64,000 bases of DNA from assembly GCA_018970885.1 (NCBI GenBank), contig JAGWVL010000002.1, forward strand, positions 1 to 64,000, written 5' to 3'. Shown here in pieces: positions 1 to 64,000 of this stretch (within the stretch, counting starts at the first letter, position 1; every line of letters begins with the position of its first letter). Under the pieces are notes generated by a model. That model had not been told where the DNA came from. It made no database searches and worked only from the letters and a program-made list of their open reading frames with translations. Position numbers and translations under genes: made by a program. The DNA is from Actinomycetales bacterium (lineage in GTDB: Bacteria > Actinomycetota > Actinomycetes > Nanopelagicales > Nanopelagicaceae).

Positions 1-336
1 ACAGGATTAGCGCGATTAGCAATCATTACCCATGCTCCTGTAATTCCAGTTGCACAATGGGGCTCTCAAATCGTTATGCCAACCTATGAAAAGAAAATTA
101 AACTCTTTCCTAGAACTCCCATAAAAATGTTGGCGGGTAAGCCCCTTGATCTATCTCCTTGGTACGGAAAAGAGAATGATCCAGATGCACTTCGAGAAGC
201 AACCGCTTTCGTAATGCGCGAGCTAACTAATCTTGTAGAAGAGCTTCGTGGTGAAAAACGCCCAGTTGAAATTTTTGATCCGCATAACTCGGATCTACCG
301 CGCACTGGAAACTTTAAGAAGGCCAAGAAGAAATGA
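1..336 (+). CDS. 1-acyl-sn-glycerol-3-phosphate acyltransferase (PlsC-like), C-terminal part, truncated by window edge
   Basis: Frame +1 is open from base 1 (TGLARLAIITHAPVIPVAQWGSQ...), typical of the LPLAT C-terminal region; precedes gpsA. Confidence 0.75.
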   Translation, partial: TGLARLAIITHAPVIPVAQWGSQIVMPTYEKKIKLFPRTPIKMLAGKPLDLSPWYGKENDPDALREATAFVMRELTNLVEELRGEKRPVEIFDPHNSDLPRTGNFKKAKKK

Positions 337-1334
337 GCAAGGTTGTTGTTCTGGGTGCGGGCCAATGGGGAACAACTATGGCCCAGGTTCTTTGCGATGC
401 GGGAAACCATGTTTTGATGTGGGGTAGAAGCCAAGAATTAGTAGATGAAGTCAATAACAAGCATACAAACTCCAAGTATTTGGATGAGAACATTTTGCCG
501 GTTGGGTTAAAGGCAACAACTGATCTAGGCGAGGCTTTTGAGTACTCCAACATTTATGTGCTCGCAGTTCCCGCACAAACCCTTCGTGAAAATCTCAACG
601 CCTGGAAATCTATGGTTCAGCCCAACGCCTTGTTCATTAGTACGCTCAAAGGTATTGAGGTAAGCACAATGTCTCGCATGACAGAGATTATCTCTGATGT
701 CATGGAGACTGAAAATATTGCAATCATTACTGGGCCAAACCTTGCAAATGAATTAATTTTGCGCCAGCCAGCAGGTGCTGTTGCTGCAGCTGCAACGGTA
801 GCAATCGCAGAAAAGGTTCAACAACTCTTTACAACCCCTTATTACCGCGTTTACACATCGGTAGATGTTTTAGGCTGCGAACTTGCTGGTGCAATCAAAA
901 GTGTAATTGCCTTAGCGGTAGGTATTTCAATTGGGATGGGTTACGGAGAAAACACCCAAGCGATGCTCATCACCCGTGGCCTCAATGAGGTAGCTCGATT
1001 ATGTGCAGCGCACAACGCGGATCCACTGAGCGCCGCAGGTCTTGCCGGTATGGGAGATCTAGTTGCTAGCTGTGGATCATCCCTTTCCCGAAACCGTACC
1101 TTTGGCCAAGTTTTAGGAAAGAGCGGTTCTATGGAGGTAGCTAAAACTCAGGTGGCAAAAACAGTCGAAGGTGTTGCCTCATCTAGTGCAGTACTTGAAA
1201 TTGCTCACCGCGTGGGAATCGAAGTTCCAGTTATTGAAGCGGTGGCAGATGTTGTTTCAGGCTCATTGACTCCGGAGCAGGCACTTGATCGTCTTATGGA
1301 GATTACTACTAAAGCAGAGAATTTCATTCGATGA
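333..1334 (+). CDS. gpsA: Glycerol-3-phosphate dehydrogenase [NAD(P)+]
   Basis: N-terminal VLGAGQWGTTMAQVL Rossmann motif; GAIKSVIALAVGISIGMGYGENTQAMLITRGL; ATGA overlap with upstream gene. Confidence 0.97.
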   Translation: MSKVVVLGAGQWGTTMAQVLCDAGNHVLMWGRSQELVDEVNNKHTNSKYLDENILPVGLKATTDLGEAFEYSNIYVLAVPAQTLRENLNAWKSMVQPNALFISTLKGIEVSTMSRMTEIISDVMETENIAIITGPNLANELILRQPAGAVAAAATVAIAEKVQQLFTTPYYRVYTSVDVLGCELAGAIKSVIALAVGISIGMGYGENTQAMLITRGLNEVARLCAAHNADPLSAAGLAGMGDLVASCGSSLSRNRTFGQVLGKSGSMEVAKTQVAKTVEGVASSSAVLEIAHRVGIEVPVIEAVADVVSGSLTPEQALDRLMEITTKAENFIR

Positions 1335-2371
1335 GCAAACTAACAGTTGCGATAATTTGCGGAGGCCCAAGTAGTGAACATGAGGTTTCATGTGTCTCGG
1401 GTGGAGGAGTCTTAAAGGGGTTAGATAAGAATAGCTTTACGCCGATTTTGATTGGAATTACTAAAGCAGGCAAGTGGGTTGTACTTGAAGAAGACTATCC
1501 ATTGGCAATTCACAACAAGGTGATGCCAACGATTGAAGATAATGAAACAACGGTTGAGCTTGCGCAAAGTGGGCTAGTTATAAATGGCTCTTTTGTGAAG
1601 ATTGATTGTGTCTTTTCCATTCTTCATGGGGAGTTTGGTGAAGATGGAAAAATTCAACAACTATTAGAGGATGCACACATTCCCTATGTAGGTAGCGGAG
1701 TAAAGGCTTCAGCCGATGCTATGGATAAAGCACTGGCAAAGGAGCTGTTTTCTGCTGCGGGATTAAAGGTTGCACCTGGAATTGTTGTGAATAAATCAGA
1801 TCCGCACCCAGATGCGCACTCACTTACCTACCCAGTCTTTGTTAAGCCATCTAGTGGAGGATCTAGCCGTGGCACACACAAGGTTAAATCAGCTATCGAC
1901 TTGTCAGCAGCCATTAATGATGCCTTCTTGTATGACTCAAAGGTTTTGATTGAAACCGCCATCAATGGACGTGAAATTGAGTGCGCAGTTCTAGAACGAG
2001 ATGGAACTAGTTACGCATCGGTAGTTGGCGAAATTGTTATTAATCCTCAATTTGAGTTTTATGACTTCGAGGCCAAGTACTTAGATGATGCAACAACTGT
2101 AAAGATTCCAGCTGATATTCCTGAAGCAGATGCGCAAGCGATTCAAATTGCTTCGATGCAAGCTTTTGATGCGATCGGCTGCGCAGGACTTGCCCGCTGT
2201 GACTTTTTCTATACCAATGAAAACCAGATAGTCATAAATGAGATCAACACCTTGCCGGGATTTACAGGCACTAGTGTGTACCCCAAGTTATGGCAGGCAA
2301 CAGGAGTTTCTTACTCAGATTTGATTACAGCTCTGATCGACTCTGCAATTAATAGGGCTGAACAATTATAG
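1331..2371 (+). CDS. ddl: D-alanine--D-alanine ligase
   Basis: GGPSSEHEVS, FVKPSSGGSSRGTHKV, INEINTLPGFT motifs; follows gpsA. Confidence 0.97.
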   Translation: MSKLTVAIICGGPSSEHEVSCVSGGGVLKGLDKNSFTPILIGITKAGKWVVLEEDYPLAIHNKVMPTIEDNETTVELAQSGLVINGSFVKIDCVFSILHGEFGEDGKIQQLLEDAHIPYVGSGVKASADAMDKALAKELFSAAGLKVAPGIVVNKSDPHPDAHSLTYPVFVKPSSGGSSRGTHKVKSAIDLSAAINDAFLYDSKVLIETAINGREIECAVLERDGTSYASVVGEIVINPQFEFYDFEAKYLDDATTVKIPADIPEADAQAIQIASMQAFDAIGCAGLARCDFFYTNENQIVINEINTLPGFTGTSVYPKLWQATGVSYSDLITALIDSAINRAEQL

Positions 2372-2387
2372 AAAAGCTACAAAGAAT

Positions 2388-2627
2388 TTAGCTCAGGTGT
2401 GTAACAGGACAGGTCAAGGTACGTGTAATTCCAGGAACCGCTTGGACCTTTGAAAGAACTAAGCGACCAAACTCTTCCATGCTTGATGCCTCTGCACGCA
2501 TGATTACATCGTAAGGACCAGTGACGCCTTCAGACAATGTGACGCCAGGAATCTTTGCCACGGCATCTGCAACTCCAGTTGCCTTACCAACTTCTGTTTG
2601 AATCAAGATAAAAGCCTGTACTGACAT
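2388..2627 (-). CDS. Stand-alone Lrp/AsnC ligand-binding domain protein (no HTH)
   Basis: 79 aa; IQTEVGKATGVADAVAKIPGVTLSEGVTGPYDVIMRAEA pattern of an AsnC_trans_reg/DM domain. Confidence 0.85.
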   Translation of the reverse strand: MSVQAFILIQTEVGKATGVADAVAKIPGVTLSEGVTGPYDVIMRAEASSMEEFGRLVLSKVQAVPGITRTLTCPVTHLS

Positions 2628-2702
2628 GAGATGTCCTTTCTGGTGGATGGCAAACGCTACCGCAGATGAGCTCCATCGAGGTAGTCGATTAGGCTAAGCG
2701 GT

Positions 2703-3623
2703 ATGAACTTCGATGAGGCTGGGGTAATTGCGGCACTTGCACGCATCTTTGGCACCTCGCAGCGTGGAGTCGAGATCGGGATCGGCGATGATGCAGCTGT
2801 TGTAAAAACATCCGCTCGATCGGCAATCACTACCGACATTGCTGTTGAAGGAACGCATTTCAATACGCAATGGTCAAGCGCCTTTGACATAGGTCGAAAG
2901 ATCACCGCAGCTAACCTGGCCGATATCTATGCGATGGGTGGCTCACCGAAATACTTGGTAGCTGCAGTAACTCTTACGGGCCAAGAGTCGATGGAATGGA
3001 TTGAAGATCTTGCAGAAGGTATGGCACACGAGGCTAGTAGTTGTGGTGTTTATATTGTCGGAGGTGATCTTGCAAAGGGTCCCTGCAAAGTTATTTCAGT
3101 CGCTGCGATCGGCCAGATCGATACCGTGATTACACGCTCTGGCGCGCAAGTGGGAGATTCCATTTACATCTCGTCACTACCCGGTTGGTCTGCAGCAGGC
3201 TTAGCAATTATAGATAAGGATCTGGAATCTGATATCGCACATTATGCAATCTCAGAGTTTTGTGCACCAACCGTTGATTACTCAGCAGCGGTGCAGTTTG
3301 CAAATGGTAAAGCGACATCGCTGTGTGATGTCAGCGATGCCCTTGTGATTCAGGCAGAGCAAATCGCTGCTGCATCAAAGGTTCAGTTAAGTATTGAAAA
3401 GGATTTGCTGAGTAAGCATCCTGAGTTTGCAACTTTGAGTGAAATTGCTGATTCGCAAGGCATTGATGTATGGCAATGGATTCTGGCAGGCGGCGAGGAT
3501 CATGTATTCCTAGCAACTGGCAAAGACTTAACTGGATTTCGAATTGGTTCAGTTCAGTCGGGAACAGGTGTCATTGGTGTAGAAATGAAAAAAGCGCCAG
3601 ATATCTGGCGCCATTTCAATTAA
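2703..3623 (+). CDS. thiL: Thiamine-monophosphate kinase
   Basis: IGIGDDAAVV, TTDIAVEGTHF, ANLADIYAMGG motifs. Confidence 0.95.
   Translation: MNFDEAGVIAALARIFGTSQRGVEIGIGDDAAVVKTSARSAITTDIAVEGTHFNTQWSSAFDIGRKITAANLADIYAMGGSPKYLVAAVTLTGQESMEWIEDLAEGMAHEASSCGVYIVGGDLAKGPCKVISVAAIGQIDTVITRSGAQVGDSIYISSLPGWSAAGLAIIDKDLESDIAHYAISEFCAPTVDYSAAVQFANGKATSLCDVSDALVIQAEQIAAASKVQLSIEKDLLSKHPEFATLSEIADSQGIDVWQWILAGGEDHVFLATGKDLTGFRIGSVQSGTGVIGVEMKKAPDIWRHFN
3592..3612 (-). terminator. Rho-independent terminator for rpmB (minus strand), inside the 3' end of thiL
   Basis: Perfect palindrome gcgccagatatctggcgc (3594-3611), followed on the minus strand by TTTTTTC. Confidence 0.7.
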
Positions 3624-3644
3624 TATCCTTCAAAGGTAAGACAC

Positions 3645-3830
3645 TTATCGCGTAACTTTCCCAGCCTTAAGGCATGAGGTACAAATGTTTTGACGCTTTG
3701 CAGCTCCACCGACAAGGGTACGCACGCGCTGGATATTTGGATTCCAACGACGACGGGTCTTGACCTGTGAGTGAGAAACATTGTTTCCGAAGCTGGGCCC
3801 CTTGCCACAGATATCGCATGTTGATGCCAC
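3645..3830 (-). CDS. rpmB: 50S ribosomal protein L28 (zinc-binding C+ form)
   Basis: MASTCDICGKGPSFGNNVSHSQVKTRRRWNPNIQ...ICTSCLKAGKV; two CxxC pairs. Confidence 0.97.
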   Translation of the reverse strand: MASTCDICGKGPSFGNNVSHSQVKTRRRWNPNIQRVRTLVGGAAKRQNICTSCLKAGKVTR

Positions 3831-3980
3831 AGCGTTACTCCTTTAAATATCGGCTAGTTCCGATGGGAACAGGGCGTAAGGGTAGCGTGAATGCGGGCCG
3901 AGATGCCAATTTGAGCCTGTACAAGCAACTCTCATGGGTGGGTGGGCCGGATTGGCGTAGATGCGAGAGAGAATGCTCGG

Positions 3981-6158
3981 GTGGCCACATTAGAGAACAA
4001 GGTTTCTGCCGTTGTCGGTGACCGTACCGCCAAAGTTCTTTCAACTGTCTTTGGCATCGCCACTGTTGGCGATCTCATGCGTCACTATCCACGACGGTAC
4101 ATGGTTCGTGGTGAGTTATCTGACATCTCTGAACTACGTGAAGGTGATGAAACCACTATTTTGGCGCAGATCTACTCCACAACAAATCGACCCCTGAGAG
4201 GTCGCAAGGGAAGCATCCTTGAGGTTGTTGTAACCGATGGCACCGACAAGTTATCCCTCACATTTTTCAACCAAGCCTGGCGGGAAAAAGATTTGAAGGT
4301 TGGGCGACAGGGTTTATTTGCAGGAAAAATCGGTGTCTTTAACAATAAGAAGCAGTTAGCTCATCCTGATTATGAATTAATTCCTGATGGCTCCGATGTT
4401 GATTCTGCTGTCGAAGGCTTTGCCGGAAAATTTTTACCGGTATATCCCGCCTCATCCAAACTTCCATCCTGGAAGATTTCGCAGTGCGCGCAACTTGCTA
4501 TTGGTGCCTTAGATGAGATCGAAGATTTCCTGCCCGAATTCATTCGCAAAAAACACACTTACCCAACTCTGCATCAAGCTCTGGTCCAACTTCATCAACC
4601 TGCAGATCTAGATCAGGCAGAGACTGCACGTGAACGTTTAACCTTTGATGAAGCATTCCTTCTTCAATCACTACTGGTGATGCGCAGAAATGAGTTAAAG
4701 AAACTCAACTCAATTTCAAGAAAAAGAGTTGCAGGTGGTCTGCTAGATACCTTTGATAAATCTCTACCATTTGAATTAACGGATGGACAGGTTGCGGTGT
4801 GCAAAGAGATTGAAGGTGATTTAGCGCAACCGCATCCGATGCATCGTTTACTTCAAGGTGAGGTAGGTTCTGGAAAGACGATCGTTGCCTTACGCGCAAT
4901 GCTGGCCGTTGTGGATAGCGGGGGACAGGCCGCACTTCTTGCCCCAACCGAAGTTCTGGCAGCGCAACATCTTCGAACTATTCAAGGACAACTTGGCACT
5001 TTGGCACAGGGTGGGATGCTGGGTGGTTCTGATAAAGGCACACAAATCACTTTGATTACTGGATCGCAATCGGGGCAAGCACGCAAAGAAGCCCTGGCAA
5101 AAGCTGCTGATGGAAGTGCCGGGATTGTTATTGGAACCCATGCGCTATTGGGTGAATCAGTTGTATTCAAAGATCTTGGTCTAATAGTTGTAGATGAGCA
5201 ACACAGATTTGGTGTTGAACAACGAGATGCGTTGAAGGAGAAAGCGGTACTTCCTCCTCACTTACTTGTAATGACCGCAACTCCGATTCCTCGAACAGTT
5301 GCGATGACAGTGTTTGGTGATTTAGATGTTTCAACCCTCCGTGAACTTCCGTTGGGTCGACAACCAATTACAACCCATGTAGTTCCCGTAAAAGAAAAGC
5401 CAAATTACTTGGATCGAGCGTGGGCCAGAATTCGTGAAGAGGTTTCACAAGGCCATCAGGCCTACATAGTTGCCCCACGAATCACGGCAGATCCAGATGC
5501 AAGCGCTGATGCAGATTTAGAGTTTCTCTTTGGCGAAGAATCAGATGAAATTTCTTCAGTTGAGGAGCTTGCACCCATGCTGCATGCAGGACCACTCCAG
5601 GGGCTCAAAATAGCGGTATTACACGGCCGACTTCCAGCAGAGCAGAAAGAGGCGACGATGCAAGCCTTTTCACAAGGTGAAATCGATGTACTGGTTTCAA
5701 CAACTGTGATTGAAGTTGGAGTAGATGTTGCAAATGCAACAATCATGGTGATTATGGATGCAGATAGGTTTGGCGTCTCTCAATTACATCAGTTAAGAGG
5801 ACGTGTGGGTCGAGGAACATCACCAGGGTTATGCCTCTTGGTGACACAGTGCGAAGAGTTGACGCCAGCACGCGAAAGATTAAACGCGGTTGCCGGAACT
5901 CTAGATGGATTTGAACTTTCACGAATCGACTTAGAGCAACGACGCGAGGGCGATGTTTTAGGTCGCAATCAATCTGGAACTCGATCCCATCTTCGCCTTT
6001 TGCGAGTATTAAGGGATGAGTCACTGATTGAACAAGCCCGCGATGATGCAGAGCAACTCATCGCTCAAGATAATGAGCTAAGAGACTATCCTGCGCTTAG
6101 GAGAGAGCTTGCACAATTGCAAGCAGATCAAGCGATCGATTATTTGGATAAGGGTTAG
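3981..6158 (+). CDS. recG: ATP-dependent DNA helicase RecG
   Basis: LLQGEVGSGKTIVAL Walker A, VVDEQHRFGVEQR, MTATPIPRT, QLRGRVGRG; start placed at GTG 3981 (ORF track extends to 3942). Confidence 0.95.
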   Translation: MATLENKVSAVVGDRTAKVLSTVFGIATVGDLMRHYPRRYMVRGELSDISELREGDETTILAQIYSTTNRPLRGRKGSILEVVVTDGTDKLSLTFFNQAWREKDLKVGRQGLFAGKIGVFNNKKQLAHPDYELIPDGSDVDSAVEGFAGKFLPVYPASSKLPSWKISQCAQLAIGALDEIEDFLPEFIRKKHTYPTLHQALVQLHQPADLDQAETARERLTFDEAFLLQSLLVMRRNELKKLNSISRKRVAGGLLDTFDKSLPFELTDGQVAVCKEIEGDLAQPHPMHRLLQGEVGSGKTIVALRAMLAVVDSGGQAALLAPTEVLAAQHLRTIQGQLGTLAQGGMLGGSDKGTQITLITGSQSGQARKEALAKAADGSAGIVIGTHALLGESVVFKDLGLIVVDEQHRFGVEQRDALKEKAVLPPHLLVMTATPIPRTVAMTVFGDLDVSTLRELPLGRQPITTHVVPVKEKPNYLDRAWARIREEVSQGHQAYIVAPRITADPDASADADLEFLFGEESDEISSVEELAPMLHAGPLQGLKIAVLHGRLPAEQKEATMQAFSQGEIDVLVSTTVIEVGVDVANATIMVIMDADRFGVSQLHQLRGRVGRGTSPGLCLLVTQCEELTPARERLNAVAGTLDGFELSRIDLEQRREGDVLGRNQSGTRSHLRLLRVLRDESLIEQARDDAEQLIAQDNELRDYPALRRELAQLQADQAIDYLDKG

Positions 6159-6162
6159 TTCA

Positions 6163-6732
6163 TTGAGAATTATTGCTGGTGTTGCAAGAGGTCGCACTTT
6201 AGGGACTGTCGCAGGTGTAACACGTCCGACCTCTGATCGAGCTCGAGAAGGTTTATTTTCATCGTTAACCTCTGAATTTGGAAGTTTTGAGGGTTTGCAC
6301 ATTTTAGATCTGTTCGGTGGATCAGGTGCAATTGGATTAGAGTCTCTTTCACGCGGTGCAACCTTGGTGCATATTGTTGAAAGAGATGATGAAGCACAGA
6401 AAACTATTGAGACTAATTACGAATTAGTTAGAAAATCTAATCCGAGCGGAAAGGTACAACTCTTTGGGATGAGTGCAGAGCGATTCCTCAAAGATCTCCC
6501 AAAAACAAAGTATCACCTTGTGTACATCGATCCGCCGTATGATTTCAGCAATAAAGCTGTCGAAGATGTTTTGTTAGCGTTACATGATGGAGAGTTTTTA
6601 AGTAGTGATGCCTTTATTGCAGTTGAGCGCACAGCACGAGGGGCTCAATTCATTTGGCCCGATGCCTTCGCACCCGCTCGTGAGCGAAATTATGGGCAGG
6701 CGACCATTTATTACGCTAATTATCAGCCGTAA
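6163..6732 (+). CDS. rsmD: 16S rRNA (guanine(966)-N(2))-methyltransferase RsmD
   Basis: RIIAGVARGRTL, LDLFGGSGAIGLESLSRGA, VYIDPPYDF; TTG start at 6163 just after the recG stop. Confidence 0.93.
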   Translation: MRIIAGVARGRTLGTVAGVTRPTSDRAREGLFSSLTSEFGSFEGLHILDLFGGSGAIGLESLSRGATLVHIVERDDEAQKTIETNYELVRKSNPSGKVQLFGMSAERFLKDLPKTKYHLVYIDPPYDFSNKAVEDVLLALHDGEFLSSDAFIAVERTARGAQFIWPDAFAPARERNYGQATIYYANYQP

Positions 6733-6771
6733 GAATGGATTACTGGGCTCCATCTTGCTAGCGTTTACGTC

Positions 6772-7251
6772 ATGAAGCGCGCGGTATGCCCAGGATCCTT
6801 TGATCCAATCACATATGGGCATCTAGATATTATTGAGCGTGCTGCTCAGCAATTTGATCATGTGGTGGTTGCGGTTCTTGAAAACCGAACTAAGTCCAGC
6901 CTCTTTACAGTTCAAGAGCGTATTTCAATGATCACAGAGGTTGTTGCCAAGGTGCCAAATGTCTCTGTTGATTCTTGGAGTGGATTGTTGGTGGATTACT
7001 GTAAGAGCAATTCGATTCAGGCAATCGTAAAGGGTTTACGCGCAGTTTCAGATTTTGATTATGAGCTACAGATGGCGCAGGTGAATTTGCAAGGCTCCGG
7101 AGTTGAAACCATGTTTATGGCAACAGCTCCGACCCATTCATTCCTTTCATCATCACTTGTAAAAGAGCTGGCCCATTACAACGGTGATGTCTCAACAATG
7201 GTCCCACCATCAATTAATGAAGCACTCAAGCTACGAATAGCGGGGAAGTAA
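6772..7251 (+). CDS. coaD: Phosphopantetheine adenylyltransferase
   Basis: MKRAVCPGSFDPITYGHLDIIERA; SFLSSSLVKELA. Confidence 0.97.
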   Translation: MKRAVCPGSFDPITYGHLDIIERAAQQFDHVVVAVLENRTKSSLFTVQERISMITEVVAKVPNVSVDSWSGLLVDYCKSNSIQAIVKGLRAVSDFDYELQMAQVNLQGSGVETMFMATAPTHSFLSSSLVKELAHYNGDVSTMVPPSINEALKLRIAGK

Positions 7252-7252
7252 A

Positions 7253-7735
7253 ATGGATTCAGTTGAGAAGTTAACAGCAGCAATCACTATGGTCGAAGAG
7301 GCTCGAGGGGTCCCTTTGTCTGCAAGTTGCGTTGTTCACCGTGCTGAAATGCTCGAAGTCCTAGATGATGCTCGTGAAGCGCTTCCTTCTGATTTTGCCT
7401 CAGCGCAGAAAATTATTGAAACTCGCGATGCCATTATTGAAGAGGCACGATTGAGCGCCGAGCAAATGATTGCTATTGCTCGTGAAGAAGTTGCGCAGAT
7501 GGTGGAACAAACCTCGATTGTTCAGATTGCGCGCGATGAGGCGCGTAAAATCCTAGATGATGCACGTGAAACTGCAGAGATTGAAAAAGCTGAAGTTGAA
7601 GAGTACATCGATGGTCGTCTCGCAACTCTTGAAGTAATCCTCAACAAAACTATGGATGCTGTATCTCGTGGACGCGATCGCTTAGCTGGGGCAAATGATA
7701 AGGATGTTTTGTCTCAACTTGCAGATGAAAATTGA
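7253..7735 (+). CDS. Coiled-coil protein, DivIVA / F0F1-ATPase subunit b-like
   Basis: Ala/Glu-rich coiled coil between coaD and the DUF177 gene. Confidence 0.7.
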   Translation: MDSVEKLTAAITMVEEARGVPLSASCVVHRAEMLEVLDDAREALPSDFASAQKIIETRDAIIEEARLSAEQMIAIAREEVAQMVEQTSIVQIARDEARKILDDARETAEIEKAEVEEYIDGRLATLEVILNKTMDAVSRGRDRLAGANDKDVLSQLADEN

Positions 7736-7751
7736 TTTAAAGTAGAACTTC

Positions 7752-8339
7752 ATGAGTAAACAAGTAGATACCTTTCAGCTCAATACACACGAGCTACCTC
7801 GTCGTGCAGGCGAGATGAAAGAGTACGAGTTAGACATCGTTGTCAAAGAAAAGTTTGGTGTGGAGTTAATTGCAGTTCCTGCGGGAGATCTGATCGAAGT
7901 GGATGCGCGTCTTGAGTCGGTCACTGAAGGGATTTTGCTGAGCGCAGAGGTGTATGCGGTAGCAAAGGGTGAATGCATTCGTTGTCTTGATCCGGTTGAA
8001 ATAGTTATTGATCGAAAGATTCAAGAGCTTTACAACTATGAACCCACCAATGAGCGTGGAAAACGAAAGCGGAAGCAGGAAGAAACCCTTGAAGATTTAG
8101 AGATCGAGGATGAACTCATGATGGATGGTGAGATCATGGATCTTGAAACCCCAATCCGCGATGCGCTCGTTCTCTCACTTCCTATCAATCCATTATGCAG
8201 CCAGGATTGCCTCGGTCTGTGTCCTGAATGTGGGGGCAAATGGGCCGAACTACCCGAAGATCACGCGCACGAGCGGATAGATGCTCGTTGGGCCGGTCTC
8301 GGCGGGCTCAATCTCGAGGATCCCGATTTCAAGATTTAG
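7752..8339 (+). CDS. YceD / DUF177 family protein
   Basis: GECIRCLDPVE and C-terminal PLCSQDCLGLCPECGG motif; located upstream of rpmF. Confidence 0.92.
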   Translation: MSKQVDTFQLNTHELPRRAGEMKEYELDIVVKEKFGVELIAVPAGDLIEVDARLESVTEGILLSAEVYAVAKGECIRCLDPVEIVIDRKIQELYNYEPTNERGKRKRKQEETLEDLEIEDELMMDGEIMDLETPIRDALVLSLPINPLCSQDCLGLCPECGGKWAELPEDHAHERIDARWAGLGGLNLEDPDFKI

Positions 8340-8406
8340 CCCTTTTGAGGGATACTTTCCCTCTGCAGCCTTGCTGCTGCTCCATCATTGAGAAGAGGTC
8401 AGAAAA

Positions 8407-8580
8407 GTGCCAGTACCAAAGCGAAAAATGTCGCGCTCAAAGACGCGATCACGTCGTAGCCAGTGGAAAACTACTGCCGCAACTCTTTCAACCTGTGGTC
8501 AATGCCAGCAACCAAAGTTGCAGCACACCGCTTGCCCAACTTGCGGTACTTACAACCGTCGTCAGGTATTAGAGGTCTGA
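8407..8580 (+). CDS. rpmF: 50S ribosomal protein L32 (zinc-binding C+ form)
   Basis: Not in the ORF track. GTG start gives MPVPKRKMSRSKTRSRRSQWKTTAATLSTCGQCQQPKLQHTACPTCGTYNRRQVLEV*; DUF177-rpmF-rnc context. Confidence 0.97.
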   Translation: MPVPKRKMSRSKTRSRRSQWKTTAATLSTCGQCQQPKLQHTACPTCGTYNRRQVLEV

Positions 8581-8590
8581 TCTGAGCTCC

Positions 8591-9268
8591 ATGCTCAATG
8601 AGCAGCTGGGCGTAACTCTCGATCCGGCTTTGCTTGAGTTAGCCTTTACTCACCGATCATTTGCATATGAATCGGGGAGCCAAGAAACAAATGAACGCCT
8701 TGAATTTCTTGGTGATTCAGTTCTCGGATTAATTGTTACCGAAGAGCTGTACAAAAGATTTCCAGATTTTGATGAAAGTCGTTTATCTCCATTGCGTTCA
8801 GGTGTTGTCAATATGCGCGCATTGGCAGATATTGCACGTGGATTAGAACTTGGCCAGTACATTCGCCTTGGTAAAGGTGAAGAGGTCACAAATGGGCGTG
8901 ATAAAAACTCTCTGTTAGCAGATGCTTTAGAAGCATTAATTGGCGCTATTTATTTGCAGTTTGGTTTTGAACGGTGCACCGAGATCGTCCGCAGATTAAT
9001 TACCCCAACGATGGATTCAGCGGTGGCACGCGGTGCCGGACTTGATGGTAAAACTGCGCTGCAAGAATTAGCTGCCACTTTAGGTAAGGGTGCACCGGAA
9101 TACATTGTCAGTGAAGAGGGTCCAGATCACGACAAGATTTTCACTGCGGTTGCGACATTAGCTGGGCAAGCGTTGAGCACCGGTACCGGAAAAAGCAAGC
9201 GAGAGGCTGAACAAGTCGCCGCCCGCGCTGCTTATGAGGCTTTAAAAACCGCCAATCTGCAAGGCTAA
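8591..9268 (+). CDS. rnc: Ribonuclease III
   Basis: NERLEFLGDSVLGLIV signature plus C-terminal dsRBD (GKSKREAEQVAARAAYEAL). Confidence 0.97.
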   Translation: MLNEQLGVTLDPALLELAFTHRSFAYESGSQETNERLEFLGDSVLGLIVTEELYKRFPDFDESRLSPLRSGVVNMRALADIARGLELGQYIRLGKGEEVTNGRDKNSLLADALEALIGAIYLQFGFERCTEIVRRLITPTMDSAVARGAGLDGKTALQELAATLGKGAPEYIVSEEGPDHDKIFTAVATLAGQALSTGTGKSKREAEQVAARAAYEALKTANLQG

Positions 9269-9308
9269 GTTCGCCAAAATCACGCTCAATAGGCGATAGG
9301 TTTACCGC

Positions 9309-12300
9309 GTGTATTTGAAGAGTATGACACTCAAGGGCTTTAAGTCCTTCGCATCGGCAACCACTCTTCACCTTGAACCTGGAATTACTTGCGTGGTTGG
9401 CCCCAATGGTTCGGGTAAGTCCAATGTTGTTGATGCTCTCACCTGGGTTATGGGTGAGCAAGGCGCAAAATCACTTCGTGGCGGCAAGATGGAAGATGTC
9501 ATTTTTGCTGGAACTAGTGGGCGTGCACCACTGGGTCGAGCAGAAGTTTCACTCACGATCGATAACTCAGATGGTGCTTTACCAATTGATTACACCGAGG
9601 TCACGATTTCCAGAATTTTGTTCCGTAATGGACAAAGTGAGTACCAAATAAATGGTGAAGCCTCACGCTTATTAGACATTCAAGAACTGCTGAGTGATTC
9701 GGGTATCGGCCGCGAAATGCACGTGATTGTCGGGCAGGGCCAACTTGATGCGATCTTGATGGCAACTCCTGAAGAGCGCAGAGGCTTCATTGAAGAGGCC
9801 GCAGGAGTTCTTAAACACCGGAAACGTAAAGAGAAAGCGCTTCGCAAATTAGATTCAATGCAAGCAAATCTTGCGCGTGTACAAGATTTAACAGTTGAGC
9901 TACGCCGACAACTTCGCCCATTGGGTAAGCAAGCAGAGGTTGCAAAGAAAGCGGCCACGATTCAAGCTGATCTTCGCGATGCAAAACTTCGTCTTTTAGC
10001 CGATGACTTTATTTCGATGTCCAAGACTTTAGAGCTTGAAGTTGCAGATGAGAATGCCTTACGCGAACGCAGAACTTTAGTTGAAAATGATCTTGATGTG
10101 ATTAGGCGTCGAGAAGAAGAGTTGGATGCCCAAGCTGCACATGAAGGTCCATTACTTCTTGCTGCGCAGGAAACGTTCTACAACTTAAACTCATTACGTG
10201 AAAAGTTCCGCGGAACCCAAAGCCTGGCGCAGGAGCGTTCACGTTTCCTCAATGAAGAAGCCGAGGAAGCGCGTACTTCAGGTCGTGATCCCGAAAGTTT
10301 GGATGCAGAAGCTCGAGCACTTCGATTAGAAGAGTCCCAGTTGCGTGCTGACGTTGTTGCAGCGCAACAACAATTGCTACAAGCAACAAGTGCGCTTTCA
10401 CAAGCAGAGATCGCGCTTAAAAGCGATGAAGACACCATCGCTGCAGCAATGCGGGCTATTGCTGATGCGCGAGAGGGAACTGCCCGCCAAGAGGGACATA
10501 TCAAATCCCTTAATGCTCGACTTGAGGCAATTGCTGAGGAAATTGCTCGACTCATCAAGGCACGCGATGAGGCGCAAGCTCGCGTTGATCAAGCAAAGCG
10601 TGAGTACGCATCTTATGAACTCGAAATTGCAAGTGCAGATTCTGGTGAATTAGGTCTGGATTCACAATATGAAAACTCAAAGTCTGCGCTAGAAACCGCG
10701 AGAGCAAAGCTCTCTGATCTAGTCGAGGCAGAACGTGCTGCAGATCGTGAGCGGAATGCTGTTGAATCAAAGCTTGAAGCGATGAAGTTGACCTCGCAAA
10801 CACGTGATGGAGCTTCAGCACTTCTACGTGATTCACGCGGAGTTTCGATCCTTGGAAGCATCGCAGGGTTGATCGAAATTGATAATGGATGGGAAGCAGC
10901 AGCCGCCGCCGCGCTTGGAGCTTTGGCCGATGCGCTCGTGGTGAAGGATCTTTCATCAGCTGTTACCGCATTGACTACATTGCGTAATGAAAATCTTGGT
11001 CAAGCAGATGTACTGGTGTTTGAACAGGGACAAGGATCAAATACATCAATCCCATCTGGGCTAAATCCACTATCTGCACATGTTCGTTCATCATCAATTG
11101 GTGATTTGATCACATCGCTTTTGTCATCAACAGTTGTTGCTGAAAATGCCAACGCTGCAGAAGCAATTTTGAGGTCTCACCCTGCAGTGACAGTTGTGAC
11201 TCGTGAAGGAGATCTTGTTTCTCGTGATCGTGCGCGTGGTGGATCAAAATCCTCATCTTCACTTATCGAAATCTCGGCACTTGTCGATGAGTTGGAAACC
11301 AAACTCCAAGAGATTACCCACAAATGTGATCGCCTCAAGTTTGAAATTTCAGCTGCAAGCGCCGAAGTTGCAGCTCGTCAAGCAGATTTTGATGCTGCAC
11401 TTTCAAAGCTCAACGAGTCTGACGCTCGCATAGCCGCGCTAACGGAACAACTTGCAGTTTCTGGTCAAAATATGAAGTCTGCAATGGCAGAGGTTGAGCG
11501 TTTGAATACCTCAATCAATGAGGCAACAGCTGCAAAATCTCGCGATGAAGGAGAAATTGCAATTGCACAATCTCAACTGCAACAGCGTGGAGAGGTTGCA
11601 GAGCCAGATCACTCACGTACCGAAGTTCTTCGCAACCAAGTTTCAGTCGCTCGTACCTCTGAAGTTGAGGCACGTCTTGCAGTTCGCACCATTGAAGAGC
11701 GCGTAGATTCAGTCTCAGCACGTGCACTTGCCCTAGAGCAGTCCGCACAAGCAGAGCGCGATGCTTCAGAGCGAGCAATTGTGCGACGTAGCGCACGTGC
11801 ACGAGCCGCGGTAATTTCTCAAGCAGTAGCAGAGGCTGCTTATGAAGTTTTGATTCATATCGAACGCTCTATCGCTAAAGCTGCGACAGAGCGTGGTCGC
11901 CTGGAAGAGTCTCGTGCAGCCCGCGAGGGCGAAACTTTGACTGTCCGCACACGTGGAAGAGAGCTTGCATCTGAGCTCGAACAATTAACATCGAGTGTTC
12001 ATAAGGATGAGATTGCACGTGCTGAACAGCGATTGCGAATTGAAACTTTGGAAGCAAAGACGGTTGAAGAGTTTGGCATTGATACCACTACTTTAATCAA
12101 TGAGTATGGTCCCGAAAATGATGTTCCAACTTTCCATGAAACCGAAAATGGTGAAATCATCTCAACGGAGATGATTCCATACCGTCGCGATCAGCAAGAA
12201 AAGAGGTTGGCATCTGCTGAGCGCTCATTGAACCTGCTCGGAAAGATCAACCCGCTCGCACTTGAGGAGTACACATCACTTGAAGAGCGCCTAAAGTTCC

Positions 12301-12845
12301 TTGCTGAACAGTTAGAGGATTTGAAAAATACAAAGAAGGATCTTTTGGATATCGTCAAAGAGGTTGATGACCGAGTTCAATCAATCTTTATGGAAGCGTA
12401 TGAAGAGACTGCTAAGCATTTCGAAGATATCTTTGCTCGACTCTTTCCAGGTGGAGATGGTCGCTTAATCTTGACCGATCCAGATAACCCATTGACTACA
12501 GGAGTTGATGTTGAAGCTCGTCCACCAGGCAAGCGCATAAAGCGACTCTCCTTGCTTTCAGGTGGAGAAAAGTCCCTGACAGCCGTGGCCATGCTTGTTG
12601 CAATCTTCAAAGCTCGTCCCAGCCCCTTCTACGTACTTGATGAGGTTGAGGCCGCACTTGATGATGTAAACCTAGGCCGTTTGTTGGGCGTTTTCGAGGA
12701 ACTTCGTGAAAACTCTCAGCTGATCATCATTACCCACCAAAAGCGCACCATGGAGATTGCAGATGCTTTGTATGGCGTAACAATGCGTGGTGATGGGGTT
12801 ACTGAAGTTATTTCACAACGCCTGCGCGAATCTGACGCAAGTTAA
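9309..12845 (+). CDS. smc: Chromosome segregation protein SMC
   Basis: 1178 aa; VGPNGSGKSNVVDALTWVMGEQ; C-terminal LSLLSGGEKSLTAVAMLVAIF...PFYVLDEVEAALDD; GTG start. Confidence 0.97.
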   Translation: MYLKSMTLKGFKSFASATTLHLEPGITCVVGPNGSGKSNVVDALTWVMGEQGAKSLRGGKMEDVIFAGTSGRAPLGRAEVSLTIDNSDGALPIDYTEVTISRILFRNGQSEYQINGEASRLLDIQELLSDSGIGREMHVIVGQGQLDAILMATPEERRGFIEEAAGVLKHRKRKEKALRKLDSMQANLARVQDLTVELRRQLRPLGKQAEVAKKAATIQADLRDAKLRLLADDFISMSKTLELEVADENALRERRTLVENDLDVIRRREEELDAQAAHEGPLLLAAQETFYNLNSLREKFRGTQSLAQERSRFLNEEAEEARTSGRDPESLDAEARALRLEESQLRADVVAAQQQLLQATSALSQAEIALKSDEDTIAAAMRAIADAREGTARQEGHIKSLNARLEAIAEEIARLIKARDEAQARVDQAKREYASYELEIASADSGELGLDSQYENSKSALETARAKLSDLVEAERAADRERNAVESKLEAMKLTSQTRDGASALLRDSRGVSILGSIAGLIEIDNGWEAAAAAALGALADALVVKDLSSAVTALTTLRNENLGQADVLVFEQGQGSNTSIPSGLNPLSAHVRSSSIGDLITSLLSSTVVAENANAAEAILRSHPAVTVVTREGDLVSRDRARGGSKSSSSLIEISALVDELETKLQEITHKCDRLKFEISAASAEVAARQADFDAALSKLNESDARIAALTEQLAVSGQNMKSAMAEVERLNTSINEATAAKSRDEGEIAIAQSQLQQRGEVAEPDHSRTEVLRNQVSVARTSEVEARLAVRTIEERVDSVSARALALEQSAQAERDASERAIVRRSARARAAVISQAVAEAAYEVLIHIERSIAKAATERGRLEESRAAREGETLTVRTRGRELASELEQLTSSVHKDEIARAEQRLRIETLEAKTVEEFGIDTTTLINEYGPENDVPTFHETENGEIISTEMIPYRRDQQEKRLASAERSLNLLGKINPLALEEYTSLEERLKFLAEQLEDLKNTKKDLLDIVKEVDDRVQSIFMEAYEETAKHFEDIFARLFPGGDGRLILTDPDNPLTTGVDVEARPPGKRIKRLSLLSGGEKSLTAVAMLVAIFKARPSPFYVLDEVEAALDDVNLGRLLGVFEELRENSQLIIITHQKRTMEIADALYGVTMRGDGVTEVISQRLRESDAS

Positions 12846-12856
12846 GGCGTTGCACG

Positions 12857-13693
12857 ATGGGTCTTTTTAGTAAGTTCATCGCCAAGATAAAGGGCACCAA
12901 TGATTTTTCCCCAGCGGATTGGGCTGAACTTGAACAGGAGCTCCTTTCATCTGATGTTGGACCACGTCTTGCTCAGCAGTTTTTAGAGGCTGCAAAGAAG
13001 GTAAAGAGTGAGAACGCTGAGGAAGCGCTCCTGGAAATTTTGACAAAGAGCCTGTCTTCTAACTCTCATGAACCAATACTTGGTGAAGCAACAACGACAA
13101 TCATGGTGGTTGGGGTTAACGGCACAGGTAAAACTACATCAGTTGCAAAGTTAGCATCGTATTACAAGCGAAATGGAAAGAGCGTTGTGCTGGCAGCAGG
13201 TGACACCTTTCGAGCGGCAGCGGTTGATCAATTAATGACTTGGGGAGATCGAATTGGAGTTGCTGTTATATCCGGAAAAGTTAATGGGGATCCGGCGTCT
13301 GTCGCCTTTGATGGAGCGAAAAACGCGCAAAATTCCAACAGTGATATTTTCATCATCGATACGGCAGGTCGCTTGCATAATAAAAGTGATTTGATGGCTG
13401 AACTTTCAAAGGTAAAGCGGGTTGTCGAAAAGATTTTACCTATCAATGAAGTGCTTTTAGTAATTGATGCAACAACGGGTCAAAATGGATTAAAACAAGC
13501 AAAGATCTTCACTGAAAGTGTTGAAGTGACTGGAATTGTCCTAACTAAATTAGATGGGAGCGCTAAGGGCGGGGTAGCTCTGGCTATCGAGGCCGAGCTA
13601 GGGATTCCCATTAAGTGGGTCGGAACAGGGGAGTCCGAGGGGGATTTTGCTCCTTTTGAGGCTCAGAGCTATGTCAAGGGGCTACTGGCGTAA
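12857..13693 (+). CDS. ftsY: Signal recognition particle receptor FtsY (short NG-domain form)
   Basis: VVGVNGTGKTTSVAKLA, AAGDTFRAAAVDQL, DTAGRLHNKSDLM, LTKLDGSAKGG; 278 aa. Confidence 0.95.
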   Translation: MGLFSKFIAKIKGTNDFSPADWAELEQELLSSDVGPRLAQQFLEAAKKVKSENAEEALLEILTKSLSSNSHEPILGEATTTIMVVGVNGTGKTTSVAKLASYYKRNGKSVVLAAGDTFRAAAVDQLMTWGDRIGVAVISGKVNGDPASVAFDGAKNAQNSNSDIFIIDTAGRLHNKSDLMAELSKVKRVVEKILPINEVLLVIDATTGQNGLKQAKIFTESVEVTGIVLTKLDGSAKGGVALAIEAELGIPIKWVGTGESEGDFAPFEAQSYVKGLLA

Positions 13694-13720
13694 CCCAGAT
13701 GTAACACAAGAACGCTTTTT

Positions 13721-13736
13721 GTCACCAACCTGAAAC
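13721..13736 (+). promoter_or_regulatory. Candidate GlnR-type box upstream of amt
   Basis: GTCAC-caacct-GAAAC matches the remembered actinobacterial GlnR half pattern gTnAC-n6-GaAAC; about 90 bp before the likely amt start. Confidence 0.5.
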
Positions 13737-13825
13737 CCAGTGCGCCCTTCTTTGTAACTGGGGCTCGACAAGGTTTGCCCATCTCAATGGCGAGAAATCT
13801 CTCGACACAAATTAGGTGGTCTTTC

Positions 13826-15115
13826 ATGGAGGAAGTAGTTATCAATACCGGCGATACCGCATGGATGTTAATCAGTACAGGTCTTGTTGTTCTTATGATT
13901 CCCGGGCTTGCACTGTTTTACGGTGGCATGGTTCGTGTGAAGAGCGTTCTGAACATGATGATGATGTCATTTGGCGCTCTAGCAGTTGTCTTTGTTCTAT
14001 GGATTGCATTTGGTTTCTCGATGGTCTTTGGAGACTCAATTGGAGGAAAAGGTTTAATCGGAGATGTCAGTCAATTTTCATTTTTGAATGGACTTGATAA
14101 CTCTACAGCTTTGATTGGGACTATTCCGGCTGCGGTATTTATCGCCTTTCAAGGTATCTTCGCTGCAATTACAGTTGCCTTGATTTCTGGTTCTATTGCA
14201 GATCGCGCGAAGTTTGGCGCATGGATGGTTTTTGCAGGTATCTGGGCAACGCTTGTGTACTTCCCAGTTGCTCACTGGGTATTTGCATTTGATAACTTTG
14301 TCGCAAAAACTGGTGGCTGGATTGCAAATGATCTTGGTGCACTGGACTTTGCAGGTGGAACTGCGGTACACATCAATGCAGGAGCAGCAGGCTTAGCACT
14401 TGCTCTTATTTTAGGAAAGCGTGTGGGCTTCGGAAAGATTCCGATGCGTCCACATAGCTTGCCTTTAGTAATGCTAGGTGCTGCACTCTTGTGGTTCGGC
14501 TGGTTTGGTTTCAACGCTGGTTCGGCAGTTGCATCCAATGGAACTGCAGGTCTAGCACTTCTCAACACAATCGCTGCAACTACAGCTGCAGTTCTTTCTT
14601 GGTTACTTGTTGAAAAAATCCGAGATAGTCACGCAACAAGTCTTGGTGCAGCATCAGGCGTAGTTGCAGGTTTGGTTGCCATTACTCCAGCGTGTGCTGC
14701 TGTAAACGCAAGTGGTGCTTTGATAATTGGCGTGGTAGCGGGTGCGCTTTGTGCACTTTCAGTGGGTCTTAAGTTCAAGCTCGGATATGATGATTCTCTA
14801 GATGTTGTTGCCGTTCACCTTGTTGGCGGAATCGTCGGAACAATCATGATTGGTTTTGTCGGCGTCGATGTTGGTCTATTCAACGGTGGCGGAACAGACC
14901 AGCTTGTAAAGCAGGCTATTGGAGCGGGCGCTGTTCTCGTGTACTCCTTTATTGCAACATTGATTATCGGCAAGATTGTGGATCTAACTATCGGATTTAG
15001 AATTACCAATAATCAAGAGCTTGCGGGCATTGACGTAGCAATTCATGCTGAGCGTGCATACGAACTAACAGATAACAGCCAGGGCAGCGTCCTTGGATTC
15101 TCGAAGGGGGCATAA
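13826..15115 (+). CDS. amt: Ammonium transporter
   Basis: AmtB family: FYGGMVRVKSVLNMMMMSFGA, AVHINAGAAGLALAL, LWFGWFGFNAGSA; start at ATG 13826 preferred over 13775. Confidence 0.95.
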   Translation: MEEVVINTGDTAWMLISTGLVVLMIPGLALFYGGMVRVKSVLNMMMMSFGALAVVFVLWIAFGFSMVFGDSIGGKGLIGDVSQFSFLNGLDNSTALIGTIPAAVFIAFQGIFAAITVALISGSIADRAKFGAWMVFAGIWATLVYFPVAHWVFAFDNFVAKTGGWIANDLGALDFAGGTAVHINAGAAGLALALILGKRVGFGKIPMRPHSLPLVMLGAALLWFGWFGFNAGSAVASNGTAGLALLNTIAATTAAVLSWLLVEKIRDSHATSLGAASGVVAGLVAITPACAAVNASGALIIGVVAGALCALSVGLKFKLGYDDSLDVVAVHLVGGIVGTIMIGFVGVDVGLFNGGGTDQLVKQAIGAGAVLVYSFIATLIIGKIVDLTIGFRITNNQELAGIDVAIHAERAYELTDNSQGSVLGFSKGA

Positions 15116-15457
<342 letters not shown>

Positions 15458-15467
15458 ACTTACTCTC

Positions 15468-17744
15468 ATGAGTACCCGGGAGAGACGAGATCGATCGAAC
15501 GAGAGTGATCGATTTCTATCTCAACTGTTTCACAAGGCTCTCCAAGACCTTGGTGATGCAGAACTGGGCAAGGAGATAGCACTCGCCGCGGTCGGAGGTT
15601 ATGGTCGCGGCGAGTTATCTCCCGGTTCAGATTTAGATATCTTATTTATACACTCCGGAAGAGTTTCATCGGAAAAACTCAAAGCATTTGTCAACGAGGT
15701 GCTGTACCCATTGTGGGATACCAAGAGCGTGGATCATTCTGTTAGGACCCGGAGTGAAACTAGAGATGCCGCAACATCAGATTTACGTGTAGCGACGGGC
15801 TTATTAGATATACGATGCATCACGGGTAACACCGATCTTGTAGCCCATGTTCAAAGTGATGCTTTGGAGTTATGGCGCAAAAACGCAAAAGACAATTTGC
15901 AAGAGTTACACAAGAGTTTGAAGCAGCGCCACACACGTGCAGGCGAATTGGCATATTTACTGGAGCCAGATCTGAAAGAGGCTCGTGGAGGTTTGCGAGA
16001 TATTCAAGCCCTACGTGCAATCGCTTTATCTGGGGTGGTTACTGTTCCGCTAGAGAAAATCAGTTGGGCTGAATCAACCTTAAATAATGTGCGTGAATCC
16101 TTGCATTTAGCAAGTGGTCGTGGAAAGGATCGCTTGTTATTTCAAGAGCAGGACAAAGTTGCAGATCTTCTAAAGTATGCTGATGCAGATGCAATGATGG
16201 GAGACGTTGCACGTGCTGCGCGTTCTGTAGATTATTTGCTTGATTACACCTGGCACACGCTTGAACATAAGGGCAAAGATGGACTGGGACGGATTCTGAA
16301 ACGACCTCGTGTGGTAACAGTTGCAAAAAATGTGAGTTCTTCAAATCGAGAGATTGTCATAGATCCCATTACCTCGTTCAATGATGATCCTGTAGTTGGT
16401 TTAAGGGCTGCGGCGACAGCTGCCCAACTTGGTTTGCCGCTGTCCCTCGATACCTGCACCGAATTATCAGAAGCCCTAAAAAAAGGTGAAGGTGTGCTCA
16501 GTAACCCGTGGCCTAGTGAAGCCCGTGAACTGTTAATTACTTTGATCGGTGCAGGCGAGGCGATGGTAGGTATTTTTGAAATATTAGATCAAGAGGAGAT
16601 CATCTTTCATTGGATTCCCGAGTGGATGAGCGTTAGGTCTTTGCCACAGCGCAATGCGCTGCACCGTCACACTGTGGATCGACATATGGTCGAAACCGCG
16701 GTTCATGCCGCTGCCTTAACTCGAAAGGTTCAGCGCCCCGACTTACTGTTGTTTGCTGCACTATTTCACGATATCGGCAAAGGTACTCAAGAGGATCACT
16801 CAGAACGAGGAGTTCGATTAATTGAACCAATCGCCCACCGCATTGGATTTGATGCAAAAGATATTGAGATCCTGAAGAATTTGGTGCTACATCATCTTTT
16901 ATTGTCATCGACTGCAACCCGACGCGATCTAGATGACCCAGCCACAATTGCATCTGTTGTTTCAGCAATTCCAGATGTCAACACCTTAGAGCTTCTTCAC
17001 GCGTTGAGTATCGCCGATGGCGAAGCAACCGGAAGTGCCGGTTGGAGCGAGTGGAAAGCAACTCTGGTCAATGATTTAGTGCAAAGAGTTAAACAGGCTA
17101 TGGCAGGTGCTGAAGTTGCCCAACAACCAGAGGTTAGCCAAGAACAAATTGCGCAAGCAGAAAAGGGTGTCCTGCGAGTTACGTTGGAGGAACATTCAAG
17201 TGGGTACGCGATTGAAGTTATCTCTCCTGATAAGCCAGGCCTGCTATCGATTGTTGCTGGTGTATTCAATATTTCTCGATTAGATGTTAAATCTGCTCGT
17301 ACTAAAACACTTGGAAATTCAGCGGTAATGAATTGGATCGTGACACCTGAACCGCACGCACCAGAGATCACCAATACAAAACTGCACGAATTAATCGCTG
17401 CAGCTCTTGTTGACTCTAAAAATGTTGAGGAAAAACTCTTTGCCCGAGCAGCCGCCTACGCTTCAATCCCTACAATTCCAGTCCCGGACCCTGAGGTTGA
17501 GATAATTAACGATGCCGCTACTGATGCAACCGTTATTGAAGTCCGCAGTCATGACAGACCTGGACTGCTCTTTAGAATTGGCGCTGCAATCACACAATCA
17601 AAGATTGACATTCGATCTGCCATTGTTACTACTCTCGGAGCAGAGGCGATTGATACCTTGTATGTCACAGAATTAACAGGTGGTCCACTTTCACATGAGC
17701 GTGCGAACGAGGTCGCTTCGCATCTCAAGCAGGCCTTGAAGTAG
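15468..17744 (+). CDS. glnD: [Protein-PII] uridylyl/adenylyltransferase
   Basis: Nucleotidyltransferase GGYGRGELSPGSDLDILF; HD domain ALFHDIGKG; two C-terminal ACT domains. Confidence 0.95.
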   Translation: MSTRERRDRSNESDRFLSQLFHKALQDLGDAELGKEIALAAVGGYGRGELSPGSDLDILFIHSGRVSSEKLKAFVNEVLYPLWDTKSVDHSVRTRSETRDAATSDLRVATGLLDIRCITGNTDLVAHVQSDALELWRKNAKDNLQELHKSLKQRHTRAGELAYLLEPDLKEARGGLRDIQALRAIALSGVVTVPLEKISWAESTLNNVRESLHLASGRGKDRLLFQEQDKVADLLKYADADAMMGDVARAARSVDYLLDYTWHTLEHKGKDGLGRILKRPRVVTVAKNVSSSNREIVIDPITSFNDDPVVGLRAAATAAQLGLPLSLDTCTELSEALKKGEGVLSNPWPSEARELLITLIGAGEAMVGIFEILDQEEIIFHWIPEWMSVRSLPQRNALHRHTVDRHMVETAVHAAALTRKVQRPDLLLFAALFHDIGKGTQEDHSERGVRLIEPIAHRIGFDAKDIEILKNLVLHHLLLSSTATRRDLDDPATIASVVSAIPDVNTLELLHALSIADGEATGSAGWSEWKATLVNDLVQRVKQAMAGAEVAQQPEVSQEQIAQAEKGVLRVTLEEHSSGYAIEVISPDKPGLLSIVAGVFNISRLDVKSARTKTLGNSAVMNWIVTPEPHAPEITNTKLHELIAAALVDSKNVEEKLFARAAAYASIPTIPVPDPEVEIINDAATDATVIEVRSHDRPGLLFRIGAAITQSKIDIRSAIVTTLGAEAIDTLYVTELTGGPLSHERANEVASHLKQALK

Positions 17745-17756
17745 TCTTCCCTCCTT

Positions 17757-19211
17757 ATGTTTGAATCATTGACCTCACGATTTAGCGGAGCTTTTTCCTC
17801 ACTGCGCGCTAAGGGCAAGATATCTACATCAGATATCGAATCAACCTGCCAAGAGATTCGTCAGGCACTACTTGAATCCGATGTAGCTCTATCCGTCGTT
17901 GAAGATTTCATCGCAGATGTACACGAGAAATCCTTAGCTGCGCTTCCAACCCTGCAAGCCGGAACAAATCAAGCTAACGCTATTTTTGAAATTGTTAATG
18001 CCAGTCTGGTTGAGATTCTTGGGGGACAGGCTCGCAGAGTTCGCTTTGCTAAAAATCCTCCAACGGTAATCATGCTGGCAGGTTTGCAAGGTGCCGGTAA
18101 AACAACCTTGGCTGGAAAACTTGCAAAGTTTTATGCAGACCAAGGCAACACCCCATTATTAGTTGCATCTGATTTACAACGTCCTAATGCGGTAACTCAG
18201 CTGCAGGTAGTTGGTGAATCAGTAAATGTTCCGGTATTTGCACCTGAACCAGGTAATGCTAAGACTTCTGGAATCTATGGTGGTAATCCCGTAAAAGTTG
18301 CCAAAGCGGGTGTCGAGTTTGCAAAATCAAAGCTTTACAACATAGTTATTGTCGATACTGCAGGTCGTTTAGGTGTCGATGAAGATTTGATGAAACAAGC
18401 ATCTGAAATCCGTGATGCCATTAATCCAAATGAGATTTTATTTGTCGTCGATGCGATGATCGGACAAGATGCAGTCAAAACATCACAAGCCTTTTTAGAA
18501 GGTGTTGGCTTTGATGGCGTTGTACTGACAAAGCTAGATGGTGATGCGCGTGGCGGCGCGGCGCTATCAATCTCTTCCATGACCAAGCGTCCAATTATGT
18601 TTGCTTCAACTGGTGAAAAGCCCCACGAGTTCGATATCTTCTATCCAGATCGCATGGCATCTCGTATTTTGGGCCTTGGCGATGTTGCAACACTTGCCGA
18701 GCAAGCAAAAAAAGCCTTTGATACCGATACCTCAGCAAAACTTGAAGCAAAGTTTGCCAGCGGTGAAGATTTCACTTTGGAGGATTTCTTGGAACAACTT
18801 CAGGCTATGTCGAAGATGGGCAACATGTCTAAATTGCTAGGAATGCTTCCAGGTGCCGGACAAATCAAAAAGCAGATTGAAAACTTTGATGAGGGTGAAA
18901 TTGTTCGCACCAAGGCGATTGTTCAATCTATGACCCCTTCAGAGCGTCGTGATCCTAAACTTCTCAATGGTTCTCGACGAGCACGTATTGCTTTAGGTTC
19001 AGGTCGCAAAGTTTCTGATGTCAATAATTTGGTGGATCGATTTACCGCAGCACAAAAGATGATGAAACAGGTACGTAATGGGGCAACGCCCACTGGTATG
19101 CCTCCTGGAATGGCAATGCCAGCTATGCCAAAGGTCAACGCGCCGGTCACGAAGAAGAAGAAATCCAAATCTGGAAACCCCGCCAAGCGAGCCCAGGAAG
19201 AGGGCCAGTAG
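17757..19211 (+). CDS. ffh: Signal recognition particle protein Ffh
   Basis: LAGLQGAGKTTLAGKLA, DLQRPNAVTQLQ, VDTAGRLGVDEDLM, Met-rich M domain. Confidence 0.97.
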   Translation: MFESLTSRFSGAFSSLRAKGKISTSDIESTCQEIRQALLESDVALSVVEDFIADVHEKSLAALPTLQAGTNQANAIFEIVNASLVEILGGQARRVRFAKNPPTVIMLAGLQGAGKTTLAGKLAKFYADQGNTPLLVASDLQRPNAVTQLQVVGESVNVPVFAPEPGNAKTSGIYGGNPVKVAKAGVEFAKSKLYNIVIVDTAGRLGVDEDLMKQASEIRDAINPNEILFVVDAMIGQDAVKTSQAFLEGVGFDGVVLTKLDGDARGGAALSISSMTKRPIMFASTGEKPHEFDIFYPDRMASRILGLGDVATLAEQAKKAFDTDTSAKLEAKFASGEDFTLEDFLEQLQAMSKMGNMSKLLGMLPGAGQIKKQIENFDEGEIVRTKAIVQSMTPSERRDPKLLNGSRRARIALGSGRKVSDVNNLVDRFTAAQKMMKQVRNGATPTGMPPGMAMPAMPKVNAPVTKKKKSKSGNPAKRAQEEGQ

Positions 19212-19235
19212 CCCTCGATTTCGCATCTGAGGGCT
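19210..19235 (+). other. Hairpin at the ffh stop codon
   Basis: AGCCCTC-gatttcgcatct-GAGGGCT, 7-bp perfect stem overlapping the ffh TAG; no U-tract follows. Confidence 0.4.
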
Positions 19236-19371
19236 TAAATGGCAGAATTGGCAACCTGTTGACGGGGCCCTCTACCCCCAGCAACATCCACAATTCGATA
19301 GTCATGTGAATTGGTCGCGCACCCCGCTGCGGTTGATACACATGACACACATTTACAGGAGTACAACTTTC

Positions 19372-19917
19372 TTGGCTACAAAAATTCGTTTAATGCGCAT
19401 GGGCAAAATCCGCACACCGTTTTTCCGCGTTGTAGTTACAGACTCACGCAAGGCACGTAATGGTCTATCAATCGAAGAGATTGGTCGCTACGTACCAGGA
19501 CAAGAGCCATCAATTATTGAAATCAACTCAGAGCGCGCTCTGTATTGGCTCGGTGTGGGTGCACAACCATCTGAAGCTGTAGAGGCTTTGCTGAAGGTGA
19601 CTGGCGATTGGCAGAAGTTCAAGGGTCTACCTGGAACTGAGGGAACGCTTAAGGTTGCAGCTGTTAAGCCAGGAAAGATCGTTGCTTACGAAGCAGCGAT
19701 GAAGGCTGCCGCTGCAGAGCCTGCAGAAGGTGCAACAACATTGAAGAAGAAGGCACAAGAGAAGCTAGCAGCTAAGGCAAACCCTGTTGTAGAAGTGTCC
19801 GAGCCAGTAGCAAACGAAGCTGTTGCAGAGGTTCCAGCTGTGGAAGTGACTGCAGATGCAGTGGTTGAAACAGAAGCGGTTGTTGAAACTCCAACTGAAG
19901 AAGCGGCTGCAGAGTAA
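19372..19917 (+). CDS. rpsP: 30S ribosomal protein S16 with Ala/Glu/Val-rich C-terminal extension
   Basis: [33 protein letters not shown] start at 19372; long acidic tail. Confidence 0.96.
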
Positions 19918-19919
19918 CA

Positions 19920-20159
19920 ATGATAGATGAAGCCCTAGAGCACTTGGTCAAGGGAATTGTCGATAACCCTGATGATGTCATTGTCGCTGAAAAGAGCGGA
20001 CGTCGCGGGACAACTTTAGAGGTGCGTGTTCACCCTGAAGATATTGGCAAGGTCATTGGTCGTAATGGTCGTACTGCAAAGGCACTTCGCACAGTTGTCA
20101 GTGCGCTCGCAGGACGCACAGTCCGCGTCGATCTCATCGAGACCGACGAAGTTCGCTAA
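19920..20159 (+). CDS. khpA: KH-domain RNA-binding protein
   Basis: RVHPEDIGKVIGRNGRTAKALRTVVSAL; between rpsP and rimM. Confidence 0.93.
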   Translation: MIDEALEHLVKGIVDNPDDVIVAEKSGRRGTTLEVRVHPEDIGKVIGRNGRTAKALRTVVSALAGRTVRVDLIETDEVR

Positions 20160-20161
20160 CA

Positions 20162-20665
20162 ATGCGTTTGCTCGTGGGGCGAATTGGTCGCGCTCACGGA
20201 ATTCTTGGTGAGGCGACGATAGAGGTTCGTACAGATGAACCTGATCGTCGCTTTGCAATTGGTGCAACTGTTCAGACTGATACCCATGGAGATTTAAAGA
20301 TAATCTCTGGTCGGGTTCACAATGGAATTTTGTTACTCGGCTTTGATGGAATTACAGATCGAAATGGCGTCGAAAAACTGCGAAACACTTTGTTGTATGC
20401 CGAAGTAGACATTAATGAGCCAAGTGATGTTGAAGATGAGTATCACGTACTTCAGTTAGTTGGGTGCCAAGCTTTTCTGGAAAATGGAGATCTCTTTGGC
20501 GAAGTCAGTGATGTTATTAATCTGCCAGGTCAAGATCTGTTAGCAATCAAGACGGTAGATGGTGAGCAGCTTATTCCCTTCGTACATCAATTAGTTCCAA
20601 CGGTAGACATTCCAAATAAAAGGTTAGTTGTAATTCCGCCAGCAATTACGGGTGTCATGCAATGA
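20162..20665 (+). CDS. rimM: Ribosome maturation factor RimM
   Basis: GRIGRAHGILGEATIEVRTDEPDRRFAIG; PRC-barrel; precedes trmD. Confidence 0.93.
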   Translation: MRLLVGRIGRAHGILGEATIEVRTDEPDRRFAIGATVQTDTHGDLKIISGRVHNGILLLGFDGITDRNGVEKLRNTLLYAEVDINEPSDVEDEYHVLQLVGCQAFLENGDLFGEVSDVINLPGQDLLAIKTVDGEQLIPFVHQLVPTVDIPNKRLVVIPPAITGVMQ

Positions 20666-21330
20666 GAATTGATGTAGTAACAATCTTTCCAGATTACTTC
20701 GCACCCTTGAAGTTGTCATTACTCGGTAAGGCGCAAGAACAAGGATTAGTTGAGTTTGGAATTCATGATCTTCGTGCATTCTCAACAGATAACCACAACA
20801 CAGTAGACGACACCCCTTACGGAGGTGGTGCTGGAATGGTGATGCTTGCAGAGGTATGGGGCAAAGCGCTGGATCCAATAATGAGTGCGCAAACAGAATT
20901 GATTATTTTGACCCCTGCTGGAAAGAGATTTAATCAACCAATGGCTGCAAAGTTTGCCAAGTCAGCCCATCTCGTTTTTGCGTGTGGACGGTACGAGGGT
21001 ATTGATGATCGCGTGCGCCAGCATTATGAGTCAAAAAATTTCAGAGTCCACGAAGTTTCAATCGGAGATTATGTTTTGGGTGGCGGAGAAGCTGCATCTC
21101 TTGTCATGATTGAAGCGATTACACGATTAATCCCGGGTGTTTTAGGAAATCCTGAATCATTAGCAGAGGAATCGCATAATGAAGAGGGATATCTGGAGTA
21201 TCCAAATTTCACAAAGCCTTCTGTGTGGCGAGATCTCGAAGTGCCCGCCATTTTACTCAGCGGAAATCATGGTGAAATTGCTAAATGGCGTGCGGCCCAA
21301 GCTGCAGAGCGTGCTAAGAAGAATCTCTAG
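20662..21330 (+). CDS. trmD: tRNA (guanine-N1)-methyltransferase
   Basis: MRIDVVTIFPDYF, DDTPYGGGAGMVM, CGRYEGIDDRV, SIGDYVLGGGE. Confidence 0.97.
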   Translation: MRIDVVTIFPDYFAPLKLSLLGKAQEQGLVEFGIHDLRAFSTDNHNTVDDTPYGGGAGMVMLAEVWGKALDPIMSAQTELIILTPAGKRFNQPMAAKFAKSAHLVFACGRYEGIDDRVRQHYESKNFRVHEVSIGDYVLGGGEAASLVMIEAITRLIPGVLGNPESLAEESHNEEGYLEYPNFTKPSVWRDLEVPAILLSGNHGEIAKWRAAQAAERAKKNL

Positions 21331-21350
21331 CCATCAAGTAGAGTTACACC

Positions 21351-22073
21351 ATGTGTAGATTGCTGGCCTTTACATCCCTTGAACGTAAGAGTTTTTATGA
21401 TGTCGTAGGTGCAGATTTTGACAAATTTGTGGCCCTCTCTGTCGAGCACAAAGATGGTTGGGGAATGGCTCACGATGGCACCATTCTCAAGGATCTTAAG
21501 CCAGCAGCAGAAAGCCCAGAGCTCAATCAATCCGCCTCATCTGTATTGACAGATGGAGCACTTCTTCATCTTCGCCTTGCATCAAAAGGAATTACTATCA
21601 ATATTGATAATAATCATCCCTTCACTCATGGCACGACAACTTTTATGCACAACGGAACTATTCGACCAGGAAACACTGCCGAACAATTTATTGATGACAA
21701 ATACAAAGGATTTATTCAGGGCACTACAGATAGTGAGCGTTTCTTCTACGCAGTTTTATCGGCGGTTGATAAGCACGGCTTAGTTGAAGGTGTTCGCACC
21801 ACAGTAAATTCAATTCGAGCAATTGCAGATTACTCAGCCCTCAACATTATGGTTCAGACCCCAGATACTTTAATTGCAGTGTGTGAGTTTAATGAGGAGA
21901 ACCAAACCGAGTGGAGTGGTCCTGATCATTATGAGCTTCGCTTTACCAAGCGTGGTAATGACTTCGTTGTTGCATCAACTGGTTGGGGTAATGGGGATTG
22001 GAACCATTTGAAGAACCATCAGATGCTGATAGTAGATCGTTCAACTTTAGAGTATTTAATACAGCCTCTATGA
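21351..22073 (+). CDS. Class II glutamine amidotransferase (YafJ/EgtC-like)
   Basis: N-terminal MCRLLAFTS (Cys2 nucleophile), [18 protein letters not shown]. Confidence 0.85.
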
Positions 22074-23491
22074 GTCGTACTTACACAGTCGAGACATACG
22101 GCTGCCAAATGAATGTCCATGACTCTGAGAGAATCGCAGGACTGTTGGATGAGGCTGGTTTCATACCAGTAGCAGAAGGTGAACAGGCAGATATTGTTGT
22201 GTTCAATACCTGCGCAGTTCGGGAAAACGCAGATAACAAGTTGTACGGAAATTTGAGCTTTCTTGCTCCGATCAAGAAGGCTAATCCACATATGCAAATC
22301 GCGGTCGGTGGCTGCCTAGCACAAAAAGATCAGGCAACGATTTTGAAGAAGGCACCATATGTAGATGTAGTTTTTGGCACTCACAACGTTGGCTCCTTAC
22401 CTATATTGCTAGAGCGTGCACGCGTAGAGGAAGAATCACAGATCGAAATCCTAGAAGCACTCGAACATTTTCCATCAACCCTTCCGGCCCGCCGCTTATC
22501 CGCTTTTTCTTCATGGGTTTCGGTTTCAGTTGGTTGCAATAACACATGTACTTTTTGCATCGTCCCAGCTCTACGCGGAATTGAAAAAGATCGCAAAGAG
22601 GCTGACATTTTGTCCGAGGTTAAAGCCCTTGTCGATCAAGGTGTAATCGAGATTACTTTGCTGGGGCAAAATGTAAATGCATATGGTGTTGATTTTGGAG
22701 ATCGTCAGGCTTTTGCCAAACTGCTTCGCAAATGTGGTGAGATAGATGGTCTTGAACGAGTTCGATTTATGTCACCTCACCCACGAGATTTTACCGATGA
22801 TGTAATTGAAGCGATGGCGCAGACGCATAATGTAATGCCTCATCTGCACATGCCGTTGCAATCAGGTTCTGATCGAATTCTGCAGCAGATGCGCCGCTCA
22901 TATCGAACCGATCGATATTTAGGAATTTTGGATGGTGTGCGTAAGTCGATCCCACACGCGGCAATTACAACAGACATCATTGTGGGCTTTCCGGGTGAAA
23001 CAGAAGAGGATTTCCAAGCAACTTTGGATCTGTGCACCATGGCACGTTTTACTGCTGCATACACATATCAATATTCAAAGCGACCTGGCACTCCTGCTGC
23101 AGCTATGTCCGATCAAGTCCCAGCAGATGTTGTGGGTGAACGTTATACACGTTTGCACAATCATCAACAGGCGATCTCTTTGTCAGTTAATCAAGAGGCG
23201 ATTGGGACAACGCACAAAGTCTTGGTAGGCGATTACGAGGGTCGCCGCGATGAAGCACAAGAACGATTGACAGGTCGCAGTGAAGATTTCAGATTAGTTC
23301 ACTTCGACAATAAATTTGTTGCGCGTCCCGGTGATGAAGTTGAAGTCTCAATATTCGAAGCCTCAGCACATTACTTGATTGGTGAGCCACTATCGGTTCG
23401 CCAAACTAGGGGATCACAAGCCCATCAAGAACGAGCTGAAACCCCAGGAACTGCTGCCACACTGCTTGGTATCCCAACGGTCAAGCGATGA
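22070..23491 (+). CDS. miaB: tRNA-2-methylthio-N6-dimethylallyladenosine synthase
   Basis: [12 protein letters not shown], radical-SAM [20 protein letters not shown]; start ATG 22070. Confidence 0.96.
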
Positions 23492-24384
23492 GATTAATTG
23501 TCATTTGTGGTGCCACCGCAACTGGTAAGAGTGCGCTTGCAGTTCAACTGGCAAAAGAGATTAGCGCCGAAATTATCAACGCTGATTCAATGCAGCTCTA
23601 TCGAGGGATGGACATCGGTACGGCTAAGGCAACTATTGAAGAACGCCAAGGAATTCCACATCACATGATGGATTTGCTTGAAGTTACAGAAGATGCCAAC
23701 GTTGCTTGGTATCAGGGAAATGCACGTGCGGTGATTTCAGATATTCACGCCCGAGATAAAGATGCCATCATCGTTGGTGGTACCGGGTTGTATATCAAAG
23801 CGATACTGGATGAACTCAATTTTCCTGATACAGATCCTGTTGTACGAGCTGAATTAGAGCTGGAGTTTGCCACTAAGGGAATAGCACCTTTGTTTGACAG
23901 GCTTGAAGAGTTAGACCCCGCTGCAGCTCTTGCAATTGATAAAGCTAACTCACGACGCGTTATCCGCGCATTAGAAGTCATCAAAATAACAGGTAAGCCA
24001 TTTACCGCAAATCTTCCACGTGAAGAGAGTTCAAGGTATCCAAATGCCAAGCAGTTTGGCTTAGTAATGGATCGAGACACTTTGTCCGAGAAAATCTCGG
24101 CAAGGGTCGAACACATGTGGGAAAAGGGATTAGTACAAGAGGCTGAAAAATTGTTAGCCGCCGGAATCATGCGCGGAACAACCGCTCAACGAGCTTTGGG
24201 GTATGCGCAAGTAATCGCACAGATTGAAGGCAAAGTTTCTCAGGAGGAGGCACAGGAAGAGACAAAACGTGCAACCCGTCAATATGCCCGTCGCCAGGAA
24301 ACCTGGTTTTCTCGTGATGAACGCATTACATGGATTTCACCAACACAAAATGCCCTCGAGCGCATCCTTGAATCGATAAACTAG
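23488..24384 (+). CDS. miaA: tRNA dimethylallyltransferase
   Basis: [46 protein letters not shown]. Confidence 0.96.
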
Positions 24385-24389
24385 GCTCA

Positions 24390-25187
24390 ATGATCGCAAC
24401 ATACGGCCACGGAACCGAAAATGATTTTGTGCTTGTTTTCGATCCTCATGATGAGCATTCGATTACTACAGCTCAGACCGCAGCCATTTGTAATAGAGAA
24501 TCAGGTGTTGGCGCAGATGGTTTGATCCGCATGATCAAACGTGATGGCAAATGGTTTATGGATTACCGAAACGCAGATGGCTCGCTCGCTGAAATGTGTG
24601 GAAATGGCATTCGCGTTATGGCACGTTATCTTGTGGAACGCGGGTATCAACCAGAGGGTATTTTTGCGATTAATACTCGAGATGGTGTGAAGCATTTGCG
24701 AGTTCCTTTAACAGATGACATCTCAGTCAACATGGGACAGGTTACTGATGAAGGTGAAGCAATTACTGCAGCTACCAACGGACACATTTGGAATGGATAT
24801 AACATTAGCGTTGGAAATCCGCACGCAGTTGTTTTTGTAAATGAGATGGATGAAATTGGTGCGCTCAGCCAGCCGCCGGTTGTTCGTCCCCGAGATTCAT
24901 ACCCGGAGGGTGTCAACGTAGAGTTTGTGAAGATAAATGATGACAACTCAATTCAAATGCGTGTTTATGAACGAGGTTCAGGTGAAACTCGTTCCTGTGG
25001 AACCGGAACATGCGCTGTCGCACTTGCGGCAACTCTGCACACTAAGGGGAAACTTCCGGCTACATGGATTATAAATCCGCCGGGAGGACGGCTTGAAGTT
25101 TCAATTGATGAACACTCAAATGCAACCTTAACTGGACCTGCACTCCTGATTAGAGATGTTGACATCTCGAGGTTCCTGCTTGAGTAA
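24390..25187 (+). CDS. dapF: Diaminopimelate epimerase
   Basis: ADGSLAEMCGNGIRVMARYL, RGSGETRSCGTGTCAVA. Confidence 0.96.
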   Translation: MIATYGHGTENDFVLVFDPHDEHSITTAQTAAICNRESGVGADGLIRMIKRDGKWFMDYRNADGSLAEMCGNGIRVMARYLVERGYQPEGIFAINTRDGVKHLRVPLTDDISVNMGQVTDEGEAITAATNGHIWNGYNISVGNPHAVVFVNEMDEIGALSQPPVVRPRDSYPEGVNVEFVKINDDNSIQMRVYERGSGETRSCGTGTCAVALAATLHTKGKLPATWIINPPGGRLEVSIDEHSNATLTGPALLIRDVDISRFLLE

Positions 25188-26652
25188 GGATTTTGATTTA
25201 GAGTTTGAAAGATTGCTTCAGGAAAGTACTCGAGTTGCAGCTGAATTTGATGCCAGCGAGAGAAATCAGCAAAGTGATCAATCTGAGGAGTTATCAGAAC
25301 GTCATGCCCTTCGTCGTGTTCAGGGTTTTTCTACCCAGCTTCAAGATATTTCTGAGGCTGAATATCGCCAGCTTCAACTTGAGCGAGTTGTGCTAGTTGG
25401 CGTTTGGACAGAAGGCACAATTAAAGATGCTGAAAACTCTCTATCAGAGCTCAAAGCGCTGGCAGAAACTGCCGGATCTGAAGTGCTAGAAGGATTGATC
25501 CAACGTAGAGATAAACCTGATCCAGCAACATACATTGGTTCGGGAAAGGTCATTGAACTCAAGCAGGTTGTAATGTCTACCGGAGCTGACACAGTTGTGT
25601 GCGATGGTGAATTATCACCGTCTCAACTTCGCCAGCTGGAAGATAAGTTAAAGGTTAAAGTTGTTGATCGAACCGCATTGATTTTGGATATCTTCGCTCA
25701 GCATGCAAAAAGCAAGGAGGGTAAGGCGCAGGTCGAATTGGCGCAAATTGCATATTTACTTCCTCGTCTTCGGGGTTGGGGTGATTCTTTATCACGTCAG
25801 GTTGGCGGTCGCGCTGCAGGTGGTGCAGGTATTGGTGGACGTGGACCAGGTGAAACAAAGATAGAAACCGATCGTCGTCGTATTAGAGACAAGATGGCCA
25901 AACTTCGCCGCGAAATTGCCGAGATGAAGGTATCTCGTGATACCAAACGTCAGGAAAGACGCAAATTTAATATTCCATCTGTAGCAATCGCTGGATACAC
26001 AAATGCTGGAAAGTCCTCATTGCTCAATAAGTTAACTGATGCCGGTGTACTTGTAGAAAACGCACTCTTTGCGACTCTGGATCCGACGGTACGAAAGACG
26101 CAGACCAGCGATGGAAGAATTTACACACTCAGCGACACCGTAGGTTTTGTGCGGCACTTACCCCATCAGTTGATAGATGCCTTTAAATCAACACTAGAAG
26201 AGGTTTCTGAATCTGATTTGATTGTGCATGTTGTAGATGGCTCTCATCCTGATCCATTTGAACAGATTCGAGCTGTACGTTCAGTCATCGATGAAATTGG
26301 TGGTAAAGACATTCCAGAGATCATTGCAATTAATAAGGTTGATGTTGCAGACCCACACATTGTCATGGAGATTTTGCGGAAGGAACCGAATAGCTATGCA
26401 TTTTCGGTAAGAACAGGTTTTGGAATTGAAGGTTTGTTGCATGCGATCGAAAACTCTTTACCGCGACCATCTGTAGAAATAAATGTTGTGATCCCCTATG
26501 ACAGGGGAGATTTAGTCCATGCGATTCATGAACGGGGTGAGATCTTCTCTGAGCAGTACATCTCAGAGGGAACCTCAATTCACGCCCGTGTAGATGGTGG
26601 TTTGTCGCAGAGAATTGAAAAGGCTCTGGGGATCGAAAAATCTCAGCAATGA
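25180..26652 (+). CDS. hflX: GTPase HflX
   Basis: PGETKIETDRRRIRDK, VAIAGYTNAGKSSLLNKLT; TTG start 25180 overlapping the dapF end. Confidence 0.95.
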   Translation: MSKDFDLEFERLLQESTRVAAEFDASERNQQSDQSEELSERHALRRVQGFSTQLQDISEAEYRQLQLERVVLVGVWTEGTIKDAENSLSELKALAETAGSEVLEGLIQRRDKPDPATYIGSGKVIELKQVVMSTGADTVVCDGELSPSQLRQLEDKLKVKVVDRTALILDIFAQHAKSKEGKAQVELAQIAYLLPRLRGWGDSLSRQVGGRAAGGAGIGGRGPGETKIETDRRRIRDKMAKLRREIAEMKVSRDTKRQERRKFNIPSVAIAGYTNAGKSSLLNKLTDAGVLVENALFATLDPTVRKTQTSDGRIYTLSDTVGFVRHLPHQLIDAFKSTLEEVSESDLIVHVVDGSHPDPFEQIRAVRSVIDEIGGKDIPEIIAINKVDVADPHIVMEILRKEPNSYAFSVRTGFGIEGLLHAIENSLPRPSVEINVVIPYDRGDLVHAIHERGEIFSEQYISEGTSIHARVDGGLSQRIEKALGIEKSQQ

Positions 26653-26772
26653 GTGGGGAATAACCCCGACACGCCGAGTGTTATAGAGCATGGAAGGCTT
26701 GAAGTGCGCCATGATGCGCCCGCAAGCTCAATTTGAAGAGTTAAGGTCGAGATACTAAAGGCGGTGAGAGCA

Positions 26773-27069
26773 ATGGCAACAGATTACGACACACCCAGAA
26801 AGACTGATGAAGAACTTCATGAGGAGTCATTAGAAGAACTCAAGGCCAAACGTGTTGATGCTCAATCCGGACAAATCGATGTTGATGAAGCAGAAGCTGC
26901 AGAAAACTTAGAACTTCCAGGTGCAGATCTTTCAGGTGAAGAGCTAGCAGTGAGAGTTGTACCAAAGCAGGTTGATGAGTTCACATGTTCTCGATGCTTC
27001 TTGGTTCACCACATCACCCAATTAGCCAAGGGCGAAGGCGCTAAAGCTGTCTGCAAAGAGTGTAATTAA
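26773..27069 (+). CDS. DUF4193 family protein
   Basis: MATDYDTPRKTDEEL...FTCSRCFLVHHITQLA...VCKECN; CxxC pairs. Confidence 0.85.
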   Translation: MATDYDTPRKTDEELHEESLEELKAKRVDAQSGQIDVDEAEAAENLELPGADLSGEELAVRVVPKQVDEFTCSRCFLVHHITQLAKGEGAKAVCKECN

Positions 27070-27512
27070 GCTTTAAGAGCCTTAATTAATTCTTTAGCAT
27101 TATTACTTGTAATGAGCCAGTAAGGCGTTGGGTCTCTTGGGTCTGAAATCTGGAGTTTGAGGCCTTTGCTCGACCAAAAACGAATCGCTAAGTACGCAGA
27201 TGCATCAGCTTCTCGAGTTCTGATGGATTTCATTTCAATCGGTGTCAAAGCGATTACATCGCCTATATAGGTGTGTTCGATTCGTGCAGCGCCTACTCGA
27301 AGTACATTTTCATCAACCTCGATCGTCAATGCGGTTTTAAAATACACTACAACTACCCAGATACTCAGTAGGCCTAAACTAACAAGTGCAGGTGTATTTC
27401 CCAGAGCGGCCCAAATCGACATGACTAAAGAGAGAATCAAAAAGTACACAAAGGCGATTAGCCACAGTGGTGCACGGATCACTTCTTTATATCTCACACC
27501 TTTTTCTGGCAT
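27066..27512 (-). CDS. DUF3093 membrane protein
   Basis: Two TM segments then IEVDENVLRVGAARIEHTYIGDVIAL; next to dut; start set at ATG 27512. Confidence 0.82.
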   Translation of the reverse strand: MPEKGVRYKEVIRAPLWLIAFVYFLILSLVMSIWAALGNTPALVSLGLLSIWVVVVYFKTALTIEVDENVLRVGAARIEHTYIGDVIALTPIEMKSIRTREADASAYLAIRFWSSKGLKLQISDPRDPTPYWLITSNNAKELIKALKA

Positions 27513-27552
27513 AGGATTACCGTATCGGATATCTAAGGAGTAAAGTTCGGGT

Positions 27553-28137
27553 ATGGCACGTATTCCAAGTACGACAGCACCTGAGGGAGCGTCGATTCCG
27601 AAGCGCCATCCATTAGCTCCCATTGTCGGAAGCAAAATCCCATCTCATTTTGGCCACTGCTTTGGCTGTGGTGATCTGCATCCAACAGGTTTGCACTTAG
27701 TTGCTTATGCAGGTGCAGGTCTTGACATCACCGCTGAGTTCACCGTTAACGAAAATCATCAAGGTGCTCCTGGTCTAGCCCACGGAGGTCTCTTATCTTT
27801 AGCTTTTGATGAAGCTTTAGGAAAGTTGATGTGGTTACTTCGCGCACCTGCTGTCACTGGACGGCTAGAAACAGATTTCATAAAACCAGTTCCAATTGGA
27901 TCTACTTTGCATATCACCGCAGAGATAACTGGACAAGTCAATCGCAAGGTTTACACATCTGCTATTGGCCGATTGAACTCAATAGATGGAGAGATTGCGG
28001 TAAGGGCTGCTGCGCTCTTTATTACTGTACCAATGGATCACTTTATGAATAATGCACCCAAGGAGTATTTAGAACAGATTGCAAAAACTCCTGAACTCAT
28101 GGCCTTTGTAGATCCAACCTTTGAGGTTAATCCTTGA
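27553..28137 (+). CDS. PaaI-like hotdog thioesterase
   Basis: HFGHCFGCGDLHPTGL; GAPGLAHGGLLSLAFDEALG hotdog motif. Confidence 0.88.
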   Translation: MARIPSTTAPEGASIPKRHPLAPIVGSKIPSHFGHCFGCGDLHPTGLHLVAYAGAGLDITAEFTVNENHQGAPGLAHGGLLSLAFDEALGKLMWLLRAPAVTGRLETDFIKPVPIGSTLHITAEITGQVNRKVYTSAIGRLNSIDGEIAVRAAALFITVPMDHFMNNAPKEYLEQIAKTPELMAFVDPTFEVNP

Positions 28138-28583
28138 GCATGAAAAATCTTCAGGTACTGATTACTCGTCTCGATGATTCGATTCCATTGCCAACTTATG
28201 CAAAGGGAGGCGATGCCGGTGCCGACATTGTCTCGCGCATAGATATCACCCTAAAGCCAGGGGAGAGAGCTCTCGTTCCCACTGGAATTTCGATAGCGTT
28301 ACCAGATGGTTACGCCGCCTTTGTGCATCCTCGCTCTGGTTTGGCGATTAAACATGGCGTAACTATGGTGAACGCCCCAGGAACAGTAGATGCAGGATTT
28401 AGGGGCGAGCTTCAATGCATCATGATTAATCATGATGCACACGAGTCAATTACCTTTAAAAAAGGGGATCGAATCGCACAACTTGTTATTCAAAAGGTTG
28501 AGCAAGCAGAGTTTGTTGAAGTGCGGGATTTGCCAGGTTCTGGTCGAGGTACGGGTGGCTTTGGATCGACGGGACGTTCATGA
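28134..28583 (+). CDS. dut: dUTP diphosphatase
   Basis: GDAGADIVS, VHPRSGLAIKHGV, GTVDAGFRGE, GSGRGTGGFGSTGR. Confidence 0.96.
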   Translation: MSMKNLQVLITRLDDSIPLPTYAKGGDAGADIVSRIDITLKPGERALVPTGISIALPDGYAAFVHPRSGLAIKHGVTMVNAPGTVDAGFRGELQCIMINHDAHESITFKKGDRIAQLVIQKVEQAEFVEVRDLPGSGRGTGGFGSTGRS

Positions 28584-29200
28584 GTCAACATAATGAGGAT
28601 CGTGACAAGGTAGTTAATGCCTTAGGTGGAAAAAAGGGCCTCATAGATTCTGGTGTTCCTTCAATCATTTTTCTTATTGTCTTCAACATTTCAAAAGAGG
28701 TAAACACAGCTATCATGTCGGCTTTGGCCCTTTCATTGATACTTGCGATTTTTAGATTGATTAAGAAGGACACTATCCAACACTCTGTTTCTGGAGTAAT
28801 CGGTGTCTTGATATGTGCCTACTTTGCAAATAAGAGTGGAAATGCATCAGATTTCTACATCCCAAAGTTGCTCACAAATCTGGGTTACGGAACTGTTTAT
28901 CTGATCGCAAACCTAGTGGGATGGCCAATTTTAGGTGTCGTATTAGGACCACTACTTGGTGAGAACTTTACCTGGCGCAATAACCCTGCTCGTAAGCGAA
29001 TGTATGTTAAAGCCAGTTGGATTTGGGTTGTGATGTTCTTTTCTCGTATTGCAGTTCAATACCCAATTTACAAGAGCGGCAATGTTAATCTGCTGGGAAC
29101 TGTGAACTTAGCGATGGGGTATCCATTGTTTTTTGCAGCAGCATATGGAACCTGGTTAGTGATTAAATCCGGTCCACCTGCTGTAAAAGTAAATGATTAA
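28580..29200 (+). CDS. DUF3159 family membrane protein
   Basis: Multi-TM protein downstream of dut and convergent with the TrkA pair. Confidence 0.82.
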   Translation: MSQHNEDRDKVVNALGGKKGLIDSGVPSIIFLIVFNISKEVNTAIMSALALSLILAIFRLIKKDTIQHSVSGVIGVLICAYFANKSGNASDFYIPKLLTNLGYGTVYLIANLVGWPILGVVLGPLLGENFTWRNNPARKRMYVKASWIWVVMFFSRIAVQYPIYKSGNVNLLGTVNLAMGYPLFFAAAYGTWLVIKSGPPAVKVND

Positions 29201-29853
29201 GAGATAAAGCAAGACTTAATCAGTGCTTCAGCATCAGCAGATGCAACAAAGAGAAGTTCATCCCCAGCAGCAAATACATCGTGAGCCTTTGCGGTTATTA
29301 CCCTTCCATCTCGAACAATTGCAGCCAAAACGGCATTTTCAGGAAGTTCAATCTCCTCAACGGTCTTGCCAATACATGCAGAGCCATCTGGAAGGGTGAG
29401 TTCTACAAGATTTGCTTGGCCTTTTTTAAATGAGAAGAGTCGTACGACATCGCCGACGCTAACCGCCTCTTCAACAAGTGCGGCAATGATTCGTGGAGTT
29501 GAAACCGCAACATCTACACCCCACGATGAATCAAATAACCATTCATTCTTTGGGTGATTGATACGTGCAACCACACGCGGAACACCGTACTCAGTCTTTC
29601 CTAGAAGTGAGGTCACTAGGTTTGCCTTGTCATCACCGGTTGCCGCAACTAAAACCTGGCAATTATTGAGATGAGCGTTATCAAGTGCGGTGATTTCGCA
29701 GGCATCGGCCATGAGCCACTCTGCATCAGGGACACTTTCAAGTTTAAGCGCCTTTGGATCCTTATCGATTAATAGAACTTGATGACCATTATCTAGAAGT
29801 TCGCGAGCGATGGCTCTACCCACATTTCCAGCACCTGCGATTGCAATTCTCAT
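29197..29853 (-). CDS. TrkA/RCK potassium transport regulatory protein (CeoC/TrkA-like)
   Basis: MRIAIAGAGNVGRAIARELLDNGHQVLLIDKD NAD-binding domain; C-terminal TrkA_C. Confidence 0.9.
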   Translation of the reverse strand: MRIAIAGAGNVGRAIARELLDNGHQVLLIDKDPKALKLESVPDAEWLMADACEITALDNAHLNNCQVLVAATGDDKANLVTSLLGKTEYGVPRVVARINHPKNEWLFDSSWGVDVAVSTPRIIAALVEEAVSVGDVVRLFSFKKGQANLVELTLPDGSACIGKTVEEIELPENAVLAAIVRDGRVITAKAHDVFAAGDELLFVASADAEALIKSCFIS

Positions 29854-30518
29854 GCACGTTCACCTTCCGGGGTACTTGCAAGGATTTCTTCAGTGCGAGC
29901 TAAATCAGTATCAGAGACCATGACATGGATTAAGTCACCTTGCTGCAAGACGGTGTGCTCATCGGGGATTTGTCCTTCTCCGAGTCTAGTAATAAATGCG
30001 ACACGTGCAGGTGTTAAGTCATCGATCAGAAGAATTGGGCGTCCATACCAATCCTGGTGCGGATGGACTTCGCACAACTGAACCATTCCTGTTGCATCTC
30101 GCCATTCGGAGCGAGAGCCTTCCGGAACTAGTCGACGCAGAATTTGATCAGTTGCCCATAAAACAGTCGCAACCGTTGGAATACCTAAGCGTTGGTAAAT
30201 TTCTGCACGACCTGGATCATAAATTCGGGCGACAACATTTTGTACGCCATATGTTTCGCGAGCAACACGTGCCGCCAAAATGTTTGAGTTGTCGCCATTA
30301 CTTACAGCCGCAAATGCATCGGCTTCTTGGATACCAGCCTCAAGAAGTGTGTCTCGATCAAAGCCAACTCCTGTAACTGTACGTCCTTTGAAGTTTGGGC
30401 CTAAGCGACGAAATGCTTCGCGGGCCTGGTCAATGACGGAAACTGTATGTCCTGCGGCTTCGAGCTCTGTGGCCAGTGATGATCCAACTCGACCGCAACC
30501 CATGATGACTACGTTCAC
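29850..30518 (-). CDS. TrkA/RCK potassium transport regulatory protein (CeoB/TrkA-like)
   Basis: NVVIMGCGRVGSSLATELEAAGHTVSVID; GTG start at 30518; ATGA overlap with the partner. Confidence 0.9.
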   Translation of the reverse strand: MNVVIMGCGRVGSSLATELEAAGHTVSVIDQAREAFRRLGPNFKGRTVTGVGFDRDTLLEAGIQEADAFAAVSNGDNSNILAARVARETYGVQNVVARIYDPGRAEIYQRLGIPTVATVLWATDQILRRLVPEGSRSEWRDATGMVQLCEVHPHQDWYGRPILLIDDLTPARVAFITRLGEGQIPDEHTVLQQGDLIHVMVSDTDLARTEEILASTPEGERA

Positions 30519-30550
30519 AGGATGTAACTTACACCCATAAACTTCCTTCC

Positions 30551-31765
30551 ATGGCATCAAACAAGAGTTCAGCCCTAAAAATCGGTGATTTAATCGAACT
30601 CACTATTGAAAAAGTGGCACACGGCGGACATTTCATCGCCCGTCACGAAGGGGCTGTAATTTTCGTTCGCCATGCAATCCCTGGTGAAAAATGCATCATT
30701 GAAATTACAAGTACTGGTTCCTCCTTTATTCGCGCCGATGTTGTAGGCGTAATTGAACCTTCGCAATTTAGAGTAGAGCCGCCATGTAAATATTCCCATC
30801 GCACAGGTTGTGGCGGGTGCGATTTCCAACACATAAACACCGCCCATCAACGGACCCTGAAGTCACATGTCATCACCGAGCAATTCTCAAGAATTGCAAA
30901 GAAGGAAATAAGTGTTGAAGTTGAAGATATTGGAAGTCCTCTAGGGTGGAGAACTCGGGCTATTGCCACAACCAATGGCAGTGGAAAGTTAGGTTTCTAT
31001 AAATCACGATCTCACTCCATCGAAGCGGTAGACAATTGCTTAATCTGTGTAGAAGGTATGAATTTTTCGGAGATTTCCTCCCGAAAGTTTAAGGAAGATC
31101 TTCGCGTCGAGATAAGTGCCTCCAATTTAGGAGAAAGAAGTATTGCTCTAGCCCCAACTCATGACGAGGTAAAAGCCAGACTTACCGAAGGGCCGGCGGT
31201 TTTGCATGAGGTTGTCGCTGGAAAAACACTTGAAGTAAGCCATGAATCATTTTGGCAGAGCCATATCAAAGCTCCTGAAGTTTTAACCGCAGCTGTTCTT
31301 GATTTTGCACAATTGCAGCCGGGGGAGCATGTATTAGATCTCTACGGTGGTGTGGGTCTCTTTACCGCCGCCATGATTGATGTTGTCGGAGACAATGGTC
31401 AAGTAGATTTGATTGAAGGTAGCAAAGTAGCGACGGAGGATGCGCGTCGAAATTTCTCTGCATTTAAAAATATAACTATTGCAACTGGTGATGTCGCCAA
31501 ACATCTGCCTCGAGTATCTACTGCAGATGTTGTCGTACTTGATCCACCACGTGAAGGTGCGGGCAAGGAAGTCATTTCGCTAATTACCAGATTAAAACCT
31601 CGAGCAATTGTGTACGTGGCATGTGATCCAGCTGCTTTAGCCAGAGATACCGCCTATCTTGAAGATCACAGTTATTCACTGGCCGCTTTACGTGCTTTTG
31701 ATCTCTTTCCTATGACACATCACATTGAATGTGTTGCCCTCTACGAGCGTGCTGAGGTATCTTGA
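30551..31765 (+). CDS. Class I SAM-dependent RNA (uracil-5-)methyltransferase, TrmA/RumA family
   Basis: TRAM domain; Fe-S CKYSHRTGCGGCDFQH; VLDLYGGVGLFT; VACDPAALARD. Confidence 0.92.
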   Translation: MASNKSSALKIGDLIELTIEKVAHGGHFIARHEGAVIFVRHAIPGEKCIIEITSTGSSFIRADVVGVIEPSQFRVEPPCKYSHRTGCGGCDFQHINTAHQRTLKSHVITEQFSRIAKKEISVEVEDIGSPLGWRTRAIATTNGSGKLGFYKSRSHSIEAVDNCLICVEGMNFSEISSRKFKEDLRVEISASNLGERSIALAPTHDEVKARLTEGPAVLHEVVAGKTLEVSHESFWQSHIKAPEVLTAAVLDFAQLQPGEHVLDLYGGVGLFTAAMIDVVGDNGQVDLIEGSKVATEDARRNFSAFKNITIATGDVAKHLPRVSTADVVVLDPPREGAGKEVISLITRLKPRAIVYVACDPAALARDTAYLEDHSYSLAALRAFDLFPMTHHIECVALYERAEVS

Positions 31766-31798
31766 GCGCTGGTCAAGTGCATCGACGAAAGGCAGATA

Positions 31799-34441
31799 AT
31801 GAGTAAAAACTCTTTCAACGCAAAGAAGAAATTAGAAGTTGCGGGTAAGAGTTTTGAGATATTTGACATCTCGCAGATTGATGGCGCATCTAACCTTCCT
31901 TATAGCTTGAAGGTACTGCTGGAAAACCTATTGCGCACCGAAGATGGCGCGAATATCACCGTTAATCACATCAAGGCCCTTGCTGGATGGGACCCATCAA
32001 TTGAGCCAGATACAGAGATTCAATTTACGCCTGCTCGCGTAATCATGCAGGATTTCACCGGAGTTCCATGTGTTGTAGATCTTGCAACGATGCGCGAAGC
32101 GATCGTTGATCTTGGGGGAGATCCTTCAAAGGTGAACCCGCTTGCACCAGCTGAACTTGTCATCGATCACTCAGTAATCGCAGATAAGTTTGGAACTAAG
32201 GATTCATTTGAGCAAAACACAGATATTGAATACGAGCGCAATCAAGAGCGCTACCGTTTCTTGCGTTGGGGCCAGACCGCATTTGATGAGTTCAAGGTAG
32301 TTCCACCCGGAACAGGAATTGTTCACCAAGTAAACATCGAGTACCTGGCTCGTGTGGTTATGACACGAACAGTTGATGGAACTCTACGTGCATACCCAGA
32401 TACTGTTGTGGGAACAGATTCACACACAACCATGGTCAACGGACTGGGAGTCCTTGGCTGGGGTGTGGGAGGTATTGAGGCAGAGGCTGCGCTACTGGGA
32501 CAGCCGGTATCGATGTTGATTCCACGAGTTGTCGGGTTCAAGTTAACTGGTGAGCTTCCACTAGGAACAACCGCTACAGATATGGCACTTACTATTACTG
32601 AGATTCTGCGCAAGGTCGGCGTTGTAGGTAAGTTTGTCGAGTTCTTCGGCCCAGGAGTTACCTCTGTTCCCATGGCTAACCGAACAACAATCGGAAACAT
32701 GAGCCCCGAGTACGGGTCAACATGTGCGATCTTCCCAATCGATGAAGAAACTCTTCGCTACCTGCGCCTGACTGGTCGCACAGATGATCAAGTTGCATTG
32801 GTTGAAAAGTACGCAAAGGCTCAAGGAATGTGGCATGACCCAGCTGCGGAGCCACGTTTCTCACAAGTTGTAGAGCTAGATCTTTCAACTGTTGTTCCAT
32901 CTATTTCCGGACCAAAGCGCCCACAGGATCGCATTTCGTTGAGCGATTCAAAGAGCGCATTTGAAAAAATCCTTCCAACTTACTTTGGAGAAAAGACTCA
33001 AAAAAATGAGGTTGCAGCAGGTTCAACTCGTGTTAAAAATGGCGATGTTGTAATCGCTTCAATCACATCATGTACAAATACCTCAAACCCATCTGTCATG
33101 ATCGGTGCGGCTTTGCTGGCTAAAAAGGCGGTTGAGAAGGGTTTGAAATCAAAGCCTTGGGTAAAAACAACGCTGGCCCCAGGATCAAAGGTTGTTACAG
33201 ATTATTACGATCGCGCAGATCTCACTAAGTACATGGAGGCGCTGGGCTTTAACCTTGTTGGTTATGGTTGTGTTACATGTATCGGTAACTCAGGACCACT
33301 TCCTATCGAAATCAGCAAAGCGGTAAATGAAGCAGATCTTGCTGTTACAGCGGTTCTTTCTGGAAACCGAAACTTTGAGGGACGTATTAGCCCAGATGTG
33401 AAGATGAATTACCTAGCTTCGCCACCTTTGGTTGTTGCATATGCAATTGCAGGCACTATGGATCATGATTTTGAGACAGATTCACTTGGAAAGGACACAT
33501 CTGGAAATGATGTATTCCTCAAGGACATCTGGCCATCACCGCAAGAGATTCAAGCTGTTATTGATTCATCAATCTCATCTGAGATGTTTACAAAGGATTA
33601 TGCAACTGTTTTTGAAGGTGATCATCGCTGGAAGTCCCTTGCAACCCCAACGGGTAAGGTCTTTGAGTGGGATGCCAAATCAACCTACGTTCGTAAGCCG
33701 CCTTACTTTGAAGGAATGCCTAAGAACCCCACCCCTGTAACAGATATTTCAGGTGCTCGCGTCTTGGCAGTTCTTGGTGATTCAGTTACAACTGACCACA
33801 TTTCTCCAGCTGGAAACATCAAAGCTGATTCCCCAGCAGGAAAATACTTAGCAGAACATGGAATTGAAAGAGCAGATTTCAACTCGTATGGATCCCGTCG
33901 TGGAAATCACGAGGTAATGATTAGAGGAACATTTGCAAATATTCGTTTAAAGAACCTGTTGCTCAATGGCGTCGAAGGTGGATTTACACGAAACTTCCTG
34001 GCTAATGGTGAGCAAACAACTATTTACGATGCATCAGTTGCATACCAAGCAGCTGGAGTTCCACTAGTAATTCTTGCGGGCAAAGAGTATGGATCAGGGT
34101 CATCACGTGACTGGGCCGCTAAGGGAACTGCATTACTCGGAGTTCGAGCGGTAATCGCTGAGAGTTTTGAACGTATTCACCGTTCTAACTTAATTGGAAT
34201 GGGTGTTCTCCCATTGCAATTCATAGATGGCCAAACCGCTGCATCACTTGGTCTAGATGGAACAGAGATTTACTCCATTACCGGAATCACCGCGCTCAAT
34301 AATGGCGGGATTCCAAAGGAGCTCACCGTTACCGCCGGAGACAAAACATTTACTGCAAAGCTTCGCATCGATACACCAGGCGAGGCTGATTACTACCGCC
34401 ATGGTGGAATCATGCAATATGTACTGCGTTCACTCCTGTAA
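31799..34441 (+). CDS. acnA: Aconitate hydratase
   Basis: 880 aa; [39 protein letters not shown]. Confidence 0.97.
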
Positions 34442-34453
34442 GTGTTTTAGCTT

Positions 34454-36565
34454 TTAAGCAGGAAGGGAGGCAACTCCCTTTTCATGGAAACGTTTCCCGG
34501 TTACCGACTGGCTAATTCCTTCGCGATCTAGATAGGGCAGGATTCCCCCTAAGTGCATCGGCCATCCAGCGCCCATCAACATACACAGATCAATCTCCGC
34601 CGCCGTTGTTACAACGCCTTCATCCAACATCATGCGAGCTTCCTCAGCTAACGCCTTCAGTGCACGCGCACGAACCTGCTCGGCGGTAGATGGAGTTGAA
34701 CCCTTTTCGATCAGAGCAAGTGCTGCCGGGTTTGCACCGACTGATCCATCTTCACCTTTTATGTAGAAGTTACGAACCCCCTCTTTAACCATGCGCTGCA
34801 TAGTGGGGGAGATTCGGTAACGAGCTCCGAGGTTTTTGTGCAAGGTCTCTGACACATGTAGCGCAACACCAGGACCTACAAGATCTAACAATTGGAATGG
34901 AGACATGGGAAAGCCGATCTCCATCATTGCCGCATCGGCAATAGCAGGAGATGTTCCTTCATCAACTGCATCGGTGACTTCACCCATGAAACGAGTCAGC
35001 AAGCGATTGACGACAAAGCCAGGTGCATCCTTGCAAATAATCATTGTCTTCTTGAGCTCTTTGCCGACAGCAATAGCAGTGGCAGTTGTCGCATCATCAG
35101 TTGTTGATGTGCGGGCAACTTCTAATAACGGCATAACTGCAACTGGATTAAAGAAGTGGAAGCCAATGACGCGCTCTGGATTTTTTAATCCTTCAGTCAT
35201 ACGCTCAACTGAAAGGGAAGAGGTGTTTGTTGCTAGAACACATTCAGGAGAAATGATGGTCTCGAGCTTCTTAAATAACTCTTGCTTGAGCGAAAGCTCC
35301 TCAAAGATTGCTTCGATGACAAAGTCGCATCCAGCAAATACTGATTGATCGGCAGAACCAGAGACTAGAAGTGATAATCGCCCAGCAGATTCTGGACTCA
35401 TTTTCTTCTTCTCAACTAGCTTTGCGAGTTCATTGTGCACCCACGCAACACCCTTATCAGCACGGGCTTGATCAATATCTGTCATCACAACAGGACACTT
35501 AAGGTTGCGCACCATGAGCAGAGCCAACTGTGAGGCCATCAATCCCGCACCAACAACACCAACTTTGGTTACCTTACGAGCAAGTGCGGGTTTTGGTGCA
35601 CCCTCAACCTTCTTGCGCTTCTTCTGAATCAAATTAAATGCATACAAGGAGGCGCGTAGGGGATCAGACATTGTTAAATCAGCAAGTACCTGATCCTCAG
35701 CATCAAAACCTTCACCTAATGTGTTTGTTCGAGCCGCTGCAATAAGCTCTAGCGCTTTCGTAGGTGCTGCGATTTGCGCACCGCCGTACTTCTTGAGTGC
35801 AGCCGCCTTTCCTGTAGCTAGAGCACTTTCCCACGCAGGATCGTTGCTGTAATCAGCGCGCTCGATCTTATTGGTTCCATTTAAAACATTAACGGCAAAG
35901 CCAATAGAGCGTTCTAAGAAATCCGCTGGCTCAAACATCGCATCGACAACGCCAAGTTTCAGAGCATCCTTTGCCTTCATCATTGTGTTGTTGTTTAAAG
36001 CGTTGAGAATGATTACCTGAACTGCACGCTCCGGCCCAATTAACTTCGGCAGGATTGTCGCCCCGCCCCAGCCCGGAACTAGACCAAGAAAAACCTCTGG
36101 CAGTGCGGTAAATGCAGTTGATGCGACTGTGCGGTAGTGACAGTGAAGTCCAACTTCAAGACCACCGCCAAGGGCAAGACCATTAATAAAAGCAAAGGTA
36201 GGAATAGAACTTTCACCTAGCCGGCGAAATACATCATGACCTAACTTTCCAATTGCCAATGATTGGCTGCGTTCACTCAAAAATGAAAGCGCTGAAAGAT
36301 CAGCACCTGCGGCAAAGATAAATGGCTTGCCTGTAATTGCAATCGCTGCCGGTTTGCGTGCGATCGCATCTGTAATCGCTGCATCGAGTGCTTTTACAGA
36401 TTGTGGTCCAAAGGTATTGGGACGGTTGTGGTCATGTCCATTGTCCAAAGTAATTAAGGCCATCGATCCTTTGCCACCAAAGGCGGCAAGATCAATATCG
36501 CGAACTAAGGCATTGGTGACAACCTCTTCAGGCGCACCAGCTGGAAGAGTGATATCTGCGCTCAT
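34454..36565 (-). CDS. fadJ: Fused enoyl-CoA hydratase/3-hydroxyacyl-CoA dehydrogenase
   Basis: N-terminal crotonase FINGLALGGGLEVGLHC; VGVVGAGLMASQLALL Rossmann; IGFHFFNPVAVMPLLEV. Confidence 0.94.
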   Translation of the reverse strand: MSADITLPAGAPEEVVTNALVRDIDLAAFGGKGSMALITLDNGHDHNRPNTFGPQSVKALDAAITDAIARKPAAIAITGKPFIFAAGADLSALSFLSERSQSLAIGKLGHDVFRRLGESSIPTFAFINGLALGGGLEVGLHCHYRTVASTAFTALPEVFLGLVPGWGGATILPKLIGPERAVQVIILNALNNNTMMKAKDALKLGVVDAMFEPADFLERSIGFAVNVLNGTNKIERADYSNDPAWESALATGKAAALKKYGGAQIAAPTKALELIAAARTNTLGEGFDAEDQVLADLTMSDPLRASLYAFNLIQKKRKKVEGAPKPALARKVTKVGVVGAGLMASQLALLMVRNLKCPVVMTDIDQARADKGVAWVHNELAKLVEKKKMSPESAGRLSLLVSGSADQSVFAGCDFVIEAIFEELSLKQELFKKLETIISPECVLATNTSSLSVERMTEGLKNPERVIGFHFFNPVAVMPLLEVARTSTTDDATTATAIAVGKELKKTMIICKDAPGFVVNRLLTRFMGEVTDAVDEGTSPAIADAAMMEIGFPMSPFQLLDLVGPGVALHVSETLHKNLGARYRISPTMQRMVKEGVRNFYIKGEDGSVGANPAALALIEKGSTPSTAEQVRARALKALAEEARMMLDEGVVTTAAEIDLCMLMGAGWPMHLGGILPYLDREGISQSVTGKRFHEKGVASLPA

Positions 36566-36567
36566 GA

Positions 36568-37755
36568 TTACTTTGCTCCCTTGAAGTGAGGGTTTTCCCA
36601 GATAACAGTTCCACCCATGCCTAAACCGATACACATTGTTGTAATTCCATAACGCACCTCTGGGTGTGCTTCGAAGGTGCGAGCAAGGTTGAGTATTAAA
36701 CGAACACCTGATGATGCAAGTGGGTGACCGACAGCAATTGCACCGCCATATGGATTTACTCGAGGATCATCATCGGCAATTCCAAAGTGATCTAAGAAGG
36801 CAATTACTTGAACAGCAAAAGCTTCATTGATTTCAAAGGCACCGATGTCTTCGATGGTTAGGCCTGCCTGCTTAAGCGCTTTAATAGTTGATGGCACTGG
36901 TCCATAGCCCATGATCTCTGGCTCAACACCAGCAAAGGCGTAGGTAACCAGCTTTGCCTTAATTGATAATCCAAGTTCAAGGGCTTTTTCTTCACTAGCT
37001 AGCAACGCAGCTGTTGCACCATCATTGAGACCAGATGAGTTTCCTGGTGTCACGCGACCTGCGGGACGAAATGGAGTCTTCAGCCCTGCAAGTCCCTCCA
37101 TCGTTGTCTGTGGGCGAGGTGCTTCATCAGCTGTAGCAACTGTCCAACCAAGCTCTGCACTACGTGCTGCAGTTGGAATTAAATCTCTTTGAATCTTTCC
37201 ATCTGCATATGCCTTGGCAGTTTTAAGTTGCGAATTCATCGCGTAACGATCTGCGCGCTCTTTAGTTAACTGTGGAAAGCGATCATGTAGCCGCTCTGCT
37301 GTTGCTCCCATTGCAAGAGCATCCTGTTCAACGATCCGCTCTGCTAAGTACCGTGGATTTGGATCCATACCTTCACCCATTGGATGGTTGCCCATATGTT
37401 CAACACCACCGGCAATAGCGATCTCATTTGTACCCATTGCAATCGCACCTGCAATGGTTGTAACGGCAGTTAGTGCACCTGCGCACCAACGATCAATTGA
37501 ATAACCCGGAACGGTGTTGGGTAAACCTGATAACAAAGCTGCGCTGCGTCCAATGTTCATTCCCTGATCACCGGTTTGTGTTGCAGCAGCGATGGCAACA
37601 TCTTCTATAGCGGTGGGATCAATTGCAGGATTTCGTTCTAAGAGACCACGAATTGCGCGGACCATCAAATCATCTGCACGGGTTCCGGCGTAAATGCCGC
37701 CAGCCTTTCCAAATGGGGTACGAACAGCATCAACGAGAACTACGGTGCGAGACAT
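36568..37755 (-). CDS. fadA: Acetyl-CoA acyltransferase (thiolase)
   Basis: VVLVDAVRTPFGKAGG; IDRWCAGALTAV; NPYGGAIAVGHPLASSGVR; CIGLGMGG. Confidence 0.95.
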   Translation of the reverse strand: MSRTVVLVDAVRTPFGKAGGIYAGTRADDLMVRAIRGLLERNPAIDPTAIEDVAIAAATQTGDQGMNIGRSAALLSGLPNTVPGYSIDRWCAGALTAVTTIAGAIAMGTNEIAIAGGVEHMGNHPMGEGMDPNPRYLAERIVEQDALAMGATAERLHDRFPQLTKERADRYAMNSQLKTAKAYADGKIQRDLIPTAARSAELGWTVATADEAPRPQTTMEGLAGLKTPFRPAGRVTPGNSSGLNDGATAALLASEEKALELGLSIKAKLVTYAFAGVEPEIMGYGPVPSTIKALKQAGLTIEDIGAFEINEAFAVQVIAFLDHFGIADDDPRVNPYGGAIAVGHPLASSGVRLILNLARTFEAHPEVRYGITTMCIGLGMGGTVIWENPHFKGAK

Positions 37756-37786
37756 GGTTCATCCTTTGTTAGGTATGAGCCAAATG

Positions 37787-37800
37787 TTACTCGCGAGTAA
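37787..37800. promoter_or_regulatory. 14-bp perfect palindrome upstream of fadA (putative operator)
   Basis: TTACTCGCGAGTAA, 32-45 bp upstream of the fadA start. Confidence 0.6.
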
Positions 37801-37820
37801 GGGTTTGTAACAGTACCTAC

Positions 37821-38633
37821 TTACGCCTTCGCTGTGACCTTCGGCTTAGCTAGATAAGGGACCAAAACCGCACCGAGGTAGAGAACCCAGACTCCAAGTT
37901 GCAGCCATGAGGTTGTCGTGTCAAAGCCAATAGTTCCTGAGAGCGAGGCACCGAGGATTGAATCCTTGGCGATAAATGAGGTCACATCCCACACGTAGGC
38001 ATCAGGACCTGGCAGGTAGCCCAGCTCTTGGAACTCATGGATACCGTAGGACAAAACTCCTGCTGCAACGATGATCAATGCAACACCTGAGTACTGGAAA
38101 AACTTTGCAAGGTTGAGCTTGATTGCACTCTTATAGATCAAGAATCCGAGGGTAATTGACACTGCAAAGCCCAACACGAGGCCGGCTGTAGGGCTAGCGA
38201 CATCTTGGACAGTTTGGAAGTTTGTATACACAAATAAAGAGGTTTCTAGACCTTCACGGATAACTGCGAAAAATGCAGCAGCTGCGATTGCGATAGGTCC
38301 AACTGTTGCCGCCGCTTCAACCTTTCCTTCTAGCTCACCCTTTAAGTGACGAGCTGTGCGCTTCATCCAGAAAACCATCCATGTCACCAAGGCGACTGCG
38401 ATAAATGAGGTCACACCAGCAAATAGCTCCTGGCCGCGCTCGCTCAAAGAGACAGAGGTCAAGGTCAGGAATGCACCTAATGCGATGCTGGCAATCACCG
38501 CAATAGCCACACCGCTCCATAGTGGCTTTAAATACCCGTGGCGCTTTGTCTTGACGATATACGCAACGAGAATTCCAACGATTAAAGCCGCCTCTAGGCC
38601 TTCGCGTAGGGCGATGATGAAGGTACTTAGCAT
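37821..38633 (-). CDS. efeU: FTR1-family iron permease (EfeU-like)
   Basis: Two REGLE motifs: ALREGLEAALIVGI and VIREGLETSLFVY; multi-TM; start ATG 38633. Confidence 0.9.
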   Translation of the reverse strand: MLSTFIIALREGLEAALIVGILVAYIVKTKRHGYLKPLWSGVAIAVIASIALGAFLTLTSVSLSERGQELFAGVTSFIAVALVTWMVFWMKRTARHLKGELEGKVEAAATVGPIAIAAAAFFAVIREGLETSLFVYTNFQTVQDVASPTAGLVLGFAVSITLGFLIYKSAIKLNLAKFFQYSGVALIIVAAGVLSYGIHEFQELGYLPGPDAYVWDVTSFIAKDSILGASLSGTIGFDTTTSWLQLGVWVLYLGAVLVPYLAKPKVTAKA

Positions 38634-38658
38634 GAGAGAAAATCTAGGGGGTGTTTGG

Positions 38659-38688
38659 GAATTACGCAACTCTTATGTTGCGTAATTC
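38659..38688. promoter_or_regulatory. Inverted repeat upstream of FTR1, overlapping the rnd stop codon
   Basis: GAATTACGCAAC-tcttat-GTTGCGTAATTC, 12-bp perfect arms, no U-tract on the minus strand. Confidence 0.6.
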
Positions 38689-39970
38689 AGCTCTCTTCTG
38701 GGGTGTTTTCGACCACTTCAACGGGCAGGGGTTCACGCTCAAGCAGGGCCGCCGCCAGCGCAGGAGCGACCAATTGGATCTGCCATTGGCGGGCCCCGAG
38801 CTCGGCTAGCCCCTTTTCAACCTCTGGAATCGACAAGGTTGTCGTTGCTCCGGCCGGAGGCTTCCAACACAAGCGACGAACATGTTCTGGGGTAATCAAA
38901 TTCTCAACTGGAATCTGATTTTCTTGTGCGATTGATTCAATCGCAGCACGTGCATGTGAAAGCGGTGCAAATTTTTCTGGAAACTTGTCTCGCCACAATT
39001 TAATGGGTGGCAAGGTGTCAGCGTTTGTTCGCATTGTTGGCCATTGTTCCTCGGGCATTGCAACCGCCGCTGCAATGGAATCTAACCACAGTTGAAGATT
39101 TTCCATCCATCGTGCACGAAGACCCAGAGGGCGCAAAGTTTTTTCAAACTCTTTCTTATTTGTTGGTACCGCAATTGCAAGTTCTATGATTGCAGAATCA
39201 TTCAGTAACTTTCCAGGTGCAATGTCTTGTCGTGCTGCAACCTCATCACGTGCTATCCATAATGATTTTATAACCGCTAATTGGTCTCGTCTTTTTATCT
39301 TATGCATCCCCGAGGTTCTGCGCCACGGATCTACACGAGGCGGTGGTTGGGGCGCCTTCAAAATGGATGCAAACTCTTCTAGCGCCCAGGGCAACTTTTT
39401 TGATTCTTCTAATATGGAATACATGCGATCGCGAAGGTCGATGAGCAATTCAACATCCAACGCTGCATAGGTAAGCCACTCTTGTGGCAAGGGACGGGCC
39501 GACCAATCCGCAGCGCTGTGCTCCTTGGCAAGTAAGACTCCCATTAATGATTCAAGTAATGGACCTAAGCCAACCCGCGGAAAACCTGCGATTCTGCCTG
39601 CTAATTCAGTGTCAAAGAGTCTGACCGGGTTAATTCCAAGTTCACGCAGGCAGGGTAAGTCTTGGGTGCTGGCGTGAAGAATTACCTCATCGGTATTAAG
39701 CAATGTGTTGAGCTCAGAAAACAATTGATGTCCAGGGCCAAATGGAATTGGATCAATTAAATGCAGCCCACCATCTTTTCGCTTTATCTGTATCAAATAC
39801 GCCCTTGCGCTATATCGAAAACCCGATGCACGTTCAGCATCAACAGCAAAGGGACCTGAGCCTTGAGACAAGGTTGCCAGCGACTCTTTGAATGCAGTTT
39901 CAGTATCAATGACCTGCGGTGTTCCATCTGCTGGTTGCAACAGAGGAGTAGCAACTACCTCTTCACTCAT
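38687..39970 (-). CDS. rnd: Ribonuclease D
   Basis: FAVDAERASGFRYSARAYLIQI DEDD exonuclease; LTYAALDVELLIDLRD; HRDC region. Confidence 0.92.
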   Translation of the reverse strand: MSEEVVATPLLQPADGTPQVIDTETAFKESLATLSQGSGPFAVDAERASGFRYSARAYLIQIKRKDGGLHLIDPIPFGPGHQLFSELNTLLNTDEVILHASTQDLPCLRELGINPVRLFDTELAGRIAGFPRVGLGPLLESLMGVLLAKEHSAADWSARPLPQEWLTYAALDVELLIDLRDRMYSILEESKKLPWALEEFASILKAPQPPPRVDPWRRTSGMHKIKRRDQLAVIKSLWIARDEVAARQDIAPGKLLNDSAIIELAIAVPTNKKEFEKTLRPLGLRARWMENLQLWLDSIAAAVAMPEEQWPTMRTNADTLPPIKLWRDKFPEKFAPLSHARAAIESIAQENQIPVENLITPEHVRRLCWKPPAGATTTLSIPEVEKGLAELGARQWQIQLVAPALAAALLEREPLPVEVVENTPEES

Positions 39971-39972
39971 CT

Positions 39973-40551
39973 CTAACGCCTGCGCGCAGAAGAGATTGCC
40001 GAGACGCCTTCTGGAACTGGAGGCAACCCAGCAACTTCAGAAATCAAATTACACCAACTCTCAATATGGGTGGTGATCTCTTTCGGATCTTCTACAACAG
40101 GTGTCCATGATGCTCTTATCTCGATTTCGGTATCATTATTACGAGGTGAAAGTTTTCCAAAGGATGCACTTGTTACACGAGTAACTGTTCCGCTCGGTGA
40201 TTTGTAGGTGCAGCCGTTCACTTCGAGAGATTCCAGAAACCAGCTCCAGCCGACCTCTGGCAGTAGCGGATCCTCCTGCATTATTGGATCTATATCTGCG
40301 CTGACAAAGGTGACACAACGAAACTCGCCATCCCAAGTAGCTTGACCACCTGGTTCATGTAAAAGTACAAAACGGCCATTGGCTATTTCCTCCTCTTGAT
40401 CCCCAACTAACCCATTTGAAACATCGGCGGAAAATGCAAAGGCAAAGGTTGCAAGTTTTTGAGGGGCAGGAACCTCGGTCAGAGTGAGTTCGGCTCGAGG
40501 TGTAACTGTGCGTAGGTGATCAATTAAACCTTCAAAACCATTCGCATCCAC
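39973..40551 (-). CDS. DUF3000 family protein
   Basis: Sequence and position next to rnd fit the actinobacterial DUF3000 family; likely GTG start at 40551. Confidence 0.78.
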   Translation of the reverse strand: MDANGFEGLIDHLRTVTPRAELTLTEVPAPQKLATFAFAFSADVSNGLVGDQEEEIANGRFVLLHEPGGQATWDGEFRCVTFVSADIDPIMQEDPLLPEVGWSWFLESLEVNGCTYKSPSGTVTRVTSASFGKLSPRNNDTEIEIRASWTPVVEDPKEITTHIESWCNLISEVAGLPPVPEGVSAISSARRR

Positions 40552-40612
40552 ACTCCTAGGATAAAGATGAGTATCACCTTTTCTTGGGAGGCGGGGCTGT
40601 AGCCTTGCGCCC

Positions 40613-41452
40613 ATGGCATCACTGTTGGCCCTTATTTCAAGTGCGATGTGGGGGACAGCAGATTACTTCGCGGGTCGGATAAGTAAACAACACCATCCAT
40701 TTGCAGTTCTTGGTTTGTCCCAAATCTTTGGACTGATTGTTGGTGTATTAATTGTTCTCGTATCCGGAGATTGGCATGGACAAGCTCTTGGCTTCGATGG
40801 ATATCTCTTGTACGGAGCCCTTGCCGGATTGTTTGGTTACATAGGTTTAGCCTGTTTATACGAAGGTTTATCAACGGGACGTATGGGTGTTGTCTCGCCA
40901 ATTAGCTCTATGAGCGCGGTAATACCGGTCGCATTTGCATTACTCACCGGAGATGCGTTAACCGCCATCACCTCGATCGGAATCGTAATTGCATTAGTAG
41001 GTGTTTTTTGTGCAAGTGGCCCCGAACTTTCCAATGGTTTGCCGCTAAAGCCATTGTTATTGGCCCTAGGTGCAGCCGCTGGTTTTGGATTAGCCCTCAC
41101 CTTTATCTCAATCGGTTCGCGGGAAAGTGCATTGATGACAATGGTCTCAATGCGTGGAGCAACTTTCTTTGTGACGATTGCACTAGCTATGAGATTTAAG
41201 ACAACGGGCGGGTTTTCAAAGAAGGAGATGCCGCTGTTAATATTTATCGGCGCTGCCGATTTTATTGCAAATCTTTTGTTGGGAGTAGCGACTACAAAGG
41301 GCTTGGTCTCGGTTGCTATGGTTTTTGGATCTTTGTATCCAATTGCAACAGCGCTGCTAGCCTTTAAGTTTCTTCATGAAAGATTACACAGAGTTCAATA
41401 TGTTGGAATTGTTTTAGCAGTAACAGGTGTATCCATAATCTCAGCCTTTTAA
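40613..41452 (+). CDS. EamA/DMT family transporter
   Basis: About 10 TM segments; SSAMWGTADYFAGR; two EamA repeats. Confidence 0.9.
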   Translation: MASLLALISSAMWGTADYFAGRISKQHHPFAVLGLSQIFGLIVGVLIVLVSGDWHGQALGFDGYLLYGALAGLFGYIGLACLYEGLSTGRMGVVSPISSMSAVIPVAFALLTGDALTAITSIGIVIALVGVFCASGPELSNGLPLKPLLLALGAAAGFGLALTFISIGSRESALMTMVSMRGATFFVTIALAMRFKTTGGFSKKEMPLLIFIGAADFIANLLLGVATTKGLVSVAMVFGSLYPIATALLAFKFLHERLHRVQYVGIVLAVTGVSIISAF

Positions 41453-41940
41453 TTGTGTGCTGAGTAAAAAACCGTTCCCGATTCCTCTCGTTTTTTAACC
41501 GTTGTAAAATGTGACAAGAGTTGTTGAATATCTATTTTGTCCTCGCCACCTGAAGCGGGCGTGACGCTCAGCTCCAACTGATCAATCAAAGAATGAGCGA
41601 GTAACTCATTTATCATTGACACTCCACCCTCGATCAAGATTTTCTCGCCAAACAGGGTACGGGCTTTTTCAATTGCGCTAACGGGAGAGCAGTTCCAAAA
41701 AAGGGCTAAGTGATTTCCCTGTACTGGATTTACCAAAGAGCGAGAGATGACAATGAGCGGGACCGGGGTTCGGTTGTATGGCTCCTGTCGGGCGGTATTA
41801 CCTCCAACAATGATCACATCAACCTCGCGGCGTCGTTGTAAAAAGGCTTTGCGATCTTCAGGTGAACTCACACCCGCTGATCTGCTCTCTTTAGAGGTTG
41901 AACCATCGCTGCCAACTACCAAAGTTGCAACGACGCTCAC
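41449..41940 (-). CDS. RibD C-terminal / dihydrofolate-reductase-like protein
   Basis: ADVIIVGGNTARQEPYNRTP-type region, ILIEGGVSMINELL. Confidence 0.85.
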   Translation of the reverse strand: MSVVATLVVGSDGSTSKESRSAGVSSPEDRKAFLQRRREVDVIIVGGNTARQEPYNRTPVPLIVISRSLVNPVQGNHLALFWNCSPVSAIEKARTLFGEKILIEGGVSMINELLAHSLIDQLELSVTPASGGEDKIDIQQLLSHFTTVKKREESGTVFYSAHN

Positions 41941-42001
41941 GCCACCAAGTATTGCTCAGTGCCTTGAATTCTTGTCAGTGACGCTCTGTACATTTGAGAA
42001 C

Positions 42002-42175
42002 ATGATCATTGATTGCTCAACTTGCACCATGGCCGCTATCGCATGTGATACATGTGTAGTCTCCTTTTTCCTCGATAACACCTCACAGCTCAGTGATGAA
42101 ACCGTTGATGCACTCTCTGTGTTGGCTGAGAGTGGATTAACACCGCCGCTTCAATTCAACGCTCGCGGAGCGTGA
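42002..42175 (+). CDS. Small conserved two-CxxC protein
   Basis: MIIDCSTCTMAAIACDTCVVSFFLDNTSQLSDETVDALSVLAESGLTPPLQFNARGA; internal ATG of the longer track ORF, immediately before the NlpC/P60 gene. Confidence 0.75.
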   Translation: MIIDCSTCTMAAIACDTCVVSFFLDNTSQLSDETVDALSVLAESGLTPPLQFNARGA

Positions 42176-42220
42176 GACGGGGCAAATTCACAGCCGATTT
42201 ACCCTGATTGAGGTTGAGCG

Positions 42221-43255
42221 GTGGGTATAGGCGCGGTTAGCCTTGCCCTTATGTCAAAGTGGATGCGCATCCTTACCGCTATTGCGGTAGTTGCAGGTGT
42301 TTTAGCACCCATTGCAGCCTCAGGTGCACAGACCTTGGCGCAGGTTCAAGCCAAGGTTCGCCAGTTAGAAGAGGATGCAACCGCTGCAGCTGAAGGTGCC
42401 CAAGAGGCAAAGGTGAAGTTAGCCGCCCTTACTAAGACACTCAATGGAATCAAGGCAAAGGCTGAGCTTCAAGGTCAAACAGTCTCAACTCTTCAAAAAT
42501 CTTTAGGAAGTATCGCCGTTGAGCAGTACAAATCTGGCGGCTTTGGTCAAAGCTTCGAACTTCTCTTCTCTGCAGATCCATCTTTGTACTTATCATCTGC
42601 TGGTGCATTAGATGCAATTACTCGACATAAATCCGCCCAACTGCGAAAGTTTGAAACAGCCCAGCAACGATTGAATGCAACAACCTTGACAGTTAATGAC
42701 AAGATGGCGTTGGTAGCAGCGGCGCAAAAAAAGTTAACGGCGCAATCAGAGCTTGCCCAGAAAAAATTGGCAGAGGCTGAAAAACTCCTTTCGAAGCTAA
42801 CTAAGGCAGAGCGTGAACGTCTGGCGCGATTGGCGGAGGAAGAGGAGAACGCTGATCAGGCCTCCTCACTTAAGGCTGCGCAAAGTGCAAGCGGAGTTTC
42901 AGGCCGAGCCGGAACAGCCCTTAAGTATGCGCTGAAGCAAATCGGAGATCGTTACGTATTCGGTGCGGCGGGGATGGTTACCTGGGATTGTTCGGGATTA
43001 ACAATGCGCGCCTTTCAAGCAGCAGGTGTCTCCTTGCCACACTCATCTGCAGCACAATCTCGACTAGGTAAGAAGGTTTCGCTCAACTCATTAAAGCCAG
43101 GAGATCTCTTGTTCTTTGGTCGGCCGGTATCTCACGTTGGAATTTACTTAGGTGGCGGAAAAATGGTTCATGCTCCGCGATCTGGTTCTCGTGTCAAAGT
43201 TGCACCCAGTGGTTCTTTGGGAAGAAAACCATTAGTTGGAGCTCGACGTTTCTAG
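42221..43255 (+). CDS. Secreted NlpC/P60 peptidoglycan hydrolase with N-terminal coiled coil (RipC-like)
   Basis: Signal peptide; long coiled coil; C-terminal WDCSGLTMRAFQAAGVSLPHSSAAQ, GDLLFFGRPVSHVGIYLGGGKMVHAP. Confidence 0.93.
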   Translation: MGIGAVSLALMSKWMRILTAIAVVAGVLAPIAASGAQTLAQVQAKVRQLEEDATAAAEGAQEAKVKLAALTKTLNGIKAKAELQGQTVSTLQKSLGSIAVEQYKSGGFGQSFELLFSADPSLYLSSAGALDAITRHKSAQLRKFETAQQRLNATTLTVNDKMALVAAAQKKLTAQSELAQKKLAEAEKLLSKLTKAERERLARLAEEEENADQASSLKAAQSASGVSGRAGTALKYALKQIGDRYVFGAAGMVTWDCSGLTMRAFQAAGVSLPHSSAAQSRLGKKVSLNSLKPGDLLFFGRPVSHVGIYLGGGKMVHAPRSGSRVKVAPSGSLGRKPLVGARRF

Positions 43256-44387
43256 TCCAGTTCTCTTTGTCACTAATGACTTTGGTCCACGTGCTGGTGG
43301 AATTGAAACCTTTGTTATTGGTTTAATCGAACGCAGGCCCGTCGGTTCAACGATTGTGTACACATCAGCACAAGAGGGTTCAGCCGATTATGACGCTCAA
43401 TGGTTGCGCACATATGGTGTTGTTGTTATTCGTGATCGCGCAAAGATTTTGCTTCCAACACCACGAGTAGCCTTAAACCTTGCTCGAATCATTAAAGAAC
43501 AAGATATCAAGGTCGCAGCCTTTGGTGCGGCAGCCCCCTTAGCTTTGTTGTCGGCTTCAATGAAGCGTGCAGGGGTCATCAAAACCGTTGCTCTTACCCA
43601 TGGACATGAGGTGTGGTGGGCAAAGGTATTTCCATTTACTTGGTTGATCCGTCGCATCGGTTCTACCGTTGATACTCTTACATATTTAGGTGAGTTTACT
43701 CAACGCGCTATTTCACACTCATTAAGCGCTCAGGCAAGTAAAGCTATGGTTAAGATTGCACCCGGTATCGATGTCGATCACTTTACCCCGGTTGATTCAA
43801 CACAGTTGAGAAAAGAGCTTAGCCTCGAGGGTAAAAAGGTGATCGTCTCTGTTGGACGTTTAGTTCATCGAAAGGGTCAAGATCACCTCATTGAGTCGAT
43901 GCCACAAATCCTTAAGAGCGTGCCGGATGCTCATCTCTTGATTGTCGGTACCGGACCTTACTTAACCCATCTTTCCAAATTGGTTGCGCGCAATAAATTA
44001 GAAAACCATGTCTCCTTTATTGGAAGAATTCAATATGCTGAACTTCCGCGATTTATTTGTGCAGGAGACATCTTTGTGATGCCATCACGCTCGCGTCTTG
44101 CTGGCCTTGAAGTTGAAGGCTTAGGAATTGTTTACCTAGAGGCAAGTAGCTGCGGCTTACCTGTAATTGCAGGTTCATCTGGGGGAGCACCCGATGCCGT
44201 ACTTGATGGAGTTACCGGTTTTGTTGTGAATGGGACCGACAATGAGCAAATTGCACAGACCGCGATAGAACTTCTTAATAATCCAGAAAAGGCTAGGGCG
44301 ATGGGAGCAGCTGGACGTCAATGGATCATTGACAATTGGCGTTGGGAAATCTGGTCGGCGCGTTTTAATGAGCTACTAAGGCAGTAG
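43236..44387 (+). CDS. GT4-family glycosyltransferase (PimB-like)
   Basis: FGPRAGGIETFVIGL; SVGRLVHRKGQDHLIES; EGLGIVYLEASSCGLPVIAG. Confidence 0.9.
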   Translation: MELDVSSPVLFVTNDFGPRAGGIETFVIGLIERRPVGSTIVYTSAQEGSADYDAQWLRTYGVVVIRDRAKILLPTPRVALNLARIIKEQDIKVAAFGAAAPLALLSASMKRAGVIKTVALTHGHEVWWAKVFPFTWLIRRIGSTVDTLTYLGEFTQRAISHSLSAQASKAMVKIAPGIDVDHFTPVDSTQLRKELSLEGKKVIVSVGRLVHRKGQDHLIESMPQILKSVPDAHLLIVGTGPYLTHLSKLVARNKLENHVSFIGRIQYAELPRFICAGDIFVMPSRSRLAGLEVEGLGIVYLEASSCGLPVIAGSSGGAPDAVLDGVTGFVVNGTDNEQIAQTAIELLNNPEKARAMGAAGRQWIIDNWRWEIWSARFNELLRQ

Positions 44388-44978
44388 ACCTTTTTCCCTG
44401 GCTACCTTCATAGCCATGGTTCTATTGCTGGATTCAAGCTTTCTTAAAATCGAAGAGATATGAGTTTTTACTGTCGAAATACTTAAATACAAAGTAGATG
44501 CGATCTCTCGGTTGCTTGCTCCTTTAGCCAGTAAGTGCAGCACATCAATTTCCCGGGGAGTTAGCACTACTAAACTCATCTCTGCAGCGGTTAATGAGCT
44601 TGTAAAAGAACCAGGGTTGGCAGTGGCAAAATTCAGGGTCGCGACAATCTCATCGATCGGCCGACTCTTTGAAATATATGCGTTTGCTCCAGCGCTTCGG
44701 GCTAAGTGGGCAAACAAAAATGGTTCATTAAGGGATAAAACAATGATTGCGACATTGGTGCTGATTTTTCTGACCCACTGAACTAACTCCAACCCTGATC
44801 CATCAGGCAAATTAATGTCAACAATCATCGCTTCAGGATTGAATGCCGCCACTTTGGAACGAGACTCTTTAATGGTTGCAGAGGTTTCTACAGCTGAATA
44901 TCCGTAAAGCTTAAGCGAGGCAACAAGACCCTGTCTAACAACATCATGATCATCTACTACTAAGAGTCGGGTCATCAC
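44376..44978 (-). CDS. NarL/FixJ-family response regulator
   Basis: LLVVDDHDVVRQGL, MIVDINLPDGSG receiver; LTPREIDVLHLLAKGASNREIASTLYLSISTVKTHISSI LuxR HTH. Confidence 0.95.
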   Translation of the reverse strand: MMTRLLVVDDHDVVRQGLVASLKLYGYSAVETSATIKESRSKVAAFNPEAMIVDINLPDGSGLELVQWVRKISTNVAIIVLSLNEPFLFAHLARSAGANAYISKSRPIDEIVATLNFATANPGSFTSSLTAAEMSLVVLTPREIDVLHLLAKGASNREIASTLYLSISTVKTHISSILRKLESSNRTMAMKVAREKGLLP

Positions 44979-45448
44979 CTATCCAATGGGATCGTTACTC
45001 CAATCTTTGTACCTTGCGAGTTTGAATCAATACTGATTTCCCCATTGAGTTTTTCAACTCGCTCTTGTATGCCACGCAACCCATAGGATCCTTCCTTCAG
45101 GCCCGCTCCGCCACTTCCATCATCTTGAATTTGTATCTGTACCTGGCTTGCACCCGAATGTTGTTTGATGTTTCGCAGTAGCTCTTGAACAATTCGAAGG
45201 GTTTCATGCATCGTATCCATGGATGTATTCATACTTTGTAACGGTTGCGCCCCTCTTAGCTGATGCATCTCGGCTCGCACCTTTTCAATCAACGCAGTTG
45301 TTGTAAAACGAATCTGGCGAAGTGAGTTTTTTAAATCGAGATCCTGACATTGAGCAATTGCCTGATCAATGGAAAAGCCCAGGGCCACGAGGTCCTGGGC
45401 AATCCCATCATGTAACTCTTGTGCGAGGGTCACTCGCTCATTGTTCAT
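44975..45448 (-). CDS. Minimal soluble histidine kinase (HisKA_3 plus HATPase_c)
   Basis: LAQELHDGIAQDL H-box; ELLRNIKQHSGAS N-box; DDGSGG...GSYGLRGIQERVEKLNG; 157 aa, no sensor or TM region. Confidence 0.9.
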   Translation of the reverse strand: MNNERVTLAQELHDGIAQDLVALGFSIDQAIAQCQDLDLKNSLRQIRFTTTALIEKVRAEMHQLRGAQPLQSMNTSMDTMHETLRIVQELLRNIKQHSGASQVQIQIQDDGSGGAGLKEGSYGLRGIQERVEKLNGEISIDSNSQGTKIGVTIPLDR

Positions 45449-47235
45449 TTAGTGAAAAGGGCTTCAATTTCTTTAGCAAACTCCTTGGCAACCACATGTC
45501 GTTTAACTGATAGCTTCGCAGTCAAGTGTCCACCAGCGATCGTGAAATCTGTTGGCAGCAGAGTGAATTTACGAATTGATTCAGCCTTGCTTACCGCCTT
45601 ATTCGCATCATCAACTGCGGTTTGAATTACCGCGATGAGGTCAGGATCCTTTACTAAATCCGCCATTGATGCGCCATCCTTCTTGTTGTTTGCAACCCAA
45701 GCTTTGAGTGCATCTTGGTCGAGAGTCACAAGCGCTGCGATAAATGGTTGATTGTCACCAACTACCATGCATTGGCTAACTAATGGGTGAGCACGAAGTC
45801 TGTCTTCTAGAACAGCTGGTGCGACATTTTTTCCACCAGCGGTAACGATGAGTTCCTTCTTGCGTCCGACGATGTACAAGAAACCTTCATCATCTAACTT
45901 TCCTAGATCGCCAGATTTAAACCAACGCTCTGAATCAAAGACTTCATCATTTGCCGCTTGATTTTGCCAATAACCTTCCATGACAATCGGACCACGAAGC
46001 AGAACTTCGCCATCTTCTGCAATCTTGACCGATGTGCCAGGGATTGGTCGACCTACTGAACCAACCCGGTGGGCACCCATCAAGTTAAGGGTTGCTCCAG
46101 CGGTTGTTTCAGTTAATCCATACCCTTCAAGAACTGTCACTCCTGCACCACGGTAGAAGTGGCCTAGGCGAACACCAAGAGGTGCTCCACCTGAAATCGC
46201 AGCTTCAACTTTTCCACCCATACCGGCACGAATTTTGCTGTAGACCAACTTATCAAAGAGGCCGTGCTTGAGTTTAAGGATAGGAGACATCTTCTTTTTA
46301 TCGAGGGCCTCTGAATACGCGATAGCAACCTCTGCTGCTTTACGGAAAATCTTTCCCTTACCTGCAGCTTCTGCTCGGGCTTCAGCTCCGTTGTAAATCT
46401 TTTCAAAAATGCGAGGAACTGCCAACACAAATGTTGGCTTGAAAGAGGCAAGATCCATCGGCAAACGACCTACCGGATCGCTGCAGTGCGCCATGTGTAA
46501 TCCAGCAGAGATAGAACCGATTTGAACCATACGACCAAAGACGTGTGCAACCGGTAAGAACAACAAGGTTGATCCACCAGGCTTGAGGAATAACTCACTT
46601 GCACCTTGAACAACATTTCCGCACTCAGATAAAAAGTTGCTATGTGTGAGTTGAACACCCTTTGGCTTACCTGTTGTTCCAGATGTGTAAATAAGGGTTG
46701 CAAGTGAAGCGGGGGTTAACGCATTACGTCGGCGATCAATCTCATCATCACCGATGTGCTTTCCTGCCTCGCGCAAAACAGTTAGAACATCATCTGTCAT
46801 CGTCCACATGTGACGGGTATGAGCAGGCTGCACCGTCTTGACAAGATCAGCTAAAGCAGGAGTTTCAACAATAATTGCAACGGAGTGCGAATCATTAAGG
46901 ATCCAGTCGATCTGCTCGGCAGATGATGTGTCGTAAATTGGAACCACAACCCCGCCTGCAAACCAGGTTGCAAAATCTAAAATCGTCCATTCGTACCGAG
47001 TACGGGCCATGATCGCTACGCGATCACCAATTTGAACTCCGGATGCGATTAAACCCTTCGCAGTTGCGCGAACCTCTTCTTCAACTTCACGTGCTGTAAC
47101 AGGTTGCCATCCCTCGCCCAGTGGGCGAGACATAGTGATGCGCTCTGGTTCAAACCATGCGCGTTCAGCGATCAGATTTGTGAGATTCCCGGCGGTTGCG
47201 GCGGGAACTAGCGGAGGGATTGAGATTTCATTCAT
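45445..47235 (-). CDS. Long-chain-fatty-acid--CoA ligase / AMP-binding protein (FadD15-like)
   Basis: LIYTSGTTGKPKGVQLTH; LEGYGLTETTAG; WFKSGDLGKLDDEGFLYIVGRKKELIVTAGGKN. Confidence 0.94.
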   Translation of the reverse strand: MNEISIPPLVPAATAGNLTNLIAERAWFEPERITMSRPLGEGWQPVTAREVEEEVRATAKGLIASGVQIGDRVAIMARTRYEWTILDFATWFAGGVVVPIYDTSSAEQIDWILNDSHSVAIIVETPALADLVKTVQPAHTRHMWTMTDDVLTVLREAGKHIGDDEIDRRRNALTPASLATLIYTSGTTGKPKGVQLTHSNFLSECGNVVQGASELFLKPGGSTLLFLPVAHVFGRMVQIGSISAGLHMAHCSDPVGRLPMDLASFKPTFVLAVPRIFEKIYNGAEARAEAAGKGKIFRKAAEVAIAYSEALDKKKMSPILKLKHGLFDKLVYSKIRAGMGGKVEAAISGGAPLGVRLGHFYRGAGVTVLEGYGLTETTAGATLNLMGAHRVGSVGRPIPGTSVKIAEDGEVLLRGPIVMEGYWQNQAANDEVFDSERWFKSGDLGKLDDEGFLYIVGRKKELIVTAGGKNVAPAVLEDRLRAHPLVSQCMVVGDNQPFIAALVTLDQDALKAWVANNKKDGASMADLVKDPDLIAVIQTAVDDANKAVSKAESIRKFTLLPTDFTIAGGHLTAKLSVKRHVVAKEFAKEIEALFTK

Positions 47236-47288
47236 GGGCGAACGCTAGCGCGGGGGCGGACAAAAGGGGAAGAGGGTAGCCTTGCCAC

Positions 47289-47726
47289 ATGGCCAATTTC
47301 AGTAAATCCGTAATCACAATTGATGCACCAATCGAGCAGGTTCAACGCACTCTCTTTGAGTTGGATAAGTACCCCGAGTGGTCCACCCAAATCAAAAGCT
47401 CTGAAGTGCTTGACCGTGATGATCAAGGCCGTGTGACAAAGGTAAAGATGAGCATCGATGCAGGGATGATGAAGGACCGACTCACCCTTGATTACGACTG
47501 GAGCCAAGCTCCCAGCAAACTTTCATTTTCACTGGAGGATGCAGATCTGCTGACCGGCATGGATGGCATTTACACAATTACAAGTGTTGACGAAGACACC
47601 ACTGAAGTTACATACGAACTTGAAGTTTCTTTATCCATGCCAATTCCAGCGATGATGCGCCAAAAGGCAGAGAAGGCAACAATTGACGCCGCACTTGCTC
47701 AACTGAAATCACATCTAGAGGCCTAA
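47289..47726 (+). CDS. SRPBCC / polyketide cyclase-like family protein
   Basis: SVITIDAPIEQVQRTLFELDKYPEWSTQIKSSEV. Confidence 0.87.
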   Translation: MANFSKSVITIDAPIEQVQRTLFELDKYPEWSTQIKSSEVLDRDDQGRVTKVKMSIDAGMMKDRLTLDYDWSQAPSKLSFSLEDADLLTGMDGIYTITSVDEDTTEVTYELEVSLSMPIPAMMRQKAEKATIDAALAQLKSHLEA

Positions 47727-47733
47727 CTCCCGC

Positions 47734-48678
47734 ATGGGTAACGCGATCGGAATTGATGTTGGAGGCACCAAGGTTCTTGGTGGCGTTGTTGATGAGAATG
47801 GAAAAATTCTTGCAACTGCGCGCAAAGAAACTCCACGTCAAGGAGGTGCTGCGTTAACTCGCACAATTGCTGAGACTGCAAAGGAGTTGATGGAAAAGTT
47901 TGATGTAAGTTCTGTTGGCGTATCCGCGGCAGGATTTGTTTCCTCTGATCGAAAAACAATGCTTGCAACTCCCAACATCGCCGATTGGAATGGTGTCAAT
48001 CTCGATTCAGAGTTAACTGTGCTGATTGGTTTACCAGTAGTAATCGAAAATGATGCCAACGCTGCAGCATGGGGCGAGGCAAAGTTTGGTGCGGGAAGAA
48101 ATCAAAACCACATGATGATGCTTACCGTGGGAACTGGTATCGGTGGTGGAATTGTTGTAAATGGTTCCTTGTACCGTGGTGCTTATGGAATTGCAGCAGA
48201 GTTTGGTCATCTTCGCGTTGTTCCCGATGGCCATTTATGTGGTTGTGGGGCTCGCGGATGTTTCGAACAATACGCATCCGGAAACGCTCTTTTGCGGCAT
48301 GCTCGCGAAGCGATTAGTGCAAGCCCGGAAATTGCTCGAAACTTATTAGCTCGTGGTGATGGCACCGTTGCTGGGCTTACCGGTCAAGCGATTACAGAAG
48401 CAGCTCGCGCAGGTGATCCCGTTGCACTTGCCGCATTTAACACAACTGGTCAATGGCTAGGTGCAGGTATCGCATCATTGTCAGTGCTGTTAGATCCAGC
48501 GTGTGTTGTTATTGGCGGTGGAGTCATTGATGCTGGTGAGATTTTATTGAAGCCAACTCGCGAGGCACTTGAGCGCACAATGCCTTTTGCTGGAAAGCAC
48601 CCATACCCTGAACTTATTGCTGCGCAGTTGGGTAATGAGGCAGGTTTAGTTGGGGTTGCAGATTTAGCTCGTGCCTAA
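47734..48678 (+). CDS. ROK-family glucokinase
   Basis: IGIDVGGTKVLGGVVDENG; ENDANAAAWGEAKFGAG; HLCGCGARGCFEQYASG zinc motif. Confidence 0.94.
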   Translation: MGNAIGIDVGGTKVLGGVVDENGKILATARKETPRQGGAALTRTIAETAKELMEKFDVSSVGVSAAGFVSSDRKTMLATPNIADWNGVNLDSELTVLIGLPVVIENDANAAAWGEAKFGAGRNQNHMMMLTVGTGIGGGIVVNGSLYRGAYGIAAEFGHLRVVPDGHLCGCGARGCFEQYASGNALLRHAREAISASPEIARNLLARGDGTVAGLTGQAITEAARAGDPVALAAFNTTGQWLGAGIASLSVLLDPACVVIGGGVIDAGEILLKPTREALERTMPFAGKHPYPELIAAQLGNEAGLVGVADLARA

Positions 48679-49655
48679 TTTTCAAATGGATATTTCAGAC
48701 CAATCTGGCTTCGGACTGTATCCATACTTTTCATGATATCTACACTGTCTTTCCAGGTCAGAATCTTTGATTCAAGTGCACCCGATTGAACAATTTGCTT
48801 AAAAGCTATCGCTTGTTCGCGCAAACCATGTCCGGTGTAGGCACTTGGGTACTCACTTATAGTTCCATCATTAAGAACCACACGCATACTGGCTGGGTTA
48901 TAAAAGGTTCGATCGATCTCTAGCCAACCGTGTAATCCCGCAACAACTGCGCGACATGGAGTCTGTTCAATCATGGTTGTTGTTAAAACTGCTTGCGCAT
49001 CATTGTCATAAGTAAAGACCATCGAAGTTTGCGCATCAACACCTCGGTCAGTCATTACCGCTTTAGAGGTAATAGCTATGGGGTTTCCTAAAATCATATG
49101 GGCAAAGGAAATCGGATAAATTCCTAAATCTAAAAGTGCACCTCCTGCTAACTGCGGATCAACTAAACGTGCAATCCCTTGATCTGCTAACCGTTGACCA
49201 TGATCTGCATAAATCGACAAAATTGGTCCTAAAACACCGCTCGCCACAATTTCTCGCACCTTTGCATAATGTGGCAAAAACCGAGCCCACATCGCCTCCA
49301 TGAGCGCAACCTTATTTTTTGCGGCAGCATCTACCATCGCTTGGGCTTGCTCGGCATTTACCGCAAATGGTTTTTCACATAAAACTGGCTTACCAGCGTT
49401 GAGCGCCAAGATGACATTGTCATGGTGAGCAGGATGGGGTGTTGCAACGTAAATTGCATCGATTTGTGCATCTTCAACTAAATCTTCATAACTTCCGTAT
49501 GCGACACCACCAAAGGTGTTGGCAAAGTTTTGCGCATTAGTAAGAGATCGCGATCCAACCGCACCAATTGAGTGGCCATCAATAAAGGTCAAATCCTTTG
49601 CAAATGCTTGCGCAATTCCGCCTGGTCCTAAAATTCCCCAGGAAAAGTTACTCAA
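48675..49655 (-). CDS. Gfo/Idh/MocA family oxidoreductase
   Basis: WGILGPGGIAQAFAKDL; VLCEKPFAVNAEQAQAMVDAA. Confidence 0.93.
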   Translation of the reverse strand: MSNFSWGILGPGGIAQAFAKDLTFIDGHSIGAVGSRSLTNAQNFANTFGGVAYGSYEDLVEDAQIDAIYVATPHPAHHDNVILALNAGKPVLCEKPFAVNAEQAQAMVDAAAKNKVALMEAMWARFLPHYAKVREIVASGVLGPILSIYADHGQRLADQGIARLVDPQLAGGALLDLGIYPISFAHMILGNPIAITSKAVMTDRGVDAQTSMVFTYDNDAQAVLTTTMIEQTPCRAVVAGLHGWLEIDRTFYNPASMRVVLNDGTISEYPSAYTGHGLREQAIAFKQIVQSGALESKILTWKDSVDIMKSMDTVRSQIGLKYPFEN

Positions 49656-49915
49656 AGCGCAGCTCCATCATCATCGCGATCGTTGCGATGTAACCATCGC
49701 TTTATTGAGTTGCGAGCAGAGTCAAAAAATCCTCGTGGAGTTTGACGCTCAGGGTTGGGATGCACAAAACCTTCGCGATCGATTCGATCGAGATCATCAA
49801 GGTATGTAGAAGGAGATGATTGATCCAGGTTTAATCCGGAGACGATGGAATCAAACTCTGAGCGGATCAACTCCTCTTCATCGAAGCCATCGGACTCTTT
49901 TTTCTCTTTACTCAC
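49652..49915 (-). CDS. Acidic hypothetical protein
   Basis: 87 aa ORF, ATGA overlap with downstream oxidoreductase; D/E-rich. Confidence 0.6.
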   Translation of the reverse strand: MSKEKKESDGFDEEELIRSEFDSIVSGLNLDQSSPSTYLDDLDRIDREGFVHPNPERQTPRGFFDSARNSIKRWLHRNDRDDDGAAL

Positions 49916-49959
49916 CCTCAGATAGTGTCATAGTCGTCAATAGCCACTAAATTAGACTC

Positions 49960-50652
49960 GTGTTGAACAACCTGCCCTACGGAACCTTGCGAGCATTCCT
50001 GACCCCAATTTTAATGCTTGCCTTCCGTCCCAAGGTTCGAGGCTTGCGACATGTCCCATCAAAGGGTCCAGTGATCATCGCATCCAATCACCTGTCATTT
50101 AGTGATTCAATCTTTATGCCCCTGGTTGTTCCCCGAAAAGTTACCTTTCTTGCAAAGAGTGAGTATTTCACCTCTCCTGGACCAAAGGGTCTACTTAAGA
50201 AATTGACCTTTATCGCCTTAGGACAAGTTCCAGTAGATCGCTCAGGTGGTCGTCGAAGTGAGGCCGCTTTAATTACTGGACTTAAACTCCTTGCAGATGG
50301 TGATTGCATTGGAATTTATCCAGAGGGAACGCGTTCTCCTGATGGCAGGTTGTACAAAGGCCGCACCGGTATTGCGCGGTTAGCAATTGAATCTGGTGCA
50401 CCAGTTGTTCCAGTAGCGATGTTTAACACCGACAAGATTCAACCAACTGGAAAGATCATTCCCAATGTAAAACGTGTGGGAATGCACTTTGGTGAACCGA
50501 TGTTCTTTGATGGAGATTCAACTGATCTGCAACATCTTCGTGATGTCACTGATCAGATCATGAATGCGATTCATGCAATGTCAGGCCAGGAGTACATCGA
50601 CATCTATGCGCCAAAGAAAGCAAAGCTAGGTGAGGTTCAGGAAGAGGATTAA
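49960..50652 (+). CDS. 1-acyl-sn-glycerol-3-phosphate acyltransferase
   Basis: IIASNHLSFSDSIFMP, IYPEGTRSPDGRLYKGRTGIARLA. Confidence 0.93.
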   Translation: MLNNLPYGTLRAFLTPILMLAFRPKVRGLRHVPSKGPVIIASNHLSFSDSIFMPLVVPRKVTFLAKSEYFTSPGPKGLLKKLTFIALGQVPVDRSGGRRSEAALITGLKLLADGDCIGIYPEGTRSPDGRLYKGRTGIARLAIESGAPVVPVAMFNTDKIQPTGKIIPNVKRVGMHFGEPMFFDGDSTDLQHLRDVTDQIMNAIHAMSGQEYIDIYAPKKAKLGEVQEED

Positions 50653-51326
50653 TCCAAGGCGTTGCGTGCCGTTAAGTAGGTACAGGTTTGGCACTCACTT
50701 CCCGCATCGGGAAGCTCTCCCTCTAGAACTTCGATGAACTCACCGATGACCTTCAAAAAGTTTGCTTGATCTCTTTCAACTGGGACATACTTTTGCATGA
50801 CTGCAAAGCCATACTCATCAGCGTTGCTACCGATCGCTGTTGTTGGCCGCCACACCAATAAACCCATAGAAGCTACTGATTGAGCCTTTCCTGCTGCTGG
50901 ATTTTCTAAAGCATAGGCATAGGCTTCAAGTTGGGGAGAGTAGAACTGACCACTATCTCGTTGACTATCAGAGACTTTGCAATCAATCAAACCGATTGTT
51001 CCATCCTCATTTGTTGAGACAAGATCGTACTTTCCAAGAATTCTCCACCGGCTTTCTACACCATTTACAACAAGTGGCTTGCTCTTTACCCATTCGCCCC
51101 ACTTGGTGACCTTGCCGGCACGAAGTGATGGATCAATTGTTGGCATATCTGCACCTTGAAAATGCTCCTCCTGCAATGCAGCCATAGTTCCAACAAGTGG
51201 AAAGGCACCGGGCATCGTTACCTTGAACCAGTACTTAATCCATAAACATCTTTTGCAGGTGGATAAACCAAAGGTCAAATCTGAGGGAGAGATATTTTCG
51301 CGGGCAGGTTTGGCTGGTTTAATCAT
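50649..51326 (-). CDS. PD-(D/E)XK nuclease-family protein, possibly Fe-S type
   Basis: Central GLIDCKVSD (D-x-K), N-terminal CKRC and C-terminal CQTC cysteine pairs. Confidence 0.72.
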   Translation of the reverse strand: MIKPAKPARENISPSDLTFGLSTCKRCLWIKYWFKVTMPGAFPLVGTMAALQEEHFQGADMPTIDPSLRAGKVTKWGEWVKSKPLVVNGVESRWRILGKYDLVSTNEDGTIGLIDCKVSDSQRDSGQFYSPQLEAYAYALENPAAGKAQSVASMGLLVWRPTTAIGSNADEYGFAVMQKYVPVERDQANFLKVIGEFIEVLEGELPDAGSECQTCTYLTARNALD

Positions 51327-51341
51327 GAGCTTATTGTGTAC

Positions 51342-51986
51342 TTAGGCGCTGACAATTGCAGAAATCAAAACCGAAATTCCCAAAATAATCATGATGGTTC
51401 CACCGGTTGCGCGTAATCGTTCTAACCTTTTGGCATCTGTTGCCAGCCAATTACGTGCTGTTCCAGCTAGCATTCCCCATGAGCCATCTGAAAAAAAGGC
51501 AAGAATTGCAAAGATAGCCCCTAAGAAAATTAATTGTGCTGTTACGCTGCCTCGTTCACGATCAATAAATTGCGGCAAAACCGCGGCAAAGAAAACCACA
51601 CCCTTTGGATTAAGTGCACCTACCCAAAAGCCATCGCGAATAGAGCGAGGAATTGTTGGTGCGATCTCGCCTTGGTTGGTCATATCGGCGGCATGTACGC
51701 TTCGTTTTCGAATTGCATCAATGCCGAGGTACACCAAGTACAAGCCGCCACCCCATTGCACAGCGACATAGGCAAGCTCTGATCGTTGCAGAATCGGTCC
51801 AAGTCCCAGAGCAACAAAGACTGAAAGAGAGAAGGCTCCGGTGACATTGCCGGCAACCGTGAAGACCGCCGTTGCTCGACCCCAGGCGATCGCACGAGCG
51901 ATGACAAAGAGCACGCTGGGCCCAGGGGCGAGGATGATCACCATGGCGGCTATCAGGTACTCAGGCAGGCGTGAGGGAATGACCAC
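51342..51986 (-). CDS. LysE/RhtB family exporter
   Basis: IILAPGPSVLFVIARAIAWGR; GFWVGALNPKGVVFFAAVLPQF. Confidence 0.92.
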   Translation of the reverse strand: MVIPSRLPEYLIAAMVIILAPGPSVLFVIARAIAWGRATAVFTVAGNVTGAFSLSVFVALGLGPILQRSELAYVAVQWGGGLYLVYLGIDAIRKRSVHAADMTNQGEIAPTIPRSIRDGFWVGALNPKGVVFFAAVLPQFIDRERGSVTAQLIFLGAIFAILAFFSDGSWGMLAGTARNWLATDAKRLERLRATGGTIMIILGISVLISAIVSA

Positions 51987-52050
51987 ATGGGGAGTTTAGG
52001 GGTGGGTTCGGGTTGCGCGAAGTAGGTATATCCCTCTAGATTACGGGTCG

Positions 52051-52069
52051 ATGTATCGAATAGATACAT
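52051..52069. promoter_or_regulatory. Perfect inverted repeat upstream of padR (putative PadR operator)
   Basis: ATGTATC-gaata-GATACAT about 54 bp before the padR start. Confidence 0.62.
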
Positions 52070-52122
52070 TCCACGAAGCACCGCTGAGCTGGGAAATAGA
52101 CAGGTAGAAGAAAGGGGATCAG

Positions 52123-52653
52123 ATGCGCTCGCGTTCAGAATCCCTCGAATTCGCACTTCTGGGTCTGCTCTCTCAAGCACCGTTGCATGGGTATGAGCTT
52201 CGCAAACGTATAGGAACCATCTTCGGTCCATTCCGCGCACTTTCATTCTCCGTTTTGTACCCACAACTTCGCCGCATGATGGAGGCGGGTCTTATTGAGG
52301 AGTCTGTTACAGAGACAACCTCGCGCAGATCTCGCATCGTATATGCGATCACCGAAAAAGGCGCTCGCCGTTTTGAGGATCTCACTGAATCGGTAACACC
52401 TGAAACATGGGAGGACGAGGGCTTTGAAATTCGTTTTGCCTTCTTCTCACCAACATCAGCGAAGAACAGAGTAAGAATTCTTGAGGGGCGCCATCGTCGC
52501 CTTAAGGAGAAAGCCGAAATCCTTCGTGGTGAACTCGAGAAGTCACCTGTTGGAATCGACAAATATCTAGAGGAGTGGCGACGTCATTCACTGGAAACAG
52601 CTGATCGAGAGATCGCTTGGCTGGAAGACATGATCAAAACCGAGAGGAAATAG
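52123..52653 (+). CDS. PadR-family transcriptional regulator
   Basis: [23 protein letters not shown] ... [15 protein letters not shown] winged helix plus C-terminal Vir_act_alpha-like helix. Confidence 0.93.
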
Positions 52654-52654
52654 A

Positions 52655-53752
52655 GTGAACATCACAACCGGTAAAGGCGACATCCGTGTTGCAATTGTTG
52701 GAGTAGGAAACTGCGCTAACTCATTAGTTCAGGGCGTTGAGTACTACAAGAACGCTGCTGTTGATCAAGAGATCCCAGGTCTTATGCACGCAGTTGTTGG
52801 GGGTTACCACATCTCTAGCATCAAGTTTGTTGCAGCCTTTGATGTCGATGCCAAGAAGGTCGGACTCGATCTTGCAGATGCAATCTGGGCAAGTGAGAAC
52901 AACACCATTAAATTTAGTGATGTCCCAAAGACTGGTGTTCCAGTTCTTCGCGGCGTAACAAATGATGGTCTCGGAAAGTATTACCGCGAGACAATCAAAG
53001 AATCAGATGCACCAGCTGTAGATGTTGTGCAGGTTCTTAAGGATGAGCAGGTCGATGTTTTGATTTGCTACCTACCTGTAGGTTCAGAGGAAGCCGCTAA
53101 GTATTACGCACAATGTGCAATTGATGCAGGATGTGCATTTGTTAACGCACTCCCAGTATTTATCGCCTCAGATCCTGTCTGGGAGAAGAAGTTTGCAGAT
53201 GCCGGTCTTCCTATCGTTGGAGATGACATTAAGAGCCAAGTTGGTGCGACTATCACTCACCGCATCATGGCTAAGTTGTTTCAGGACCGTGGAGTACACC
53301 TAGATCGCACCTACCAGCTCAATGTTGGTGGAAACATGGACTTCAAGAACATGCTCGAGCGTGATCGTCTTGAATCCAAGAAGATTTCAAAGACAAACTC
53401 GGTTACATCTCAGCTACATCATGATCTTGGAGACAAGAATGTTCACATCGGACCATCGGATTACATCCCATGGCTAGATGATCGCAAGTGGGCCTACGTT
53501 CGCCTCGAAGGCCGCGCTTTTGGCGATGTTCCGCTCAACCTTGAATACAAGTTGGAGGTGTGGGATTCACCAAACTCAGCTGGTGTGATCATCGATGCGC
53601 TTCGTTGCGCAAAGATCGGTCTGGATCGCAAGATCGGTGGAGCGTTGCTTTCACCATCTAGCTACTTTATGAAGACTCCTCCAACTCAGTACACAGATGA
53701 GGCAGCTCATGCAAAGACTGAGGATTTCATTTCAGGAAAGCTAGATCGCTAA
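52655..53752 (+). CDS. ino1: Inositol-3-phosphate synthase
   Basis: [18 protein letters not shown]-like start ([18 protein letters not shown]); [26 protein letters not shown]. Confidence 0.95.
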
Positions 53753-53783
53753 AGATTGGTAGCAGAAAAGTAAATCTGCAAGG

Positions 53784-53819
53784 AAAGCGCCCCTGGGATA
53801 AACCCAGGGGCGCTTTTTT
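53784..53819 (+). terminator. Rho-independent terminator downstream of ino1
   Basis: aaagcgcccctggg-ataaa-cccaggggcgctttttt, long GC-rich stem plus T-tract. Confidence 0.92.
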
Positions 53820-53875
53820 CCCATCGATGGCGTAGCAGATGTATTTTCTGAGTCCTCACCCCATAAGATGCGCAG

Positions 53876-54619
53876 ATGAGCGAAATTTTGAGCAGCCTAG
53901 AAAATAGAGTGCTAACCCTCACCTTCAATCGCCCCGAAAAAATGAACGCCCTGACTCGATCCATGTACTCAGGATTGGCTAAAGGTCTCAACGATGCGGT
54001 GGGGGATTTTGGTATTAGAGCGGTGGTTTTAACCGCATCAGGGGATCACTTCACCGCCGGAAACGACATAGTGGATTTCATGGACAACCCACCTACATCT
54101 GATGACTCAGAGGTAGCTCAATTTTTAGCGGCACTTTTAAACTTCCCAAAACCTCTTATTGCTGCGGTTAAAGGAAATGCCGTTGGTGTTGGAACAACCA
54201 TGTTGCTGCATTGCGATGTTGTAATTGCAGGACCGACGGCAAAGTTTTCCATGCCATTTGCATCCCTTGGATTAGTTCCCGAAGCCGGTTCTAGCTATTT
54301 GTTTCCGCAACTTGTCGGCTACCAAAGAGCGGCCAGAATCTTCATGACCGGTGAAAGCTTTGACACCGATTCTGCGATTGAAATGGGATTGGTGACTGCA
54401 AATGATCCTGACCCATTGGCACACGCAATGAGAGTTGCCGAGCAGATTGCCGAACAACCCCCACAAGCAATTATCAACACCAAGGCACTCCTAAAAGCTC
54501 GGAACCATGACTCTGTTGCAGCTGTCATGAAGGCCGAATTTGAAATCTTTGCGATGGCTTTGCAATCCGAAGAGGCTATGGAGGCCTTCATGAAGTTCAT
54601 GTCCAAGAAGGGTAAGTAA
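53876..54619 (+). CDS. Enoyl-CoA hydratase/isomerase family protein
   Basis: LTLTFNRPEKMNAL; HFTAGNDIVDF; VKGNAVGVGTTMLLHCDVVIA. Confidence 0.92.
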   Translation: MSEILSSLENRVLTLTFNRPEKMNALTRSMYSGLAKGLNDAVGDFGIRAVVLTASGDHFTAGNDIVDFMDNPPTSDDSEVAQFLAALLNFPKPLIAAVKGNAVGVGTTMLLHCDVVIAGPTAKFSMPFASLGLVPEAGSSYLFPQLVGYQRAARIFMTGESFDTDSAIEMGLVTANDPDPLAHAMRVAEQIAEQPPQAIINTKALLKARNHDSVAAVMKAEFEIFAMALQSEEAMEAFMKFMSKKGK

Positions 54620-55450
54620 ATGTCACTAGCCGGTAAGAGAGTTTTCATCACAGGCGGTTCCCGTGGGATCGGTTTAGCGATTGCACTTCGAGCAGCACGC
54701 GATGGTGCATTGATTGCAATCGCCGCGAAGACATCCGATCCCAACCCGAAGCTTCCCGGCACGATTCACACAGCTGCTGCTGATATTGAGGCTGCAGGTG
54801 GCAAAGCACTTGCTATTCAATGCGATCTTCGCGATGAAAATCAGATCGAAGCGGCGGTTGTTCAGGCTGCCGAAGCATTTGGTGGCATCGATATTTTGGT
54901 CAATAATGCAAGTGCAATTAACTTAACTCGCACCGATCAAACACCAGCAAAGCGTTTTGACCTGATGTTTGATGTTAATGTTCGTGGAACTTTTCTCACG
55001 TCCCAGGCCGCGCTACCTTATTTACGCAAGTCAGCAGCTGATGGTCGTAACCCCCACATCCTTAACCTATCTCCACCGCTTTCGATGAAGCCGGTTTGGT
55101 TTAAAAACCATGTCGCTTACACAATGGCCAAGTACGGAATGAGTATGTGTGTCCTAGGTATGGCTGAGGAGTTCAAGCGTGATGGAATCGGTGTCAACGC
55201 GCTATGGCCACGCACAGTGATTGATACCGCAGCACTTCAGATGATTCCGGGTGTCGATGCATCAGCCGGTCGAACACCAGAGATCTTGGCAGATGCTGCT
55301 TACATTATCTTCAACAGGGATGCAAAGGTGTGTACCGGAAATTTCTTTGTCGATGATCTAGTACTAGCAAGTGAGGGTATAACAGATTTAGAAAAGTATT
55401 CTGTTACCCCTGGAACTAAAGATTTCTTACTCGACTTCTTTCTGGATTAA
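54620..55450 (+). CDS. SDR-family oxidoreductase, HSDL2-like
   Basis: VFITGGSRGIGLAIALRAARDGA; LVNNASAINL; HVAYTMAKYGMS. Confidence 0.92.
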   Translation: MSLAGKRVFITGGSRGIGLAIALRAARDGALIAIAAKTSDPNPKLPGTIHTAAADIEAAGGKALAIQCDLRDENQIEAAVVQAAEAFGGIDILVNNASAINLTRTDQTPAKRFDLMFDVNVRGTFLTSQAALPYLRKSAADGRNPHILNLSPPLSMKPVWFKNHVAYTMAKYGMSMCVLGMAEEFKRDGIGVNALWPRTVIDTAALQMIPGVDASAGRTPEILADAAYIIFNRDAKVCTGNFFVDDLVLASEGITDLEKYSVTPGTKDFLLDFFLD

Positions 55451-55460
55451 GATCCCCACT

Positions 55461-55973
55461 ATGCGTAAATTACTGAGCGTCCTGTTTGTAGCTTTTCTAG
55501 GATTTGCTACAACCCCTCAAGCTTTTGCACATGTGGAGGTCGTAAACTCCTTTCCAGAGCAATTTTCCAATGTCAATCCAATCCCAACGCAGGTTTGGAT
55601 TGAATTTAGCGGAAATCTGCAAACCCTTGATGGGCAAGCGGTCAACACGCTTGAAGTTGTTGATTCAACTGGTATTGCTGTGAACTATGAGGATCCAATC
55701 ATTAGTGGTGGACGAATCACAACCAAGATTTCAGGACAAAGTGCACCGGGAGCTTTCACCGTTAAATATCGAGTTGTTGGTGATGATGGGCATGTAATCG
55801 AAGGTGAATACAGTTTTAACGCTTCGCCAGATTACGCAGAAGGTCAATCTCCGATGCCAATAAGTGCTGGGCCGGAGAAAGCTGAATTCTCCATAGGAGC
55901 GATCGTGCTTGCAGTGTTTTTGGTGATCTTTGCAATTGGATACTTCATAAATCTCAAAAAAGATAAAAGGTAG
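55461..55973 (+). CDS. CopC-domain copper-resistance-like protein with C-terminal TM anchor
   Basis: Signal peptide, AHVEVVNSFPEQFSNV, GDDGHVIEGEYSF; C-terminal hydrophobic helix. Confidence 0.9.
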   Translation: MRKLLSVLFVAFLGFATTPQAFAHVEVVNSFPEQFSNVNPIPTQVWIEFSGNLQTLDGQAVNTLEVVDSTGIAVNYEDPIISGGRITTKISGQSAPGAFTVKYRVVGDDGHVIEGEYSFNASPDYAEGQSPMPISAGPEKAEFSIGAIVLAVFLVIFAIGYFINLKKDKR

Positions 55974-55975
55974 AA

Positions 55976-57397
55976 ATGCCTGTATTTGATCTCGAGATCA
56001 ACGGCCCCAATGTAATTGCAGAGTCTGAACGATCAGGAAAAGCCCATTCCTTGTTTTGGCCTTGGGCTGGTGCAAATGTGTCATTGCTTGCCCTTTCGTA
56101 TGGAGCTTTCTTTTTAGGGTTTGGAATCTCATTGAGGCAAGCAACAGCCGCAGCCTTTATCGGGACAATCGGATCTTTTCTCTTGGTAGGAATTAGCTCA
56201 TTGGCTGGAAAAAGATCCAACGCCCCAACGATGGTTTTGTCGAGGGCTTCATTTGGCGTTAAAGGTAGCCGTCTTCCAGGAGCACTCTCCTACTTGATCT
56301 TTGTGGGATGGGAGACTGTTTTAGTCTCACTCGCAACACTTGCAACGGGAACTGTTTTCGCTCGCATCGGGGGAGTAGCTAACAATGTGGCTTTAATTCT
56401 TGGTTTCATTATCGCGGTCTCCCTGACCGTTTTTGGTGGTGTTTTAGGTTTCACAGTTATTATGAAACTTCAAAAGTTACTTACCATCACGACAATTGTT
56501 ATGACTTTGATCTATGTCTTACTGACCGTTGATAACATTAATTGGAACACTATCAATGCGATTCCAGATGGTTCACTTCAGAGTTTCATTGGAGCAATTA
56601 TTTTTGGCGTCACCGGCATTGGTCTGGGGTGGGTGAACGCAGCAGCGGATTACTCTCGTTATCTACCCCGAAACGTTTCTAGCAAGGCTGTGGTTGGTTG
56701 GACAGTTTTAGGTGCATCGATTGTTCCAATTGTTTTAGTCATTTACGGTGCTGCCTTATCTGGAAGCAGTAAAGAGCTCAGTGATGCGATCTCCATGGAT
56801 CCAATCGGCGCTTTAACCACGTTGTTGCCAACTTGGTACCTCATTCCTTTTGCACTAGTGGCAATTTTGGGTTTAGTGGGGGGCGCGATTTTGGATCTTT
56901 ACTCATCTGGTCTGGCGTTAGTTTCGATCGGGGTGCCGATTAAGCGTCACCAGGCTGCGATTATCGATTCGGTCATCATGCTTGCAGGAACTATTTATAT
57001 CGTGTGGGTTGCAGATAATTTCTTTTACCCTTTCCAAGGTTTCTTAATTACCCTTGGGGTACCAGTTGCTGTGTGGTCGGCAATATTTGTTGCTGATGTT
57101 GTTATGCGCAAAAAGGCTTATTCAGAGAAGGATCTCTTTGATTCCAAAGGTTTATACGGATCTGTTAATAAAGGTTCGCTCCTTTTGATGGGTGTTGGCT
57201 CGATTATTGGCTGGGGTTTTGTGACAAACACCTTTGCACCCTGGCTGGAGTGGCAAGGGTATCTTTTGCGTTTCATCGGCGGAAAAGATGGAGCGTGGGC
57301 GTACTCCAATATTGGCGTTATCTTCGCCTTGTTAATCGGCTTTTTTGGCCACATAGTCCTGGCGCGAAAAACTATCGTGAAGCAGGAGTCCTTCTAA
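55976..57397 (+). CDS. NCS1-family nucleobase (cytosine/purine) permease
   Basis: About 12 TM; FWPWAGANVSLLALSYGAFFLGFGISL; CodB/NCS1-like. Confidence 0.88.
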   Translation: MPVFDLEINGPNVIAESERSGKAHSLFWPWAGANVSLLALSYGAFFLGFGISLRQATAAAFIGTIGSFLLVGISSLAGKRSNAPTMVLSRASFGVKGSRLPGALSYLIFVGWETVLVSLATLATGTVFARIGGVANNVALILGFIIAVSLTVFGGVLGFTVIMKLQKLLTITTIVMTLIYVLLTVDNINWNTINAIPDGSLQSFIGAIIFGVTGIGLGWVNAAADYSRYLPRNVSSKAVVGWTVLGASIVPIVLVIYGAALSGSSKELSDAISMDPIGALTTLLPTWYLIPFALVAILGLVGGAILDLYSSGLALVSIGVPIKRHQAAIIDSVIMLAGTIYIVWVADNFFYPFQGFLITLGVPVAVWSAIFVADVVMRKKAYSEKDLFDSKGLYGSVNKGSLLLMGVGSIIGWGFVTNTFAPWLEWQGYLLRFIGGKDGAWAYSNIGVIFALLIGFFGHIVLARKTIVKQESF

Positions 57398-58169
57398 GCC
57401 AGACATATCCGATTATTCCCGACAGGATTGCTGAGACAAAAAGGCCTAAGCGAACCTGATCGAGTTCGGCTTGATTCTTGGCGGCAATTTCTGCAATTAC
57501 CAAGGAAACTGTCATTCCCATTCCGGCTAGGGCACCGATTCCAGCTATAGCTTTAAGGTTTATCTGCGTCTTGCCTCCGAGTTTGATTGCTATCCAAGCA
57601 AAAAGTGTAATTCCTAGAATTTTTCCAATAGATCGTGCAATTACTAAAGCAACCATCGTTGTAGATGTAAAACTGTTGAGATCAATATCCAGGGGAATAT
57701 TGATAGCAATAATCACAGGCACAATGAAATAAGTTGAAAAAGGGGTGAGCACCTTGATCGCTCTATTTGAGTGAGATTTACTCAATGGAAGCAGAGCGCC
57801 AAGCGCTGCAGCACCTAGAGTTGAAAGCGCTTTTTCGGGATTTAGGTCATCTCCGTAGAAGGCTCCTAAAATCATCAGAGAGAAAAGATCATCAGCTATG
57901 GCAAGAGTCAACAGAAATATTCGCGCCTGGGGATGAACGCGATTTCCCAAAAGCGATAAAACACCTAAAGCCAATGCGATATCCGTTGGCATTGCCGTTG
58001 CCCAGACATGTGAATTGGGATTTAAAACAAGAAAGATGAATGCAGGAAAAATCATTCCGCCTAGCGCTGCAACAATCGGAACAATTACAGATTTGAAATC
58101 CTTCAATCCATGTCTAATCTCTAGACCAACCTGAAAGAAAAAGATGGCGATTAAGAGATTGATGAACAT
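57372..58169 (-). CDS. Short NhaA-type Na+/H+ antiporter homologue
   Basis: FFQVGLEIRHGL, ATAMPTDIALALGVLSLLGNRV, LTLAIADDLFSLMIL, AGIGALAGMGMTVSLVIAEIA; 265 aa; in-frame TAG four codons upstream of the ATG. Confidence 0.88.
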   Translation of the reverse strand: MFINLLIAIFFFQVGLEIRHGLKDFKSVIVPIVAALGGMIFPAFIFLVLNPNSHVWATAMPTDIALALGVLSLLGNRVHPQARIFLLTLAIADDLFSLMILGAFYGDDLNPEKALSTLGAAALGALLPLSKSHSNRAIKVLTPFSTYFIVPVIIAINIPLDIDLNSFTSTTMVALVIARSIGKILGITLFAWIAIKLGGKTQINLKAIAGIGALAGMGMTVSLVIAEIAAKNQAELDQVRLGLFVSAILSGIIGYVWLRRTPASR

Positions 58170-58198
58170 GGTTCCAATCTACTGCAGATAGATACAAC

Positions 58199-58223
58199 AA
58201 AACCCGCCTTTTTAGGGGCGGGC
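58199..58223 (-). terminator. Rho-independent terminator downstream of glnA
   Basis: Minus strand: CCCGCC-cctaaaaa-GGCGGG followed by TTTTGTTG. Confidence 0.85.
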
Positions 58224-58257
58224 TCTGTTCTTACGGGACTATTTAATTACATTAGGT

Positions 58258-59691
58258 TTAGATGTCGTAATACAGTTCGAACTCAGCTGGGTGTGGACGT
58301 AGTCGAACATAATCAACTTCGTTCTTACGCTTCCATTCAATCCACGTAGAGATTAAATCCTCAGTAAATACTCCACCCTTAGTTAAAAATGCATGGTCCT
58401 TTTCCAATGAGTTCAAAACTGCATCTAGAGAACCAGGAACCTGCGGGATTGATGCAGCCTCTTCGCCTTCTAGCTCGTAAAGATCCTTATCAACTGGGGC
58501 AGGTGGTTCGATCTTATTGACGATTCCATCAAGACCAGCCATCAACATCGCTGCAAAGGCTAGATATGGATTTGATGATGGATCTGGGCAACGGAATTCG
58601 ATGCGCTTGGCCTTTGGATTGGATCCGGTAATTGGGATGCGGATACAGGCAGAGCGGTTACGAGCGGAGTAAACAAGGTTTACAGGTGCTTCGTACCCTG
58701 GAACCAAGCGACGGTATGAGTTCACTGTTGGGTTAGTGAAGGCTAAGAGTGATGGCGCGTGCTTCAAAAGACCACCGATGTACCAACGAGCCATTTCTGA
58801 AAGATCGCCATATGTACCTGCCTCGAAGAACAGTGGCTTCCCATCTTTCCACAGTGATTGGTGAACGTGCATACCTGAGCCGTTGTCGCCGAAGAGTGGC
58901 TTTGGCATGAATGTTGCTGTCTTTCCACCTTGCCATGCGGTGTTGCGAATGACGTACTTAAACTTCATCACATCATCACCTGCATGCAAAATATCGGAGA
59001 AGCGGTAGTTAATCTCCATCTGACCTGCAGTTCCCACCTCATGGTGTGAACGCTCGACGAGAAGTCCTACCTTGCCTAACTGCATCACCATTTCATCACG
59101 AAGATCTGCATACTGATCAGTTGGCGAAACGGGGAAGTAACCACCCTTCACACGTGTTCGGTAACCACGGTTAGGAGTTCCATCTGCATCGTATTCAACG
59201 CCCGTGTTCCAGGCACCTTCGTATGATTCAATCTCATGAACTGATGTATTGATGCCGGTCTTGAAGCGAACACTGTCAAAGACATAGAACTCAGCCTCTG
59301 GTGCAAAGAAAGCTGTATCTGCAAATCCCAAAGAACGCATGTAGTCAACAGCTTTTGCAACAACTCCACGTGGGTCTCGACTATATGGCGAATTATCAAC
59401 TGGATTGTGAACTGAGAAAATAATGATGAGGGTTTTTTCCTTGCGGTAAGGATCAATGTAAGCAGATTCCGGTACCGGCAAAAGTTTCATATCTGATTCG
59501 TCAATTGATTGGAAACCTCGAATAGAGGAACCATCAAACATTAAGCCATCGGTAAACACAGCTTCATTAAATGATTCAACAGGAACGTTGAAGTGATGCT
59601 GAATACCCGGTAAATCTGTAAAGCGGACATCAACTAATTTGACATCCTCTTTCTTAATGTAAGCAAAAATTTCTGCTGCGTTCTTAAACAT
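58258..59691 (-). CDS. glnA: Glutamine synthetase type I
   Basis: [60 protein letters not shown] adenylylation-type Tyr; start ATG 59691. Confidence 0.97.
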
Positions 59692-59777
59692 GCTTCTCCC
59701 AATTTCACATGTGATGCGCAGACCCCTCATCATTGAGTTTCTGGCGCTTTTAGGTAGTTGAACCCTAGGTCCACATG

Positions 59778-59815
59778 GTGAAAATGACATAACCCGCTTG
59801 TTAAATTCATGTTAC
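59778..59815 (-). promoter_or_regulatory. Candidate GlnR-type box upstream of glnA
   Basis: Minus strand: GTAAC-atgaat-TTAAC-aagcgg-GTTAT-gtcatt-TTCAC, spacing as in gTnAC-n6-GaAAC-n6-gTnAC-n6-GaAAC. Confidence 0.55.
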
Positions 59816-59846
59816 GTCTGAGGGGTTTGAGCGTTAGGCTTGTCAC

Positions 59847-60218
59847 ATGAGCGCTCAATTCACCCGCGTCACTCTGGGACGTCGAATGTCGGCTTTGATG
59901 GTTGATTGGCTGGCTTGTTACTTCATCGTTGCCGCCTCAGCTGGTGGGCTCGGCAAGATGGCCCCCAACCGTTCTTGGACCGTTTTAGCGCTCTTTTTTG
60001 CCGAGGTCGCAATCCTCTCAGCCTTACAAGGTGCTTCCCTGGGTCACCGAATTTTTGGAATCAAGATTATTCGTTTTGCCGACGGGGGAGCAATTACTCC
60101 TGTTCAAGCGCTCATAAGATCTGCGCTGTTGGTTACTGTGATTTTTGCAATCACCTTTGATGAAAATGGCAGAGGCATGCATGAGCGCTTCAGTGGAAGC
60201 GTTTTAACGCGAGCTTAA
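59847..60218 (+). CDS. RDD family membrane protein
   Basis: GRRMSALMVDWLACYFIV; GASLGHRIFGIKI; divergent from glnA. Confidence 0.9.
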   Translation: MSAQFTRVTLGRRMSALMVDWLACYFIVAASAGGLGKMAPNRSWTVLALFFAEVAILSALQGASLGHRIFGIKIIRFADGGAITPVQALIRSALLVTVIFAITFDENGRGMHERFSGSVLTRA

Positions 60219-60235
60219 AGTTAAGGATTCCCGGG

Positions 60236-60910
60236 TTAGCGGATTTTTGGAGCACGAGTAGGCATTGGTCCCTTTGGAATTGGCATCGACATACCGCCAA
60301 CAGCCTTAAGACGTGCACGAACCTCACGCATTTGGTGCGGTGTTAACTTTTTTGGAAGTCGACGCAAATGCTTTTGCAGTTTACGAATTGGCACTCGACC
60401 ATCTTCGTTGCCAACAAGAATCTCAGTGATCGGGACGCCAGGGGCAAAGCGCTCCGCCTTCTTGCGCTCATCAGCGAGCATCTGGCGAACTGCGTTAGAA
60501 CCCTCGCCAGTTAAAACAATTCCGGCACGGCCAACACTGCGATGAACCATGTCCTGGTTTCTCGCAACTGCTACAGCGGGAGTAGTTGTCCAACCTTTGC
60601 GAATTGCCATCAAGACACTCGCACCCGCTCCAATCTGACCTTCAATTGATGTGTAAGCCGCTGTTCCCGCTTGACGTGTAAAGAACAAAAGAGTGATGAG
60701 AAGAGCCAATGGAAAAAAGATAAAGCCGAAATAAATAGGATGACCAATAGCGGCTCCGATACTGATACCTATCGCCCAAGAAATGGCAAAGATTCCTATC
60801 AGCGCGACGGTGATCCAAGGTTTTACTTGCTTGGTTACTTTGTAAGCATCCCGGAAGGTTTGGAATCGAGGGGTCTTAATCTTCTTTTCTTTAGCTTTTC
60901 TCTTAAACAT
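60236..60910 (-). CDS. DUF4191 family membrane protein
   Basis: Two TM helices, basic termini, position between lipA side and glnA as in actinobacteria. Confidence 0.85.
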   Translation of the reverse strand: MFKRKAKEKKIKTPRFQTFRDAYKVTKQVKPWITVALIGIFAISWAIGISIGAAIGHPIYFGFIFFPLALLITLLFFTRQAGTAAYTSIEGQIGAGASVLMAIRKGWTTTPAVAVARNQDMVHRSVGRAGIVLTGEGSNAVRQMLADERKKAERFAPGVPITEILVGNEDGRVPIRKLQKHLRRLPKKLTPHQMREVRARLKAVGGMSMPIPKGPMPTRAPKIR

Positions 60911-60914
60911 GGCT

Positions 60915-61625
60915 TTAGTTTAGTGGTGCAGGAGCGGTTCCACCAAGACGAACTGGTGCCCAACGCTGGCCCACATGACTATCAGGGTATTTCTCCTGAA
61001 CTTCATGAAGCATCGTGGTCATCACCTGTCGTAAATGAATTTCGGCTGCCTCGATATCTACATCTTGATCTACAGGTTTTGAATAATTAATCGCTTCGCC
61101 AAAACGTACCGTTATAGGTGTTTTACCACGCTTGAAATTTGGCTTTACACCCTTTGTATAAACGCGCTGGCCTCCCCATACGATGGTGGGAATAATTGGA
61201 ACATCAGCTCCTGCAGCAAGACGGACCGCTCCAGATTTCAACCCCTTGATTTCAAAGCTAGTAGAGATAGTGCCTTCAGGAAAGATTCCAATTATTTCTC
61301 CAGCTTTCAATGCTCGTAGAGCTGTAACAAATGATGCCGAACCATTACTGCGATCGACATTAATGTGGTGCATACCGCGCATAAGTGGTCCGGCAATCTT
61401 GTTATCAAAGATCTCTTTCTTTGCCATAAATCGAACATATCTCTTGACCGGAAGCACACCAGTGCCAGCTATCGCAAAATCCAAATAACTCACATGATTA
61501 ATTGCGAGGATCGCTCCACCCTTACGCGGAATATTTTCTTGACCCTGAAAATCAAATTGAAAACCTAGGTACCTCCAAAAACCTTTAACCAGAGCGATTA
61601 CAGGTGGGTAAACAAGATCAGCCAC
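60915..61625 (-). CDS. 1-acyl-sn-glycerol-3-phosphate acyltransferase (PlsC-like)
   Basis: [47 protein letters not shown] start at 61625 preferred. Confidence 0.9.
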
Positions 61626-62550
61626 GAGCAGATTTCTTTTCCATCGCTTGCTTATACAAGCGGCCCGCACGGTAAGAAGAGCGAACTAGAGGTCCACTCA
61701 TTACTCCGAGGAAACCAACTTGTTCGGCTTCTTGAGATAGCTCAACAAACTCTTCTGGCTTCACCCAACGCTCTACTGGGTGGTGCTTATTTGTTGGGCG
61801 TAAATATTGAGTAATCGTTATTAGGTCGCAACCCGCATCATGTAAATCAACTAAGGCTTGAGATATCTCGGCACGGGTTTCACCAAGACCTAGAATCAAG
61901 TTTGATTTTGTAATTAATCCAAACTCCTGTGCCATACCAATTACCTTGAGTGATTTTTCATAGGTAAAGGCGGGGCGGATCTGCTTGAAAATACGGGGAA
62001 CAGTTTCAAGGTTATGTGCGAAAACCTCAGGACGAGTTTCGAAGATTGGAAGAAGTAGTTCTGGTTTAGCGTTGAAGTCAGGTGCAAGCATCTCTACTCC
62101 AGTACCAGGGTTGAGTTCATGCACAACACGAATGGTTTCGGCGTATAACCAAGAACCCTCATCTTCAAGATCATCGCGAGTTACACCTGTGATAGTTGCA
62201 TAGCGAAGTCCCATAGCTTTAACGGATTCAGCAACTTTGCGTGGCTCTTCACGATCAAGTGGAAGCGGTTTTCCAGTATCAATGTTGCAGAAATCGCAGC
62301 GCCGCGTGCAGCGATCACCTCCGATTAAGAAAGTTGCTTCTTTATCTTCCCAACATTCAAAGATGTTTGGACAGGCCGCCTCTTGGCACACAGTGTGCAA
62401 ACCTTCGCTCCTCACCAAGGATCTTAAGCGAGTGTATTCAGGACCCATGTTGGCACGTGTTTTGATCCACTCTGGCTTGCGCTCAATTGGGGTGAGAGCG
62501 TTACGGGCTTCAATGCGCAGAAGTTTTCGTCCTTCTGGTGCCATTGTCAT
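61618..62550 (-). CDS. lipA: Lipoyl synthase
   Basis: [39 protein letters not shown] radical-SAM and auxiliary cluster motifs. Confidence 0.97.
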
Positions 62551-63209
62551 GCGCTGACCCTTTTCAATGATTCAAATATGTGTCGTTCGACTAGCGGTAC
62601 AACCTCATCAATTGTGATCAATCGCTGTAATTCGATCTCTAAAGATGTGACCCCAGCATCTGAAATGCCACAGGGAATAATGCTTTTGAAGGCGGTAAGG
62701 TCGGGAGAAACGTTGAGTGCAAAACCATGCATCGTTACCCCCTTTGCAACTCTAATTCCGATAGCTGCGATCTTGCGGTCACCCTGACTATCCTGAACCC
62801 AAACTCCAGAACGTCCCTCGATGCGTTGAGTTTCTAATCCCAAATCAGAGCACACCTCAATTAATCCTGATTCGATCTCTCGGACAAATCCAACCAGATC
62901 GGTTGGTTTTGATAACTTCACAATTGGATAACCGACGAGTTGGCCAGGGCCATGCCATGTAATTCGACCACCACGATCTACATCTATAACGGGGGTGCCA
63001 TCAGTTGGTCTTTCAGAATCATCTGTTCTGCGGCCTGCGGTATAAACCGATGGATGCTCAAGCAATAAAAGTGTATTGGGACGTTTTCCATCAACCACAT
63101 CTTGATGGATAGCTCGCTGAGATTCCCATGCTTTGTGGTACTCGACTAACCCATGACGAGATAGCGCGATCGCCGAATCTGAAGGAGTTTCCAATAGGGG
63201 CACGCCCAT
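62547..63209 (-). CDS. lipB: Octanoyltransferase
   Basis: [42 protein letters not shown]. Confidence 0.96.
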
Positions 63210-63282
63210 AGCCTAAAGGTAGGATCGCCACCTAACCAACTGAGGGCCGTAAGGCCATTTGAAGGCTGAAAGGTCCATCTAC

Positions 63283-64000
63283 ATGTCCAGCACATTGAGT
63301 AAGAAAAGTCGTCGTCCAGTCGTATACGCCCTGCTTGTAATCTTCCTATGGATCGGTGCCAGCGGTGTTTTTGGCCCACTTTTTGGAAAGCTCTCAACGG
63401 TTCAAGAGAATGACAACTCTGCATTTTTGCCAGATAGCGCAGAATCAACTCAGGCGGCAAAGATCATTGCGAAATTTAACGCTGATGCCAATCAAAACCT
63501 TCCAACCTTGGTTCTTTACTTGGGTGAAGTAAATCCAGAAAAAATCGCAGCACTTAATGAACACCTTGCACAGTTGGGCCCCAAGAAGATCATCGGCACA
63601 GATGTTCCCATTTCAAAGTATTTGACTCCGGGTGAGCAGATTTTTGCATTCCCATCTCAAGATGGAAAGGCGTTGTTAGTAAACCTTCCCTTTAAATCCG
63701 ATATCGCAACAGATCTGCTGCCCAACAATAAACCAGCTCTTCCGGAAGTCATTGAAACACTTCGCGAGGACTCCGCTGAGTTTGCCAAGAGTGTTGGACT
63801 TACATCCAATGTGACTGGAATTGGTGCACTACTGGGAGATTTGTTTGGAGCATTCGAAGGGATTGACTCATCACTTCTGCTCACAACTCTTGGAGTCGTT
63901 TCAATCATTTTGATCATCGTGTATCGCTCACCATTTCTTTGGATCCTGCCGCTATTTGCTGCGGTGATCGCGTTGTCTACAGCAGGTGGACTTGTTTACC
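63283..64000 (+). CDS. MMPL/RND-family transporter, N-terminal part, truncated by window edge
   Basis: Open frame from ATG 63283 to the end: MSSTLSKKSRRPVVYALLVIFLWIGASGVFGPLFGKLSTVQENDNSAFLPDSAESTQAA... with TM segments; absent from ORF track because it has no stop. Confidence 0.88.
   Translation, partial: MSSTLSKKSRRPVVYALLVIFLWIGASGVFGPLFGKLSTVQENDNSAFLPDSAESTQAAKIIAKFNADANQNLPTLVLYLGEVNPEKIAALNEHLAQLGPKKIIGTDVPISKYLTPGEQIFAFPSQDGKALLVNLPFKSDIATDLLPNNKPALPEVIETLREDSAEFAKSVGLTSNVTGIGALLGDLFGAFEGIDSSLLLTTLGVVSIILIIVYRSPFLWILPLFAAVIALSTAGGLVY

Follow-up and report, generated by a model that had tools for sequence, protein, structure and literature searches.

A conserved palindrome in the FTR1 iron permease promoter of acI actinobacteria as a predicted SufR operator

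Introduction

Few bacteria of fresh water are as abundant as the acI actinobacteria, and the regulation of their iron supply appears to be undescribed so far. In one such genome (a MAG that is closest, among named organisms, to 'Ca. Planktophila'/acI actinobacteria), a 30-bp palindrome lies between rnd and the gene of the high-affinity iron permease FTR1 (EfeU). The question that this locus raises is whether the palindrome is a chance repeat, an RNA element such as a terminator of rnd, or an operator of FTR1, and, in the last case, which protein might read it. It was analysed in a stretch of 64,000 nucleotides (hereafter, the window), in the assembly from which the window comes and in further genomes of the order.

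Results

Structure and uniqueness of the palindrome

The features of the locus are as follows.

36568..37755, minus strand: acetyl-CoA acyltransferase (thiolase), downstream of FTR1
37821..38633, minus strand: presumed regulated gene, encoding the high-affinity iron permease FTR1/EfeU of 270 aa (NCBIfam NF041756 EfeU above cut-off; Pfam PF03239)
38631..38633, minus strand: ATG start codon of FTR1, where a leaderless mRNA is predicted to begin (+1)
38641..38646, minus strand: predicted -10 element TAGATT, 17-bp spacer, 7 nt upstream of the ATG
38659..38688, no strand: 30-bp palindromic operator (predicted SufR site), GAATTACGCAAC-TCTTAT-GTTGCGTAATTC
38662..38685, no strand: conserved 24-bp core, TTACGCAAC-n6-GTTGCGTAA, which includes CAAC-N6-GTTG
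38664..38669, minus strand: predicted -35 element TTGCGT within the gene-proximal arm, from an inferred promoter with conserved spacing to TAnnnT
38687..39970, minus strand: rnd (ribonuclease D), the upstream gene, its stop codon overlapped by the operator (Pfam DNA_pol_A_exo1 and HRDC)

The two arms are perfect and 12 bp long each (38659-38670 and 38677-38688), with a spacer of 6 nt, and the distal arm shares two bases with the rnd TGA (38687-38689). The coordinates thus confirm the palindrome, its TCTTAT spacer and its overlap of the rnd stop codon as originally predicted; only the distance from the proximal arm end to the FTR1 ATG (38633-38631, minus strand), given there as 26 bp, has to be corrected to 25 bp. 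Within the core, CAAC at 38667-38670 and GTTG at 38677-38680 (plus strand) form the inverted repeat of the SufR motif.

Taken by itself the palindrome is only mildly improbable, because about 0.08 inverted repeats with perfect 12-bp arms and loops of 0-20 nt are expected per 64-kb window of such composition. For the 24-bp core at up to 3 mismatches the expectation is 0.02 per window, and a scan of the 1.10-Mb assembly for the arms, as had been suggested, found the core at a single place with 3 mismatches permitted. Elsewhere in the window, at 53784-53816, there is a perfect 14-bp hairpin, AAAGCGCCCCTGGG-n5-CCCAGGGGCGCTTT, a possible intrinsic terminator.

Conservation across the order

Absence from relatives had been named as a result that would speak against an operator, and the search did not give that result. 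The core was present upstream of 67/67 acI FTR1 orthologues (60 perfect, 5 with one mismatch and 2 with two), these being the lineage loci with sufficient upstream sequence (L032-L100), and its distance to the start codon was 27-29 nt in every one. Over the whole order the core was found at up to 2 mismatches in 242/251 genomes, as compared with 14/251 for a reversed control pattern (control genomes tallied by eye). Because of this conservation, the palindrome is judged not to be a product of chance. At the FTR1 promoters the arms are near-invariant and the spacer bases variable, with 29 different 6-nt spacers.

Matches with 2-3 mismatches in G060, G132, G001 and others, and sites of family f17 upstream of MFS or ArsR genes, look like chance and were excluded from the counts. 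MAG records titled 'Bifidobacterium breve' (L035-L037, L039) carry an acI-type FTR1 locus and promoter; they are probably misnamed.

Anatomy of the FTR1 promoter

A -10 element of the form TAnnnT was seen in 67/67 FTR1 promoters, separated from the -35 by 17 bp in 52 and by 18 bp in 15. In the 52 promoters with the 17-bp spacer, the start codon follows the -10 after 6 or 7 nt, and Shine-Dalgarno-like sequence is scarce (5 weak matches in the 67 promoters). Since the -10 stands so close to the start codon and there is little Shine-Dalgarno-like sequence, the FTR1 mRNA is probably leaderless and starts at the ATG. Counted from this inferred start site, the operator in the window spans approximately -29 to -52 and overlaps the inferred -35, which places it inside the predicted promoter. 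Its centre is at approximately -40.5 in the window and at about -39.5 to -41.5 across the FTR1 promoters.

DNA operator or RNA element

The palindrome might instead act as RNA, either as the terminator of rnd or as a hairpin in the FTR1 leader. It overlaps the rnd stop codon, and the folded strand gives a stable hairpin (z = -3.45). However, no U-tract follows it and no terminator-like site was found in 37500-39000, so that an intrinsic rnd terminator, made of a G+C-rich hairpin and a U-tract, was rejected. Nor do the arms behave as paired RNA: among 64 distinct sites no compensatory change was found, and the rare arm substitutions leave mismatched or weaker pairs (C-T, A-A, T-T, G-T); the loops vary freely. 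Such almost fixed arms without compensation fit a protein that would read DNA. In addition, the right arm stands at a fixed distance from the -10, outside the inferred leaderless mRNA, and the identical sequence also occurs upstream of genes that are not beside rnd. An RNA element is accordingly regarded as exceedingly improbable. Because the arms lack covariation and no U-tract lies downstream, the palindrome is read as a DNA operator and not as a terminator; the preference for an operator that had earlier been drawn from the missing U-tract stands, now with the near-invariant arms, the absence of compensatory changes and the conserved -35 overlap behind it.

The operator at other iron importers

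The same operator was found upstream of genes for FbpA-type Fe(III)-binding proteins of ABC transporters at 24/24 parsed loci; the best PDB matches of these proteins are ferric-binding proteins. In genome G002, where a search for FTR1 found none, it lies upstream of fbpA next to the same thiolase, and in one genus it lies upstream of an Nramp gene. Its occurrence at FTR1, FbpA-type and Nramp loci indicates that the predicted operator tracks iron import even when the importer gene differs.

Similar sites were seen outside the order, in two genomes from a different family (f39) of the class: an operator-like palindrome TTACGAAAC-n6-GTTGCGTAA upstream of FTR1 (L294) and another, TTATGCAAC-n6-GTTGCATAA, upstream of an FbpA-like gene (L295). 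From these palindromes, the iron regulon may not be confined to acI. In family f20 (L267-L281), a conserved related palindrome, TTACGCA[GT]C-n6-GTTGCGTAA, is located near a geranylgeranyl-reductase-like FAD oxidoreductase gene.

SufR as the candidate regulator

In cyanobacteria and S. avermitilis, CAAC-N6-GTTG has been published as the site of SufR (PMC8593673, PMC13421787, PMC11995493). At S. avermitilis sufR the -10 AACAAT is inside the repeat and the transcription start site is the last G of GTTG (PMC11995493). By pattern search, a second site, TTACGCAAC-n6-GTTGTGAAA, was found in nine other acI genera; in 5/5 of these genera whose neighbourhood was inspected, it coincides with the start of the gene heading sufR-sufB-sufD, with the GTG start codon inside the right arm. 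It is also present at sufR in Streptomyces and several other actinobacterial families, in the S. avermitilis-type layout.

SufR, a winged-helix repressor, is encoded in the assembly of the window (G000:C41:67360-68049), where its gene heads the suf operon, and it is found in 106/108 good genomes of the order. Its conserved cysteines follow the pattern C-x3-C-x12-C-x27-C, invariant in 20 sequences, with a spacing that matches C203, C216 and C244 of M. tuberculosis Rv1460 (numbering from published work). The recognition helix is similar too (TPAG[IV]RRHLD in most acI, TQAAVRRHLD in Streptomyces). NCBIfam TIGR02702 (SufR), a model named for cyanobacteria, was matched far below its cut-off. Published work on other species describes SufR as a repressor that carries a [4Fe-4S] cluster and responds to iron limitation, ROS and NO (PMC8593673, PMC13421787).

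In the genus of the window, the sufR site is altered to TTACGACAC-n6-GTTGTGAAA with minor variants, that is, to ACAC-N6-GTTG instead of CAAC-N6-GTTG; the window genome's own site is TTACGACACAATACTGTTGTGAAA. The altered site was seen in every locus with a readable promoter (L178:1450-1473, L179-L208, L305-L318), and likewise at sufR in two other genera sampled (g25, g39). As the left half-site overlaps the presumed -10, the alteration may reflect a promoter constraint or a weaker autoregulatory site; in Synechocystis there are one high- and one low-affinity SufR site. It is in the window's own genus that the proposed link between the site and autoregulation by SufR is weakest; there, owing to the altered site, the assignment to SufR rests on orthology with the genera that have both sites.

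Other iron regulators

In actinobacteria the DtxR/IdeR iron box represses iron-uptake genes under iron-replete conditions. DtxR/IdeR (PF02742) is absent from 118/121 acI genomes, including that of the window (G000), in a search whose positive controls gave matches. The three genomes that bear it belong to one genus, g31, the only such genus of the order sampled; in its FTR1 promoters (L156, L157, L137-L139) the SufR-type palindrome is joined, a short way downstream, by an IdeR-like box, TAGGTTAGGCATACCTAA, that covers the -10. Fur-family genes are present, and those examined are of two types. One is Zur-like (best solved matches 2o03 and 3mwm) and adjoins a ZIP zinc transporter gene; the other is Nur-like, with best match 3eyy, which we take to be S. 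coelicolor Nur. Rrf2 regulators (IscR/RirA) scored above cut-off in only 2/61 genomes and were rejected. Within 120 bp, the best ungapped match to the DtxR/IdeR box (TTAGGTTAGGCTAACCTAA-like 19-mer) was 9/19 and to the Fur box (GATAATGATAATCATTATC-like) 12/19, so that both candidates were dropped, in agreement with the original prediction, which had seen no resemblance to a DtxR/IdeR or classical Fur box. CRP/FNR-type N6 palindromes and Nur boxes were set aside once the sufR sites had emerged.

Could some other regulator read the sequence at sufR and at the iron importers, SufR being merely one of its targets? The divergence of the sufR and FTR1 sites in the window's genus might arise if different proteins read them. 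Against this, the published SufR motif is part of the sequence, Streptomyces has a 24-mer of the same type at sufR, and the known candidates are largely missing (DtxR, Rrf2) or, for the Fur-family proteins examined, Zur-/Nur-like. Another regulator therefore seems very unlikely. Since the core contains CAAC-N6-GTTG and co-occurs at sufR and at iron importers, and other iron repressors are scarce, we consider it highly probable that the palindrome is a SufR operator, at which holo-SufR would repress FTR1 iron import, with derepression upon cluster loss. The original prediction had named no regulator; the present comparison favours SufR, and thus a protein with a [4Fe-4S] cluster, over a simple sensor of metal ions.

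Proposed mode of action

From these comparisons we infer SufR binding, repression, the transcription start site and the signal as follows. With iron and Fe-S clusters in ample supply, a holo-SufR dimer would occupy the two TTACGCAAC half-sites, block the access of sigma to the -35 and exclude RNA polymerase. When clusters are lost through iron shortage or oxidative/nitrosative stress, apo-SufR would leave and the leaderless FTR1 mRNA would be made, so that iron import would be simultaneous with induction of the SUF assembly machinery. The FbpA-type Fe(III) ABC transporters of acI, where present, would be under the same operator.

SufR may alternatively bind and activate FTR1, by contact with sigma region 4 or with one form (apo or holo) as the activator. 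A centre near -40.5 is also a typical activator position, and TTGCGT matches the -35 consensus TTGACA poorly, a trait of promoters that depend on activators. However, the operator lies across the -35 itself and, at sufR, across the -10/+1 region, a repressor position, and the cyanobacterial and actinobacterial literature describes SufR as a repressor (PMC11995493, PMC8593673, PMC13421787). Activation is thus unlikely, and repression by holo-SufR is the reading retained.

Discussion

The SufR operators of Synechocystis and S. avermitilis (CAAC-N6-GTTG) control sufBCDS and sufRBDCSU, respectively. The predicted acI operator has in common with them the core, the 6-nt spacer and the inverted symmetry. 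It differs from them in its extended symmetric form of 24-30 bp and in its placement, not at suf alone but at the genes of an iron permease, of ABC transporters for Fe(III) and of Nramp; at FTR1 it overlaps the -35, whereas the known operators overlap the -10/+1 region. With the DtxR/IdeR box it shares no related sequence (9/19), and DtxR/IdeR is absent from the lineage except in one genus. In alphaproteobacteria, the Rrf2 proteins RirA/IscR exert Fe-S-sensing control of iron uptake. The acI system would resemble theirs in that iron import and Fe-S assembly are governed jointly by a protein that senses Fe-S clusters and not metal ions; unlike RirA/IscR, SufR belongs to an unrelated protein family, and Rrf2 proteins are largely absent in acI.

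According to a review of 2021, SufR is a dedicated regulator of the suf locus (PMC8593673). By ChIP-seq in M. tuberculosis, SufR sites were found upstream of four other genes, none of them described there as an iron importer. Full-text searches for SufR together with EfeU or with iron-uptake regulation in Planktophila returned nothing relevant, many subscription papers being outside their coverage. The operator type as such is known; what is new is its use at iron importers, in a lineage that mostly lacks DtxR.

On the sequence evidence, SufR appears to have taken over the control of iron uptake where DtxR/IdeR is missing. We lean, with moderate confidence, towards the wider view that in acI/Nanopelagicales the role of global iron regulator has passed from DtxR/IdeR (and Fur) to SufR, acting on the main iron importers (FTR1, FbpABC and Nramp) as well as SUF and tying import to Fe-S status and not to free Fe2+. 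For tests of binding, the finding narrows the choice to one candidate protein and a defined probe of 30 bp. If the proposal is true, graded sites, perfect at FTR1 and degenerate at sufR in Planktophila, would set the order of induction, and acI would offer a further independent case, besides alphaproteobacterial RirA, of an Fe-S sensor running iron uptake.
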